Shown here: positions 1-64,000 of the stretch, piece after piece
Numbering within the stretch: the first letter of the stretch is position 1
Layout: the number at the start of each line of letters is the position of its first letter
NCBI GenBank assembly: GCA_964036195.1
Contig: OZ038456.1
Coordinates: forward strand, 24,963,792 to 25,027,791
DNA: 64,000 nt
DNA from: Sphaerolaimus hirsutus
Taxonomy: Eukaryota > Nematoda > Chromadorea > Monhysterida > Sphaerolaimidae
Reading direction: 5' to 3'
Made by a program: the position numbers and the translations under genes
The notes under the pieces: generated by a model
What the model saw: the letters and a program-made list of their open reading frames with translations, nothing else
Databases searched by the model: none
What the model was told of the DNA's origin: nothing

Positions 1-95
1 CATTCGGGAAAAAATGGCACCGGCACCGAAGGGCACCGGCGGGTTGCCGGTGCTAGCAGCGAAAGGCACCGCACCAGGCTGGAATTTCTGAACAG
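1..95. repeat. GGCACCGG-rich repeat fragment at window edge
   Basis: GC-rich stretch of GGCACCGGC-like units in otherwise AT-rich DNA. It resembles the GGCGCC-type elements further along (2302, 3965, 5785, 6722) but is cut by the window edge, so its ends cannot be judged. Confidence 0.4.
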
Positions 96-660
96 GGTTG
101 GCAAAATCTCAGAAAAAAATAAAAATAAAATGGAAAATTGGAGAAAAAAATAAAATAAAATAAAATGGAAAATTTATAAAATAAAAATACAATTTTACTA
201 AAATTCAAATTTTTGTAAAATTTTAGTAAAATTGTACAAAAATTCGAATTTGTGTACAATTTTAGTAAATTTTTTTACAAAAACCTGAGTGTAACATTCT
301 ATAAAAAGTTTTCTATCTTGTCGCTTAAGATTCTAGCTGCCAATTTGCAGAACCTGTGCCTTGTTGTTGCTTTCATTGTTGGGTATTTTTGCTCAAAATT
401 GCAAATTTTCACATTTTTTATATATTGTCACATTAAAAATAAGTAATTTATGTGATTTTTTCCCATTTACTCCGTTCCATACCTTAAAAATGCCTATATA
501 TTAACCCCGCGAGCCCCTCCACCCCACCCAAATAACAAATTAATAGCTTAAATAGCTTAAATAGCTTAAATGAATAGCTTAAATAACAAATTTAATCTTC
601 CCTCCGGAGGAGCAATCAGCTGCAGATCTATCCGGCCCCTGAGAGGGTCAAAATTGACAG
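96..660. repeat. Dispersed AT-rich repeat R1, copy 1
   Basis: Opens with GGGTTGGCAAAATCTC followed by long AAAATAAAAT runs. It is followed by text that recurs at 55166-55700: the 'tgccaatttgcagaac' segment, the 'ccataccttaaaaatgcctat' type segment and the 'ggaggagcaat' tail. Related sequence is at 11785-12062. No coding potential is seen. It may be a non-autonomous DNA element, but the ends and target duplications could not be fixed. Confidence 0.55.
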
Positions 661-676
661 GGTCCGGCCCCTGACT

Positions 677-935
677 GTATTACCTCGAAATACCCCAGGC
701 GGTTTATTATTTCACCAGCAAAATTTTAGGGGGGATAATTTGAGGGGGGGGTTATTCGAGGGGGGTCTATTATTTCACCAGAAATTTTCGGAAATTCCCC
801 ATACTCAGACGTAGAAAACTCTAACAATTATATAGATGTATATGTGTGTTTAGGCATATATAACTGTATTTACACATAAACCGTTCCCTAACATCACTCA
901 ATCATCAGTTTTAACGTGTGTTCTGCAGGCAAGAT
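677..935 (-). mobile_element. G-run TACCGTATT element, family A, partial
   Basis: Starts GTATTACCTCGAAATACCCC and has G-run blocks separated by TTATTCGAGG and TATTATTTCACCAG. It then runs through 'acgtagaaaact' to 'aacgtgtgttctgca'. This is the reverse complement of the right part of the complete copy at 53277-53709, truncated on its other side. Confidence 0.6.
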
Positions 936-1239
936 CTCGGCCGTAAAGTAAGCCCGGCCGTAAAGTAAACCGGCCAATGTTTTGTACTAAATACGTATAC
1001 TCGAGTGCTGCGTAAATACGTTTATGTTTCCTCCCGAAAAAAATACCTGTACTTACTTACTCGCGTACGTTCAAAAAGTACGTGAGAACAGAAAACGTAA
1101 TTGAGAACATTTTTTGAGTGCATAAAAAGCAAAAAATCACTCACACGAATATAAACGGCTAGAAAACTAGCGTAAAATAACAGCGGAAATTATAGAATTC
1201 GCGATGGGTAGCGATAGCGACGACTCTCGCTTTCACCTA
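936..1239. other. Gene-free stretch
   Basis: AT-rich sequence with two close GGCCGTAAAGTAA motifs and several ACGTAA or ACGT words that recur near 1880, 3680 and 11590. No gene or clear element boundary was found. Confidence 0.4.
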
Positions 1240-1746
1240 TACCGTATTTCTCCGTTTATAACACCCGGGTGTTATACAAAATCGGAGCAATTTTCAGCGA
1301 TCTTTTTCAAAACATGTATAACACCCTGGTGCTATTTCGAGGGGGGTGTTATACATGGGAACTTCATCAAAATAGTAACTAACATAAACATAAACAAAAA
1401 AAGCACTTCATCAACATTGTATTCATGACTTTTTATATTAAGATGGTAACAATAACACTAAATAGACATTCTATCTATTACTTTTTGTAATAAGTGGTGG
1501 AAAAGCGCAAGAAAAAATGATCCCTGCATATTTTTTGGTTCCAAGCGTGCAGCTAATTCAATTTAATTCAATTGCTAGTGTGCGTGCGACGGAATTATGA
1601 GTGGCGCCACGCACAATATTTGAATTCGAGCCTAACCAATTACAATGTTTTTTGAAACATAGCATAGCACCCCCGGGGTGCTATACAATTGTGTAACACC
1701 CCGGGTGTTATGCACGGGGGGGTGCTATAAACGGAGAAATACGGTA
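1240..1746. mobile_element. TACCGTATT-ended element with TATAACACCC subterminal repeats
   Basis: Inverted ends TACCGTATTTCTCCGTTTAT at both sides (507 bp). Inside each end are repeated TATAACACCCGGGTG and GTGTTATAC blocks. The ORF at 1204-1428 only reads through this repeat. It shares the outer TACCGTATT motif with the G-run families A and B, but its subterminal repeat is different. Confidence 0.65.
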
Positions 1747-2005
1747 CTCATTTCTACGTCATTTTTCCTAGATACAAAATCGATCAAATTTCTTACTTTC
1801 ACACTTTCCCTGAGTATTTACAGATATTTACGTTTACTCACCTGTTACACAGCGTAAAAGTAGAAAAATTTTACTTTACGTTTTCTGTACTCATGTGTGA
1901 CTGAAGATAAAATACTTTACGCTTACGTTTACTTTGAAACAAGTTCAGTACTTTTAACAACTCTGCTGTAATGATGCCTGACCAAAAGTAGCACCCTCTA
2001 CTTTA

Positions 2006-2226
2006 AGCCGGAATTAGAGCTCGAGCATGTAACGTGAAATGATGATGTGGAATGTTTGACGCGAAAAGTTTTGACGTAAAAAGATTTTTGAATTACAGCT
2101 ATCTGATGTAGAAAGATCCGACGACATCTCGACGTGAAAAGATTGGACAATATAATGATATAAAGATGATTTGACAATGGGGCCACACACACTGAAACTG
2201 AAAATTTCTGCATACCACATTTTCAA
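2006..2226. mobile_element. PIF/Harbinger-like MITE fragment (AGCCGGAATTAGAGC end)
   Basis: Preceded by TTA and opening AGCCGGAATTAGAGCTCG, the same end as the complete 130-bp copy at 48460-48589. The interior carries repeated GACGTGAAA(A/T)G words. The right inverted end was not found, so it is partial. Confidence 0.5.
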
Positions 2227-2301
2227 CTGCCAAATCCAAACCGGAAAATTTATGTTTGGACGGGGTTTTCAGTAGGTTTTTGTAGGTATACTATAGGTGT
2301 T

Positions 2302-2530
2302 TTGACCCTGTGGCGCTGGCGCCATTTAAGGGCGCCAAAGCGCGCTGCGCCATGGCGCCAGTGGCGCTTGGCGCCCTTTTCCTGTGGTCCCTGGCGCCTG
2401 GCGCTTTGTTTCAGAATGGCGCCCTTTCCATGGTGCCCTTGGCACCTGGCGCTCTTATGAGGAATGGTGCCATGGCGCCATTGGCGCTTGGCGCCCTTTT
2501 TTCTTGCGCTTTTCCATCACCTTACCATAG
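2302..2530. repeat. GC-rich GGCGCC element
   Basis: Dense GGCGCC and TGGCGCCA palindromes (units such as TGGCGCTTGGCGCC) in AT-rich flanks. It ends GCGCTTTTCCATCACC, the reverse complement of the opening of the copy at 3969. It stays open in one frame (MAPLALGALF type) only because the unit lacks stops. Not a gene. Confidence 0.6.
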
Positions 2531-2904
2531 TTGTAAAAACGTGTTTATGTTTACTCGATAAGTACAGATACTTAATTACTGTGTAAACACATGTACGTTA
2601 CCCCTAAAAAATACTGGTATACTCAGTGTTGTTACAATACAGGTATTTTTGGAAAATGTAAACATAAATGTAAATACCTTTTAGAATTCAGAAGTATAAA
2701 TACTAAAACGTAGGGTATTTTTGAAATACCTAGGAAAACATCAAATAAAACATAAACGTAAAAATTTTATTGAGTGCTGTCAGAGAAAAAGTTTTCACAG
2801 TTTTTACAATATTATAGATGTTCCTTTGATCTCATTCGACATTATCTGCTTACATATTTCTTAAATTTAGAATGATGGGTTTGGTATATTGAATAGTTAC
2901 CAGA
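2531..2904. other. Gene-free stretch
   Basis: AT-rich DNA with GTAAACATAAATGTAAATAC-type words that recur at 3570-3650 and 6680-6720. No gene or boundary seen. Confidence 0.4.
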
Positions 2905-3030
2905 AGGTGCCGGTCCCGAGCGCTGTAAAGTGTAAAGTAAAGTGTCAAATGTCATGTAAAATGTCAATCAAAACAAAAAAAGAAAAGATTTTATAACTGA
3001 ACCTTACTTTAACTTTGACACTTTATGTTC
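2905..3030. mobile_element. Short inverted-repeat element T (AGGTGCC end), diverged copy
   Basis: Left end AGGTGCCGGTCCCGAGCG is followed by TGTAAAGTGTAAAGTAAAGTG. An inverted ACTTTAACTTTGACACTTTA arm follows about 90 bp later. It belongs with the element that forms the intron at 38521-38684 and with the copy at 51850-52035. The right terminus is degraded. Confidence 0.5.
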
Positions 3031-3033
3031 CTT

Positions 3034-3131
3034 TACCATATTTCCTTGAATTACCCCCAGGAGGTTTATTTTTTCAGAATGGAAATTTTGAGGGGGGTTG
3101 AACGAGGGGGTATTTCGAGGAAATACGGGAA
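3034..3131. mobile_element. Minimal G-run TACCRTATT element (about 98 bp)
   Basis: Left TACCATATTTCCTTGAATTA, right TATTTCGAGGAAATACGG, with C-run or G-run blocks and TTTATTTTTTCAGAATGGAAATT between. It is almost nothing but the two terminal regions of the G-run family. Confidence 0.55.
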
Positions 3132-3964
3132 ATGCGCTGTTGTCACATTTTTATAATTTTAGATGACAGAATAATATTTACAAAGTGATTTTCCAGCGGG
3201 GTTGAATGCCATTCTAAATGTGCTGATTAAAAATGGTTGAAATTTTAAGAATCCAATAGACACCCCAGTTCCCATCCCCCCACGCAATAATGTGGCCCAC
3301 ACATTTGTTTACAGGTTTATTTTGGTATTTTGTGAAATAAATGGGCTTCATTTAATTGAAGGGCTTCAATTGAAAAAAAAATCGAAAGTCAGTGAAATTT
3401 TAAACATGTGCCTCCACTTGCGAAATTGGCACTCTCTTCACGTTAAAGCATGTTGAACTCATCATTACACACTATGTTTGTCATAAAATACGGTTCCATG
3501 TAACATATTTTTTTAATTTTCTCTGATAATTGTGCCAGGAAAACGTAACAAAATGAAATGGTATTTTTGGAAAGCGTAAACATAAACACAAATATAAATA
3601 CCTGAATAATGGGGTATTTTGGGTAAACATAAATACCTTTTTGCAACACTGGGTATACTCACATACTTTTTGAAATTACGTGAGTACAGAAAACGTATTT
3701 CTTTATAGGCTTTTTCAGGATGAAAAGGAAAAAAAAGGTGAGAAAAGCATCATAGGGACAAAATAGCATAAACATAGACAAAAACACATTAGCTATGGTG
3801 AATTTGATGGTTAAAAGTTTGAAAATTAGTGAGTTTGAGAGACAATTCAGGCAAAATTTCTCAAAAATACCCAATCTTATGTTTTCCTGGGACAAAAGTA
3901 ATTTACTCACGTTTACTTATGAGTAAAAATAAAAATAAAAATCAATACTTTACATTTTCTGCAC
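3132..3964. other. Gene-free AT-rich stretch
   Basis: No supported gene. It contains GTAAACATAAA and ACGTGAGTACAGAAAACGTA words shared with 1080 and 1880. The ORFs here are short and lack family features. Confidence 0.4.
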
Positions 3965-4176
3965 TCACCTGTGAGTAGTGATGGAAAAGCGCCAGTAAAA
4001 ATGGTGCCAGGTGCCATTCAAAAAATTGGTGCTGGGCGCCAAATAGCGACAGAGAAAATGGCGCCACGGCGCCATCTAAATAAATGGTGCTGGGCACCAA
4101 AGAGCACCAGAAACAATGATGCCAACAAACACTTCACTGTTTCAGCCTGTATAAATATCATCACAGAAGCATTTAT
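3965..4176. repeat. GGCGCC element, partial, cut by solo LTR
   Basis: Starts AGTAGTGATGGAAAAGCGCC and continues with GGTGCC/GGCGCC units to about 4110. The solo BEL LTR begins at 4177. The start matches the inverted end at 2516-2530. Confidence 0.5.
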
Positions 4177-5472
4177 TGTGATGAAGCCACCGAAGTCAGC
4201 GTCTTCTACCACCGAATCCGGCAACTCCAAGACCGTAGTGAGAAACGGCCTTTAGAGTGGTTGATTTCCCGTTGTTGCCGAACGTTCACTTGTTGACAGC
4301 CAGGTTGAATTTATTTCGTAGTTGTGTGTTGAAAAAAAAAGGGTTCGAATTGTTTCAGGTACTTTATTTCGATCAGATACAGCGTGTTACAAAAGCGCAA
4401 AGCCTAGCAAGCTTCCTAGTCGAAGTTTCTATCGCTAGCTTATTTTTGTTCAGTAGCTTGGGGTCCGCAGACTGAAGTAAAAACTTCCAAAGTAGCTAAG
4501 ACACGGAAATTATGTATAGAAAAACAGTTACAGTAATTTCCTAATACAAATGCACAAATAAACCACTAATATAACAATAAAACACATTTGACTGAAACAG
4601 TTGGTTTAATTTATGCGTGCATCTATTCAAATACTTATGGTAAAGAAATACCAAGTACAAATTGGGCTAATAGAAAAACTATTAATCTTGAGAGGCGCGA
4701 AGTCGGCAAACTCGGCCGATTTACTAATTTGCTTCAATTTGTCAGAAAACATTGACGCACATTGGAACTAATAAAATAGGGTTTGAAACTGTAAATAGTA
4801 GTGCAAATGTTTCCTAATGGCGTAAATAGAATAAGGTATATTCAACATGATGATAATAATCACTTCCTGGAAACGTATGTTGAATAATCTAGCAAAATTG
4901 GGACTTATTCGAGGTAAATGGGTATTGTAATTGAGCAGAGTCTATAATATATTCGATTGAGCAGAGTATTATAATTATTAAGTAAATATAGATAGTTGTG
5001 AGCAGGGTTATGACAATTATGCCTATGTGAAGGGCTTTGTACAGTAAATGCTAGTTGCACGCAGGGCATCATTTCTCTATTAGGACGCTGGCCTAAGTAA
5101 ATACGTAGCACATAAATATTTACAAGTTTTGACTTTCCCAAATTGCAAGTAAACCATGTAAATGTATATATAATAATAATCAGAAAATTATGGCGAGTTG
5201 AATGAGCCTAATTTCATATTAATACACCTAATAATAACCTATTTGACCTTTTAACCTAAACATTCCATATAAACCTATCAATAACTTATAGAACACTTTC
5301 CTAATTAAATATTCTCCATGGATACGTAATAAGTGTAGGAAATGCAGTCTGCGTGGTAAATAAATATAGTGCATGAAAAGTAAATTAGTGCAAATAAGTA
5401 AATGTGCGAATATGAGCCTAATTATCAATTCTCTGTATTTCTTTATCCATCCATTTCGCCACGGTCAGCACA
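4177..5472 (-). mobile_element. Solo BEL/Pao LTR
   Basis: A 1,296-bp segment that aligns along its length with the 3' LTR of the BEL/Pao element at 17571-18862. On the minus strand it begins TGTGCTGACCGTGG and ends GGCTTCATCACA (TG...CA). No internal region adjoins it, so it is a solo LTR, usually the product of LTR-LTR recombination. I could not find a matching short target duplication at its flanks. Confidence 0.8.
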
Positions 5473-5484
5473 AATGTTGAGGTT

Positions 5485-6372
5485 TTGGGTCTGGGCTATC
5501 ATGAATTGTCTTGGTTTGTTCAAATAATACCCCAGTCCCGAGATAAGAAGTGTCTATAAATGGGTGGTAATTTTGAATGGCCAATCTGCACATGGATTAT
5601 GAAGCTTAATAATTCCGACATTTTGGGGCCAATTTGGATCATTCAACACTTCAAATGATCAGGACAACCTGCAGATTCAATTTTGGTTGTCGAAGTAGTG
5701 ATGTCTCAATTCCGTATGCCAATTTGACCCGGTTTTTAAACATGAAAAATAATTTTCTTGAACATGCTGTCATATACTCTAGACTAGTGATGGAATGGTG
5801 CCATGGCGCTGGCGCCATTTGCGGGTGCCACGAGACACCATGCCATGGCGCCATTTGTGCTTGGCGCCCTTTTTCATGTGGCGCCATTGGCACCTGGCGC
5901 TCTTATTCGCGATGGGCACCATGGCCCCCTTTGCTCTTTGCGCTATTTTTCCGAGGCGCCCTTGGCACCTGGCACGCTGCTTCTGGCATGCCAACTTTTG
6001 ACTGGAACAAGATATTGAAATAATGTTTGGGCCAGATTACTTTGTTTTGTTTCAAATATATGATAGAATGTTCAAAAAACGTCTTGAAAAATTAATAATA
6101 AAATATTTTTTCATGTTTTAAAAGCGGGTCAAATTGGCATACAGAATTTAGAAATCACTAATCCGACCATAAAAATTGAATCTGAAGGTTGTCCTGATTA
6201 TTTTAAGTGTTGAACGATCCAAATCAGCCCAGAAATGACTGAGTTATTAAGCTGCAAAGTCAATGTGCAGATCATGCGTGCAAAATGACCACCTTTTTAT
6301 AGGCCCCCCTTATCTCAGGACTGGGGGATTATTCGAGAAAACCAAAACAATTCGTCATAGCCCAGACCCCAA
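5485..6372. mobile_element. Palindromic MITE with nested GGCGCC element
   Basis: Left end GGTCTGGGCTATCATGAATT; the right end is the reverse complement, GGTCTGGGCTATGACGAATT. The arms continue inward with matching segments such as 'aggacaacct' and 'caatttgaccc'. At about 5785-6000 the centre is interrupted by a GGCGCC element, so the fold-back element is the older of the two. Confidence 0.6.
5785..6000. repeat. GGCGCC element inside palindromic MITE
   Basis: Opens TAGTGATGGAATGGTGCCATGG and is full of GGCGCC and TGGCACC units. It is bounded on both sides by the arms of the 5485-6372 palindrome. It reads through several frames without stops, which is a property of the repeat rather than evidence of a gene. 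Confidence 0.55.
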
Positions 6373-6721
6373 ATCCCAACACACGCGAACAGTAAAAAAT
6401 CAGTCAATGTACAACAGAATGGGATGCAGTAATGTGCATTTTTATCAAATCACATTTTCAAATCAAATTTTCATTTCGTAAATATGCAATATTTTATTTC
6501 ATGTTATCACATTTTTCATCACACAACTTACGTCAAACATTTTACGTGAAACATTTCACGTCACTGTCATTTTTTGCATTTGACGTAAAATGTTGACGTG
6601 AAATGATTCGACGTAAAAAGATTTTAAAATGCTTAAATGATTTGCATGCAATCGTCTGACGTGAAATGATTTTCAATAGTAAACATAAATGTAAAGTATT
6701 TACATAAATGTCAATGTTTTA
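6373..6721. repeat. Dispersed repeat shared with 10975-11585
   Basis: Contains 'tacaacagaatgggatgca' followed by TGACGTGAAATGATT and GACGTAAAAAG words. The same order of segments is seen at 10985-11370. Probably a diverged GACGTGAAATG (Harbinger-like) element. No gene. Confidence 0.4.
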
Positions 6722-6930
6722 CTCACAGGTAGTGTTGGTATGGCGCCATGGCGCTGGCACCCTAAAATGGCATCAAAGGGCACCAGCGCGTTGGCGCCCT
6801 TCTCTGTGGTGCCATCTGGCACCTGGCGCCATGTTTTTGAATGGCACCATTGGCATTTGGTGCCATTTTCGCTGGCACCAATTTGGCACCCAGCGCCATT
6901 GTTTTCGATGGTGCCGGAGATCATGCCAAA
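6722..6930. repeat. GGCGCC element
   Basis: Opens TAGTGTTGGTATGGCGCCATGG, with GGCGCC, TGGTGCC and TGGCACC units to about 6925. Same family as 2302, 3965 and 5785. The apparent ORFs at 6708-7029 lie on this repeat. Confidence 0.55.
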
Positions 6931-7277
6931 ATGCAGGGATGAATGGTTACATCGTTCCATATTCAACTGTGGAATGATATCACTTAGATGATATTTTACA
7001 CAGTCACCATTGTAATTTGTTGCTAGCACTGCAAGTTTGTGTTCATGTTGTTTGTTTTATACCACATGCAAACTGCAAAACTTGAAACATGACCCACAAT
7101 GACGGGGAGGAATTATTCAAGCAATATGGAATGCCTATACCATATTTCCTCAAAATATGCCCGCCCCCTAAAATGGACACTATGAGTTTATAAACCCCCC
7201 TCGAAATACCCCCCAAAAAACAGAATGCAGAACAGAGGTAACAAATAATGACAGTGACAGAGTTTTTGCCGTCTACA

Positions 7278-8416
7278 TAAACACCTTCCCGGTCACGTCC
7301 GGCACCCTATTTTTGATCGTACTTGTGACACACTATCTCCAGTTCTAGGGTGCGCCAGAAGCTGAAACTTGGGGGAGATATTGGCGCGACCCCCCTCTAC
7401 CTCGCATGAATCAGGGGGGTCACGGCGACAACTCTCAGGGTGGGTCGCCCTAAGTGCAAAAATGTTTTGTGGCTTTTTTGGTGTCCCACAGCAGGTCCGG
7501 CACCCGCTGATTTTTGAGCTGTGGGAGCGGTATAAATCTAAAATTTTGGGGATGTGTTACCAACCCAACACCACTCCCCTACTATACACTATTCAACCAT
7601 GTGAGATTAACGTGAAAAATTTCGCAAAAATTCACTTATTCTCCAAAAAACACCACTCCCCAATAGATGGATGACAAAAAATCCACTTTTTGGAACTTTT
7701 TCATTAGACACTTGAAGAGATGGTTTACAATACTTTAAAGGGAAGCGTTTGATGTTTCAAGTTATGTAAAGAACCATACCTCTAAAATGCATGCATTGCA
7801 AAATTTACTTGGGGGAATTTCAAAGTGTGAATTTTGCAAATTTTTGTTCCTGCAATGATGTCATTATGATGTCATAAAATTCGCCCTAAGTAAATTTTGC
7901 AATGCAGGCATTTTAGAGGTATGGTTCTTTACGTAACTTTAAACATCAAACCCTTCCCTTTAAAGTATTGTAAACCATCTCTTCAAGTGTCTAATAAAAA
8001 AGTTCAAAAAAGTGATTTTTTTGTCACCCATCTATTGGGGAGTGGTGTTTTTTTAGAGAATAAGCGAATTTTTGAGAAATTTTTCACGTTAATCTCACAT
8101 TATTGAATATTGTATAGTAGGGGAGTGGTGTTGGTAACACATCCCCAGAATTTTAGATTTATACCGCTCCCACAGCTCAAAAATCAGCAGGTGCCGGACC
8201 TGCTGTGGGACACCAAAAAAGCCACAAAAAATTTTTGCACTTAGGGCAAACCACACTGAGAGGGGTCGCCGCGACCCCCCTAATTCATGCGAGGTAGAGG
8301 GGGGTTGCGCCAATATCTCCTCCAAGTTTCAGCCTCTGCGGCACCCTAGAACTGGGTATAGGATGTGAGAAGTAAAATCAAAAAATGGGTGCCGGACGTG
8401 ACCGGGAAGGTGTTTA
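7278..8416. mobile_element. 1.14-kb near-perfect palindromic (fold-back) element
   Basis: The left arm begins TAAACACCTTCCCGGTCACG and the right arm ends with its complement (GGGAAGGTGTTTA). The match continues inward for over 500 bp: the 'tgtcccacagcaggtccgg' segment, 'gggtgcgcc', 'ggtttacaatactttaaag' and 'cattttagaggtatggttc' all have inverted partners. Only a few dozen bases near 7845 are unpaired. The mirrored ORFs at 7369-7674 and 8095-8325 are a by-product. No transposase is seen. Confidence 0.75.
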
Positions 8417-8670
8417 CTTATAAAAGTCTATACAGTCTTATAAATGGCAGTTTTTCTTGCATTTTTCAACGTCTGTGTACGTTACAAACAACGATTTAGT
8501 AAAATGTACCCTCTCAAATAAGTACCCTCAAATAAGTCTCCTTGAATAAACCCCCTCAAAACGTGTTGACAAAAAAATAACCCCCTGGGAATAAAATATT
8601 CATGATAAGATGAGTTTTGTGGCATGAGTCACCATCAGAAAAATGGTATCCTACGTTGCTCCTCTATAAA
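8417..8670. other. Gene-free stretch with TCAAATAAGT/CCCC repeats
   Basis: Around 8505-8590 it holds CTCAAATAAGTACC and CTTGAATAAACCCCC units, a decayed end of the G-run TACCGTATT superfamily. Nothing else supported. Confidence 0.4.
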
Positions 8671-9479
8671 TGTGCTGACCGTACATAAATTACACCTAAT
8701 TTGTCAATGTTTAGAAAATTAGGTGGATTAAGTTTCTGAAGGTTCCTGGGGGCTATTAAGTTTTCCGAAGGTTTATTAAGATTATTCAGGTTCAAAATGT
8801 CAATTATGTTGAAATAAGGTTTATGAATTCGATATTATGCTCATTCAACTCGCAATTTTCCGCTGATACAGAAAATATGTACTTTTCTAGGAATAAGTAT
8901 CTTATAACAAAACTTGGGAATAGGAATGTGTCAAACTCTATTTACAATTACCAGCTCTATTTGGTAGCTTCTATGTTCAAACCCAACAATTGTTAAAGCT
9001 AGACAGCTGCACTGAAACTTTGACTGTGCCTGCTTTAGGCTTCTGATGAACTCAAATTGTACTATGTATGTACCTACAGTATTTATATGTATTTAAATGC
9101 ATCTGAGTATCTGAATGCAACATATGTTCTTCAACTTTTTCCCTATAGTATATGTGAAACATTACTGTAGGCTGTTTACTAATACAATATTCTGTGATGT
9201 CCCCACTTTTGGGAGTTTTAGTCAGTCTACAACTTAGGAGTTTGGCTGTAGTACTCACCACTGGACAATTTCTGATTATATTTACCTGATCTGACCTGCA
9301 ATCTACAATAAAGCAACTGAAACAACCTTGGAAACCCCCCTTTTTCACGCAAACTCACCTGACTGCCGTGGCTATCTAAATCTACAGTCTGCACTGTCGC
9401 ATAGTGTAAATCAACCACTCAATTAGCTATCACTCATTACGGTCAACTGAATGACATCAGTTTGGTGGCATTCACGACA
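8671..9479 (+). repeat. 5' LTR of non-autonomous element
   Basis: Matches 10151-10959 at an offset of 1,480 bp. The ORFs at 9052-9348 and 9227-9418 are duplicated exactly in the other LTR and are not genes. Confidence 0.8.
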
Positions 9480-10150
9480 TGGCGCAGCGAGCAGGGTCTA
9501 ATCAGCTATCAATTGATTAGACCGAATCAGTACGGACATTGTGCGGCAGCTGGCAGATCTACAAAAGCCCTGCTGATCATCAACAGGCCTTGGCAGAAGT
9601 TTGGCTGATGCTCTGCAGCCATCAATGTACCAAAGCTAAGGTACTCCTGTCTTCAACTTGGGAGCAGTGCTACGCTCACGCCCGGCAGGACACTGGCGTT
9701 CTGACAAGCCTGTCAGGACCCCAGGCAGCTTTCACCAGCACTCTGACAAGGTGTCAGATGTTGGGCGGCACCGGCATTTGACTAGGTGTCACTTGTCGGA
9801 CGGTGGACAACTCTCATAAGGTTTCTGGCAGCACTTGGCCAGGAATGCTACAGTGTAGGAATGCTACAGTGTAGGAATGCAACAGTGTTGGTGGTTGACG
9901 CGTCGTCAGCGTCAACTTGGCTGCGACGCACCGCAGCAAGCAGCAAAAGGCGTGGGGATCACGTCCACAAGGCACAGATGTGCCACAGCAAATTGGTACA
10001 CGTCAGAGGTGATGCGAGGCCATGCCAGATTCGTGTATCCAGAATCAATTGGATTGTGCAGTGCATTGAGCAGCACTTCCAAACACAGAATGATACCGAC
10101 ACCAATTTCATTATCTCACCACCACCCCCAACAACTTCTTCTGCCCGGAG
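9480..10150 (+). other. Coding-free interior of non-autonomous LTR element
   Basis: 671 bp. It begins with the likely primer binding site TGGCGCAGCGAGCAGGG. A hairpin follows: GTCTAATCAGCTATC and its partner GATTAGAC. The interior is richer in GC than the LTRs. The 138-aa and 93-aa ORFs overlap in different frames and show no gag or pol motif. The last bases, CTTCTGCCCGGAG, resemble the bases before the BEL 3' LTR (CTCTTCCGCCCTGAG on its coding strand). Confidence 0.6.
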
Positions 10151-10959
10151 TGTGCTGACCGTACATAAATTACACCTAATTTGTCAATGTTTAGAAAATT
10201 AGGTGGATTAAGTTTCTGAAGGTTCCTGGGGGCTATTAAGTTTTCCGAAGGTTTATTAAGATTATTCAGGTTCAAAATGTCAATTATGTTGAAATAAGGT
10301 TTATGAATTCGATATTATGCTCATTCAACTCGCAATTTTCCGCTGATACAGAAAATATGTACTTTTCTAGGAATAAGTATCTTATAACAAAACTTGGGAA
10401 TAGGAATGTGTCAAACTCTATTTACAATTACCAGCTCTATTTGGTAGCTTCTATGTTCAAACCCAACAATTGTTAAAGCTAGACAGCTGCACTGAAACTT
10501 TGACTGTGCCTGCTTTAGGCTTCTGATGAACTCAAATTGTACTATGTATGTACCTACAGTATTTATATGTATTTAAATGCATCTGAGTATCTGAATGCAA
10601 CATATGTTCTTCAACTTTTTCCCTATAGTATATGTGAAACATTACTGTAGGCTGTTTACTAATACAATATTCTGTGATGTCCCCACTTTTGGGAGTTTTA
10701 GTCAGTCTACAACTTAGGAGTTTGGCTGTAGTACTCACCACTGGACAATTTCTGATTATATTTACCTGATCTGACCTGCAATCTACAATAAAGCAACTGA
10801 AACAACCTTGGAAACCCCCCTTTTTCACGCAAACTCACCTGACTGCCGTGGCTATCTAAATCTACAGTCTGCACTGTCGCATAGTGTAAATCAACCACTC
10901 AATTAGCTATCACTCATTACGGTCAACTGAATGACATCAGTTTGGTGGCATTCACGACA
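10151..10959 (+). repeat. 3' LTR of non-autonomous element
   Basis: Second 809-bp direct repeat, reading as identical to 8671-9479. Confidence 0.8.
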
Positions 10960-10974
10960 ACATTCTTAAAAGGC

Positions 10975-11585
10975 ATCAAAATCGGCCAATCTACAACAGA
11001 ATGGGACGCAGGAATGTGCATTTCTATGAATACATGAAAAACATACACTAATGAGTTTACACCAAAATATTTACATGAAACATTACAAATACAATAGAAA
11101 TAATATACACACTAAATTGCTTTTACCATTCATTTCACTTGAAAATATATTTTACGTATTCATTTCACGTCAGAAATAAAATTCTAATTACAGCTTGACG
11201 TCGAATGTTTTTGACATAAAATGTTTATCAGTAAACATCTTTTCACGTCAACACTCTGACGTGAAAAGATTTGACGACTTACATTTCATGTCAACATTTC
11301 ATGCGACGTGAAATGTTGCTGACGTGAAAAGTTTCTGACGTGAAATGTTTGACGGGAAATGTTGACGTGAAAAGATGCAATTTTGACGTACAATTAATAA
11401 CACATTAATTACTCAATATTTTTCAAATCTTTTTTGGGACATTATAAACAATTACCAGGACAATCTTATTCTGAAATTACAACACCGTATCTTTGTCCGT
11501 TCTCATGTAATTAATTTTTCGACATCATTCCACGTCATCATTTCACGTCGAATCGACGCTGAGCTCTAATTCCCGCTTTACAGCC
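10975..11585. repeat. GACGTGAAATG-rich element, Harbinger-like end
   Basis: Contains many GACGTGAAATG/TTTCACGTC words. It ends with 'cacgtcgaatcgacgctgag' then CTCTAATTCCCGCT followed by TTA, matching the right end of the complete MITE at 48460-48589. The left part repeats 6385-6670. Confidence 0.5.
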
Positions 11586-11599
11586 AGGTTTACTTTACG

Positions 11600-11784
11600 G
11601 CCGGACCATCCCCTGTTCTGCATTGTACAGATCACAAACTGCGGTATTTGTCATGTACGTTCACTTTACACTTAATCTTAGGGGGGGGGGGGGGGGTTAT
11701 TATTTCATCAGCCAAATTTTAGGGGGAGGGGTATTTCGAGGGGGGGTTAATTCAAGGGGGGTTAATTCGAGGTAATACGGTACC
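11600..11784 (-). mobile_element. G-run TACCGTATT element, family A, partial
   Basis: Runs from 'tgttctgcattgtacagatcac' through a long G run to AATTCGAGGTAATACGGTA. It corresponds to the left half of the copy at 53277-53709 in inverse orientation. Confidence 0.6.
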
Positions 11785-12062
11785 TATGTCGCAACCAATG
11801 TCACAAGTCTACATTAAAATTTTTTGTATTCATCTGTACTCTTTTAACGTGCACATTGTCTTATGGCCTTGCATCCAAGATTTCCGATTTTTTGTAAAAA
11901 TTTTGTAAAATTTTTGTAAAATGGTTTCATTTTATTTTATAAATGACATGTCAGAATAAAATAAAATAAAATAAACTGAAACATGAATAAAATAAAAATA
12001 AATACAATATTAATAAAAATAAAATACAATTTTAGTAAAAATAATTTTACTAAAACCAACCA
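11785..12062. repeat. Dispersed AT-rich repeat R1, right part
   Basis: Text such as 'ccttgcatccaagatttccg' followed by TTTTGTAAAA runs, ending ATTTTACTAAAACCAAC, as at 55720-55986. The sequence just right of it (12125-12200) shares 'cacttaaaatgatcagaat' with the palindrome at 61233-62340. Confidence 0.5.
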
Positions 12063-12239
12063 TGTTTCCGAAGTAAATATCAGGCAGTTTCTCTGTGGCC
12101 ACCTTCGAAGTGCATATTTCCATGAATTTTCTACCGATTTTGATGGTTGAGCACTTAAAATGATCAGAATGATGTGGCGATCACTTTTATGAAGCAATTA
12201 CAATGATTACAAATGAAAGATAAAATATTTAATACACTA

Positions 12240-12665
12240 TTGGTCTGTCGGGAAAGTTCGTGCCGTTTCAGGATCGTCGCCCATTGGATCGTCCTGGACG
12301 ATCAGTGGGCATTCAGCCGGCGTATATAAGCTGGAATTTATCCAAGCATAAATTTTTACCACAAAATTGATTACGTAAAAGTCGATGCAGTGTTGATTCA
12401 TCTCTCAATAATGTTCAAAACTCAACCTGCACGATCCAGCGTTTCCGTGGTTTTCGATTTTTCGATGAAATTTTAATGTAAAATCGGCTGGAAACATAAA
12501 GTAGGAGATATGTATTATCATCCACTTTTATGTAATCAATTTCGCGGTAAACTTTTATTTTTGAATTTTACGTTGAGTGGTAATTCCAGCTTATATACAC
12601 CGACCCAAAACTCGCAATCCCCGACCATACAAGGTAAGACGGAACGAACTTTCCCGACAGCCCAA
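12240..12665. mobile_element. Mariner-like MITE
   Basis: 426 bp flanked by TA on both sides. The left end TTGGTCTGTCGGGAAAGTTC and the inverted right end TTGGGCTGTCGGGAAAGTTC are typical of mariner ends. The inverted repeat extends inward: GTATATAAGCTGGAATT recurs inverted about 60 bp from each end. There is no DDD/DDE transposase frame, so it is non-autonomous. Confidence 0.8.
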
Positions 12666-13266
12666 TACAATGCCCATAGCCACTATTGGCTACTGAACAG
12701 AGTCGTTGCTGTCAACGATGGCAAAAACACATATTAAATACGGAAACTCTCGGAACTTTTTCAGAGAACACGGAAACACAGAAAATACGGAAATGTTTTT
12801 TGAGTTTTTTCAGGCACATGATTTGAACTGAACAATGTGAGTATGAACATACATAATGTATGTGTGTATAGTATTTTTATATGTATTTACATGAGTCAGT
12901 TAATCAGGCCCTCAATAAACATGTTTCTGATCGGCTGACATGGTTTTTGCAAAAGAATGTGATGATTTGATGAAGAAAAAGATTTTGCTGCTGTCAAGTT
13001 TTGGTGTGGTTTTGGAGACAAGGCGGTGTACTTAGCATGCCAGTGTCCACTGACAGTGTGGAGGGTCCCTTAAGCCAGTGCCCAGGATATTGGGTGCTAG
13101 GCATCTCCATATGAACCCATTTGCTCTTGAACGTGATTTTTTGTTGAAATTTTATATGAGGTGTTTTGGGACGGGTAAGTAGTTCAGATATGTTGAAGGC
13201 TTCAACAGATGTGCATGTTCAAGTATAGTTGCAGTTTCATCACACAGTACAACATACAGTGCACAT
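12666..13266. other. Gene-free stretch
   Basis: Begins with a fragment ('gtcaacgatggcaaaaacac') related to the R2 repeat tails at 50090 and 51240. The rest is AT-rich without a supported gene. 13202-13260 is the left flank of the next hAT insertion and resembles 50790-50830. Confidence 0.4.
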
Positions 13267-14321
13267 CAGGCTGTCCGGGAGGGGCACATACATTCTGGGG
13301 TACACTGGGCACATACAAATTTGCATGTGCCCAAACTTGCAAACATACACTTCGTTTTAAAGTTTGTATGTGCCCAAACCACTGGGCACATGCATGTTTG
13401 TATGTTCCCGCGGCTGGGCACATACACGCGCGGGCGCGCATGTATGTTTCCAAAACGCGGGCACATACATTTTTTTATAAGTCTGTATGTTCCCGTTACT
13501 GGGCACATACATAATTTTGAGGTGATTGTATGTTCCCCAGTGTGGGCACATACAAATTTTGAAAAACAATTTTTAGATAAGAAAAAAATGGGATATCAGT
13601 TGCAAACTGGGAAAACGTGCATTTATTCACTCTGAATCATTATTTAGGTAAAACTTGATGAATGTGCATGAATGTGCAATGGGGCGAGGTCAACGGAAAG
13701 AATGTCAACGCACAAAGAAAGATAAATGTTTGCGCGCTTAACTTCTTAAATTCGTGCAACATCTTAACTTCTTAAATTCGCGGTGACAAGAATCCATTAA
13801 ATTCTGAAATTCGCGCATCAGAACTCCCTTTATGACTTGCCGAATTCACTTAAAAGTCAAACATGGACTTTTCCTAGCATTTCTTTTTTTAAATATATTT
13901 GAATCAAAACAACAACTTTTCAAAAAATTAAAACCAAGAAAGATGCAGTATTAACTATTACTAGTTACAAGCGGCAACAAACAATAAATTTATTTTATGT
14001 ATGTGCCCAAATGTGGAAACATGCATCATTATTTTTCCGTGTATGTTTCCAAACGCGGGCACATACAATTTTTTTAAAGCATGTATGTTTCCAAAGCTGG
14101 GCACATACACATTTTTCTGAAATGTATGTGCCCTAAATCATGGGGAACATACACACATGTATGTTTCCAAGCGGGGGCACATGCATCATTTTCAAAAGTT
14201 GTATGTGCCCCAAGCCGGGCACATACATTGTTTTTATCGTGTGCATGTGCCCAAATATGGGGAACATACATAGCGGGCACATGCAGGGGCACATACGTAT
14301 GTGCCCCTCCCGGACAGCCTG
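13267..14321. mobile_element. hAT-type non-autonomous element with GGGCACATAC minisatellites
   Basis: 1,055 bp bounded by 8-bp direct repeats GTGCACAT (13259-13266 and 14322-14329). Inverted ends are CAGGCTGTCCGGGAGGGGC. The ends carry many inverted and direct copies of GGGCACATAC (13290-13560 and 14000-14310), the likely source of the MCPxxGTYxH-type ORFs. The centre (13560-13990) is AT-rich with no transposase. An unoccupied relative of the target site is at 50826-50833. Confidence 0.75.
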
Positions 14322-14800
14322 GTGCACATCCATTGAAGTATTTTATTGTACAGTGTGAATTGTCGTTTTTTTGACATTTTGTTGATGCTTATGCTGTGGT
14401 GTGGACATGCTCATTTTTTTGATCTTGTGGACTGTAGTGGACATTTTTGTGGACTTTTTGACACATGAACAAATATGCAGATCCTCAATATGTGGAACAT
14501 CTAGGTATATCAGCAAAACCTATAGCAAAACCTATATATGATAAGAAAACCCCTGTTTTCACATCAAAATGCTGTAAAATGCAACGTTTTGTGAGAAAAC
14601 TTGAGTTTTTACCAAAACAACTTGAGTCTTTACTAAAAAACTTGAGTTTTTACCAAAAACACTGAAATAAAACAGAAACTCAAGTTTTTTTCATGAAAAA
14701 ACACAAAACACAGGTATTCATTTTTGAACAACTCAAAACACAGAAAGTGTTTTTTATTTGAGAACTTACCCATTGTTGGTTGCTGTACAGAGAATGGAAC
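14322..14800. repeat. Dispersed repeat R2, copy 1
   Basis: Parallels 50826-51255: 'gcacatccattg', 'aattgtcgtttttttgacatt', 'gtggacatttttg', then ACTCAAAACACAGAAAGTG and GAGAACTTACCCAT. It is part of a larger repeat that the hAT element at 13267-14321 interrupts. No gene. Confidence 0.55.
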
Positions 14801-14859
14801 TATCTCTGTCATAAACTGACAACAAATTTTGAACAAAAAAAGTAAGATAAATATAAATA

Positions 14860-15440
14860 TGATTTAAAATTCAACAAAATTTTAGATTTGCTCATCAGAT
14901 CACGTATTGGGTATAATGGATTTCACAGTAAAGTCGGCAGACGTATCGCCCTACAAACATTTGCGTCAGTCTCTCCAGTGGAGACTGCATGTCGTCATTA
15001 TTGTGACGCAATATTTTAATGATTGGAATGGATCAGGTCACGTATGAAAACTTGGCCCTTATCCCAGTTTCCAGTTGCGTATTATACAAATGCGAGTGAA
15101 AAGTCAAAGTTAACTAAAAATCGTGAAAAGTTGCTCCACTTTGCCAATTTCCACCGTTATAATCGCTATTTTTGTTTATATACATGGTTATATAGTTAGT
15201 GTTAGCGTTTTCTCCACCTATACAATTTCGAGAGAACTGCACGCTAAGGATGCTTCAATGCAAAAGATAGGAGGCACAATCACAGGCCTCATTGTGCCCG
15301 ATTCGTGTGTGTTTTTGCACACAATGCAGTCACTATTTATTAGTACAAATGCCCTTTACAAACACGATCCACAATCTTGACAAACAGGGTGAGTAGATGG
15401 CAAAGTTGCTTCCCAAGAATGCAATTGCACATGTATAGGG
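14860..15440. other. Stretch with segment shared with 57386-57535
   Basis: No supported gene. About 15050-15210 ('ccagttgcgtattatacaaatg', 'tactttgccaatttccacc', 'ggttatatagttagtgttagc') is repeated in diverged form at 57395-57527, after which the two copies part. The 85-aa ORF at 15123-15380 starts inside the shared block. It could be an exon, but no splice partner or family feature is visible. Confidence 0.4.
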
Positions 15441-15645
15441 GGTGGACTTGAGTTTTTAGGGGCTGAGTTTACAATTCAGGGTTGAGTTGATGGGTGTTGA
15501 TAAGTTAGGGTTGAGTTGACAGAAGTTTAAAGATAAGGGGCTGTTGACACAAGTTAAAAAATTAGAGGCTGAGTTTATGGGAGTTGAGTTGATGGGTGTT
15601 TGCCAAATTAGGGGCTGAGTTTATGGGAGTTAACAATAACATTAC
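15441..15645. repeat. Tandem 25-bp repeat, left block
   Basis: Copies of the unit AATTAGGGGCTGAGTTTATG plus GGAGTT or similar. The same unit recurs at 17425-17570 on the far side of the satellite. Confidence 0.65.
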
Positions 15646-17424
15646 CATAATCCTTAAGTGAGGCCCCCGGGGCTAAAAAATATAAATTGTGATATAATGC
15701 ATTTGTGGGTTACTGATTACAATGATTTGAAATATGCACTCCATTCTGACAGTACATTACGATAACCCTGAAATTGAACCCAAAATGGGGCCAAAATTTT
15801 CAAATTGTGAAATGATGCATTGTGGGTTTCTAATTGCACTGATTTGATATATAATGCACTCCATTTTGACACTACATTACCATAACCCTGAAAATGAACC
15901 ACTGGGGCCAAAAACTTTCAATTTGTGAAATGATGCATTTTTGGGTTTCTGGTTGCACTGATTTCAAATTTAGGTTTCTGATTGCACTGATTTGATATAT
16001 GCACTCCATTGACACTACATTACCATAACCCGAAAAATGAACCCATGGGGCCAAATACTTTCAATTTGAGAAATGATGCATTTTCAGGTTTCTGATTGCA
16101 CTCATTTGAAATATGCACGTCATTTTGACACTACATTACCATAACCCTGAAAATGAACCACTGGGGCCAAAAAATTTCAATTTGTGAAATGATGCATTTT
16201 TGGGTTTCTGATTGCACTGATTTCAAATTTGGGTTTCTGATTGCACTGATTTGATATGCACTCCATTTTGACACTACATTACCATAACCCTCAAAATGGA
16301 CCCATGGGGTTAAATACTTTCAATTTGAGAAATGATACATTTTCGGGTTTCTGATTGCACTCATCTGAAATATGCACTTCATTTTGACACTACATTACCA
16401 TAACCCTAAAATGAACCCCCTGGGCCAAAAACTTTCAAATCATAAAATGATGGATTTGTGAGTTTCTGAGTGTAGTGATTTCAAATATGCCCAGGGCTTA
16501 AAAAATTAGAAATTGTGAAATGATTCAATGTGGGTTTCTAATTGCACTGATTTGAAATATGCACTCCGTTTTGACACTACATAACCCTGAAAACTACAAA
16601 ACCATAACCCTGAAAATGAACCTCTGGAGCCAAAAACTTTCAATTTGTGAAATCATTCATTTTCAGGTTTCTGATTGCACTCATTTGAAATATGCACTTC
16701 ATTTTGACACTACATTACCATAACCATAAAAATGAACCCCCTAAGCCAAAAACTTTCAAATCATAAAATGATGCATTTGTGGGTTTCTGATTGTAGCGAT
16801 TTCAAATATGCACTCCATTTTGACACTACATTACTAAAACTCTGAAATTGAACCCCTAGACCCAAAAATTTCTAATTGTAAAATGATGCATTTTGCAGGT
16901 TTCTTATTGCACTGATTTGAAATGACTCAATTTCAACTCTACATTACTGTAAGCCTTAAATTGAACCCATGGGGCTAATAAATTAGAAATTGTGAAATGA
17001 TGCATTTGTGGCTTTTTGATTGCCTTGATTTTAAATATGCACTTCATTTTGACACTACATTACCATAACCCTGAAAATGAACCCCCAGGGCCAAAAATTT
17101 TCAAATCATAAAATGTGTTTGTGGGTTTCTGATTGTAGCGATTTCAAATATGCACTCCATTTTGACACCACATTACTAAACCCCTGATAATGAACCCCTG
17201 GGCACAAAAACTTTCAATTTGTGAAATGATGCGTTTGTGGGTTTTATATTGCAGTGATTTGAGATGTGCACTCCATTTCTACTCTACATTACCATAACCT
17301 TTTAAGTCTAACCCTTGGGGCTAAAAAATTGAAAATTGTGAATTGATGCATTTGTGGATTGATGATAGTGATTTTTTGAAATATTCATACCATTTTCACA
17401 CTACATTACCATAAACCTGAAAAT
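15646..17424. repeat. Satellite of about 110-150-bp units
   Basis: More than ten diverged units with the order TTTGACACTACATTACCATAA, CCCTGAAAATGAACC, GGGGCCAAAAACTTTCAA, TTTGTGAAATGATGCATTT, GGTTTCTGATTGCACTGATT and ATATGCACTCCA. Unit length varies through indels and partial duplications. Non-coding. Confidence 0.8.
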
Positions 17425-17570
17425 GAGTTTACAGGAGTTTCCAAATTAGGGGCTGAGTTTATGGGAGTTTCCAAATTAGGGGCTGATTTTAAGGGAGTTT
17501 CCAAATTAGGGGCTGAGTTTATGGGAGTTTCTAAATTAGGGGCTGAGTTTATTGGAGTATCCAAATTAGG
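17425..17570. repeat. Tandem 25-bp repeat, right block
   Basis: Five or so units of CCAAATTAGGGGCTGAGTTT plus ATGGGAGTTT, matching 15441-15645. The BEL LTR begins immediately after, so that element may have inserted here. Confidence 0.7.
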
Positions 17571-18862
17571 TGTGATGAAGCCACCGAAGTCAGCGTCTTC
17601 TACCACCGAATCCGGCTGCTCCAAGACCGTAATGAGAAACGGCCTTTAGAGTGGTTGATTTCCCGTTGTTGCCGTACGTCCACTTGTCGACAGCGTGGTT
17701 GAGTTTATTTCGTAGTTGTGTGTTGAAAAGGGGGTTCAAATTGTTTCAGGTACTTTATTTCGATCAGATACAGCGTGTTACAAAAGCGCAAAGCCTAGCG
17801 AGCTTCCTAGTCGAAGTTTCTATCGCTAGCTTATTTTCGTTCAGTAGCTTGGGGTCCGCAGACTGAAGTAAAAACTCTCAAAGTAGCTAAGACACGGAAA
17901 TCACGTATAGAAAAACAGCTACAGTAATTTCCTAATACAAATGCACAAATAAGACATAAATGCAACAAATAAACACATCTAGCCGAAACAGTTGCCTTAT
18001 ACTGCGCGTGCATACATTCAAATAATTATGGTAAAGAAATACCAGGTACAAATTGGGCTAATAGAAAACTATTAATCTTGAGAGGCGCGAAGTCGGCAAA
18101 CTCGGCCGATTTACTAATTTGCTTCAATTTGTCAGAAAACATTGACGCACATTGGAACTAATAAAATAGGGTTTGAAAACTGTAAATAGTAGTGTAAATG
18201 TTCCTAATGACGTAAATTGAATAAGGTATATTCAACATGATAATAATAATCACTTCCTGGAAACGTATGTTGAATAATCTAGCAAATTGGGACTTATTTG
18301 AGGTAAATGGGTATTGTAATTGAGCAGAGTTTATAATATATTCGATTGAGCAAGGTATTAGAATTATTAAGTAAATATAAATAGTTGTGAACAGGGTTAT
18401 GACAATTATACCTATGCGAAGGGCTTTGTAAAGTAAATGCTAGTTGCACACAGGGCACTATTTCTCTATTAGGACGCTGGCCTAGATAAATACGTGGCAC
18501 ATAAATATTTACAACTTTTGACTTTCCCAAATTGCATGTAAACCATGTAAATGTATATATAATAATGATCAGAAAATTACGGCGAGTTGAATGAGCCTAA
18601 TTTCATATTAATACACCTAATAATAACTTATTTGACCTTTTAACCTAAACATTCCACATAAACCTATCAATAACTTATAGAACACATTCCTAATCGAATA
18701 TTCTCCATGGGTAAATAATATAGTGCAGGAAAAACAATTTGCGTGGTAAATTAATATAGTGCATAAATTGTAAATTAGTGCAAATAAGTAAATGTGCAAA
18801 TATGAGCCTAATTATCAATTCTCTGTATTTCTTTATCCATCCATTTTGCCACGGTCAGCACA
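17571..18862 (-). repeat. 3' LTR of BEL/Pao element
   Basis: 1,292 bp, TGTGCTGACC...TCATCACA on the minus strand. It is collinear with the solo LTR at 4177-5472 with scattered differences. The ORFs read inside it (17651-17866, 18294-18530) are mirrored in the solo LTR and are not genes. Confidence 0.85.
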
Positions 18863-18904
18863 CTCAGGGCGGAAGAGTTGCTGCACCCCGTTGTTGCAGC
18901 AACG

Positions 18905-21900
18905 TCACATGCTGGTGGTGGTGGGCGCCAAAGTGATGAGTGGCGTTTCCACAGTCGCCTCGGTGGTGAACGTGGTCGTGCGCGAAGTCGTGGGTGTGCG
19001 TGAAGTTGCAGGTCCGGTTGTTGGTGATGCCAACGCCGACCTAGCCTGATGATGAAGCAGGTAGTTGCCCGTGTCGCTTCCTGCGCGTTCGCGTGAGGTG
19101 AATTTGCGGATATCGGGCATGTGAACACTGTCTCTGTTCCTGGTTTTGACTTGTCCTTCATCAGCTGAACTTTCATCTGGTTGAACGTATGCTGATAGTG
19201 ACTTTGCCATTCTGTCCTCTGTTTCTGCTCTCCTGGCAAATCTGACGGACTGTGTTGAGTTGGATCTGGCTCTCCTCTTGATTGCTGGTCTCAACTCTGT
19301 CTTGCGCACTTTTCTTTGTGGATAATTGGTCTCTTTCTGAGTTGATTTCTTGATAGTGTATCTGATGGCTCTGAAGCATAGCCATATGCATTTGAATGGA
19401 CACACTATGCATTTCCATATGCATGTGTATACACACGGTGGAATCACTGGTTTCCCTGTGGCAATCCTCCAATTGTACCACAGGTATCCTGCAGCTACAA
19501 TTCCGGCTATCAGGATTGTGATCCCCAGCAGCATTGCGATTGTGTTGATGATCACTTGAAAGGGTCCTTTCAGCATTCCTCCCATAAAGTTGGTGTACCC
19601 TTTTGATACTCCAGATATATAATGACCATATGCTTTGCCGATTCCTGCTGCTGTCTGTCCAATTCCAGCTCCAATGCCTTCTATTGAATTTCTGATCACT
19701 CTGGGATCCAATGACATATCTGCTGTATAATCGATCAACTGGTTCTGCACATGTTCCAAATTCTGTAGTCTCTGAATCTGGCCTCTGACATCCATGAAAT
19801 TGGTCGCTCTGTTGACAATGTTGGTGAACAGGTGAGGCGCATCAAACGTGAAGGCCTGCCATTGTCCTTTCCATGTCATTTCGATTGGTGTCTCTGTGAC
19901 GTGCACCATTCCATGTGCGGACTTCCATTGTCCATGCTCATTTCTGTACAGGTGCGGTGTAGTGTGGCTGCAGTCCTCTTCTGGTGATTTCTCCACCAAG
20001 TCTCTGCTGCCTGGGCTCTTGAACCACAAGGGCCCGTCTTTGTCCAATCTCATTGGTGTGTACTTGTAACATGTCTCTCCCACTTTTCCTGTCTGATAAA
20101 TTATGTATGGCTGCACTTCCTTGCATTCCCAAAACATAATTGCTTCTCCAGCCCATTCTGCATGAACATCCTGTCTTCCCAGCATGGCTCGAATCCCCAG
20201 TGTTGGATCGATGCGGAAAAGCTGAGTCAACATGTCCAGCTGGTTCTTGCGAAGTTGACATAGCTGATGCCATACAATCGCAAATTGTGCCTGAGTCATC
20301 TCTCTGACTACATGTTGCAGGAACTGAAACTTGGAGTTTCTGTCGTCCAATCTGGCATACAATGTTCCACTGATTGTCGACTCTCTTGCCTCCACTATCT
20401 TTCCTGGCATTGCCCATTCCACAGGCACATCTTCTCTTCTGTCAAACTGGATAAATACACCTCCTTGATCGGTGTAGTATGTGTCTCCTGGAACACATTC
20501 TGAGCCAATTGGCCTCTTTGTCTTGTTGCTGTGGGAGTATGCTGCTTGCAATTTTGATACAATAATTGTCTGGCCAGATATCTCTGATTTGAATCTGCCA
20601 ATTCTCTCATATGCACATTGATGCTTGAAGTTCTCTGTATCCCACACTGTAATTCCATAATTGTGGTCTCTGCAATGTCCCATCATGGCTCTGCACTGGC
20701 TGAAATCTTGCAAGTCGCTGATTACAGTCTTTCCATCGAGTGAAGCCACGGTTCCTTCTTCCATGTAGAAGTTACTGACGACATTCTCTTTGTCATGGCA
20801 ACACCATGAATATTCCACATTCAAGGTTTGATTGGTTGTCCACACTCTGGGCTCCATTTCCACCAAAGGTGTTCCTCTGAACATCTTGTGAATTCTTGCA
20901 TAGTTACAGGCTACCACGCCAACTTGCTGGTATTTCTCAAAATTGCCTGTAATGCCTTTCGCTCCCCAGAAACTGGTGTGTGTGATGATTTCTTTGATTC
21001 TGATGTAGCATCTGTATGCTTTCTCTTTCTGTGGAATCTGTCTCTGTGCGTAAAGTGTAACTTTCATTGCCTTGACAAAATTCCTTGGTGGGATATGGCA
21101 CTGCACTTCTTCAGGAACTGTAAGCGCATGTCCATGCCTCCCACTGGTACAAATTTGGTACTTCTGGCTTTGTGAACTGATCACCTGTTCCACAGGATGA
21201 TCCTTGATTGCATCCTTAAATCTCTCATAAGTCTGCATTTCTCTGACAGATTTTGGTGGCCATTCTGAAGGCAAAGGCGGCAATCCATGATGCGCTGCCA
21301 ATGATGGTGGCCTTACTGTCGAGGTTTCTAGAACGTATGTTCTGGAAAATACTTCGCTGTAAGCTTTGCCGGCTTTTCTCAGTGTTGCTGACTCTGACAT
21401 GCCTGTTAGCATCAACACCATGCACAGCATTCCAATCACCAGACTGCTGGTGGTTGCTGTGGCTTTCCCTATTGCACTCCTCAGGACTCTATCCGATGCT
21501 GAGTTCCTCTGAGCAGGGTTTGGTAAAGAGTCTCTGTTCGAGCTCTGATTTCTGACATGTTTCTGGACAATTGCTGGGTCCAGTAAATCCACTTTGACCG
21601 TCACTGCTGTCTCTGGGATATCCATTGTCTTTGAATTGATTTCCAGCGGATACAATTGATTGAGTGGTCTGCTGACCACATTTCTGTTGGCAGTTCTGAC
21701 TTTTGCTGAGCGAATCTGTCCATCTTTGCTGGGCTCTAACTGCTCGATGCGACCCATCTTCCATGCACCTCTGGGCATGTTTTCTTCATAAATCAGCACA
21801 ATTTCATTCACTTTGGGTTCTTGAGTTGCTGTCAATCTGCCATGTTTGTGCATCACCTGAGTTCTTTCCCTCAAGCTCGGAATGTACTCTTGATGCCATA

Positions 21901-24301
21901 AGTCCCAGAACTTATCCAAAGTTTGCTGGGTTGTCTCCCAATATTTCTGCAGTTTCGCTGCGTTATCCATTCTGGGCACAAATTCTCCATCTTTGTCTGC
22001 ATCAAACTGTGGTGCTCCAATCTGACCTTCTCCTGTCAGGAAGTCCTTTGGCGTCAGCACTCTGAGGCTCTTTACATCACCATAGATGTAAGAGATTGGT
22101 CTGCTGTTGATTACTGCCTCAACTTCTGGCAGAAGTGTCAACAATTCTTGCAGGGTTAACATTCTGTGCCCTACAGCTGCCTTGAAATGTTTCTTGGTGA
22201 TACCCACCATTCTCTCATAGACTCCTCCTTGCCACGGTGCCATGGGAGTCGTCATGTTCCACTGGATTTGTTGCTGTGAACAGTAAGTCTGTACTGCTCC
22301 ACTTTTGACCATTTCTGACCATTCCTTTCCAGTATTAATGGCCTTGTCAGTGCTTGTGCTGAGCACTTTCTCTGTCAACTTGAATTGCGTTGCGTTGTCT
22401 GAAATCACTGCCTCAGGCTTTCCACGCCTGGCTATGAATCTTCTGACTGCGTTCAGGAATTCTTGTGCTGTCATGTCCAGCACACTTTCCAGGTGAACCG
22501 CACGTGTCACCATGCATGTGAACAAACAGATCCACATTTTCCTGTGATCTTTGTCCACTTTGTACCAAACTGGTCCCAAATAATCCAAGCCCGTGTACTG
22601 GAACGGTCTGGCTCTCTGAACTCTGGTTTCTGGTAAATCTGGCATTGGTGGAAGCTGGTACGGCTTCGCTCCCAATTTCTTACAGGTTGGGCAGGTTCTG
22701 GTCACATTGTAGATCACCCGTCTGCCCTGTGTAATCCAGTACTTTTGTCTGATCGCTGCCAATGTGTGTTGCACTCCTGCGTGCATCAATTTCTCATGCT
22801 GGTCTCTGACAATCAGCTGAGTCACTGTAGCCGTTGCTGGCAACAGTATGAGTGGCACTGTGACCTCCTGTGGGTCTGTATGCTCCATTCTGCCGTGGCA
22901 CTTCAAGATTCCATCTTGATGCATTTGCACATTGAGCCATTTGATCAACTGCTGGTCTGCAGCTGTTTTCTTGCCATTCTGGCTGTTTTTGCTATGGCCT
23001 GTTGCCAGAATCTCTGCCACTCCTTTGTAATGATTTTGTTGCGTCACTTTGATCCAGTATTTCAACGCAATCTCTCTCTCTTCAATACTGATAATTCCCT
23101 GTGGTTTTATTGTACCACAAATACTTTCCATGATTTCTGACAATCCCTTCTGACTGTCATTTCTATTGCGCTTTTTGTGCATCTGTCGCACAAATCTCAT
23201 CACGTATACTGTTGCATCCAGTAACTTTGTCAGTGATGAGAATCTCTGAATCTCAATTCCCAATGGGTTGCTTTGCTTGCTTTCATCAGCTTGCACATTG
23301 CTGGCATCTGGGTCACTGACCACCTGCTGTGTGGCGCCCAGGTAAATTGGACTGGCTTTTGGGAATTTGAGCTCTTCTTTCTTGATTTCTGCCATTACTT
23401 CTGGCGTGACTGGCTCCACTTTTAACTCTGGCCATTCTCCAGTCATTAGCCATTCTGGTCCCTTCCACCACAGGTTACTGCCTTCCAACTCTGACATATT
23501 CATGCCTCTTGTGGCCATGTCAGCTGGGTTTTCCAGTCCTGCGATGTGTCTGATGTGCATGTTCTCTGTCTCACTCTGAATTTTCCTGATTTCATCCAAT
23601 CTGTTCTTGACAAAACATGCCAGTGGCTTCGCTGTTGTTAGCCACTTCAGACAACAGGTTGAATCTGACCATACAACTGTTTGACTGAATTTGACGTCCT
23701 TGAGCTCCTTGTGAATGAATTTCGACATTCTGCTGCCGATCAACATTGCTAACAATTCCAGCCGTGGAATTGTCACTTCTGGTTTCTTTGGAGCGAGTCT
23801 CAATCTGGAGTACAGCAGGCTTGACGTGCCGCTGTCATTTTCTGTTTTCTGGCATATGTATGCCGCTGCGCTGTATGCCATTGCTGAGGCATCAACGAAA
23901 ATGTGCAGTTGTGCATCTGCACTACCCTGATAATTCAGATTTCTGTTGAACTTGATCTGTCCAACCTTGAGCAATTCTGTCTCTAATTGCTGCCAAATTG
24001 CTGTCTGTTCCTCAGACAGGGGAGTATCCCACTCTTTGGCACTTGGTCCTGAATGCCATAACGTTTGCAAAAATCTCTTTGCTGGCAGTAGGACAGGACT
24101 GACTAGTCCCATTGGATCAAAACATCCCGCAGTCACCTTTGCAACTGTCCTTTTTGTGGGAAGTTTGATTTTTTGGTCAGTTTCTGATAATTGTGATTGC
24201 TGAACTGTCTTTGGCGTTTTCAGCCACATCTGGTCGCTCTCTGTGTCCCATTTCATTCCTAGGACTGTTGTGACAATTTCCGAGAAGTTGAAAAGCAACA
24301 C
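18905..24301 (-). CDS. BEL/Pao Pol-Env-like polyprotein (partial)
   Basis: A single 1,798-codon frame, open further upstream to about 24328. Residues about 1-120 are the end of the Pao RT (VLGMKWD, FDPMGLVSP). About 130-270 is RNase H, with acidic residues D137, E182, D213 and D261. About 500-545 is the integrase zinc domain (H502, H507, C537, C540). The integrase core has D573, D635 and E696. About 810-890 is the conserved domain that follows integrase in BEL/Pao. A hydrophobic segment at 953-967 then begins an envelope-like region. Its ectodomain has many cysteines (for example C1132, C1167, C1168, C1203, C1210, C1229), followed by a Gly/Ala helix region 1540-1575, a membrane span about 1581-1608 and a Cys-rich cytoplasmic stretch 1623-1642. 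RNase H and integrase are confident. The envelope assignment rests on position and topology, and its viral source is not identified. It is unusual that Env is fused in frame with Pol; a separate or spliced ORF is more usual. Confidence 0.85.
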   Translation of the reverse strand: MLLFNFSEIVTTVLGMKWDTESDQMWLKTPKTVQQSQLSETDQKIKLPTKRTVAKVTAGCFDPMGLVSPVLLPAKRFLQTLWHSGPSAKEWDTPLSEEQTAIWQQLETELLKVGQIKFNRNLNYQGSADAQLHIFVDASAMAYSAAAYICQKTENDSGTSSLLYSRLRLAPKKPEVTIPRLELLAMLIGSRMSKFIHKELKDVKFSQTVVWSDSTCCLKWLTTAKPLACFVKNRLDEIRKIQSETENMHIRHIAGLENPADMATRGMNMSELEGSNLWWKGPEWLMTGEWPELKVEPVTPEVMAEIKKEELKFPKASPIYLGATQQVVSDPDASNVQADESKQSNPLGIEIQRFSSLTKLLDATVYVMRFVRQMHKKRNRNDSQKGLSEIMESICGTIKPQGIISIEEREIALKYWIKVTQQNHYKGVAEILATGHSKNSQNGKKTAADQQLIKWLNVQMHQDGILKCHGRMEHTDPQEVTVPLILLPATATVTQLIVRDQHEKLMHAGVQHTLAAIRQKYWITQGRRVIYNVTRTCPTCKKLGAKPYQLPPMPDLPETRVQRARPFQYTGLDYLGPVWYKVDKDHRKMWICLFTCMVTRAVHLESVLDMTAQEFLNAVRRFIARRGKPEAVISDNATQFKLTEKVLSTSTDKAINTGKEWSEMVKSGAVQTYCSQQQIQWNMTTPMAPWQGGVYERMVGITKKHFKAAVGHRMLTLQELLTLLPEVEAVINSRPISYIYGDVKSLRVLTPKDFLTGEGQIGAPQFDADKDGEFVPRMDNAAKLQKYWETTQQTLDKFWDLWHQEYIPSLRERTQVMHKHGRLTATQEPKVNEIVLIYEENMPRGAWKMGRIEQLEPSKDGQIRSAKVRTANRNVVSRPLNQLYPLEINSKTMDIPETAVTVKVDLLDPAIVQKHVRNQSSNRDSLPNPAQRNSASDRVLRSAIGKATATTSSLVIGMLCMVLMLTGMSESATLRKAGKAYSEVFSRTYVLETSTVRPPSLAAHHGLPPLPSEWPPKSVREMQTYERFKDAIKDHPVEQVISSQSQKYQICTSGRHGHALTVPEEVQCHIPPRNFVKAMKVTLYAQRQIPQKEKAYRCYIRIKEIITHTSFWGAKGITGNFEKYQQVGVVACNYARIHKMFRGTPLVEMEPRVWTTNQTLNVEYSWCCHDKENVVSNFYMEEGTVASLDGKTVISDLQDFSQCRAMMGHCRDHNYGITVWDTENFKHQCAYERIGRFKSEISGQTIIVSKLQAAYSHSNKTKRPIGSECVPGDTYYTDQGGVFIQFDRREDVPVEWAMPGKIVEARESTISGTLYARLDDRNSKFQFLQHVVREMTQAQFAIVWHQLCQLRKNQLDMLTQLFRIDPTLGIRAMLGRQDVHAEWAGEAIMFWECKEVQPYIIYQTGKVGETCYKYTPMRLDKDGPLWFKSPGSRDLVEKSPEEDCSHTTPHLYRNEHGQWKSAHGMVHVTETPIEMTWKGQWQAFTFDAPHLFTNIVNRATNFMDVRGQIQRLQNLEHVQNQLIDYTADMSLDPRVIRNSIEGIGAGIGQTAAGIGKAYGHYISGVSKGYTNFMGGMLKGPFQVIINTIAMLLGITILIAGIVAAGYLWYNWRIATGKPVIPPCVYTCIWKCIVCPFKCIWLCFRAIRYTIKKSTQKETNYPQRKVRKTELRPAIKRRARSNSTQSVRFARRAETEDRMAKSLSAYVQPDESSADEGQVKTRNRDSVHMPDIRKFTSRERAGSDTGNYLLHHQARSALASPTTGPATSRTPTTSRTTTFTTEATVETPLITLAPTTTSM

Positions 24302-24381
24302 GCCAGTGTTTCCGTGCCAATGTAGACTTTCTGAATATTTAAAAATAAAAAAAGTAGTATAAAAATATAAAACACTACTTT

Positions 24382-24663
24382 TTACATCAATTCAAACAAA
24401 CCAGCATGCATGACGATCCCATTATACAGAGCTAAACCTGTCCTGCTACAGAAACGCAAATAGTGACCATGTGGTGCCCTCAATCTTAGATCGAACAGTA
24501 TCAGGGCACATCCTCCAAAAGCCGGAATTTCGTAGTCATATGCACTGGATAGTCGAATAAATGGATCAAAGGCTGCATTTGTGGGGCGAAGTGCTCGATT
24601 AGAAATTAGTTGGTAGGCCACTGCAGGTCCTCGATTTATATTGTTGTTATTATCAGAAGGCAT
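24382..24663 (-). CDS. dUTPase-like protein, C-terminally truncated
   Basis: 93 codons. dUTPases hydrolyse dUTP to dUMP and act as trimers using five short motifs. Visible here: SSAYDYEIPAFGG (residues 39-51; compare the SAYDY-IPP region of eukaryotic and viral dUTPases), LILFDLRLRAPHGHY (54-68) and CSRTGLAL (72-79, equivalent to the P-RSGLA motif). The start of motif 3 lies at 85-90, but the ORF stops before the usual Asp and DYRG. It therefore looks truncated, or continues in an exon lost near the BEL 5' breakpoint; a GT lies after GCTG in the last codons. It diverges from the CxxC gene at 25041 across a tandem-repeat spacer. Origin, host or endogenised DNA virus, cannot be decided from the window. 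Confidence 0.55.
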   Translation of the reverse strand: MPSDNNNNINRGPAVAYQLISNRALRPTNAAFDPFIRLSSAYDYEIPAFGGCALILFDLRLRAPHGHYLRFCSRTGLALYNGIVMHAGLFELM

Positions 24664-24739
24664 CTTTGGTTGTTTTTGTTTTTGAAGAATAATCCCACTT
24701 CTTGAAATATTCTGCTTTTATACATCACCCTTTTTAACT

Positions 24740-25000
24740 AATGTTACATTTGCTTAGACAAAAAATATCATCAACATTGACAAATGTTTTTTTACCTAGA
24801 CAAATGTGTTTTTTTACCCAAGTAAAAAAAGACATTAACTTAAACAAATGTGTTTTTTACCCAGGTACAACTTAGACAAATGTGTTTTTTTACCCAAGTA
24901 AAAAAAGATATTCACTAGACAAATGTGTTGTTTTCCCCCAACAGAATAGATTATTAACATTGACAAATGTACTTTTTTCCTCAAGCAAAAGTTATTGGGA
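24740..25000. repeat. Tandem repeats of about 50 bp between divergent ORFs
   Basis: Four or five units built on TAGACAAATGTGTTTTTTTA, CCCAAGTAAAAAAAGA and similar. They fill the space between the dUTPase-like ORF (minus) and the CxxC gene (plus), where both promoters should lie. Confidence 0.65.
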
Positions 25001-25040
25001 TCTGATATAAAAATGGACATTTTTATGAATTGTTCATTCG

Positions 25041-25970
25041 TTGGTTCTTCAACCAGCAACAACTACACAAATACAAATGTTTGCACCCCTTGCGTTGGCG
25101 GCAGAAGCAGTAGAGAAGAAGAAAAAAATGGACGCGCAGCGAGCAGCAAAGAATAATAATGAGGGCGGTGTCAACATCAACGATCGAGGTAGGCAGATGG
25201 AATCAATGGAAAATGGAAAAGAAGACCACAAAGGAGATGGTGGTGGTGGTAATAGTGGTAAAGATACTAAGTGGAATAAGTGGAAAAAATTTAATAGACC
25301 ATTAGCTACTATGACAAGTTATAGTACCTTAATTTTTGCATTGTGTTCTTGGTGTAGTGGTCGTACAAAATTTTTACCTAGTATTTTATGGGGGGATGAC
25401 AGTATAAGTGTATCTATTAGGATGTGTAAACATTGTAGAGACAGACATGAACAAATGGTAGAAATTTTACGTAGTAGACAAAATAAACGAGATGAATTAG
25501 AGCGCAACATTTACAGACAACCTACTGAAAGCGAACAGTGGGATGGACCAACATCAACAAAAAAAGGTTTGTAGCAGTTTTCATTACAAGATTGAACCCT
25601 GTAAATTGTAACAATCATGCAGGGAGAAATACAAGCGATGAAGGAGACGGCGAAACCAAAACCACCGACACCACTACCGCGAAAGAAAGTAACCAATAAT
25701 GTTGATGATGTTAGTGAAGATGATGATGATGATGCATGTAAACGTATTAAAAGTGAAACCACAATACCATGGGGTATTATTTATAGATATTCAAATTTAA
25801 TAGATGATGGTGATGAAAATGATAGTGGTTTTTTTGAAAGAGATGTGTCGCGCCCACCCGTGGTATTGCATGAACATTGTCATCATCACCATTTTGATGG
25901 TGATAATGATGGTGATGAAATTGAAAATATTGAAAAAAATAAAAAAAATGATACGCGCACACACTCGTGA
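25041..25970 (+). CDS. Two-exon protein with CxxC/CxxC pair and acidic tail
   Basis: Not recognised. Exon 1 (25041-25566) encodes a Lys/Gly-rich N-terminus and then a compact part with CSWC (residues 102-105) and CKHC (129-132), a spacing suited to binding one zinc ion. A likely donor GTTTGT follows at 25567. To keep frame with the downstream acidic ORF the acceptor would be at 25626 (intron of 60 bp) or 25635. Joining at the better-looking CAG at 25622 would give an early stop. Exon 2, to 25970, is Asp/Glu-rich with a HxHHHH run. If the intron is not real, the first product ends at 25574. Codon use is AT-biased. Function unknown. Confidence 0.45.
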
Positions 25971-26177
25971 TGGAAGTAACATCACCATCAATATGACTTG
26001 TAATAATAAATACCCTCATTGATATTTAGGGTGATGATGAATTTATAATTTACGGTTGTTAGCATTGTCCATTTATTTACTATAGAATATATCGATCGAT
26101 CGACAATAAAAAAGTTATTTTACAATGTTTGAAAGATATTATTACTTGAACTAATGCAATAATTTTTGCAGTGAAAC

Positions 26178-26934
26178 TAATGAAATAACAGTGTAAGTTC
26201 AAAAATGAATGTGAGATAAAAATGTAAAATTTTACGTGTAAAATGTAAAATGTAAAATTTTACGTGTAAAATGTAAAATGTAAAATTTTACGTGTAAAAT
26301 GTAAAATGTAAAATTTTACGTGTAAAATGTAAAATGTAAAATTTTACGTGTAAAATGTAAAATGTAAAATGTGAAATGTAAAATGTGAAATGTAAAATGT
26401 GAAATGTAAAATGTGAAATGTAAAATGTGAAATGTAAAATGTGGTGTATGTGGTAGTGCTGAAATGAAAAATGTAAAATGTAAAATGTAAAATTTTACAT
26501 GTAAAATGTAAAATGTAAAATGTAAAATGTAAAATGTAAAATTTTACGTGTAAAATGTAAAATGTAAAATTTTATGTGTAAAATGTAAAATGTAAAATTT
26601 TACGTGTAAAATGTAAAATGTAAAATGTGAAATGTAAAATGTGAAATGTAAAATGTGAAATGTAAAATGTGAAATGTAAAATGTGAAATGTAAAATGTGG
26701 TGTATGTGGTAGTGCTGAAATGTAAAATGTAAAATGTAAAACTGTAAAATGTAAAACTGTAAAATGTAAAATGTAAAATGTTAAATTTTACAAGTAAAAT
26801 TTTACCAAGTATAAGATGAGTAGTGATGTGAAAGGTGTGTGCAATGTGAAATGTGAAATGTGAAATGTGAAATGTGAAATTTTACTTGTAAAATGTAAAA
26901 TGTAAAATTTTACATGTAAATTGTAAAATGTAAA
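26178..26934. repeat. AAATGT-type simple repeat with higher-order units
   Basis: AAAATGTAAAATGT and AAATTTTACGTGT units, alternating with GAAATGTAAAATGT. A larger unit of about 260 bp is visible: the marker GTGGTGTATGTGGTAGTGCT appears near 26440 and again near 26698. Confidence 0.85.
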
Positions 26935-28038
26935 AACCTAAGCCTAAGCTAAGCCTAAGCTAAGCCTAAGCTAAGCCTAAGCTAAGCCTAAGCTAAGCCT
27001 AAGCTAAGCCTAAGCTAAGCCTAAGCTAAGCCTAAGCTAAGCCTAAGCTAAGCCTAAGCTAAGCCTAAGCTAAGCCTAAGCTAAGCCTAAGCTAAGCCTA
27101 AGCTAAGCCTAAGCTAAGCCTAAGCTAAGCCTAAGCTAAGCCTAAGTTAAGCCTAAGCTAAGCCTAAGTTAAGCCTAAGCTAAGCCTAAGTTAAGCCTAA
27201 GTTAAGCCTAAGTTAAGCCTAAGCTAAGCCTAAGCTAAGCCTAAGCTAAGCCTAAGCTAAGCCTAAGCTAAGCCTAAGTTAAGCCTAAGCTAAGCCTAAG
27301 CTAAGCCTAAGTTAAGCCTAAGCTAAGCCTAAGCTAAGCCTAAGCTAAGCCTAAGTTAAGCCTAAGCTAAGCCTAAGTTAAGCCTAAGCTAAGCCTAAGT
27401 TAAGCCTAAGCTAAGCCTAAGTTAAGCCTAAGCTAAGCCTAAGTTAAGCCTAAGCTAAGCCTAAGTTAAGCCTAAGCTAAGCCTAAGCTAAGCCTAAGTT
27501 AAGCCTAAGCTAAGCCTAAGCTAAGCCTAAGCTAAGCCTAAGTTAAGCCTAAGCTAAGCCTAAGCTAAGCCTAAGCTAAGCCTAAGCTAAAAGCCTAAGC
27601 TAAGCCTAAGCTAAGCCTAAGCTAAGCCTAAGCTAAGCCTAAGTTAAGCCTAAGCTAAGCCTAAGTTAAGCCTAAGCTAAGCCTAAGCTAAGCCTAAGCT
27701 AAGCCTAAGCTAAGCCTAAGCTAAGCCTAAGCTAAGCCTAAGCTAAGCCTAAGCTAAGCCTAAGCCTAAGCCTAAGCCTAAGCCTAAGCCTAAGCCTAAG
27801 CCTAAGTTTAGGCCTAAGCCTAAGCCTAAGCCTAAGTTTAGACCTAAGCCTAAGCTAAGCCTAAGCCTAAGCCTAAGCCTAAGCTAAGCCTAAGCCTAAG
27901 TATAGACCTAAGCCTAAGCTAAGCCTAAGCCTAAGTTTAGACCTAAGCCTAAGCTAAGCCTAAGCCTAAGTTTAGACCTAAGCCTAAGCTAAGCCTAAGC
28001 CTAAGTTTAGACTTAAGCCTAAGCTAAGCCTAAGTTTA
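26935..28038. repeat. Interstitial telomere-like array (TTAGGC and TTAGGCTTAGC)
   Basis: About 1.1 kb. From 26935 to about 27757 the unit is the 11-mer AAGCCTAAGCT, with AAGCCTAAGTT variants interspersed; its complement is TTAGGCTTAGC. At 27757-27815 it becomes pure GCCTAA hexamers (TTAGGC). From about 27815 to 28038 it becomes longer mixed units containing AAGTTTAGACCTAAGCC. TTAGGC is the nematode telomere repeat. The array is internal, with unique or repeat DNA on both sides. Confidence 0.9.
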
Positions 28039-28275
28039 ACCAACCTGATTTTGGGACCCCAGGGCCCCAGCGATGGGGCCGAGTCGACCGGGCGGACGCT
28101 GAGTGCCACCCATGCAGGGTGGCGAGGTACAGACCCCCCTTGTCGCAGCGACGGGCGGGCGGGTGCGCGCGGCTGGGCGGGGAAAGGGAGGGCCTATTCG
28201 GCCCTCCAAATTTTGCTGTCGCGTCACGACGATGCGCCGCGCGAGCGGGGCGCAGCGACGTGGCGCGAAAAAGTC
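28039..28275. other. GC-rich block next to telomere-like array
   Basis: About 240 bp rich in G+C and CpG (GGGCCCCAGCGATGGGGCCG, GACGGGCGGGCGGGTGCGCG, CGCCGCGCGAGCGGGGCGC). Several short ORFs on both strands are open only because AT-rich stops are rare. Not recognised: it may be a subtelomeric or spacer fragment, or a CpG-rich promoter region. Confidence 0.4.
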
Positions 28276-28524
28276 TCAACGATGGAAAACTGCATTCAAA
28301 TTCAACAAACTTTCAAATTGTGAGAATTTTATCAGGGGTGGTGTAACAAAATACAAAAATCAACAATAACAACGTTCTGCGAAATAGAAAAAAGACCTAA
28401 AAACGAAAATTAAAGCACCAAATTTAATGCTATATGACCACGGGGAGGTACGCGTGTTTTACAACTGAAATAAAGAAAACCCACCCTGCATAGAAGTTTT
28501 TACTCAGTGATATAACACTACTGA

Positions 28525-28797
28525 ACGCGTGGTTCATGTTGAAAATACCGTATTTACTTGAATAATTATTTTGTCGGACATTTTTGAGGGGGGTTAATAT
28601 TTGGTCAAAATTTAGGTATCATTTATCAAATCTTTAGAGGGTTAGTTGACGGGGTATATGGTATTTGACATATTATCGGACATTTTACTAGGTCTGAGAG
28701 TCACACCTAAATTTTGACCAAATATTCACCCCCCTCAAAAATGTCCGACAAAATAATTATTCAAGTAAATACGGTATTTTCAACATGAACCACGCGT
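28525..28797. mobile_element. Palindromic TACCGTATT element (hairpin)
   Basis: Inverted arms of about 110 bp starting ACGCGTGGTTCATGTTG, then AAAATACCGTATTTACTTG, ATAATTATTTTGTCGGAC, TTTTTGAGGGGGG. The right arm repeats this in reverse almost base for base. The centre contains GGACATTTTACTAGGTCTGA. Confidence 0.7.
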
Positions 28798-29158
28798 ACA
28801 AACTGCATTCATTTTACTGACTTTAAACTCCATAAGTGTATTTATGTCTAACATTGGCACGCTTCCAACTTGAACAGAGTGTAAAGACAGTAAAATGAAT
28901 GCTAACTAATTGCGTGATTTACGGTTTAAAATTGGTTCTTCATATCAAATAATAACAAAAATTCTAGATATTTTCCATAAATCACGCAACCTACTAATCA
29001 GTAATATATAGAGTTGTTAAATAGATGATATTTCAAGATATTCCAAAAACAAATTGTATGTTTATAGTTTACCAACTCTATATATAAAAATGCCCCAAAA
29101 ATCTCAAAATATTCCCAAAAATCCATCCAAAAATCTTCACAAATTTTTTCAATTTTCT
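28798..29158. other. Gene-free stretch, 3' flank of 11-exon gene
   Basis: AT-rich. 'aactgcattcattttactga' and 'acagtaaaatgaatgc' form a further inverted pair. It probably holds the 3' UTR of the gene ending at 29161. No other feature. Confidence 0.4.
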
Positions 29159-32100
29159 TCACAGCTTTATCAGCCGATCGTTGTCGTCGTTGGCTAGCGT
29201 CACGGGCGGTACGTCCGGCAGCGGCGGCAAAGGCCTGGAAAAAATACAATATCAATGATTTTTTATAATTTGAATATATCGAGATATTTTTAAATTCACC
29301 TTCTGTTACTACGATTCTGCTGCCCGTAACCGCCGCGACCATCGTACGCGACGTCTGTAAATATTTGTAAAAATTACATTGTAAATAAAAATAAAATAAA
29401 ATACGTTAAATATGTCGCCAGAAATTTTCGGACAGGTGACAAACTACTGTATTTGTCATGTACGTCCTCTTACACTCAATTTTAGGGGAGGAGGGTATTT
29501 GGGGGGGTTCATTTAGAGTAATACGGTAGGTAGTTGACATTGAATGGACACGAATTTGAGATGTCAACTATTGCGAGGGTAAAAATCACAAACACACCAC
29601 AATTGCCGACGTCGTTGTCGCCCTGATCGCCGTAACCCCCGCCGCCGTAACCCCCGCCGCCGTAACCCCCGCCGCCGCCACCATGACCGTAGGCGTGACC
29701 GGCCTGAGCGCCGCCGCCGCCGCCGCCGTGACCGGCCTGAGCACCGTCGCCGCCACCGTAGCCGTGACCGCTGGTAAAACGTAAAACGATGTTTAGAGTA
29801 GGTAAAAACGAGTTTGAAAAACTTTTAAATATACCTGCTGAAACCGCCGTGACCGGTCTGAGCACCGCCGCCGCCGCCGTGACCGGCCTGAGCGCCGCCG
29901 CCACCGCCACCGTGGCCGTGACCGGCCTGAGCACCACCGCCAACGTGGCCGTGACCGGCCTGAACACCGTCGCCGCTGCCGTAGCCGTGACCGAGCTGAG
30001 CGCCGCCGCCGCCGTGACCGCTGGTGAAAAGTAAAAATGTTTAGAGTAGGTAGGAACAAGTTTGAAAAAACTTTTAAATATACCTGCTGAAAGCGCCGCC
30101 GCCGTGACCGGCCTGAGCGCCGCCGCCGCCGCCACCGTGGCCGTGACCGGCCTGAGCACCGCCGCCACCGTGGCCGTGACCGGCCTGAGCACCACCGCCG
30201 CCGCCACCGTGGCTGTGACCGGCCTGAGCACCGCCGCCACCGTGGCCGTGACCGGCCTGAGCACCGCCGCCACCGTGACCGGCCTGAGCGCCGCCGCCAA
30301 CGTGGCCGTGACCGGCCTGAGCACCGCCGCCGCGACCGTGACCGTGACCGGAGTGAGCGCCGCCGCCGTGACCGCTGGAAAAAAGTAAAACAATGTTTAG
30401 AGTAGGTATAGGTAGGGACAAGTTTGAAAAAAATTTAAATATACCTGCTGGGGCCGCCGTGACCGGGCTGAGCACCGCCGCCGCCGTGACCGGACTGAGC
30501 GCCGCCGCGACCGTGACCGAGCTGAGCGCCGCTGCGACCGTGACCAAGCTGAGCGCCGCCGCTGCGCCTGCCACAGCCGCCGCTGCGGAAAAAATAACAC
30601 AATGTAGCAGTAAAAACAGTGAGAAACGACGAAACTTCTTTTAAATGCACCTGCTGGCCACGACGGCTGCATCGTCTCCGCTGCGGCAAATGGTACCGCA
30701 ACCAGTACCGCGGTCACCGCGTTCGGACCGGTTCACCGTGTAGTTCCCGGTGCGGCCCACAGTGTCCGCTTCGCTGATGCTGGGTGTTGGAACGGAGTAA
30801 AAAGTTCCTAGGGGGAAAGTGCCCGGCATTTGTTGTTGTCCCAACGTGGGGATAAATGGGAGTCTGCGAAATTGGGACACAACTATTCCAAACATTTCAG
30901 AGATAAATACTAAATTAAAGAATTTATTTTTAATATTTCATTCTTTTTCCCAAATAAAACAACAAATTTAACTTATTTTGATTTAGGGGGGTCCCGTATC
31001 CCGATCTTATTGGAATTCTAATCTCAATTCCATATCAAAATTATTTACCTAGGGGCCAATGAAGGCATTCCGGAATTGGTATTTTGATCCCTGCGAAAAC
31101 GCGACGCTCCCTGCTCGTTTTTCTGGTTCTTCATGCGTCGCTTGAGAAACTGCGGTCATAAATACAAATTTCACATTGATAAAATTTGACAAAAATTTGA
31201 CAAAAAACCTCACATAATTTTGCAGCCAGAAGTACACGGCGACCACGTTGGACAGGACGGCGTAGACGAACAGGCCGATCGTCTGCCAATTTATCCACGG
31301 ATTTGGGCAGTTGCACGAACAGCTGCATTTCGAGGGGCTGTCGGCCTGAAATGGATAAAAATTATGTATTTTTCATGCGTAAAAATTCGTAAAATTCGGT
31401 CAAATACCGGATATTACACAAGATACCGGTATTTGACATTTTACCGGACATTTTACAGGGTCTGTCGTTGAATGACCAAGCGAAACTATCAAAAAGCAGG
31501 GGGTTTTCAACCGGTATTTGACATTTTACCGGACATTTTACAGGGTCTGTCGTTGAGTATGAAAAAGCGAAACTATCAAGAAGCAGGGGTTTTCAATTAG
31601 AAAACCCCCTCTAAAAGATATCCCCCGACTAAGAAGGGTGGCCTTCAAAGCCGAGGCTGGTCGCCAAACCTTCTGGGGTATAATAAATACTGTACAAACT
31701 GTACAAATCTGACGGGCTCTATTTTTGAGAGGTGTCGAAAATGACCGAAACATGAACTTTGCGGGTTCAGGTGTTTCGTGTTGCAACAGGGAGTGGGGTT
31801 TTTTACTCAACGACAGACCTTATAAAATGTCCGGTAAAATGTCCGGTAAAATGTCAAATACCGGTACCTTGTGTAATATCCGGTAATTGACCAAATTTTA
31901 CGAATTTTTACGCATGATAAATTAAAAAACAAGCTAGATAATCAAAAACAACACCAAAAAAATTGAATTTTTGGAAACAACACCCCCCACCGTCGTGTGC
32001 GGAAAACTTTTGTATTTAAACACCGTTGGATGTACCCATCCACCACCACCAATGATGTTACGCATTGTCGGCACAGTCGACGGTGTTGTGCTGACGGTGC

Positions 32101-32868
32101 TGGACGTAGCTACCGTAGTTGTCGTGGTGCTGGATATAGTTGAACTTAAATTAATGAAATAAAATCTAAAAAACAACAAATAAGGTTCCAACACCATACA
32201 GGGAAACAAAACAACACCTCACAAACAATACCAACTAATGTCAACTAATATAAAGTATAAATTGTCAACTGTAAAATGTCAACTAATAAAAATAAAATAA
32301 AGTCATTTGAATAAAAATCTTTAAATTTTGTAAGACTGAATATATCAGTTGACATTTGACATTCTAGTCGACTGATAAAAATAAATAACCTAAACACTAC
32401 TCACCTTTCACACCCACAGGCATCATAGTGCTCACACATGCGCTTCATGTAGAATTCATTTTGAGACACCACGTAAATGGCATTTCTGATAGTACAGCAA
32501 GATCGAAATACAAGCTCCTGTGGGCACACTTTTTCCGGAGGGCACACTTTTTCCGGCGGGCACACTTTTTCCGGCGGGCACACTTTTTCCGGCGGGCACA
32601 CTTTTTCCGGCGGGCACACTTTTTCCGGCGGGTCAAAGGAGACAGACAAAGGGCACGGGTCACACGGGTCACACGACTGGTGCTCAACCACCACGTCGAA
32701 AGTTATGTCCGCGTAAGCATTAGTGCTAGTAGGGGGTGCAGTGGTGGTGGTGGTGGATGTGGTGGTAGTGGGGAGTACTGTATTGGGTAATTAGTTTAGT
32801 TAAAACTACACTAGTATTAGAACTAGTGCAAAAAAAGCTCCTATAAACTAACCACTGGTGACCGAGTA
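29159..32868 (-). CDS. Eleven-exon putative membrane protein with GAQAGHG repeats
   Basis: Exons, high to low: 32405-32777, 31991-32165, 31214-31345, 31049-31149, 30651-30863, 30445-30582, 30084-30374, 29835-30020, 29598-29770, 29300-29354, 29159-29234, with a TGA stop at 29159-29161. A 16-nt micro-exon at 32853-32868 fits upstream in phase. All junctions are GT-AG and every phase agrees. Order in the product (about 640 residues, N-terminus not found): Thr/Ser-rich start; Cys-rich part with CDPCDPC and six PPEKVC repeats; a second Ser/Thr-rich stalk; CSCSCNCPNPW; a hydrophobic span (IGLFVYAVLSNVVAVYF); a basic stop-transfer FLKRRMKNQK; a linker; four exons of Gly/His-rich GAQAGHG and GYGGGG repeats; and a Pro-rich, acidic C-terminus. 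Topology suggests a single-pass membrane or secreted matrix protein. No family recognised. Confidence 0.65.
29424..29528 (-). mobile_element. G-run TACCGTATT element end, in an intron
   Basis: 'tgtatttgtcatgtacgt', TTACACTCAATTTTAGGGG and AGAGTAATACGGTA match the right part of family A. It lies within the intron 29355-29597 of the 11-exon gene. Confidence 0.55.
29622..30582 (-). repeat. Coding GCC/CCG minisatellite with duplicated exon-intron units
   Basis: Exons at 29598-29770, 29835-30020, 30084-30374 and 30445-30582 share the coding unit for GAQAGHGHGGG. The first three begin at the same CGGTCACGG after an AG, and the three upstream exons end in AGCAG before GTATATTTAAA. The introns between them (64, 63 and 70 bp) all contain GTTTAGAGTAGGT on the plus strand. 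The gene grew by duplication of exon plus intron. The repeat lacks stops in most frames, giving many false ORFs. Confidence 0.75.
31374..31916. mobile_element. Inverted-repeat element in intron of the 11-exon gene
   Basis: Arms begin CATGCGTAAAAATTCGTAAA at both ends. They continue with ACCGGATATTACACAAG, ACCGGTATTTGACATTTTAC and CGGACATTTTACAGGGTCTG. The left side carries a second copy of the last segment at 31510-31555. It lies wholly within the intron 31346-31990. Confidence 0.7.
32521..32632 (-). repeat. 18-bp coding minisatellite (PPEKVC)6
   Basis: Six units of GGCACACTTTTTCCGGCG in frame with exon 32405-32777, encoding PPEKVC each time. The units are almost identical, so expansion is recent. 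Other frames are open too (HTFSGG, RRKKCA) but have no splice context. Confidence 0.8.
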
Positions 32869-32944
32869 CTGAAAAAAGGGTATTTTTTCAAACGTTGTTG
32901 TATTTACTGTGACACGTGAAACCGAAACCAGAGTTCACACAGAC

Positions 32945-33352
32945 TACCGTATTTCCTCGAAATGAGAGTTAATTATTTCGTCAGAAAATTTCACAAAATT
33001 CACGTACATAATCCCAGGTGGAGGGGTAGGGTTCAAACGGGATTGGCTTTTCGGGATCGGGATCGGGATTGGGATCGGGATCGGGATCGGGATTCACTTT
33101 TTTGAGATTTCGGGATCGGGATCGGGAATGGGAATGGGGTTTCGGGATCGGGATCGAGATCGGAATTGGTATTTTTGGATTTCAAGATCGGAATCGGGAT
33201 CGGGGTTTCGGGATCGGGATCGGGACTACTAAATCCCGAAATTTCACGGGATCCGGGATCGGGATCGGGAACCCGTTTGAACCCTAGGGGGGGTGGGGTA
33301 TTTCAAGGGTTTTATTTTTCCCCAGCTCAAAAAACAACTGGGTATTTCGAGG
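32945..33352. mobile_element. G-run element end pair with GGGATC minisatellite inside
   Basis: Left GTATTTCCTCGAAATGAG, right GGGTATTTCGAGGAA, with a GGGATC/GGAATC minisatellite at 33031-33287 between. Just outside, GACCGAGTACTGAAAAAAGG (left) and GACTGAGTACTAAAAAGAG (right) resemble each other, so the micro-exon region appears duplicated around the element. Confidence 0.45.
33031..33287. repeat. GGGATC minisatellite
   Basis: Many GGGATCGGGATCGGGATT units with interruptions. The complement appears in decayed form at 33780-33945 (CCCGATCCC, AATCCCGAATCC). Regular GGG runs make G-quadruplex formation possible. Confidence 0.8.
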
Positions 33353-33515
33353 AACCACTAATGACTGAGTACTAAAAAGAGTTTCGATTTTTTCGTTTTC
33401 AAATTTAATTAGACCACCCCCCCAAAATCCAAAAATGATGTGATGAAAATTGAAAATATAGAAACCCAAAATAACCCTAAAGTGGTATGTGATGTAAATT
33501 GAACAATATAGACAC

Positions 33516-34735
33516 CTAAAAAACCAAAAACTGAAAACCAACAGAATTGGCACTGTCCCAATTTTTCTCAGCAGCAACCGGACGCTGGTCTGCACCATCC
33601 CCCGCGGCGGCGGCGACACCGGCCATCTGATTATGTTACATTAATTAATTACAAACAAAATAAATGTTACCGAAATGAAAATTGGAATTTCTATTTCACT
33701 GGTCATTTTTTCGAAAAAATACCACAATTATTTGAAATAGATATTACGCAAAATGGGGCAAATTTGTCCAACAGGGTCCCGACACTAATCCCGAATCCGG
33801 ATACATTTCCCATTCCCGATTAATTTCGGGATTTTTGTCATTCCGATCCCAATCCCCAAAAATCAATACCTATACATATTCCAGACCCCCCAAAAAGTCA
33901 AAATCCGGATCCTGAGAAATTTCGGGATTGTGTGGTCCCGATCCCTACCTTGTTTGAAATCTACATCTAATATCACAAAAATACCCACCAGTCCGGCCAA
34001 ACTTTTCAACGTGTCGTCGAAATCTGCCACGTCATCTTGCATTCGCCCGTCGACCTCTCCGATGCCCTGGTGCGTAGCCTTCGATAAATAGAAAATTTAA
34101 AAACAAAATACAAACTTTTTCAAATTTTATATACCCCCAAATAGCTTTTAAATAAACTTTTTTACTACCACACCTGAAAAAAAGTCACACAACTATTTTT
34201 TTACATTTTTCTTCATTCTAAACTTCAAAAATATCTAAAATTCAACCCCCCAAACTTTTTCAATTCACCCTACCCCTACAAACGAACCGAAATACATCTG
34301 AATTTTTTGGCCTCGGGAAACAATTTGTCGACCTTGCCGCAGGAAAATTTGCTCGGCGCGAAAACTTGAACCTCTTGAATATACGGGTCGGTCAGGTACC
34401 TGTAAAAATAAAAATTGAATAAATAAGTCGATTTTTATCATAAAATTCTAGAAATTTGGAAAGGGGCCGTGATCACTCACTACAGGGTGGGTACAATGTA
34501 TGTAAAAACTTAGTAAGCGTGAAAATTCAATATTTTTACCCCAAAATTTTGAAAATTTAAAAAACATGAAATTTCAATGTGATTCCGCAAAAACTTACGA
34601 GCCTAAATCGTAGGTATTCTTCATCTTACAAACGGCCTTGTACATTTGACAGTGGCAGAGCAAATTGTCGCACGGTGAAGCGGCCAAAAACCCTCGAATC
34701 AACGCCAAAAAAATAACCATGCGTAAAATAGCCAT
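33516..34735 (-). CDS. Four-exon small secreted cysteine-containing protein
   Basis: Exons 34599-34735, 34288-34399, 33989-34078 and 33516-33626; 450 coding nt, 149 residues. All junctions are GT-AG and in phase (2, 0, 0). Residues 1-19 form a signal peptide (MAILRMVIFLALIRGFLAA), then CDNLLCHCQ and further cysteines at about 36, 70 and 81. The C-terminal half is acidic, then Ala-rich. The exon 2 donor (TCG/GTTCG) is the weakest call. A palindromic element ends about 35 bp upstream of the start. Family not recognised; likely exported. Confidence 0.6.
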
Positions 34736-34767
34736 TCTATTAGTAGGCCGCTTTTAGGAAATCAAAT

Positions 34768-35062
34768 ATTTTACAAAAATGAATCGTTTTCAGGCAAAAT
34801 GGGGTATTTTATGTCAAATTTTCCGGGTATTTTACATGACTGTTGACACTTGACACATTTTCGACATTTTACTGAACATTTTACAGGGTCTAGTTATTGG
34901 TTCACTTGTCACTATTGACTCCAGGTGTGACCCCCAGACCCTGTAAAATGTCCGGTAAAATGTCAAAAATTTGTCAAGTGTCAACATTTATCTAAAATAC
35001 CCGGAAAATTTGACATAAAATACCCCATTTTGTCTGAAAAAAACTCATTTTCGTAAAATACA
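34768..35062. mobile_element. Palindromic element upstream of the secreted gene
   Basis: Inverted arms of about 130 bp: CAGGCAAAATGGGGTATTTT, ATGTCAAATTTTCCGGGTAT and CATTTTACAGGGTCT on the left, with inverted partners on the right; centre near 34915. Shares ACATTTTACAGGGTCT with the elements at 31374 and 51850. It occupies the putative promoter region of the gene starting at 34735. Confidence 0.7.
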
Positions 35063-35401
35063 AATTTTAAATTTCTGTAAAAATTAGATCAAATTCAACG
35101 GAGAATTAAAAATGTAAAGTAAATAAAAACACTTCAATGATTGGGTCAATGTCACGAATATATTCGTGAAAAAAGGGGGGTTGCGAAAAAAGGGGGGGTT
35201 GCGAAAAAAGGGGTTGCGAAAAAAGGGGGTAAGAAGTTAAAAATTATTTAAGTACATAAAAATTGGGAATTAATCATATTATTCAAAAACAAAAATTGAA
35301 AAGACTGCATCAATTTCCGTTAGTAGATAAGCGGTTGTTTTCATCCAAAAAACCTTCTGAAAACCATCATATCATTTTTTAAATGTTAAATCGCAATTTG
35401 G
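35063..35401. repeat. Short GAAAAAAGGGGGTTGC tandem and AT-rich DNA
   Basis: At 35168-35230 there are four units of GCGAAAAAAGGGGGGGTT type. The remainder shows no feature. Confidence 0.5.
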
Positions 35402-35638
35402 TACAAACGTGTTTGAAAAGTAATGTCCACACTCGTTCGAAAAATTCATATAGACATTAGGATATCGATAAGCTTTCAATAATTAGACAAATTGTTTAAT
35501 TAATTCAACAAATTATCATGTATTGAACATAAATAGACATTTTTAATTAGTATACATAAAAGATTGCTTATCGACATCCTAATGTCGATTTGGTTTTTTC
35601 GAACGGGTGTGGACATTACTTTTCGCACACGTTTGTGA
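35402..35638. mobile_element. Inverted-repeat MITE (ACAAACGTG ends)
   Basis: Left CAAACGTGTTTGAAAAGTAA, TGTCCACACTCGTTCGAAAA, ACATTAGGATATCGATAAGC; the right side is the reverse complement, ending CACACGTTTG. About 237 bp, non-coding. Confidence 0.65.
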
Positions 35639-35906
35639 CAAATAACCGATTCGTATTCCACCCAAAACGTCAAATTTTTAGACATTATACACACTAGTTG
35701 ACAAATTTCCAAACAAAACAGTTGACATTGAATATATTTGACAATTTTGCAAAATAAAATATGCGTGCCAAAATTACGCAAATCTACCTAATATTTCCGC
35801 AACAGCTGTAGTACTAGCCAGCGCAGCGCCGCGTACAATATAGTCCTAGTGATGATAAATAAAATAAAAACAAATAAATATAACAAAAACAAAAACACAA
35901 AAAATA
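35639..35906. other. Gene-free stretch
   Basis: AT-rich, with no repeat boundary seen. Probably the 3' flank of the gene ending at 35907. Confidence 0.35.
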
Positions 35907-37373
35907 TTATTCCAGATTATGAGCCATTCTGATAAGATATTTCAACCAAATGACTAGAAAATATTTCATCAAATAAAATTCACCTGTAGTTATATCCATT
36001 AATCTTATAAAAAGACATTTGCCGCGTGTTAAGTACAGATGATTACCATTGCAAAACAGATTCAAAACTTTTTTGACACATTGAGGGGAATTGCTGAAAA
36101 AATACCCAGCAAATTGTCGGATTTCATATACTGTAACAGCTGGTAATTGAAAAAGATTGAATGTTAACAAATTACTCAATAATTCTGTAAACTGCATGTC
36201 ATCAACAATTTTAATGACATCTTCCAATGAAGTGATACCTCTCTTTGTTATATGTCTATCCCAAATAAGTGCTGCCATTACGTGTTTTGCAATTTGATAT
36301 GTGTAGAGAGCCTAAAATTATTTATTTAATTATTCAAATTTTAAATATAAGTATAATTAACTCACAATTCCAGACACATATCCAACATCTCCAATATGAT
36401 AATCTGTGTCTGTTTCTTTATTATACATCCAAAAAATATACAATAGTCCACTTCTCAAAACATCTGCCAGAGTTCTATAAATATAAAATTTATTTTTTAT
36501 TTAAATTTAATTATTTCAAGAATAAACTTACCTATAATTACGAAAACCTATAACAAGCCTATCTTCATTGCCAATAAAATATGGAAATTGTTCCATATTC
36601 TGACCATTCAATCCTGGTAAATATCCACACTGTACATGATTTCCAAAATTCACAGAACTCGAAACAGCAGTACTTTTTACAGGGTTTGGATTGCAATTTG
36701 GTATATTATTTTGCATCAATTTTGGGGGACCATAGCTACAACATGGTTGTTCTGCAGGGTCTGAAATTTTCTTTTTCTTTTTTGGGACAACTTCTTTTGA
36801 TTTACTACAGCAAGGCTTATCACTTTGATCTGGTTCTGAAAACTTTTGTCCCATTTTTTCTGGCTGTTGAAAAAAACTGCACAAAATTTGCATTTCTTTT
36901 GGATTTAACTCTTCAAAAGCTGCTGGTAATTTGGTGTCTTCTAAAATTTGAATTGGTTCCTCACTATTTTGATCATTTTGGTGTCTGAAAAATTGAAAAT
37001 TTTGATCACAAAATTTTAATATAATAACTAACAATAAAAAATAACATTTCATCGCTATTTGTCAGTAAATTTTCAAGAATTTCAACTGGATTTGTCAAAT
37101 TATTATTTTCCTGAGTATCAAGGTGATTAGGTGGTGCTGCTGGTGTTGTCAGTGATTGTTCATACAATCTGAAAAAATAAAAATATTTTTATTTTTAAAA
37201 AATATTTTTTATTTCCACCATTAGTGACACACTCACTGGTTTCCATCTATTATTTCTTCCGGGGACAACGGGGGTCCCGGAACCGGACCAGGTCTGGGAT
37301 TTTCGGGTGGGTCAACTGCTATAGAACAGTTGACAATTGAAAATACCCATAAAATTGTTGCGACACAATACAT
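35907..37373 (-). CDS. Six-exon secreted protein, unknown family
   Basis: Exons 37237-37373, 37046-37168, 36532-36984, 36366-36474, 36047-36311 and 35907-35983 (TAA stop). 1,164 coding nt, 387 residues; every junction is GT-AG and the phases are consistent. The start chosen, MYCVATILWVFSIVNCSIA, is a good signal peptide; an upstream Met at 37436 would bury it. Then come a Pro-rich stretch (PPENPRPGPVPGPP), an Asn/Glu-rich part, two CCS motifs around a KKKKK run (about residues 135-160), and a larger hydrophobic C-terminal part with few cysteines. Several potential N-glycosylation sites. No domain recognised. The neighbours are other small secreted genes. Confidence 0.65.
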
Positions 37374-37811
37374 GGGGTAACTTTTGTCTGAGTGGGGTGA
37401 AATAAAAATAGTGGGGGTAAAATGTAACATTAGCATTAAAATGTTGAACTAAAAATTAAAAATAAATGGATATGAAGCATTTTAACCATCCAAAAATAAC
37501 AATGACAGTTAGATATTTTGCACACAATTACTCAAAGGTAATAAATATTAAATTATAACGCAGAACAGAAAGGAGTAAAATTTTCAAATGTGTATAGTTT
37601 TGACCATTCATCATCTAGTTTACCTGCGTAAACTGTTCCAAAATGGTAGTTTTTGAATGCCTAAAAATCTCAATAAATTTTTGAAATAATAGACATCCGG
37701 TTTGCACCTAAAACAACTGTTCAAAATAGTAGATTTTGAGTACCCAAAATTATATACAAATGGTTATTTTTGACCTATAAATTTCACAAATTTTGCTAGT
37801 ATAAAAGTATT
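37374..37811. other. Intergenic AT-rich region
   Basis: Holds the likely promoter of the six-exon gene and the 3' end of the Kazal-like gene. Near 37640-37740 'gttccaaaatggtag' and 'gttcaaaatagtag' form a short imperfect repeat. Confidence 0.4.
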
Positions 37812-38258
37812 TTAGTTTTGTCTCATTAAAATTTCATACAGCATAGTATCCTCGATAGGTCGATCTGCCGCATTACATTTACCTATAAAATACTTTTTTC
37901 TACAAATATATATATATTTACAAATAAAATATAAATAATAACCTTTAGTAAAGATTTGTATTTGTCCCAAATTTTGTGATTTAGCCAAATGAACTGCGCA
38001 ACAAAATTCACATTCATTCGAAAAAGTCTCAAATTTTCCAAATTCATTTATTGCGCATATAAAATCCTCTTTTATTCCACAGTAGCATATTTCTGCCTGA
38101 TAAGTTTGACATAAAAAATCGGTAGAAATTGTCGAAGTGATAGGGTTGTTATAGAAACTAGTAATAGTAGTAGAAATTTCATCAGTGGAATTTTCAGATT
38201 TAACATAATATATAATTATGTAATAAATACAGATTCTCGCAAAAATAAATTCAAACAT
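37812..38258 (-). CDS. Kazal-like secreted protein
   Basis: Exons 37943-38258 and 37812-37882 with a 60-bp intron; 128 residues. Residues 1-22 are a hydrophobic signal peptide starting at the second Met (MFEFIFARIC). A Thr/Ser-rich linker follows, then a cysteine module: C50, C58, C60, C68, C83, C86, C87 and, after the intron, C108. SNECEFC (80-86) and TKGKC (105-108, completed by the splice) match the NEC-x2-C and G-x-C parts of Kazal protease inhibitor domains. The C68-C83 spacing is longer than usual, so the fold is likely but divergent and inhibitory activity is uncertain. Its ATG overlaps the ATG of the plus-strand gene at 38257 by two bases. Confidence 0.6.
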   Translation of the reverse strand: MFEFIFARICIYYIIIYYVKSENSTDEISTTITSFYNNPITSTISTDFLCQTYQAEICYCGIKEDFICAINEFGKFETFSNECEFCCAVHLAKSQNLGQIQIFTKGYYLYFICKYIYICRKKYFIGKCNAADRPIEDTMLYEILMRQN

Positions 38259-39093
38259 GGCCGCCACTACAAATACGGATAGTGTAATTTACAACAACGT
38301 TTTGTCTTGGTTGGGAAACCATCCAGAACGCACTAATCCCACACCAACTCAACCATTACCATCTATACAATACATTTTTCAACAACCCCCACCGCCACCC
38401 CCTCCGGCGGAAGGTCAAAATAATGGGGCTGTGGTTCAACAGGGCTACATTGGGCCACCCCCGCAAGAAGAAGTTGATGAAGAAATACAACTGGAGAGAC
38501 GGAAAGAGGGTTTTCGGCAGGTGCCAATCCCAAACCCTGTAAAATGTAAAGTAAAGTGTCAAATGTAAAATGTCAATTGTCATACAAAATTCTGTAATAA
38601 AATCTTTTTATTGTTTTGGTTGACAGTAAACTTGACATTTGACACTTTACTTTACGTTTTACAGGATTTGAGACTGCACCCTAGGTGGTGCGCACTTTGA
38701 CGCAGGAAAAACAAACTTACAACAACAATTGGATAGATGTTGAACGAATGAAACGAGATAGCTTTGTGAGTGAAAATACTTTTGTTACCCCATTTTGTAA
38801 ATGTAAACCCCTAACTAATTATGTAATTCCTGATACTAATATTATAATTGTTGAAACCCCCCAAATTTCAGCCAAATGACACGGATCTAAGTGACGAATT
38901 GGATAATCATTGGGAATACAGGGCCGTAAAAAAGTTGAAACACTTCAAAAGGCAACGCCGCCTAGAACAACAACGACAAAAAACACCTGTCGAAATCCAA
39001 CAAGAAGGAGAAAATGTCCCAAAGCCTGTGGCTTTGGTGGCTGGGCACAGACGTTGCGGTGGTGTTGGCATCACTCTGCGGCGCAAGTGTTAG
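38257..39093 (+). CDS. Three-exon Pro-rich / basic protein with element-derived intron
   Basis: Exons 38257-38520, 38685-38765 and 38872-39093 (TAG); 567 coding nt, 188 residues, all junctions phase 0. The start context is AAACATGGCC. Exon 1: N-terminal part, then a Pro run (PPPPPPP) and an acidic end. Exon 2 ends before GTGAGT, a strong donor. Exon 3 follows AAATTTCAG and encodes an acidic patch and a Lys/Arg/Gln-rich region. Intron 1 (38521-38684) is an inverted-repeat element. No domain recognised. From about 39014 another frame of exon 3 is strongly hydrophobic, so the C-terminus is less certain than the first two exons. Confidence 0.55.
38519..38682 (+). mobile_element. Inverted-repeat element T forming intron 1 (introner-like)
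   Basis: Left end AGGTGCCAATCCCAAACCCT, then GTAAAATGTAAAGTAAAGTG; the right side is the inverse (ACTTTACTTTACGTTTTACA, GGATTTGAGACTGCACCCT). The donor is inside the left end (CAG/GTGCC). The acceptor is formed by the last T of the element plus flanking AG (CCCTAG/GTGG). Intron and element limits differ by only two bases. AGGTG stands at both boundaries and may be a target duplication, although in other copies the left AGGTGCC is part of the element. Confidence 0.7.
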
Positions 39094-39384
39094 TTTCACC
39101 ATCTTACAATTGTAAATTAAAAATGGCAATAAAGTACCTTATTTCCTCAAAATACCCCCTAGATGATTATGTTCAAATTTTTGAGAAGTGAAAGGAAAAT
39201 TGTATTTAGAGGGGTGAAAATTTATTTCAAAGTCACAATTAAAAGAGTTTTTTGAGAAAATACTGTACTATTTTACTTAACACTTGACAGGTCATGGGTC
39301 GGTGTCCAGAGGCAGCGTCAACAAACGCAATGGCGATAGCGGCAAAAGCGATAACAGCGTCGCCGCAAGCGGTACCAACAGAAA
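39094..39384. other. Intergenic or intronic stretch
   Basis: Contains TACCTTATTTCCTCAAAATA, a G-run element end, and the coding-like 39291-39384 segment after CACTTGACAG. That segment has stops in the frame needed for the next gene, so no exon is assigned. Confidence 0.35.
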
Positions 39385-40016
39385 ATGGTCAAATATGGGC
39401 GGGAAAATAATGACTGCAAAGTTATTGAGCACAGTAAGTTAATTTACCGTATTTCTTCTGATAAATAAATAAAAACAAAAATAAGGTTTGTATATTCAGA
39501 TGGGTTATGGTGGTTAGTATACTAAGTGTTCAATCCACCAAAAAATACCTACACAAAAATAAAACATTTTTCAGTCCGGTTGGAGAGCAGAAAATACATG
39601 CTTAGTCATACGGATGCATCTTCAAACATGCTCGACTGTTGCATGTGCAGAATGAAAGTGTATCTAATTGACGACTGTCCGGTGGTGAAATACGGTAGGT
39701 ACATTATTTTTACAAATAAAACAGTTCCATTTTATTGTTTATTACTATCCTATCTAAAAAAGTACCATTATATTTAAAGGTATATGGTATTTGTTTAATT
39801 GAATTCGCAGAAAAAACGAAGATGAGTTTACAAATCGCCAGGCACAAATACATGGTGAAACAGGGCATTGTAAATTGCGACAAATGTATCGAAGATGACA
39901 ATTTGGGGTTGGGTGATATGCCCCCGGAAGAATATGTAGCTGCGTATGCACCACACCAAGAATGTACCTGCAGAATAAAGTGCAACCACATTCGCACAGT
40001 TGTGGTAGAAAATTAG
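39385..40016 (+). CDS. Three-exon small cysteine-rich protein
   Basis: Exons 39385-39433, 39575-39694 and 39811-40016 (TAG); 375 coding nt, 124 residues; phases 1 and 1 agree. Donors GTAAGT and GTAGGT are strong; acceptors are TTTTTCAG and ATTCGCAG. Cysteine groups: CCMC and DDC in exon 2; CDKC and CTCRIKC in exon 3. The pairs suggest zinc or disulphide binding. The start (MVKYGRE) is the first Met in frame. An in-frame TAA 31 bp upstream means any longer form needs another 5' exon. No signal peptide on this start. Family not recognised. Confidence 0.5.
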
Positions 40017-40285
40017 ACAACATTGGCATATTTTAGATGGTTTTTGAATGGTATTCAAACATTTGTAGAATAGGTATAATTCATTTTGTGTGAAACCTTT
40101 TAATATAAGTGCAAATCCCACCAACAAACATATCTATTGTACAGACATTTTATATGATTTTGCGAATGTGTAAAATATGAAAGTATTTGAATTTTCATAT
40201 TTACCTTATTGTATTTCTTTGAATAAGAATAAATATAAAAGTTTTGTTCTATTAAATTTATGCATTTACCTTTCCATTTCATTAA
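40017..40285. other. Gene-free AT-rich stretch
   Basis: No repeat or gene recognised. Probably the 3' flank of the preceding gene. Confidence 0.35.
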
Positions 40286-40500
40286 ATATTCTATTGGAAA
40301 TTTCGTTCTATTGGAGTGTCGTTCTATTGTAAGAGTGCCGTTCTATTGGAGTGTCGTTCTATATGGAGGATGCCGTTCTATTGGAGTGTCGTTCTATTGG
40401 GAGATTACCATTCTATTGGAGGTACTGTTCTATTGCAACACTACGAGTACTATTATATTGTGATATGTTCTATTGGAGATACCGTTTAATTGCTACACTA
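40286..40500. repeat. GTTCTATTGGAG tandem repeats
   Basis: About ten copies of (C/T)GTTCTATTGGAG with spacers such as TGTC, TGCC, ATACC. The same motif stands near a TACCGTATT end at 62369-62405 (inverse) and at 49440-49500 and 56690-56735. It is one of the subterminal repeat types of the TACCGTATT superfamily. Confidence 0.6.
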
Positions 40501-40771
40501 ATGTGTGGAATCATGACATTATAATGAGCTTCTAATTGAAGAAATACAATATAAATTGATAATTATATTTGTTGATTTATATTTGTGTTATACTATATTT
40601 TGATACTGTGGCCGTTTCACTATGTATAATACAAATACATTTTTATATTGAATTGCGTTGAAAATAAAGAACGATGACAGTTTACTATGTATATAATTTA
40701 ATTCACACACAAAAGTGCTTTATTTCTAACTTGAACAAAACTAGAAAGTGAAGTCGATATGGAGGTATATA

Positions 40772-42862
40772 CTACTCCTGGGCTGCCGCCCAATCTATTG
40801 TCTGCGTGGTGGACCGCGCCATGTGGGGACACATATTCTCCAGCGGGACTCGAATCACTTCACTGGCCTGCTGAAATGCCGCCTGGTCGGGATCGTTGAT
40901 TGGGTTCCTGCTGAGCGCGTCCGCCACGACGTTCTGCTCGCCCAGGCAGTACTTGATGATGAGATCTTTCAATGACAGGCGCACAGCCCATCGGTGAGTC
41001 CAGCGTTCAATTTTCCCATGTGCCGGTTTTGTGGGCGTGTTCACAAGTGCTTTGTGGTCTGTGCGCACAATCACTTTCTGTCCATCGATAAAGTCGCCGA
41101 GGCGATCCAAAGCCCACATGCAGGCAAGGGCCTCTTTCTCCACTACGGACCATGTTTTGTGTGTGGTCGGCAGTCTTTTCAAGACAAAAGATACAGGCCG
41201 CAGGAAGTCACCATGTTGCTGCATCAACACAGCGCCCAAACCGTAATCGCATGCATCCGTGTACAAATAGTACGGTTTTTCGCAGTCGGGGTGCGCCAGC
41301 ACCGGGGCGGTGCTTAGTCGGTGCAGCAGCAATTGATACGCTTCCTGCACCTCATCTGACCACTGATCAAACGCGGGAATGGGGTCCGCCCCATTTACCC
41401 GGTAGTTGCCCTTCGCCAGCGCGTTTAATGGTGCCGCAAGTCGATGGTAGCCCGGGATGTGCTGGCTAAAAGAGCCCGCTTTCCCCAAAAAGGTCTTTAT
41501 GTGCTGTTTTGTGGTGGGTGTCGGCATGTCTAGAATTGCCGCCACATTGCTGCGTTTTGGGGTGATGCCCTTCTGGCTCAGCTCAAACCCCAAAAATTTC
41601 ACAGTATTGCAGAAAAAGTAGCACTTTTCTGGCTTCAAACGGATGCCCGCCCATTGCAGCCGGTCAAACAGCTGCACCAGGTGCGTGAAATGTTCATTGG
41701 GATTGTTGCTTGCTACGAGACAGTCGTCAATGTACACATAAAAGACGGGCCGCTCGGGTTCTTGGTTCAATCCTGCCAGAACACAGTCCATGAGTCTCTG
41801 GAAACTGGCGCCCGCGGTTTTTAGGCCCAGCGGCATCTGCGTGTACGAGTACTGGCCCCGGCTACACACGAACGTGACCATGTCGCGCGTGTCCGGGTCA
41901 GCAATCGTCACGTTGTAGTAGCCGAACAAGGCATCCATGGTTGAGAAAATGGCGCATCCGCTCATTTGCTGGAACATGTCGCTGATGCGAGGCAGTGGGT
42001 AAGTGTCCCGCACTGTCAGTTTGTTCAACTTTCTAAAGTCCAGACACAGCCGGTAGTCGTCTTTTCCCTTCGGAACGATAACCAGTGGGAATGCCCAGGG
42101 TGACGAGGAGGGCACAATAAGTCCCTTTTTCAACATCTCGTCAACCGTTCGCCACACAAATGCTCGTTTTGGTGGCAATTCAAAACAGGCCGCGCACTTC
42201 ACGGGTTCAGCCCCGGGTGTCAATGTGATTTTGTGTTCCGTTACCTGCGTCTCGCCGATGTCGTAGTCGGACAAGCTGAACAGGCCGCCGCGTCTGGCTA
42301 GGAGTCGACGGAACTCCTCTTTCAAGTGTTCAGGCAATGCCGTGCCGCTTTCCGCAGGCAAGCGGCCCCACACTTCCTTGATGTGGGCCTCTTCCGCTGC
42401 CGTTAGCGCGTGCCTGTCAGGTTTGTAGTCTGTTTGCGGTGGGGGCGGTGCCGGTAGTTCGAACGTGCCGCGAGCCTCGTCAATCGGCTCAGTGTGCTCG
42501 TGCAAAAACCGCCAACACTCAAACACCTCTGCCACCTTTGTATCTGCTGGCAAGTATTGGTCAACGGCCATCCGATTCACCACACACAGGGTGAACGACA
42601 ATTCGTCCATCCAATCGCTGCGCGGGTGAAATGCCGCATTACACGCCAGACTGGGGACAAATTCGACCAATTCCCCTTCCTCGTTCCGGGTGTACGGATC
42701 CAGCGCATACGCCACGGGTTCATTTCTGGATGTGTGTGCCAAGGGTCCAGTCTTGTCTGTTCCTACCAGTATCTGGCACTGCTCACCAGCGGGAACTACC
42801 GTTGTTGTCATTACGCGCACATCTGCGGTGCACAGACTGCGCTGGTTCCTCGCCGTCTGCAC
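40772..42862 (-). pseudogene. Ty3/Gypsy Pol: reverse transcriptase and RNase H
   Basis: A 696-codon open frame. The RT palm is at about residues 255-430: LDFRKLN (275), FSTMDALFGY with catalytic D310, MPLGLKTAGASFQ (343-355) and YIDD (377-380). RNase H is at about 525-650: YTDACDYGLGA with D536, VEKEALA with E577 and TDHKAL with D602, then NVVADALSRNP. These mark Metaviridae-type Pol. It ends soon after RNase H where integrase should begin, and no integrase is found in the next 500 bp. The frame itself looks intact, but the element cannot insert by itself. Confidence 0.85.
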
Positions 42863-42895
42863 CTAGGGCTTTCCCTTGCTGCCTGAAGTGCCACT

Positions 42896-44197
42896 CTAGC
42901 TGATCCAGCTTGCTGTGGGCGTCCTGGACAATCTGCAGGTTACCCCAAATCTGCAGGTTACCCGCAGATATTTCATTAGTTTTACTACTGCAGGCAGCGT
43001 GTCCTCGTGCCAATGCCCATCTGGCGTCTGGTGGCGCACAGCCATGTCATACACCCGCAGGTGTTCTCTGGGAATAGCCAGGCCCGATGTGCGTACGTGC
43101 GACAGGGGATATTCCCTATATTTTGCTCGCTCGGTCTGCGCATCGGCACCTGCTTTCTGCCAGATGTCCTCCAATGTGGTATCTTCGATAAACAGGCCAA
43201 TGTTGCAGCCTGTATCGATCTGGCCCGTTATGGGAAAACCCATAAAATAGATTGTTGCCATTGGATCGGCGGTGGTGCTCATGCGTGCGCTGCTGCTGCC
43301 CGTGCTGTCCAGGGTCCCCGCCGTCACGCCCAATGCTACCGGCCACCATGTGGCCACGTCCGAATCGTAATCTTTGTCGCCAGGTTGCGGCTCCTCCGGT
43401 TCGGACTGGTCTTCTTCAGTGGCATCCATAGGCGCCGTCCAACAACTGGCCTGTCTGCGGTCGTTGTTGCTGGGGCCACCCATGGGTATGCCCATCTCTT
43501 GGCATACTTGCCGCATGTTTTTCTTTGCGTCTTCTTCCGTTTTCTCGATGCGTTTCAAATTGTCTTTGCGCCGCTGCAGCCGCTCGGGCTGAAATTTGTC
43601 CAATTTCGGGTTTATGTAGCAGTCGGCGAACGCATGGGGCATTGGCGTTCTGTGCCAATAATTTGTGCAAAGCTGGCCTTTATGTGTGCGGGGGTCAAAC
43701 GTGGGTCGTCCCGGCTGTGCTGACTGCCTAGCGCATTCTGGGCTTTCGTCCGCCCGCTGCATTCGCTGGCTAGTCCCGGCCCCGCCCCGGCCCTGTTGCC
43801 GCTGCGGCCACCGCCATGGTCGGCGGTCCCTCGATTGCTGAAATTGTGTCTCCGGTCGGGGCGCTCTCGTGCGCTTGTCCTCCTCCCGGGCCATGTCCAT
43901 TTTCAGGATGGCTACATCCAACGTGCACATGCCCTCTTGCCACCGGTCCCGCCACGGGTACCAGCAGGCCTTCGGGAGCAGCTTGTGCACCTCCGTGAAC
44001 AAGTTATCGCCGATCATGCGCTCTCTCTCACAATCAGGGATGCTGTCGCTGATGTGATGGAACGTTGCACATAGGTTGGTGTAGAGGTTGGCTACAGAGT
44101 CACTTGGGTGCACCTGCAGACTGTACCAGTCGGCCACGGAGTAGATTCGGTGCTCCTGACGATAAACGCTGGCCAACGGATCGATAACATACAGCAT
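42896..44197 (-). pseudogene. Ty3/Gypsy Gag C-terminal part and protease
   Basis: 433-codon frame. It starts inside Gag, with an Arg/Gln-rich region at about residues 110-165 and a single odd Cys/His stretch (CTNYWHRTPMPHAFADC). The aspartic protease is marked by QIDTGCNIGLF (DTG). The frame ends in a short tandem duplication at about 42930-42966 (AATCTGCAGGTTACCC twice), after which Pol is read in another register. The upstream in-frame stops between 44198 and 44323 separate it from the rest of Gag. Confidence 0.7.
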
Positions 44198-44323
44198 GTT
44201 GTAGCGCTTTTCCTAGCGCATGGACAGGTATCGCTTTTGTGCCTTTCAAACAAACACCGTTGTCCAAAACATTTGTTGCTGCGGGTCGGGGACGTTCAGG
44301 GCGTACAGCATTGCTGTGTGGAG

Positions 44324-44833
44324 CAGGGGTCTCCTAGGGGGGGGGCTGGGGGGGGGGGCTGCCCCCCCCCAAATCCGCCAGCTATCTATCTATCCCGGAG
44401 GCCGCTCAGCTATCTATCTATCCCGAGGCAAAATTTTTGGCTACTACCCCCAAAGACCCCCCCCAAATCGCTCAGCTATCTATCTACCTGGAGTGGTTTT
44501 TGAGAAATTTTCCCCCAATTTTCGCTCAAAATCACTAATTTTCGCACCTTTTTATAGTTTTTCACCTTCAAAATCGTGCTCTCCAGCTATATGCATTATG
44601 TTATATGCCTGTTTTTGGCCATTTTAAACCTACTTTTAGCCACTTTTAACCAATTACCAGCGATTTTTTCTCCTTTTAGCCTTCTATGCACTGAACAAGC
44701 CTTTATATTTTGCCCCCGCGAGCCCCCCCCCCAAGCCCCCCCCCCAGAAAAATTTTCCAGCTATCTACCCCTCGGGAGGAGCGATTTGCTATCTATCCAG
44801 CCCCCGCGAGGGCCAAAATCCTGGAGACCCCTG
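44324..44833 (-). mobile_element. hAT-type MITE inserted in Gypsy gag
   Basis: 510 bp with inverted ends CAGGGGTCTCC, flanked by the 8-bp duplication GTGTGGAG (44316-44323 and 44834-44841). The inside is G/C-run rich, with GCTATCTATCTATCCCGGAG repeats, and related to the middle element at 58575-59526. Taking out the element plus one duplication puts the two gag halves in the same register, which supports the reading. Confidence 0.85.
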
Positions 44834-44841
44834 GTGTGGAG

Positions 44842-45729
44842 CCAGTGTTTAAACGAGCCACTTGTGCCCAGTGGCTCCCCATCAAATTTGGGTAGCTTTG
44901 CTGCCATGCCTGGTACCGCCCCAGCGCCGACTTTGTCATGGCGTGTCAATGCCGCGTGTGCGTCGCCCAGCGGCTGCAGCCCCTCCGTGTCGACTGTCAC
45001 AAACATGTCAACATAATTCACCAGGCGCAACAACAGCGGGCCATTTACCACCAGCGCGAGACGCTGCTCTGTGTCGAGTTCCCACACGTCTGCCGGGGTT
45101 GGCGCTGCCTGCACCGCTGGCATTACTTGCGCCGATGGAGAGCGCGACGTCACCGACATCGCTCGAATTTATAGCTTGAGCTGCTGGAGCTCTTTCTGCT
45201 GGGCCGCTACTGTCTTGTCCAGGTTGGCTACGTGCTGATCATACGCCCTCGTATGTGACGACACGCTGCTGCTCCGGCTGCGATTCCAATTTCGATTGCG
45301 TGGTGGGGCGTTCTGTGGCACGGCTGCTGATGACATGCGCATGGGTGACTGGGGCCTGTACGCCCTTTCAGAGTCTGCGTCAATGTTGCCCTTGTCGTCT
45401 GTGTCGACCGCCGCCGGGTCTTGCAGCGTGATTGTGACCTCTTTTGTGGCCTTAAAATGCTTGTCTACTAACAGCAGCACCTTCGTGACTAGCACCGTCG
45501 GTTGTAGCTGGGCCGGTGCAGGGGACACCGGCCACCCTGGTTTCGCCAATCTGATGACCTGAAACAGAATGTTCAGGATTGCCACTTTATTAGGGTTGTC
45601 CTCGCTTGCCCACGCGTTCAGCTGTGCCACCAGTTCCTGTCGCGTAAACGAGACCGGGTGCTTTCCGTAGCTGGCCTGCGGCTGCTGCTGGCAGTTGTCC
45701 TCCGCTGGGGGCGGTGGCGAGTGAAACAT
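44842..45729 (-). pseudogene. Ty3/Gypsy Gag N-terminal part
   Basis: Two same-register ORFs, 45169-45729 and 44842-45159, separated by a stop at 45169. The first is Gln/Ser/Arg-rich with a basic NRNWNRSRSSS patch and ends in a heptad-like stretch (AAQQKELQQLKL). The second runs into the hAT element after a KFDGEP...WL motif, as in Gypsy capsid domains. Another frame at 45590-45865 covers the leader. Function lost. Confidence 0.6.
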
Positions 45730-45926
45730 CGTTGTTTGCCTCCAGGGTGGTCACACGTGAAGTGGAGCCGTGTCCTAGTGCGTTGCCGTTTGCCGCCGGG
45801 GTGGTCTCACTCAAAGTGGAAGCCGTGTCCCGGGATGTAGTCGATCGCCGCCGGAGTGGTCGCACTCGGAGTGGAGCCGTGTCCCGGGGCGTCGTTGCTG
45901 CAGCTCATGTAGTCGTGGCTGCCGGG

Positions 45927-45948
45927 TCGAATCAAAGTATGATCACCA
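45927..45948 (-). promoter_or_regulatory. Primer binding site complementary to a tRNA 3' end
   Basis: On the minus strand TGGTGATCATACTTTGATTC directly follows the LTR end (TTGTAACA). Read on the plus strand it is TCGAATCAAAGTATGATCACCA-like: a T-loop TCGAATC, T-stem, 7-nt acceptor, discriminator and CCA. The match is long enough to predict a specific tRNA primer, which I cannot name. Confidence 0.7.
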
Positions 45949-46250
45949 TGTTACAAGCATGAGCTTGGCCGTGTAGCTACGCTTGCTAGAGAATCCGATA
46001 GATGAAGCAAGAGTACCAGGCGAGCGCGCGAGAGGAACCACGTGTCCTACGCCCGACCTACACCTTCACCCATTTGATGTAATTCTTCTCCCAAAATCAC
46101 CGTTCATGTAAACGTATGCAAATTGAGGTATGCAAATAGGTAGGAAATACCAGATGCCTATGTAACAGCCTTTGATAACAAATGAGTTGGCCTAGCGCAC
46201 AACTGATCTGAAGAGACAACAATGGCTGCTTATATATCACCAGTGAAACA
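45949..46250 (-). repeat. 5' LTR of Gypsy element (3' portion; far limit unknown)
   Basis: Ends ...TTGTAACA next to the primer binding site. A TATA-type motif, GATATATAAGCAGCC on the minus strand at about 46227-46240, would set the U3/R border. No second LTR exists in the window, so the outer end (perhaps near 46500) is not fixed. Confidence 0.5.
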
Positions 46251-46539
46251 CCTAAACCTACTGCACAGCCCTCTAACATGGATTACACATACTTTCTTAA
46301 ATAGAAAAATGCACTGCACTAACAGATAACCTATGTGCAGTACATAACAAGTGATAGGTAAAGTGTAACTAAATAATAGGCGCTCAACAGATAACAGGTG
46401 CGCACACAACAAAATCTTTCACCCCTAACTGTAGTATTGAGCACATAGCAAAAGTTGTACTTTGTGCCAAACTTGTCAGTGCACGTGCTGGGGACCAATT
46501 ACAGTAAAGTGACACGTGACAGGGAAAATGGTAAAGTGA

Positions 46540-46814
46540 AACTGTATTTCCTTGAAATACCCACAAGGGTTTATTTTTCATAATTGAAATTTTGAGGGGG
46601 GTATTTTGAGGGGTGGGCATTTTTTGAGGGGGGAATTTTATTTCGGCAGAAATTTCTTGAACTCGCTATACAAATTTTTCTGTGTAACCTATGTCATTTG
46701 CATTCTCTTTACACTCAATTTGGGGGAGGGGGGTAGTGTCTAATAATTCAGAGTTCTCATTTTGAGGTGGGTATTTCGACGGGGGGGGGGGGGTATTTTG
46801 TCAAACTACGGTAT
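46540..46814. mobile_element. G-run TACCGTATT element
   Basis: Left CTGTATTTCCTTGAAATACC with TTTATTTTTCATAATTGAAA and G runs; right GGTATTTCGACGGGGGG then TCAAACTACGGTA. An internal copy of 'ttacactcaatttgggg' links it to family A. Confidence 0.55.
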
Positions 46815-47978
46815 TTTTTGGGGTACATAAATTTGAGCAATCAAGTCACTTTTTTGCAAATTTTCTTGCCACTTGACACTTTTCTTGTCACTTGACTTGA
46901 CAGTTGGTGAAATTGGCACCAGGCGGAGTCCATCGAGCTCAGATCTGTGATAGGATTGTTGAATGGATTTCAATATACAGAAAAAAAGTCCCAAGTGCCA
47001 AAAGCGCTGTGGTGCTTACTGCTTAATGCTTTGGCTCTGGGTCTGGCGCGGCAGAGTTGTTAAAAGTACCAAACTTTTCTCAAAGTATTTCAAAGTATTT
47101 TTTTTACTTACACTGCGTAAAAAATTGGGTACCTGAACGTAAAATCTGGTATTTATACTCAGGTGTAACGTAAAGCTATTATTTTTCCGATTTTGTAATC
47201 AGGATGCTTTTCGTCTGTAAAACAGCAGATCAACTTGAATAAAACCCCAAAAGCCCAAAAGGCAAAACAAAACGCACTTTTATATTCAGAGATTGTATCC
47301 GCATCAGTGATAGCTTTCTCAGTCTAACATCCCCACCAAGAGAACTTCAAATTTATTGCAAATAAATAGACAAATAGACAAACTATGCAAAAAAAATTAC
47401 GCCGGGGAAAAATCTTCAAATGCAGTACATTACCATACGTTTGTATTTCTTTGAATCTGGTTTGGTTACTTCACAAGCGCTGGTATAAACACTAATTTGC
47501 TCAGAGGTTGGCTGTTTAGAGCATAAAGTTAGAGTTCTATTTTTACGCTTTATTCGAGTCCCTCAACAACTCCCGATTGTACCCATTTTGGAGCATAAAT
47601 ACTACAGCGAAACGCAGTACACTTGCATCACATTTACAGGGACACTTAAATGATAACTAGCATTCGAAAAATAACCCGTGATTTATATTTTTGAAAATCA
47701 CAATAAATATAAATAACCCGTGATTTATATATATTTATATTTTTTTCAAATTCTGAGTGATATATTTATATATATTTTTTAATTTCGAAAAAAAAATCAC
47801 TGAGAAAATCACTCATACTAGATACATTGTGGTGCAAGTATTGCGCTTCATGACTAAAACATGTAATTTGTGCAAGAGAATTTTGAATTTTGCAAGAGAA
47901 TTTTCTCCTGAAAATCTCTCATCTGCTCATGTAGAGCATTATTGAGTTATAATAGTGTTTGAAGCAGGTGATTATTGT
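46815..47978. other. Gene-free AT-rich stretch
   Basis: No gene supported. Around 47660-47790 short repeats of AACCCGTGATTTATATTTTT occur, similar to 49310-49420. 46850-46990 has only low-value ORFs. Confidence 0.4.
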
Positions 47979-48215
47979 GCCTACACACACTAGTTTTCAC
48001 CGTGACTTTGTGTGAAAACTGAAAACTTTTCAAATGCAAATTAATGAACATGGGTGAATGATTGAATTTAAATTAAATTTGAATTTAAATTAATGAAAGT
48101 TAAAGTTTGAAAATTTGAAAACTAAAACACATATAGCGTACGATAAGAGTAAGTTGAATGTCGCCATGTCGCCATTTCAGTTTTCACACGTGTCACGGTG
48201 AAAACTAGTGTGTGT
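47979..48215. mobile_element. Inverted-repeat element (CCTACACACACTAGTTTTCACC)
   Basis: Left CCTACACACACTAGTTTTCA with CCGTGACTTTGTG; right inverse GTGTCACGGTGAAAACTAGT with GTGTGTAGG. Immediately after, at 48229, a second left end, CCTACACACACTAGTTTTCA with CCATGAC, begins another copy (to about 48420), so two copies sit in tandem. Confidence 0.65.
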
Positions 48216-48459
48216 AGGGCCAATGTGCCTACACACACTAGTTTTCACCATGACTTTTTTGAAAACTGAAATGGCCAAAAATTTTGACATGTCACCATCC
48301 AGTTTTCCACAATAGAATGCTGTAGATGTTAAGTTTTCACAAATAGCGTGGATTTCAGTGGGGTTGTTTTGGCAAGTCACTAGTTTGCTACTGTGTTTAC
48401 CTAATGTGAAAACTCAAATGATGACAAATGGTGATATCACCATCACTTAGTCTTCATTA

Positions 48460-48589
48460 AGCCGGAATTAGAGCTTAGCCTCGATTCGACGTGAAATGAC
48501 GACGTACAATGACGTCGTGAAATTAATTACACGACGTCATTTTACGTCGTCATTTCACGTCGAATCGACGCTGAGCTCTAATTCCGGCT
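48460..48589. mobile_element. 130-bp PIF/Harbinger-like MITE
   Basis: Near-perfect palindrome with ends AGCCGGAATTAGAGCT, then the GATTCGACGTGAAATGACG arm. It is flanked by TTA on both sides (48457-48459 and 48590-48592), the 3-bp duplication expected of PIF/Harbinger elements. No coding capacity. Confidence 0.75.
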
Positions 48590-48592
48590 TTA

Positions 48593-50084
48593 TGTGTGTG
48601 ACAAAGATGTAAACTGTTTTAGTAACTTTTTATGTCATCCTGCTATGAATTGTATTGTCATGTTTTAGTGTATAAAGCATCTCTCTATCTTATAACATAC
48701 TTTTCTAAAATAAAACATAACATTGCATCAAAAATACCTGCTTGATGTCATCAAAAATGATCTACAGTAATTGAAAACTCACTTCACCACTTTTGAAAGC
48801 TGGCAACACTTGGTGACATCAACCAATGTTGCCAGTTATCAAATATGGGGGACAACTGTGGAACACTGTCACCATGGTGTCACCTAAATATCACCAAAAT
48901 TTTGCCAAACATGTTAGTGAATTCGCACTAAAGTGAATTTGCACTAAACTTCCTTGGCATACCTGGCACTGCTACAAGTACTAAGCACCTTTTAGTCAAA
49001 CATCACTGCGACAACCAGACACTATAGGTTAAGTGTTGCAGTGCAAAATGTTTTTGAAGTTGTCATTGAGGTTGTAGGTTGAATTTTTCTGTTGTGATAT
49101 TTGCGTGATATTTTAACTTGTCAATATTGTATGATATGAATACTGCTTGTGAAACATTAATAAATAGATTGTGGGATGTTAGAGTACATTTTTGTGCTTG
49201 CAAATGGTAAATTAAGCCTGCAATAGCCCACAATTTTGCTTGTAATTGAAATAAACCGCAAGTGATTTTTTGTGATTTTTTTTGAGCTTAGAGTTATTTT
49301 TTCAGTGATTTAATTATATTTTCTGAAGGCCTTGAGTGATTTATATATATTTATATTTTTTCCAAGTTTGGGGTGATATATTTATATATATTTTCCAAAC
49401 AATTGGTGATTTTTTTGAATGCTAATGATAACGTATATTTATTCTAATAGAACGGCATTTACCTCCAATAGAACGACACCTTCAGTAAAACGAACATTAG
49501 AAATTACGCTGTAAGTGTGTCAAAACACAAAATTTTATAACAATGGGTGGTGAGAACATCAAGCTGTTCAGAACTATGATTCAGCGTTGTTCTCACATCT
49601 GGTTTTGTTTGAATTCATGCTCTGATATTAAGATGTGGCTCATGTTTCTGTGGTAACTAGAAAGCGCTGGCGTGCATCCCGCACCTGAGCGCCCGCGCGA
49701 ACCAGTCGCTTATTCAAAACTTGGCTTCGAGCCAACAGTCGTGCATGCATTTTACTCACATTGTTCAGTTCAAATCATGTGTCTGAAAAAAAACATTCTT
49801 TTTCTGTTAAAAAAGATACATCCGTTGCAAAAAAATCGCAATCTAATATTTATATCCATCCGTTGAATAATAAATAGATTTGAATATAAAAAAGACGATC
49901 ATTATCGAAAATCATTTTCACTGCGGTTACAGCCTAAAGTGGGTCAGAGTGAATGAACCTTTTGCCATTTTTTATTTACCCCAGGCGGGAACATTTTTGG
50001 TGGTCCAGTTCGCAAAGTCGAGCCAAAAATCCCGTTTTTTTGGATTGTTATCATCTCGCTTGGCAATCAGTTCCTGTGTAAACT
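48593..50084. other. Gene-free AT-rich stretch
   Basis: No supported gene. It contains a TTTATATATATTTATATTTT block (49330-49400) and TAGAACGGCATTTACCTCCA (49450-49500), an inverse copy of the GTTCTATTGGAG repeat type. Confidence 0.4.
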
Positions 50085-50290
50085 GCACTGTGAACAACGA
50101 TGGAAAAAACACAGAAATTGAACACAGAAACTCATTGAGTTTCTGTGTTTTTGTTTTACACAGAAACACGGAAACTCATAAATTTTGAAAAACTCAAAAC
50201 TCAAATTGTTTTTTTTTGGAGAACACAGAAACACGGAAACACAGAAAAGTTTTTTGAGTTTTTGTGTTTTTTCAGTGAAGTGGTTGAATG
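50085..50290. repeat. R2-like tail with repeated ACACAGAAACACGG
   Basis: AACAACGATGGAAAAAACAC followed by ACAGAAACTC and CACGGAAACAC repeats and an inverted GAGTTTCTGTGTTTTT. Related to 12700-12800 and to the tails of R2 at 14650-14790 and 51110-51255. Confidence 0.5.
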
Positions 50291-50451
50291 CACATTAATT
50301 CAGTTAAACTAAACAAGATAAGATAAGCATCTATAGTATGTAAATATGTACATAATGTATTCATATTTTATAATGGTACAAAAAAAAGAAATTAAAGATG
50401 GCATGCACATCTCATGGTGGATTTGACAATTTAAGTTTTGACATTTAAGTA

Positions 50452-50789
50452 TACCTTATTACCTTGAATAACCCCCCCCTTGAAGTAACTCCCCTCAAAA
50501 TGGACTGGTGAGAAAATAAGCCCCGCCCCCCTCGAAATACCCCCCTCCGGGATGATGTACATTATGTATCCAATGTACCTGATGTATTTATTACTGCTTA
50601 TTTGCATCGCAGCTACACATAGACTGTACTAGGTTGTGTAGCTGACTACATGTTTATTTCAAATATATCCTGTTTGTACGCATTTATAACCTGTTTTGGG
50701 TACGTAAATGCCTACTATTTTCTATGATCTTTACAAAACTTTCTGACGAAATAATAATGCCCATGGGGGTATTTTGAGGTAATATGGTA
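50452..50789. mobile_element. G-run TACCGTATT element, family B
   Basis: TACCTTATTACCTTGAATAA at left and TTTTGAGGTAATATGGTA at right. The inside has the family-B marker 'gatgtattt', TATTTGCATCGCAGCTACAC and GAAATAATAATGCCC. Confidence 0.7.
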
Positions 50790-50825
50790 GTTGTAGTTCA
50801 AATCAATTCCGTAGTCGTCCATACA

Positions 50826-51255
50826 GTGCACATCCATTGGAGAATTTTGGAGTACTGCGTAAATTGTCGTTTCTGGGCATTTTGTTGCTGGTGTTGTGAT
50901 GTTGATGTCCTCATTGTGGACATTTTTGAGGACTTTTTTGTCACTTGAATGAATACACAAATGTTATGTGGGGTTAAAACATGTGCAAAACCAATATTTT
51001 ATAAGAAAACCACTGTTTCCAGATCGAAATTCTGAAAATCAAATTTTTTGGGGGAAAACTCAAATTTTTTGGAAAAAACTCGCGTTTTTTAGAAAAAACT
51101 CAAAAAACTAGAGTTTTTACAAAAAAACACAGAAATAAAAACAGAGTTACTCAAGTTTTTTTCAAGAAAAAAACTCAAAACACAGGTATTCATTTTTGAA
51201 AAACTCAAAACACAGAAAGTGTTTTTTTTTCTGGAGAACTTACCCATCGTTGACT
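50826..51255. repeat. Dispersed repeat R2, copy 2 (unoccupied hAT site)
   Basis: Collinear with 13240-13266 joined to 14322-14800. Here CAGTGCACATCCATTGG is continuous, whereas in the other copy the 13267-14321 element sits between GTGCACAT duplications. Ends near GAGAACTTACCCATCGTTG. Confidence 0.6.
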
Positions 51256-51384
51256 GTATAATGACGGAGGTCAGGCGGACTGTTGAACGTCATGCAAAAT
51301 GCCCGAGAAAATGTCAAACTCTGTTTCGTTTTTACTGGTCGTTTTCCATTTTGCAGGGCATTTTCCATGACTTTTGACACTTTT

Positions 51385-51711
51385 TGAGGGGGGTTCTATT
51401 ATTTTGCCAGAAATTTTCGTAAGTTTCGTGGTAAATAGTAGGCGTTTGTAGTGTCCAACCAGGAGTTATTTGTACAATAAAACGTTGATAGCTACACAAA
51501 CTAGTATATGTGTAGTTGCAATGCAAATTAACAGTAATTTACATCATGTACATTGCATACATGACGTATTTATTATGTACATGACGTACATCATTCCGAT
51601 GGGGGGGGTATTTCAAGGGGGGGGGGTTTATTATTTCCCCAGCCCATTTTGAGGGGGGATTTATTCGAGGGGGGTTAATTCAAGGGGGGGATAATTCAAG
51701 GTAATACGGTA
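51385..51711. mobile_element. G-run TACCGTATT element, family B, partial
   Basis: Inverse orientation to the 50452 copy. It ends TTCAAGGTAATACGGTA and contains CATGTACATTGCATACATGA and GTAGTTGCAATGCAAAT. The left terminus is incomplete. Confidence 0.6.
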
Positions 51712-51849
51712 GAATAATAAATGTACTACAAAAGCACGCCGAAAGTGGGAGAGAATCCTGCCATTTAAATGGAATGTATTATTGCGATGTTTAGTAAAGT
51801 GAATAGGTAGGAAATTTAAATCGAAACGCATACCGTCAGTTGGGGGACC

Positions 51850-52035
51850 AGGTGCCAGTCCCAGACCTTGTAAAATGCCCTGTAAAGTGCCAAATGTCAT
51901 GTAAAATACCCTGCTAAATGGCAACTCAAATGCCAACCGAGTTGTCATTTTGCAGAACATTTTAGAGAACTTTTTACACTTTGCATGACACTTGACATTT
52001 TACAGGTAACTTTACAGGGTCTGGGACTGCCCCCT
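51850..52035. mobile_element. Inverted-repeat element T, complete copy
   Basis: 186 bp with ends AGGTGCCAGTCCCAGACC and, inverted, AGGGGGCAGTCCCAGACC. Subterminal TGTAAAATGCCCTGTAAAGT and its inverse. Same family as the intron at 38521-38684. Confidence 0.7.
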
Positions 52036-52171
52036 GGTTGCACATGGGGCAGTGTGTTGTTACGATGTCGTAGATGTCCTCCACGCGGTCTCCACGCAGT
52101 CGCGGCCGCGCCGCATCCCCAATCTGTGCGTTCAAGTCCAGCACACACTTTTTGCACTCGGCGGACACCGC
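52036..52171 (-). CDS. Orphan exon candidate with CxxC motifs
   Basis: Minus-strand open frame beginning after TTTTTCAG at 52171 (GCG GTG TCC). It encodes about 45 residues with CKKC near the start and CPMC near the end, over a high-GC segment unlike its flanks, and runs into element T at 52035. No donor GT stands at the element edge, so the gene may be broken there or the element may be in a 3' exon. It resembles the CDKC...CTC arrangement of the gene at 39385 only in outline. Confidence 0.35.
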
Positions 52172-52395
52172 CTGAAAAATGCCCTTTTTAAATTTCACCT
52201 AAATTACTTTTCACCAAAAAATTTCACTAAAAACTGATTAATTTCATCCTTAATTCGGTGATGCCAAGGGGGGATGTTATTCAAGGGGGAATTATTTTTT
52301 CTCTGTAACTTGCACTGTTGCCATCTTGGCAATAATAGTGATAAATTTATGTTAGGTCCTTAAAGTTTCGAGGGGGTATTTCAAGGAAACATGTA

Positions 52396-52881
52396 TACCG
52401 TATTACCTCGAATTATCCCCCCCCTTGAATTAACCCCCCCCTCGAATTAACCCCCCCTCAAAATGGGCTGGGGAAATAATAACCCCCCCCCCTCGAAATA
52501 CCCCCCCTCCGGAATGATGTACATCATGTATGCAATGTACATGATGTATTGATTACTACTTATTTGCATCGCAGCTACACTTATACGCTCATTTGTGTAC
52601 AGATGTGCGGGTATACATTCGGGGCGGGTATACATTCGGGGCGGGTATACATTCGGAATGAGCCTTGGTCCATCTATAGCCCCAATATTACCTATTTTCT
52701 CACATTTATTACCGTTTTTGTGTAAGAAAAGGCGCGTTCTTTAGTATGAATTTCATGAAAATTTCTGGCGAAATAATAAACCCCCCCTCGAATACCCCCC
52801 CCCCCCCTCGAATTAACCCCCCCTCAAATTTTGCTGGCGAAATAATAAACCCCCATGGGGGTATTTCGAGGTAATACGGTA
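52396..52881. mobile_element. G-run TACCGTATT element, family B, complete
   Basis: Ends TACCGTATTACCTCGAATTA / TATTTCGAGGTAATACGGTA. Subterminal C-run blocks are joined by CTCGAATTAA. The interior has TGTACATCATGTATGCAATG and ACTTATTTGCATCGCAGC. Also contains three GGGTATACATTCGGGGC units at 52605-52660. Flanks ATGTA / ATGTA next to TA are suggestive of a short duplication. Confidence 0.75.
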
Positions 52882-53005
52882 TGTATAACACTTTTTGACC
52901 CATCCTCATAAGTACATGTGAGTAAATAACTTTTTTTTGGAAAATGTAAAATTGAGTACTTTTTTCCATGGAAAATTTAAAAGCGACTGCCTACTTTTCT
53001 TCATA

Positions 53006-53880
53006 GAATACCGTATATCCTTGAATAAGTCCCCTGGGGAGTTATTTTTTCATCAGAACTTTTTTATGGGGAGTTAATCCAGAGGGGGAGTTATTCGAGG
53101 GGGGGGGGTTATTTTTTCGTCAGAATATTAAGTAAAATTCATGATCAATATATTGTATAAATAAGGCTGAATTAGTTGCATAAACCTGTAAGTTTGTATA
53201 GAAATTCATTAACTCATGCAATGAAATGAATGGTAGTAAAGATAAATACGCTGAAATAAATACATCCTTTTAAACCTACCGTATTACCTCGAATTAACCC
53301 CCCCCCCTTGAATTAACCCCCCCGCCCTCGAAACCCCCCCCCCTAAATTTCGGCTGAGGAAATAATAAACCCCCCCCTCGAAATACCCCCCCTAAGATTG
53401 AGTGTAACGTGAACGTACTTGACAAATACCGCAGTTTTGTGATCTGTACAATGCAGAACACACGTTAAAACTGATGATTAAGTGACGTTAGGGAAGGGTT
53501 TTTGTGTATATACAGTTATATATGCGTATAAACACATATACATACCTGTAATTGTTCGATTTTTCTACGTCTGCGTATGGGGAATTTCCGAAAATTTCTG
53601 GCGAAATAATAGACCCCCCCTCGAATAAACCCCCCCTCGAATTATCCCCCCCTCAAATTTTGCTGGCGAAATAATAAACCCCCTGGGGGTATTTCGAGGT
53701 AATACGGTACATAAAGACGTTGTTTTGGATATGAACATCTTAGTCACCCCTTAAAGAGGGGGAGTTATTTGAGGGGGGGGGGCGAGTTATTATTTCCTCA
53801 ATCTCCTAACACGGGGGGAGTTATTTGAGAGAGGGGGGAGTTATTCAAGGGGGGACTTAATCGAGGATATAAGGTATGTA
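53006..53880. mobile_element. TACCGTATAT element interrupted by family A element
   Basis: Left TACCGTATATCCTTGAATAA with TCCCCTGGGGAGTTATTTTT; right GGGGACTTAATCGAGGATAT then AAGGTA. Between them lies the complete family A copy (53277-53709), showing one member inserted into another. Confidence 0.6.
53277..53709. mobile_element. G-run TACCGTATT element, family A, complete
   Basis: 433 bp with ends TACCGTATTACCTCGAATTA / TATTTCGAGGTAATACGGTA. The interior contains 'ttgacaaataccgcagttttg', 'aacacacgttaaaactgatga' and 'ctacgtctgcgtatgggg'. Partial copies are at 677-935, 11600-11784 and 29424-29528. Confidence 0.75.
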
Positions 53881-54293
53881 AAAATGGGTTCTTTTTCATG
53901 AGAAATGTAAAAGCTACTACCTTTTACATGTGAGAGCGATTTTTAGATTGGAAGACAATACATATATGTGGTTTTTAAGTGATTATTTAGTATGTTTATA
54001 GAAAAAATGATAGGTTTTCTTCAAGATTATCTTATTTTAGCAACCAAGATTGTGACTTTAGCAACAAAAAATACATTTTCTGTACACATGTACTTTTCAA
54101 AAGTATGCATGCAGGTGAGAATGGGTACTTTTTCAAAGGAATATGGGTATGTATTTTACAAAGTACTCGAGTATACATATTTTTTTGAGTAAATGTAAAT
54201 ACATTTTTACAGTGGTGCCTTCGGTCGGCCATTGGGCACCCTCAAATGGGATGGCGTTTCACATTCAACTATCATGGCTTTCATCTGCTGTTG
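53881..54293. other. Gene-free stretch
   Basis: AT-rich, with a GTGGTGCC...GGGCACCC pair near 54210-54240 that resembles a GGCGCC element fragment. Nothing else. Confidence 0.35.
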
Positions 54294-54416
54294 TCATTTT
54301 TGAGTAGCTATGAAAGATGGGTGTGGCTGAGAGATATTCAAACAGACCTGAGCAGAATCCTGGGCTTTGGCTGCCACAGCCAGCCAGCCGACAAACACAA
54401 GCAGAATCAGCTTCAT
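54294..54416 (-). CDS. Short signal-peptide ORF (secreted peptide or first exon)
   Basis: A 40-codon minus-strand frame starting MKLILLVFVGWLAVAAKAQD, a textbook signal peptide with a likely cleavage after AKA. It continues with one cysteine and ends at TGA. A possible donor (CAG/GTCTGT at 54348/54347) would make residues 1-23 a first exon in phase 0. No downstream exon could be recognised. Too short for ORF callers. Confidence 0.45.
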   Translation of the reverse strand: MKLILLVFVGWLAVAAKAQDSAQVCLNISQPHPSFIATQK

Positions 54417-54856
54417 GTTGCAACTTCGCTCCTCTGCTTGTCTTTTTCTGACTGCGGGCAAACTGATGACAGGCTGGCAAAATGCACTCCCTTTTCAACC
54501 AGCTCACATTCAGATGTGCCACCCCAAATCAACATCAACATCAAAAGCGCATGCCGCTTGGTTGAAATTGAAATCTACATTTTATTAGGTATTTTTATGT
54601 TTCAGAATGTCCACATTGTTGTAATATGAAAAGAATGTTTGGCAGAAAATCATTGAAGTAAAGCTTGTTCAGTAATTACTACAGCATTGGGTATTGTGAT
54701 GTTGGAGTGGTGTGATTGGCATTCAAAAATCTCTAGAATTTATATTTTTTCAAGAAAAATAAAAAAAATCTCGATAGAGTAATGTAAAATAACAAATGAT
54801 AACTTAAGATGACTGAATATACTGATAACTGAGTATACTGATAATTGAACAAATGA

Positions 54857-56226
54857 TACCGTATTACCTCTAATATAAGGTATACTTTATATTAATTTTT
54901 GTCAGTTTTTTTTCGGCGTTTTGGTATACCTTATATTAGAGGGTACCTTATATTAGAGGTATACCTTATTTTGTTATTGAAAGATTTTTCAAACATATTA
55001 CCAAAAGTGAACAAAAGCGAAATTCATTTTATTTAACTGGAATGTAACGAAATGGTGAACCAGTGTCAATACAGAATGACCAGATCGGTTTTTGGATATC
55101 AATTTGACTTTGACAATGAATTTTCTGTTTGAGTGAAGAGTTTCTCTTTGACATATTTACGTCCAGGGTTGGCAAAATCTCAGAGAAAAAAATAAAAATA
55201 AAATAAAAATAAAATGGAAAATTGGAGAATAAAATAAAATAAAATAAAATGGAAAATTAATAAAATAAAAATACAATTTTACTAAAATTCAAATTTTTGT
55301 AAAATTTTTGTAAAATTGTACAATAATTCAAATTTTTGTACAATTTTAGTAAAATTTTACAAAAACTCAAGTGTCTGTTCAATTCTATAGAAAGTTTTCT
55401 ATCATGTTGCTTAAGTTTCTTGCTGCCAATTTGCAGAACTAGTGCCTTGTTGTATCTTTCATTGTTGTGATTGAGAAATATTGTTGCTCAAAATTGCCAA
55501 TTTTCACATTTTTTATAATATTTTCACCTTAAAAATCACTAATTTGTGATTTTTTTCTTATTTTCTTTGTTCCATACCTTGAAAAAGCCTATACATATAT
55601 TGAATCCCGCAAGCCCCCCCCCACCCAAAAAACAACAACCCACTTTTAGCTATCTTCCCTTGGGAGGAGCAATTAGCTCCCCCTGAGGGTCAAAATACAA
55701 AATACCTACCTCGCAACCCGTGTCACAAGTTTACAAAAAATTTTTTTTTGTATTCATCCGCATGCTTCTAGCGTGCACATTGTTTTATGTCCTTGCATCC
55801 AAGATTTCCGATTTTTTGTAAAATTTTTGTAAAATATTTGTAAAAATTTTGTAAAATGGTTTCATTTTATTTTATTAATGACATTTCAGAATAAAATTCT
55901 GACTATTTACTTTACTTTACTTACTAAAGAATTACTTCTGACTATTTACTTTACTTTACTTACGAAAGAATTTTACTAAAACCAACATATGCCCTTTTTT
56001 CATTTTCGTGGCACCGTTTTTGTTGTTTTCCGCCATGTTTGACAATGGTTTGAACGATTTTAACAGTTTTGGCATGCAGCCAGCTGTGCCTTATATTAGA
56101 GGTATACCTTATATTAGAGGCATGCCTTGTATTTATTCTGTCACGTTCAAAAAGGCCAAAAGGTGTACCTTATATCAGAGGGAACCTTATATTAGAGGCA
56201 TACGTTTTATTGGAGGTAATATGGTA
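54857..56226. mobile_element. TACCGTATT element with TATATTAGAGG subterminal repeats
   Basis: Left TACCGTATTACCTCTAATAT with repeated CCTTATATTAGAGG/TATAC units (54890-54970). Right side has the same units (56090-56215), ending TTTTATTGGAGGTAATATGG then TA. The inside carries a copy of repeat R1 (55166-55986). Confidence 0.65.
55166..55986. repeat. Dispersed AT-rich repeat R1, copy 2
   Basis: Begins AGGGTTGGCAAAATCTCAG and ends ATTTTACTAAAACCAAC. It is collinear with 96-660 and, in its right part, with 11785-12062. It lies inside the 54857-56226 element. Confidence 0.6.
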
Positions 56227-56239
56227 ACTGAATATTCTG

Positions 56240-56346
56240 ATGAAAAAACAACCCCCCTCGAACAACTCCCCCTTGATTAACTCCCCTCTCAAAATATTCT
56301 GATGAAAAAATAACTCCCCTGGGGACTTATTTGAGGATTTATGGTA
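56240..56346. mobile_element. G-run element end fragment
   Basis: CTGATGAAAAAACAACCCCC, CTCGAACAACTCCC and GGGACTTATTTGAGGATTTA then TGGTA: the right end of the same kind of element as 53006-53880. Confidence 0.5.
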
Positions 56347-56486
56347 ATTGAAAATTTTAAAATAGTTTTAAAGAGATGGATCAAAGCCACTAAAAAATTG
56401 CATCCACTGACATTTAGAATTATTCCAGCAGTTTTTGACCCTTGTAGACCACCCTTCAATTTATTTTGTGGCTCAAAAAAACTCAG

Positions 56487-56690
56487 AAAGGTGTAAACTC
56501 CAGCAACATTACACCTTACAATGAAATCTACCATATCCCATCTGAATAAAAAAACAAAAAATAAATAATTTTACAATATATTAATCAAAGCAATTTGATA
56601 AATGTGATGAAAAAATTTTTATGTTCGTTTCTTATTCAGATGAGACATGGTAGATATCGTTGTAAGGTGTAACGTCGCTGGAGTATACCT
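56487..56690. mobile_element. Inverted-repeat MITE
   Basis: Left arm TAAACTCCAGCAACATTACA, CCTTACAATGAAATCTACCA, TCTGAATAA. The right arm is its complement (56630-56686). A GTTCTATTGGAG/CTTCTATTAG block follows at 56695-56735. Confidence 0.6.
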
Positions 56691-56739
56691 TCTATTACGA
56701 CACCGTTCTATTGGAGACCCACCCTTCTATTAGATGAAT

Positions 56740-57385
56740 CATGGTATTTAATTTAGATTTGTTTTTCGTGTATTTTCCACCACTATTTTCATAACGCTAA
56801 GTCACCAAAAGTCGCTTCTAAAAAGTGTAAAACAATGAAACAATGCTATAAAAACATGCAGCATGGATCACAATCATGAAAAGGTTCACTTTACACAATC
56901 GCCATGATTTTGCTTTTATCTTTGATTCTGCTATTCCACATTAATAATTTATGCATGAATAATTGGTTTCATTAATGTTTCTGACATTTTGTGCACTGGT
57001 GTAACAAGCAATGATATGCTCAATGATAGAAAACGTCATTTGAATACGGTTTTAGATAGGTTTTTCAAGGCAGAGGGGAGAAAAAGTTAACGAAATATCC
57101 TAAATAACTTTTTCTCAATAGGCAAAAACACGTGAACTAGTGAATTTGATTGTGAAAAAGTTTGAAAATAAATGATTTTGAGTGAAAATGTGGTCAAAAT
57201 TTCTCCAAAAAACCATAGATTCTCTCAAGAATCAAGATCAAACGATTTTTTTAAACTTTTAGTCTTAATACCATTTTCGATTTCGCAACAAATTTTCTTT
57301 TTTAGACAAATTGGCTAGCATCCAAACCGCACGAAATTAAATTCTGGTACAATTTTTCAGTTAAACGTATGCGCGTAGAAGAACT
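56740..57385. other. Gene-free AT-rich stretch
   Basis: No repeat boundary or gene recognised. Confidence 0.35.
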
Positions 57386-57845
57386 TGGGCCTCATCCCAG
57401 TCACCAGTTGCGTATTATACGAATGAGTGAAAGCTCAAAATCGCTAACATTTGCTCTACTTTGCCAATTTCCACCTTCGTAATCGCTATTTTCGTTTATT
57501 TACATCGTTATATAGTTAGTGTTAGCCTATTTTATTCATATTTATAGCGAATTTCGAAATTTTGGCCGGCTGCCAAGTTCTCATACGGGGACTCTTCCGC
57601 ACAATTCCAAGTCATTGACAAAAGAAAAAGCCGCGAAGGATAAAGGCTGGAAGCTAATAATTCCGCTGGACACTGGAAACTGTATCCAAATGTGGCTGCA
57701 AAATCAGGCGAACGTAATTTTGTCGCGAAAAATGCAAAAATTTCGGAATGTTTGAGCAATTTTCATCCCTGGGATTTGGATGCAGCGAATTTGGGTCGCG
57801 ACGCTTTCGTTTGCGCGGATGAATCACGCAAATTGGCATAGTGCC
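57386..57845. other. Segment shared with 15050-15210, then coding-like sequence
   Basis: 57395-57527 repeats the block near 15050-15210. From about 57545 to 57841 the plus strand has higher GC and protein-like stretches in more than one frame, broken by stops (57641 and 57838). It may be a decayed exon; no family or splice model is supported. Confidence 0.3.
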
Positions 57846-58393
57846 AACAGGTGGGACGTTTTTTCTGATGTGATTAACTATTTTTTAAAAGCTGTTCGAT
57901 TCATTTTTATTGTATCTTGTATTGTGGGGCAACTTAGCTAAAATGCTGGAAAAGAGTGTTAAGCAAAGTCGTCAGATGTGAGATTGTTTCGACTGTGCAA
58001 ATCGAAAATTTCCTTCCTGTAGACAATGTTAACGAGACCCGAATACATTGTCGAATACTAAAATTTTCTATTTCACCGCCGAGATTCCATTCGTTTCGCA
58101 GTTGATTTTATCGAGTCCGATCTTTTTGTGGAAAAAATCCGGTTTTCTGGCTCAGTGCCAACGTTTCGTAATGCGTTTGAAACGGGGCTGTTTTTTTGAC
58201 TGTGACTAGGGTTGGGACGATATATCGAATATCGGATATCGACTATTTTTTCATATCGAATATCGATATCGAAAATTTTGAAAAAATATCGAATATCGAT
58301 ATCGAATATCGACCATTTTTTCGATATTTTTCGATATTCAGAAGTGAGATGGTAGGTTTCAGTGTGGACTGCAAAGTACAACATGTAGCACAC

Positions 58394-58574
58394 AGAGAGC
58401 ATTTCCATTCACTAGCAAAACTGGCAAAGTGGTATCTTGGTGCACCAGCCTCAAGTGTTTGTTTTTGAATGCTTTTTAAGCTGTGCTGGGAATATTTATG
58501 ACCACAAAACATCAAATTTGAATAAAATATTTAAATATGCTGATATGCTGCTGTTTTGCGAAATGCCCTTGGGC
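58394..58574 (+). pseudogene. hAT transposase C-terminal (dimerisation) domain fragment
   Basis: Plus-strand reading gives LAKLAKWYLGAPASSVCF at 58412-58465 and then a stop. In the neighbouring frame FLSCAGNIYDHKTSNL and YADMLLFCEM follow. These match the order of the hATC domain: small-residue helix, PASS-x-x-x-E-R-x-F-S-x-A-G, then the L-x-F-L end. The frame break and the insertion at 58575 show it is dead. This identifies the outer element as hAT independently of its 8-bp target duplication. Confidence 0.7.
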
Positions 58575-59526
58575 CAGGGGTATCTTGAATTTTGACCCTC
58601 CGAGTGGTTGGATAGATAGCAAATTGCTCCTCCAGAGGGATAGATAGCTGGAAAAATTTTCTGGGGCGGGGTTGAGGTTTGGGGGGGGGGTTGCGGTTCG
58701 ATATATAGGCTTTTTCGGGGAATAGAAGGAAGAAAAGGGAGAAAAATCGCTAAAAGTAGGTGTAAATTAGCTCAAAATGGGTATACAAGAGCATATAGTA
58801 CTTAAAATAGCTGAAAATAGGCAGTTAGACGCATGGACTAGTGATTTTGGAGGTGAAAATCTATATATAGGTATGAAAAATAGCGATTTTGAGTGAAAAT
58901 TGGGGTATAGTTTCTGAAAAATTGCTCCAGATAGCAAGGACGTAGCCAGGGGGGGGGGCGGGGGGGGGCGGCCGCCCCCCCCCCTTCCCGGGTCAGACAA
59001 GAAAATATACCCGAAATGGTGCTTCCGTAAAGCGATTTTGTCGCCAGTCCGGAAAAATTTTGCGCGCAAGCGCGCATTTCGGCGCCGCACAGTAAATTTT
59101 AGTTATACCTGTGGTTTAGGACCAAAAAAGCACTGAAAATTGGCCCCCGTCGCTGTATATGTATGTAAAATACATACAAGTACAGCACTATTTGGTGCCA
59201 ATGCCAACGCCAATGGCGCCATGGCGTCGCGCCTATGAATGGCGCTGGCGCCAAGACGCCTTTCCTTTACTACAGGGGTCAAATTTAGGGGGGGGGCGCC
59301 GCCCCCCCCCGTTCGCCGAGCTCCGTATACAATCCGCCCCCCCCCGCTCAAAAATCCTGGCTACGTCCCTGCCAGATAGGTAGATAGCTGGGCGATTTGG
59401 GGGGGGGTTAGGGGGTAGTAGCCCAAAATTTTGCCTCCGGGATAGATAGATAGCTGAGCGGCCTCCGGGATAGAGCGGTTTGGGGGGGGGGTAACCCCCC
59501 CACCCCCCCCCCATTTGAGACCCCTG
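58575..59526. mobile_element. Middle hAT element (nested)
   Basis: Flanked by the 8-bp duplication CCTTGGGC (58567-58574 and 59527-59534). Ends CAGGGGTATCTTG / GAGACCCCTG. GATAGATAGCTG units and G runs link it to the MITE at 44324-44833. It lies in the transposase remnant of the outer element and is itself interrupted. Confidence 0.85.
58935..59371. mobile_element. Inner hAT element (nested)
   Basis: 437 bp with the 8-bp duplication CCAGATAG (58927-58934 and 59372-59379). Ends CAAGGACGTAGCCAGG / CCTGGCTACGTCCCTG. Includes a GGCGCC-rich patch (59195-59260) and long G/C runs. Youngest of the three. Confidence 0.85.
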
Positions 59527-59913
59527 CCTTGGGCAATTGGGTTACATTACAAGTATGAATTGCAATGTCTGCTAATTATTATTTGGTTGATACAGTTTGA
59601 TTCTTCATGTTTTTATAACTTTTTGAGTGCTTGTTATATCACTTTAAACTTTGTTTTGATCACTTGTCCTATTTCCTATGTCAGTAAACAGATGATCAAC
59701 CATGTTTGTGACCAAATCGAAATACAATATGACATTTGAAGTATGCCCTGCTATATCAGGAGGAAAATATCGAAAAATCGGTATCGAATATCGAGCATAA
59801 TTTCATATCGAATATCGAGGTTTCATATCGTATCAATATCGAATATCGAGTTTCAGAAAAAAATATCGAATATCGATATCGAAAAGTCATATCGTCCCAA
59901 CCCTAACTGTGAC

Positions 59914-60640
59914 TGCCATTCTCATTTTCACAGGAGCGACACTGAGGAGACGCCAGCACGTTTCAAAAACAAGGAATTCAGGAACAGTGAGTTTTTGTGT
60001 GTGAAACAACTTTGAATTTTTTTTAAACCTTGAAAATTTCTCAGTTGAAACTAGGGGCGGCTAGCATCTTTTTCAATAATCTTTTTAAAGACAACCATCG
60101 TCAACGCCGTCTTTGTTCAAAGAAGACACCAAACAAAAATTTCCGAATTTATATACTAGTTAAAACGACCGTCTTTTTTAAGAAGATGTCATTTTTTAGA
60201 CAAGAGTCAACAAATAGATATTCTAAATACAAATCCTAGTCAGAACTCCTGAATTGTTTTGTGTTTTTTTCAAATTTCAAGAATTGCATGCAAGTTGTTA
60301 GCTCGTTGTCTGTTCGAGTTCGTGGTTGTTAGCTTTGTTTCAAATAACTGCCATCCAGTTGAATTTCAGCTAAATTTGTTTTGTAGAGATATGTTTTATC
60401 CGACAAACTAATCCTAGTTGTAAAACATTATTTAGATTTAGATTAAAATACTGAATCAAATTACCAAAATTCCATCAAATCAGTGAAAACAACCACCAAT
60501 GTCAATTTGTGTTTGCAATTGTGTTCTCGCATGCCAAAAATTCCAAAACACCTAGTCAACGAGTAATTTTTTTGTTTGGATAATGACTTTTTTTAAGAAT
60601 GTGTCTTAAAAATTTTTATTCCCTACGAATGCCTTACAAA
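59914..60640. other. Gene-free stretch
   Basis: No supported gene. Around 60030-60240 a 69-codon ORF has no features. Confidence 0.35.
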
Positions 60641-61039
60641 CTCTATCAAACTTTCCACGATTTGTTTAAAAAGTCAAAGTGCATACCTATATAACTCAAA
60701 ATTGCGGTATGCCCTGATGTATTTACTGATCTTAACGGAGACGCCCCACTCGCTAGTAAAGATATAAAGTGTGCGTCTTGTCCCAAAAAATCGCTTGTCC
60801 ACTGTGCAGAAACGTGTGCAGCGGCGACTTGCGCAGTGGGCTGCAGCTGATTGGTGCGGCGCACTCCCCGCCCACAGACTCCGCCCACTGCGCGACGGCC
60901 GGCAGGCGCTTTGGCCCCGCCCAGCCGTGCGCCAGCGGCAACGCAGCACATGACTTTTTAGGTTGTGTTTTTTCTGTGTATCAGTGCCATTTTCCTGAAT
61001 TTCACCTGTGAAGGATTGTGACGGCACTTCAAGGGTATT
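60641..61039. other. GC-rich patch without recognised gene
   Basis: 60800-60950 is GC-rich (CCCCGCCCACAGACTCCGCC, CGGCCGGCAGGCGC, CCCCGCCCAGCCG) with several GC-box-like words. ORFs on both strands overlap it in all frames. It could be a CpG-rich promoter or a repeat; no evidence favours a protein. Confidence 0.3.
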
Positions 61040-61225
61040 TACATTTGGACCCCTGTGGGGGTTCATATGGATGGTAAATTGCTCCTCTGGTTTGGAGGTG
61101 GGGGGGGGGGGTTCGCGGAGGTTCAATATAAATATAGGCTTTTCCAGGGTATAGAAGGAAGAAAAGAGAAAAAAATCGCCGAAAGTAAGTGAAAAATAGC
61201 TATACTTTACACCCTGCACGCGTGA
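61040..61225. repeat. Fragment of the 44324/58575-type hAT MITE
   Basis: GTAAATTGCTCCTCTGGTTT, a G run, 'aggcttttccagggtatagaa' and AAAAATCGCCGAAAGTA parallel 58620-58760. Both ends are missing. Confidence 0.5.
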
Positions 61226-61232
61226 TTCCAGG

Positions 61233-61327
61233 TATATATCCCCCACGGACTTCTTACCCCGGGGGATGATATAGTCCTCAAGGACTATATCGCCTGACAG
61301 TCCTTGAGTTATGACGATTATATCGAC

Positions 61328-61363
<36 letters not shown>

Positions 61364-62340
61364 CAATGTATTACCTATTGTGTGTGTTACATTGACTCGC
61401 TGCCCGCGACCCGCTTGCATCAGATCAAAAATATTTATTGACGTGTCGCACGCCACAATTATGCACGTGTCTGTAAGGCCTATTGGCATTGATTGTGTGG
61501 GTAAATTAATTAAGAACAATGCATTCAACTTCAAAACTCAATGTCTCGGTCATTTCTCAGCCGATTTTCACCAATGAACACTTAAAATGATCAGAATCAC
61601 ATGGAGATTGCATTTTTATGTTCAGATTATTAAGAATTTGGTAAACTCATGGTAATCATGACAGACAAATCGCCAATATACTACAGACAAAACGCCAATG
61701 CAACACAGACAAAACCCCAATGGATCACAGACAAATGTCAATGCAACACAGACAAAACGTGAATGCAACACAGACAAAACACCAGTGGATCACAGACAAA
61801 ATGCTTTGGCACTTTGCTGTGTTGCATTGGTGTTTTGTCTGTGTTGCATTGGTGTTTTGTCTGTAGTATATTGGCGATTTGTCTGTCATGATTACCATGA
61901 GTTTACCAAATTCTTAATGATCTGAACATAAAAATGCAATCTCCATGTGATTCTGATGATTTTAAGTGTTCATTGGTGAAAATCGGCTGAGAAATGGCCA
62001 AGAAATTGAGTTTTGAAGTTGCATGCATTGTTCTTCGTTTACCCACGCAATCGATAATCAATGCCAATAGGCCTAACAGACGCATGCATAATTGTAGCGT
62101 GCCACACGTCAATAAATATTTTTGAACTGATGCAAGCAGTGTTCTTGCATCACAATAAATAAAAAGAAATATCAAACACATTCCCATGGCCCAACAGATG
62201 CCCCAATAGTGTAATTAGATATTTTGTATGGAGGACTACATCATCCCATGTTATAAAAGTCGGGCTGAAGTAGTCCTCCGGATGGAGTAGTCCTCGAGGG
62301 CTATATCAACCCAGGGGGTAAGAAGTCCATGGGGGGATAG
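61233..62340. mobile_element. 1.1-kb palindromic element with ACAGACAAAACGCCAATGC repeats
   Basis: Ends ATATCCCCCACGGACTTCTT / AAGAAGTCCATGGGGGGATA. The inverted arms include GATATAGTCCTC, 'aaaatatttattgacgtgt', 'cattcaacttcaaaactca', 'acacttaaaatgatcagaat' and 'accatgagtttaccaaattc'. The centre (61660-61885) is a minisatellite of ACAGACAAAACGCCAATGCA-type units, itself mirrored. A TA dinucleotide run at 61335-61362 breaks the left arm. Confidence 0.75.
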
Positions 62341-62364
62341 GGTACATAAGCTGTTTCTACCTGC

Positions 62365-62408
62365 CGTTCCATTGAAGGTGCCATTCTATTATAAGAAATA
62401 CGGTAATA
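62365..62408. mobile_element. TACCGTATT end with TTCTATTATAAG repeats
   Basis: GCCGTTCCATTGAAGGTGCC, ATTCTATTATAAGAAATACG then GTA: a right end of the GTTCTATTGGAG type. The partner end was not found. Confidence 0.45.
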
Positions 62409-62695
62409 AATTATGAAATTATCCCTAGGTTTTATTCATTAAATTACAGTAAGATTCTGCACTAATTAACTTTGCGTTCCGCCCAGTATACCAACAAAGA
62501 TAAAAATACCTATAACCATCAATAATGTCTTCACATTGTTGTCAATCTGAAATTATCTCATTCAACCAGTATTTTCCCATGATCTGAATTACTTTTATTT
62601 GATCATTCATTTGGTTTTTGTAAAATGTGAGACCCATCCACCGGCAGACACACATGCCAATAAAAAGTGAAATTCACATGTAAAGAAATTAAAAC
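62409..62695. other. Gene-free stretch
   Basis: AT-rich; nothing recognised. Confidence 0.35.
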
Positions 62696-63126
62696 TACCG
62701 TATTACCTCGAATTTCCCCCCCCCCCCTTGAATTAACCCCCCTCCCCCCCCCTTCGAATAAACCCCCCCTCAAAATGGGCTGGGGAAATAATAAACCCCC
62801 CTCGAAATACCCCCCCTCCGGAATGATGCACATCATGTATGCAATGTACATGATGTATTTATTACTACTTATTTGCATCGCAGCTACTCTTATATGCTCA
62901 TTTGTGTACAGATGTACATCTATAGCCCCAATATAACCTATATTCTCACATTTATTACTGTTTTTGTGTAAGAAATAGCGTATTCTTTACAACGAATTCC
63001 ACGAAATTTTCTGGCAAAATAATAACCCCCCCCCCTCGAATAACCCCCCCCCCTCGAATTAACCCCCCTCAAATTTTGCTGGCGAAATAATAAACCCCCA
63101 TGGGGGTATTTCGAGGTAATACGGTA
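62696..63126. mobile_element. G-run TACCGTATT element, family B, complete
   Basis: 431 bp, collinear with 52396-52881: same ends, the 'catgtatgcaatgtacatga' block, TTTGCATCGCAGCTAC, TCTATAGCCCCAATAT and GGCGAAATAATAAACCCCCA. Confidence 0.75.
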
Positions 63127-63155
63127 CTTTAAATGTATCATATAGTCGTATTACC

Positions 63156-63415
63156 TACCGTATTTCTTCGAAATACCCCCAGAGGGTTTATTTTTTCCGA
63201 GTGAGAATTTTCTGAGATGTATTTCGAGGGGGTTATTCGAGGGGGGTTTATTATTTATCCACTATTTTTTTGAACTCCCAGTACTAATGACGTATGCAGA
63301 CAACTTCAATAATTTTCACTAGAAAAATTCAATAAAAACCACTATGTATAAGAGTCTACAGTCTTATACATAAGTATGCACATTTTGAGGGGGGTATTTC
63401 AAGGAAATACAGCAT
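63156..63415. mobile_element. G-run TACCGTATT element
   Basis: TACCGTATTTCTTCGAAATA with CCCCCAGAGGGTTTATTTTT at left; TTTTGAGGGGGGTATTTCAA then GGAAATAC at right. A short interior with GTCTACAGTCTTATACATAA. Confidence 0.55.
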
Positions 63416-64000
63416 ATACAATCGTAGGCATACTGCAAAGGAGTGAACCCCCTAGAGATGGTCTGTGTTTTTAGCCATCCTTTGTAAATGTATACTCGCG
63501 TCGTAATACGAGTATACGAGGGAAACGAGATTAATGAAATCTTCCCGATAGACCTAGAAATTAAAAAACTATCGATATATTTTACGTTAATAATGTTGGA
63601 AGAGTTCATGTTTCCTAAACAAGAATGATTTTGCTCGTTTTGCAATGATTAGGTTTTTGTTTACACAACTCTATCCGTATATCTTTCTTTATCTGCTTGT
63701 GGGTTTAGGATACATACCTGTTATTTTGGCACTCTGCCGCGTATATCTAACATTACGGTTCGATTTGAAACTTTGTCTTTGAGTTGAGAATGCAAAAATG
63801 GCTTGTTCTCACATCACATGGTCGCAGAAAGTAATATTGACCATGAACTGAGCGAAAATCATCTGTCTAAACTTCAACGTGAGACATAAGTATTAGGAAT
63901 TAAGTCCAACAACATTGGGGAGTGTCATGTCCGCCCTGTATACGCGACTCCACCTCTTTATTTTAAAAATGTTTTTCTTTTTGTGAAAGTGCATATTTTA
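63416..64000. other. Window end, no supported feature
   Basis: AT-rich with a few short ORFs. The 93-codon ORF at 63364-63645 partly overlaps a repeat end and has no family signal. Confidence 0.35.

Follow-up and report, generated by a model that had tools for sequence, protein, structure and literature searches.

The genome of the nematode Sphaerolaimus hirsutus contains a very large family of palindromic elements that insert at CWG sequences and that are very probably introners, that is, elements that could be spliced out as ready-made introns. This reading draws on the genomic sequence, and specifically on the family and its ends, its target duplication, its position within conserved coding domains, the continuity of the reading frame across it and its orientation bias; splicing of transcripts at the element ends, including those of the copy denoted E1 (38521/38684), is proposed from these features. 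The origin of new introns is a long-standing question and there are few animal examples of mass intron birth. Introners have reportedly been extended to more transposon types in later work by the group of Gozashti et al.

An element the length of a proposed intron

The window, which is the whole stretch of 64,000 nucleotides that was analysed, contains element E1 at 38521..38681 on the plus strand. E1 is a 161 bp imperfect palindrome that starts GTGCCAATCCC and ends GAGACTGCACCC, with 77% self-complementarity over 166 aligned positions (E 3e-27), and the RNA fold of 38501-38720 has a z of -9.1, with none of 200 shuffles as good. It is 59% identical to the 81-copy consensus described below (gaps counted), and by this measure is an old copy. 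A preliminary description of the region had proposed that the first intron of a plus-strand gene is nearly coextensive with a single dispersed inverted-repeat copy, and that the donor lies inside the element's left end. Both proposals hold, in that E1 is self-complementary from 38521 to 38681 and is one of a very large family, and the GT at 38521 is the terminus of the element.

The organization of the flanking sequence is simple. Exon 1 of the host gene (38257..38520, plus strand; MAATTNTDS...EGFRQ) is an open frame whose last triplet, CAG at 38518..38520 on the same strand, is the left copy of a 3-bp target duplication. The right target copy is TAG (38682..38684, plus strand), which presumably originated from CAG and is the proposed 3' splice site, such that E1 together with the following TAG would constitute an intron of 164 bases (38521-38684, plus strand). 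Exon 2 (VVRTLTQEKQTYNNNWIDVERMKRDSF; VVRTLTQ..., 38685..38765, plus strand) follows immediately and has a GTGAGT donor next to it, with a possible alternative start at 38706. The acceptor had earlier been assigned to the last T of the element plus a flanking AG, which is incorrect, as the TAG at 38682-38684 is the changed target copy. The related suggestion that AGGTG stands on both sides and that splicing restores the exon exactly is right as to the restoration but not as to the duplication, which is CAG (here CAG/TAG); the left GTG is the element terminus and the right GTG belongs to the exon, so AGGTG is not the duplicated unit.

Joining exon 1 to exon 2 through the GT at 38521 and the AG at 38683-38684 gives a phase 0 junction, and exon 2 has stops in both of its remaining frames. 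If E1 is left unspliced, a stop is encountered at the 16th codon inside the element. Splice sites near E1 and E2 were scored with a weight matrix. Six of the 65 GT/AG pairs around E1 keep the frame without a stop, and the best in-frame acceptors by this matrix are at 38705 (7.5) and 38684 (6.9); the top pair overall, 38521/38664 (score 15.1, acceptor TTTTACAG), is out of frame. We tentatively take 38684, a weak site by this score, as a candidate for the exact acceptor, alongside the in-frame site at 38705, which scores slightly higher.

No homologue of the host gene was found among 5.8 billion proteins. Further likely introns are present in the gene. How exon 3 connects to exon 4 is uncertain, as the frame-continuous reading of exon 4 from an acceptor at 39290 contains two stops. 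An altered genetic code in which both of these encode Q was rejected because the standard code leaves long retroelement frames open; the number of frames of at least 150 codons (150 with code 6, versus 18) is not informative on this question.

Other copies and repeats in the window

A second complete copy, E2 (182 bp; 51852..52033, plus strand), is flanked by target copies CAG (51849-51851) and CTG (52034-52036), and its hairpin has a z of -9.5. It interrupts in antisense the open frame of a probable minus-strand exon (52036..52171; AVSAECKKCVLDLNAQIGDAARPRLRGDRVEDIYDIVTTHCPMCN, with TTTTTCAG ahead of it), which has no Pfam match over the cut-off and no PDB relative. Being antisense to this probable exon, E2 cannot use the GT-AG splice sites at its ends, and enumeration of its splice sites with the same weights gives many weak pairs, none of them decisive. 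E3 (2905..3030, plus strand) is incomplete, comprising the left end and roughly half of the element's length, without a matching right end. The preliminary description had the copies at 51850-52035 and 2905-3030 sharing both ends; this is true of the first, which is complete at 51852-52033, but the second has the left end and half only.

A profile of the element ends scores 54–64 bits on its five source ends, compared with a maximum of 12.2 in 30 simulated windows. There are also matches at 17–38 bits, at 28656-28708, 31431-31464, 31516-31549, 31814-31859, 34845-34891, 34925-34982 and 46862-46920. Those near 31.4–31.9 kb and 34.8–35.0 kb have a core in common, AGACCCTGTAAAATG, which is inside larger fold-backs (inverted repeats I8 and I6) and faces outward in them.

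Several other repeats are present. At 26163-26940 there are 14-bp tandem arrays with TGTAAAATG-like units that are similar to the element interior, and these are possibly a source or a product of the element. The adjoining interval (26940-27882) contains tandem arrays of 11 bp (AAGCCTAAGCT) and of 6 bp (GCCTAA; 27758-27882), the latter resembling an interstitial nematode-type telomere repeat. C-rich units (TCGAATTAACCCCCCC, GGTAATACGGTA and others) are scattered in both orientations, at 52411-53710, 62745-63126 and elsewhere. The minus strand carries a BEL/Pao retroelement frame (18905-24391) with Pao peptidase and integrase zinc-binding domains, together with a fusion-protein domain of envelope-like type (Pfam Monjiviricetes_fusion, 6.8e-16). 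The named retroelement relatives among the 120 matches listed come mainly from pseudoscorpions, nematodes and insects, in keeping with an animal host.

A large family with a CWG target duplication

The left end AGGTGCCARTCCCARACCCTGTAAA occurs 10,478 times (5,299 + 5,179) in the 348-Mb assembly at two or fewer mismatches, a count to which one element can add one or both ends, and the reversed control gives zero. A similarity search with E1 returned 1938 first candidates in the assembly, 40 of which were scored. The element was read 166 times in a scan of the window and 98 cut loci, and these readings were reduced to 92 unique copies starting with GT, with nine places unresolved and four identical left flanks dropped. 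Most of this 92-copy sample was recovered with a pattern that requires an A before GG, and the rest are similar to E1 or lie nearby. A larger set of 104 entries was made by adding further complete copies and three later loci to the 92; one locus is entered twice, and there are four duplicate loci.

The consensus, from 81 entries of 130–215 bp, is 189 bp long (GTGCCAGTCCC...GGGACTGCCCC) and is 98% self-complementary over 181 bp; the termini of the family are GTGCCAGTCCC and GGGGCAGTCCC, and the median identity of the copies to the consensus is 82%. Eighty-one of the 92 unique copies start CAG/GT, and 66 of the 92 read AG/GT...AG/. In 66 of 100 entries the left and right triplets are identical (61 CAG, 4 CTG and 1 CAT), a count from which the four duplicate loci were dropped, in which one locus is entered twice, and which is biased towards CAG by the pattern; one of the CTG/CTG cases can also be read as CAG in the opposite orientation. 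A 5-bp AGGTG duplication was rejected, since copies with unrelated flanks have AGGTG on the left and the matched triplets are CAG, CTG and CAT. The preferred insertion context is aCCWGg.

Assembly-wide, there are 1005 exact C[A/T]GGTGCC ends with CAG (541 + 464) and 816 with CTG (409 + 407), with none in the controls. The near balance of the two is a prediction of a palindromic CWG target. CAG left ends nonetheless exceed CTG left ends 1.23-fold (p 1e-5), and there are 753 right ends with CAG; the small left-end excess fits with selection for spliceable copies but does not prove it. The strong CAG excess of the first sample (81/92) was mostly an artefact of the pattern, which demanded an A before GG.

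The triplet differs among loci and matches within each locus, which points to DNA transposition. Spread via RNA, by reverse splicing or retro-homing, might be suggested by the near-perfect symmetry of the element, which is like that of the Hypoxylaceae sister stwintrons, for which DNA transposition is described as excluded by the authors (PMC8469720). However, a triplet that is the same on both sides of a copy yet changes from one locus to the next (CAG/CAG, CTG/CTG, CAT/CAT) is what DNA transposition predicts, and the antisense copies and the near 1:1 ratio of CAG to CTG are expected from DNA transposition at a palindromic CWG. An RNA route is thus very unlikely, and DNA transposition is the preferred explanation for dispersal of the family.

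There are 163 matches to DDE_Tnp_4 in the assembly. More than 100 matches to this PIF/Harbinger-type domain are of near-equal score and most have four TGA inside, a pattern that may reflect introns or a common lesion. In a search for relatives elsewhere, viral_contigs scans gave 0, 1 and 0 places and genome_contigs gave two, both bacterial; we took all three to be chance matches.

Copies in coding sequence

Exact GT..AG removal of the 66 AG...AG copies leaves a shorter open side with a median of 130 nt. When the join is shifted by one or two bases the medians are 94 and 92 nt (p 0.007 and 0.004 vs exact), and on the other strand of the same 66 copies the median is 88 nt (p 0.0015 vs exact). 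The GC content of the flanks is 0.54, compared to 0.42 at 700–1000 nt upstream. At E≤1e-3, a Pfam match was obtained for eleven of the 52 sense joined peptides, but for only 1 of 41 antisense peptides (one-sided Fisher 0.006). Each of the 52 has 20 or more open codons on either side of the junction. They were run against Pfam in several batches, one of which had been trimmed to about 50 residues and picked by eye beforehand; all 52 are counted. Eight of the 11 sense matches cross the junction, with six of those eight over Pfam's own cut-off, and three of the 11 (L061, L063 and L087) are below it.

In four domains the protein and profile intervals are equal and the profile runs ungapped through the junction. 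These are ABC_tran (locus L053; protein 5-42, profile 100-137, 4.5e-10), RNA_pol (L096; protein 10-50, profile 75-115, 2e-18), Oscp1 (L024; protein 17-50, profile 1-34, 2e-11) and Filament (2-35/119-152, 2.2e-5, under Pfam's cut-off). LRR_6 (3.5e-6), Cation_ATPase_C (1.5e-10) and VWA (4.6e-5) domains also cross the junction, and an LDL-receptor class A domain is among those in the joined peptides; this domain and the intermediate filament domain likewise suggest an animal host. A 55-residue polymerase query, with the junction after residue 13, matches two places, starting at residues 10 and 11, and this junction-crossing query found no uninterrupted polymerase copy in the assembly.

With a codon score for which nine of these exons served as the training set (leave-one-out), 37 of the 104 entries are assigned as coding, 33 of them sense and 4 antisense (p 1e-6), and 67 as not coding, although this is a weak score that fails to pick up some likely exons, including those of E1 and the polymerase. 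In control windows 600–1150 nt away, 38 of 379 score as coding (a number set by the threshold), and in comparing this with 37 of 104 it should be noted that most loci were gathered through the CAG-type pattern. The controls are themselves skewed 30:8 to the element's strand, so the 33:4 bias may in part reflect location in same-strand genes, and it is not a measure of splicing alone. Moreover, with 67 of 104 entries not coding and a CAG excess of only 1.23-fold, many of the copies need not be introns. The introner interpretation had been advanced in the preliminary description, with a lack of enrichment at intron boundaries named as evidence against it; it has come through this partial test at intron-like boundaries and is supported by the sequence.

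Two alternatives bear on these observations. One is that the family is an ordinary high-copy MITE that lands anywhere, with GT...AG arising coincidentally from the terminal inverted repeat (TIR) and a CAG target, and with the hosts being pseudogenes or damaged alleles. The near balance of CAG and CTG insertions (1005 vs 816), the 67 of 104 sampled entries not called coding and the impossibility of canonical splicing for some exonic copies are all consistent with this, but the 33:4 preponderance of the spliceable orientation among coding entries, the conserved domains in frame on both sides at a median identity to the consensus of just 82%, and the lack of an uninterrupted polymerase copy (55-residue query) argue against it, and we consider it unlikely. 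The second is that elements entered pre-existing introns and replaced most of their sequence. Remnants of the old intron would then be expected outside the triplets, whereas in the main class the element extends up to both splice sites and the flanking triplets restore the codon; the E1 gene does have other likely introns, and in L103 an exon ends in the element with a possible acceptor, TTTTTTTCAG, further on, but replacement is highly improbable. Insertion of the element as a ready-made intron is the interpretation we favor.

CTG-type and antisense copies

There are five copies in coding exons, in the GT direction, that have CTG on the left: the second copy in L024 (Oscp1), and those in L046, L048, L104 and L105. 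The Oscp1 assignment of the second L024 copy has a Pfam score of 4.4e-17 (7-48/48-89). No Pfam match was found for L046, L104 or L105, and these together with L048 are putatively coding, as judged from their open frames. The right triplet is CTG in L024 and L104, CAG in L046 and L105, and CCG in L048. Among seven CTG-left copies, excluding L048 (CTG/CCG) and L078 (ambiguous orientation), four have AG on the right and three have CTG, compared with 63 and 4 respectively for CAG-left copies (Fisher 0.002), a comparison based on few copies. The CAG to the right of some coding CTG-left copies suggests repair by a T-to-A change. For the CTG/CTG copies in L024 (second copy) and L104, GT-AG removal at the ends is impossible.

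E2 and L076 are antisense within coding exons, and the single antisense Pfam match (Glyco_transf_11, 1 of 41 peptides) is most likely L076. The L076 copy (L076:1560-2256) is 697 bp long with foreign sequence within the palindrome, representing a nested insertion, and is antisense in a fucosyltransferase-like exon. In L024, the coding frame of a single Oscp1 gene is interrupted twice over a distance of about 1 kb, by a CAG-type copy and by a CTG-type copy, and the locus contains a further member of the family.

The exonic CTG/CTG and antisense copies are either damaged alleles or the sign of a different type of excision. It is conceivable, although doubtful, that the CTG/CTG copies (Oscp1 and L104) and the antisense copies (E2 and L076) are functional introns that are cut exactly between the CWG repeats, and as part of the same doubtful reading this could occur either via TG 3' splice sites or by a hairpin- and repeat-guided route analogous to that proposed for Amoebophrya. 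In 36 human genes, TG is described as serving as an alternative 3' splice site (PMC2374985). If such excision occurs, the family would be nearly neutral in exons in both orientations.

A proposed route from transposon to intron

We propose that a non-autonomous palindromic terminal-inverted-repeat DNA element inserts at CWG and doubles the 3 bp, and that the GT with which its left terminus opens would act as the donor. With a CAG target, and a gene read in the GTGCC direction, this would generate ...CAG/GTGCC......GCCCC CAG/..., in which the first CAG would stay in the exon and the second would provide the acceptor AG, with splicing rebuilding the uninterrupted exon. The hairpin would pull the two splice sites together and may aid splicing. 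Insertion at CTG would give no AG acceptor, although a later T-to-A change may repair it. If the acceptor AG is derived from the CWG duplication, then it would be missing from almost half of the exact ends (816 CTG vs 1005 CAG).

Intermediate stages are likely to be present together in this one assembly, which has about ten thousand matching ends. These would include copies that show no coding signal, CAG copies that lie in conserved genes and could be spliced, CTG copies whose right triplet either is or is not CAG, and copies in antisense orientation. The CWG duplication would supply one CAG for the exon end and another for the acceptor, with the element needing only its GT tip, and this suggests a simple reason why a class of transposons could become introners.

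Relationships to known introners and transposons

The family is not described in the title or the start of the abstract of the open-licence PMC papers listed on introners (30 of 67), intron gain or Harbinger. The closest mobile elements are perhaps those of NuwaI, a part of PHIS (PIF/Harbinger-ISL2EU-Spy) that is defined by a 5'-CWG-3' 3-bp duplication and is reported, in the account given, from animals only (PMC4482050). NuwaI elements are described there as having TIRs of 12–61 bp starting GGG, and autonomous partners with a DDE transposase and a Myb/SANT protein. The S. hirsutus family likewise has the CWG duplication in 65 of 100 entries (61 CAG and 4 CTG, with one more CAT), and its right terminus, read inward, starts GGGG (GGGGC). 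It departs from NuwaI in its left terminus, which is GTG (GTGCC), and in an inverted repeat that spans the element (181 of the 189 bp of the consensus). The word "intron" is absent from the main text of the NuwaI paper (PMC4482050). A PIF/Harbinger-type transposase may be the mover of the S. hirsutus family.

There are also similarities to repeated introns in fungi and dinoflagellates. The Hypoxylaceae stwintrons and cropped introns and the Capnodiales introner-like elements have long terminal inverted repeats, as does this family, and are described as sitting seamlessly in exons and as functional on the coding strand only (PMC8469720), which would also hold here. No flanking duplication is described for the Hypoxylaceae in that paper, whereas here CWG is duplicated and there are also copies without coding signal. 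The introner elements of Amoebophrya have inverted repeats near both ends that form a hairpin joining the exon borders, and direct repeats of 3–5 nt over the exon/intron borders that are comparable to the triplets of this family (PMC7789003). That host is a dinoflagellate and its introner elements are defined among introns with non-canonical splice sites, unlike the main class here, which is GT-AG.

There are also parallels with the introners reported by Gozashti et al. in 2022. TIR introners with target duplications are known, including a type that brings its own 5' site and relies on the duplication for the 3' site (PMC9860276, Fig. 2C), and in the survey of 3,325 genomes introners are reported from just two groups of animals (PMC9860276). 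As in the introners described there, the S. hirsutus copies are putative repeated introns that are alike up to both splice sites and have TIRs and a short target duplication, with one splice site coming from the element, the other from the duplication, and exact restoration of the exon (PMC9860276). They differ from those descriptions in the CWG duplication, the palindromic nature of the whole element, the animal host, and the near-equal share of copies at CTG that lack a ready acceptor. Introners are thus a known kind of element, but this family is new, and it is unusual in its animal host, its scale and its CWG route to a ready-made acceptor.
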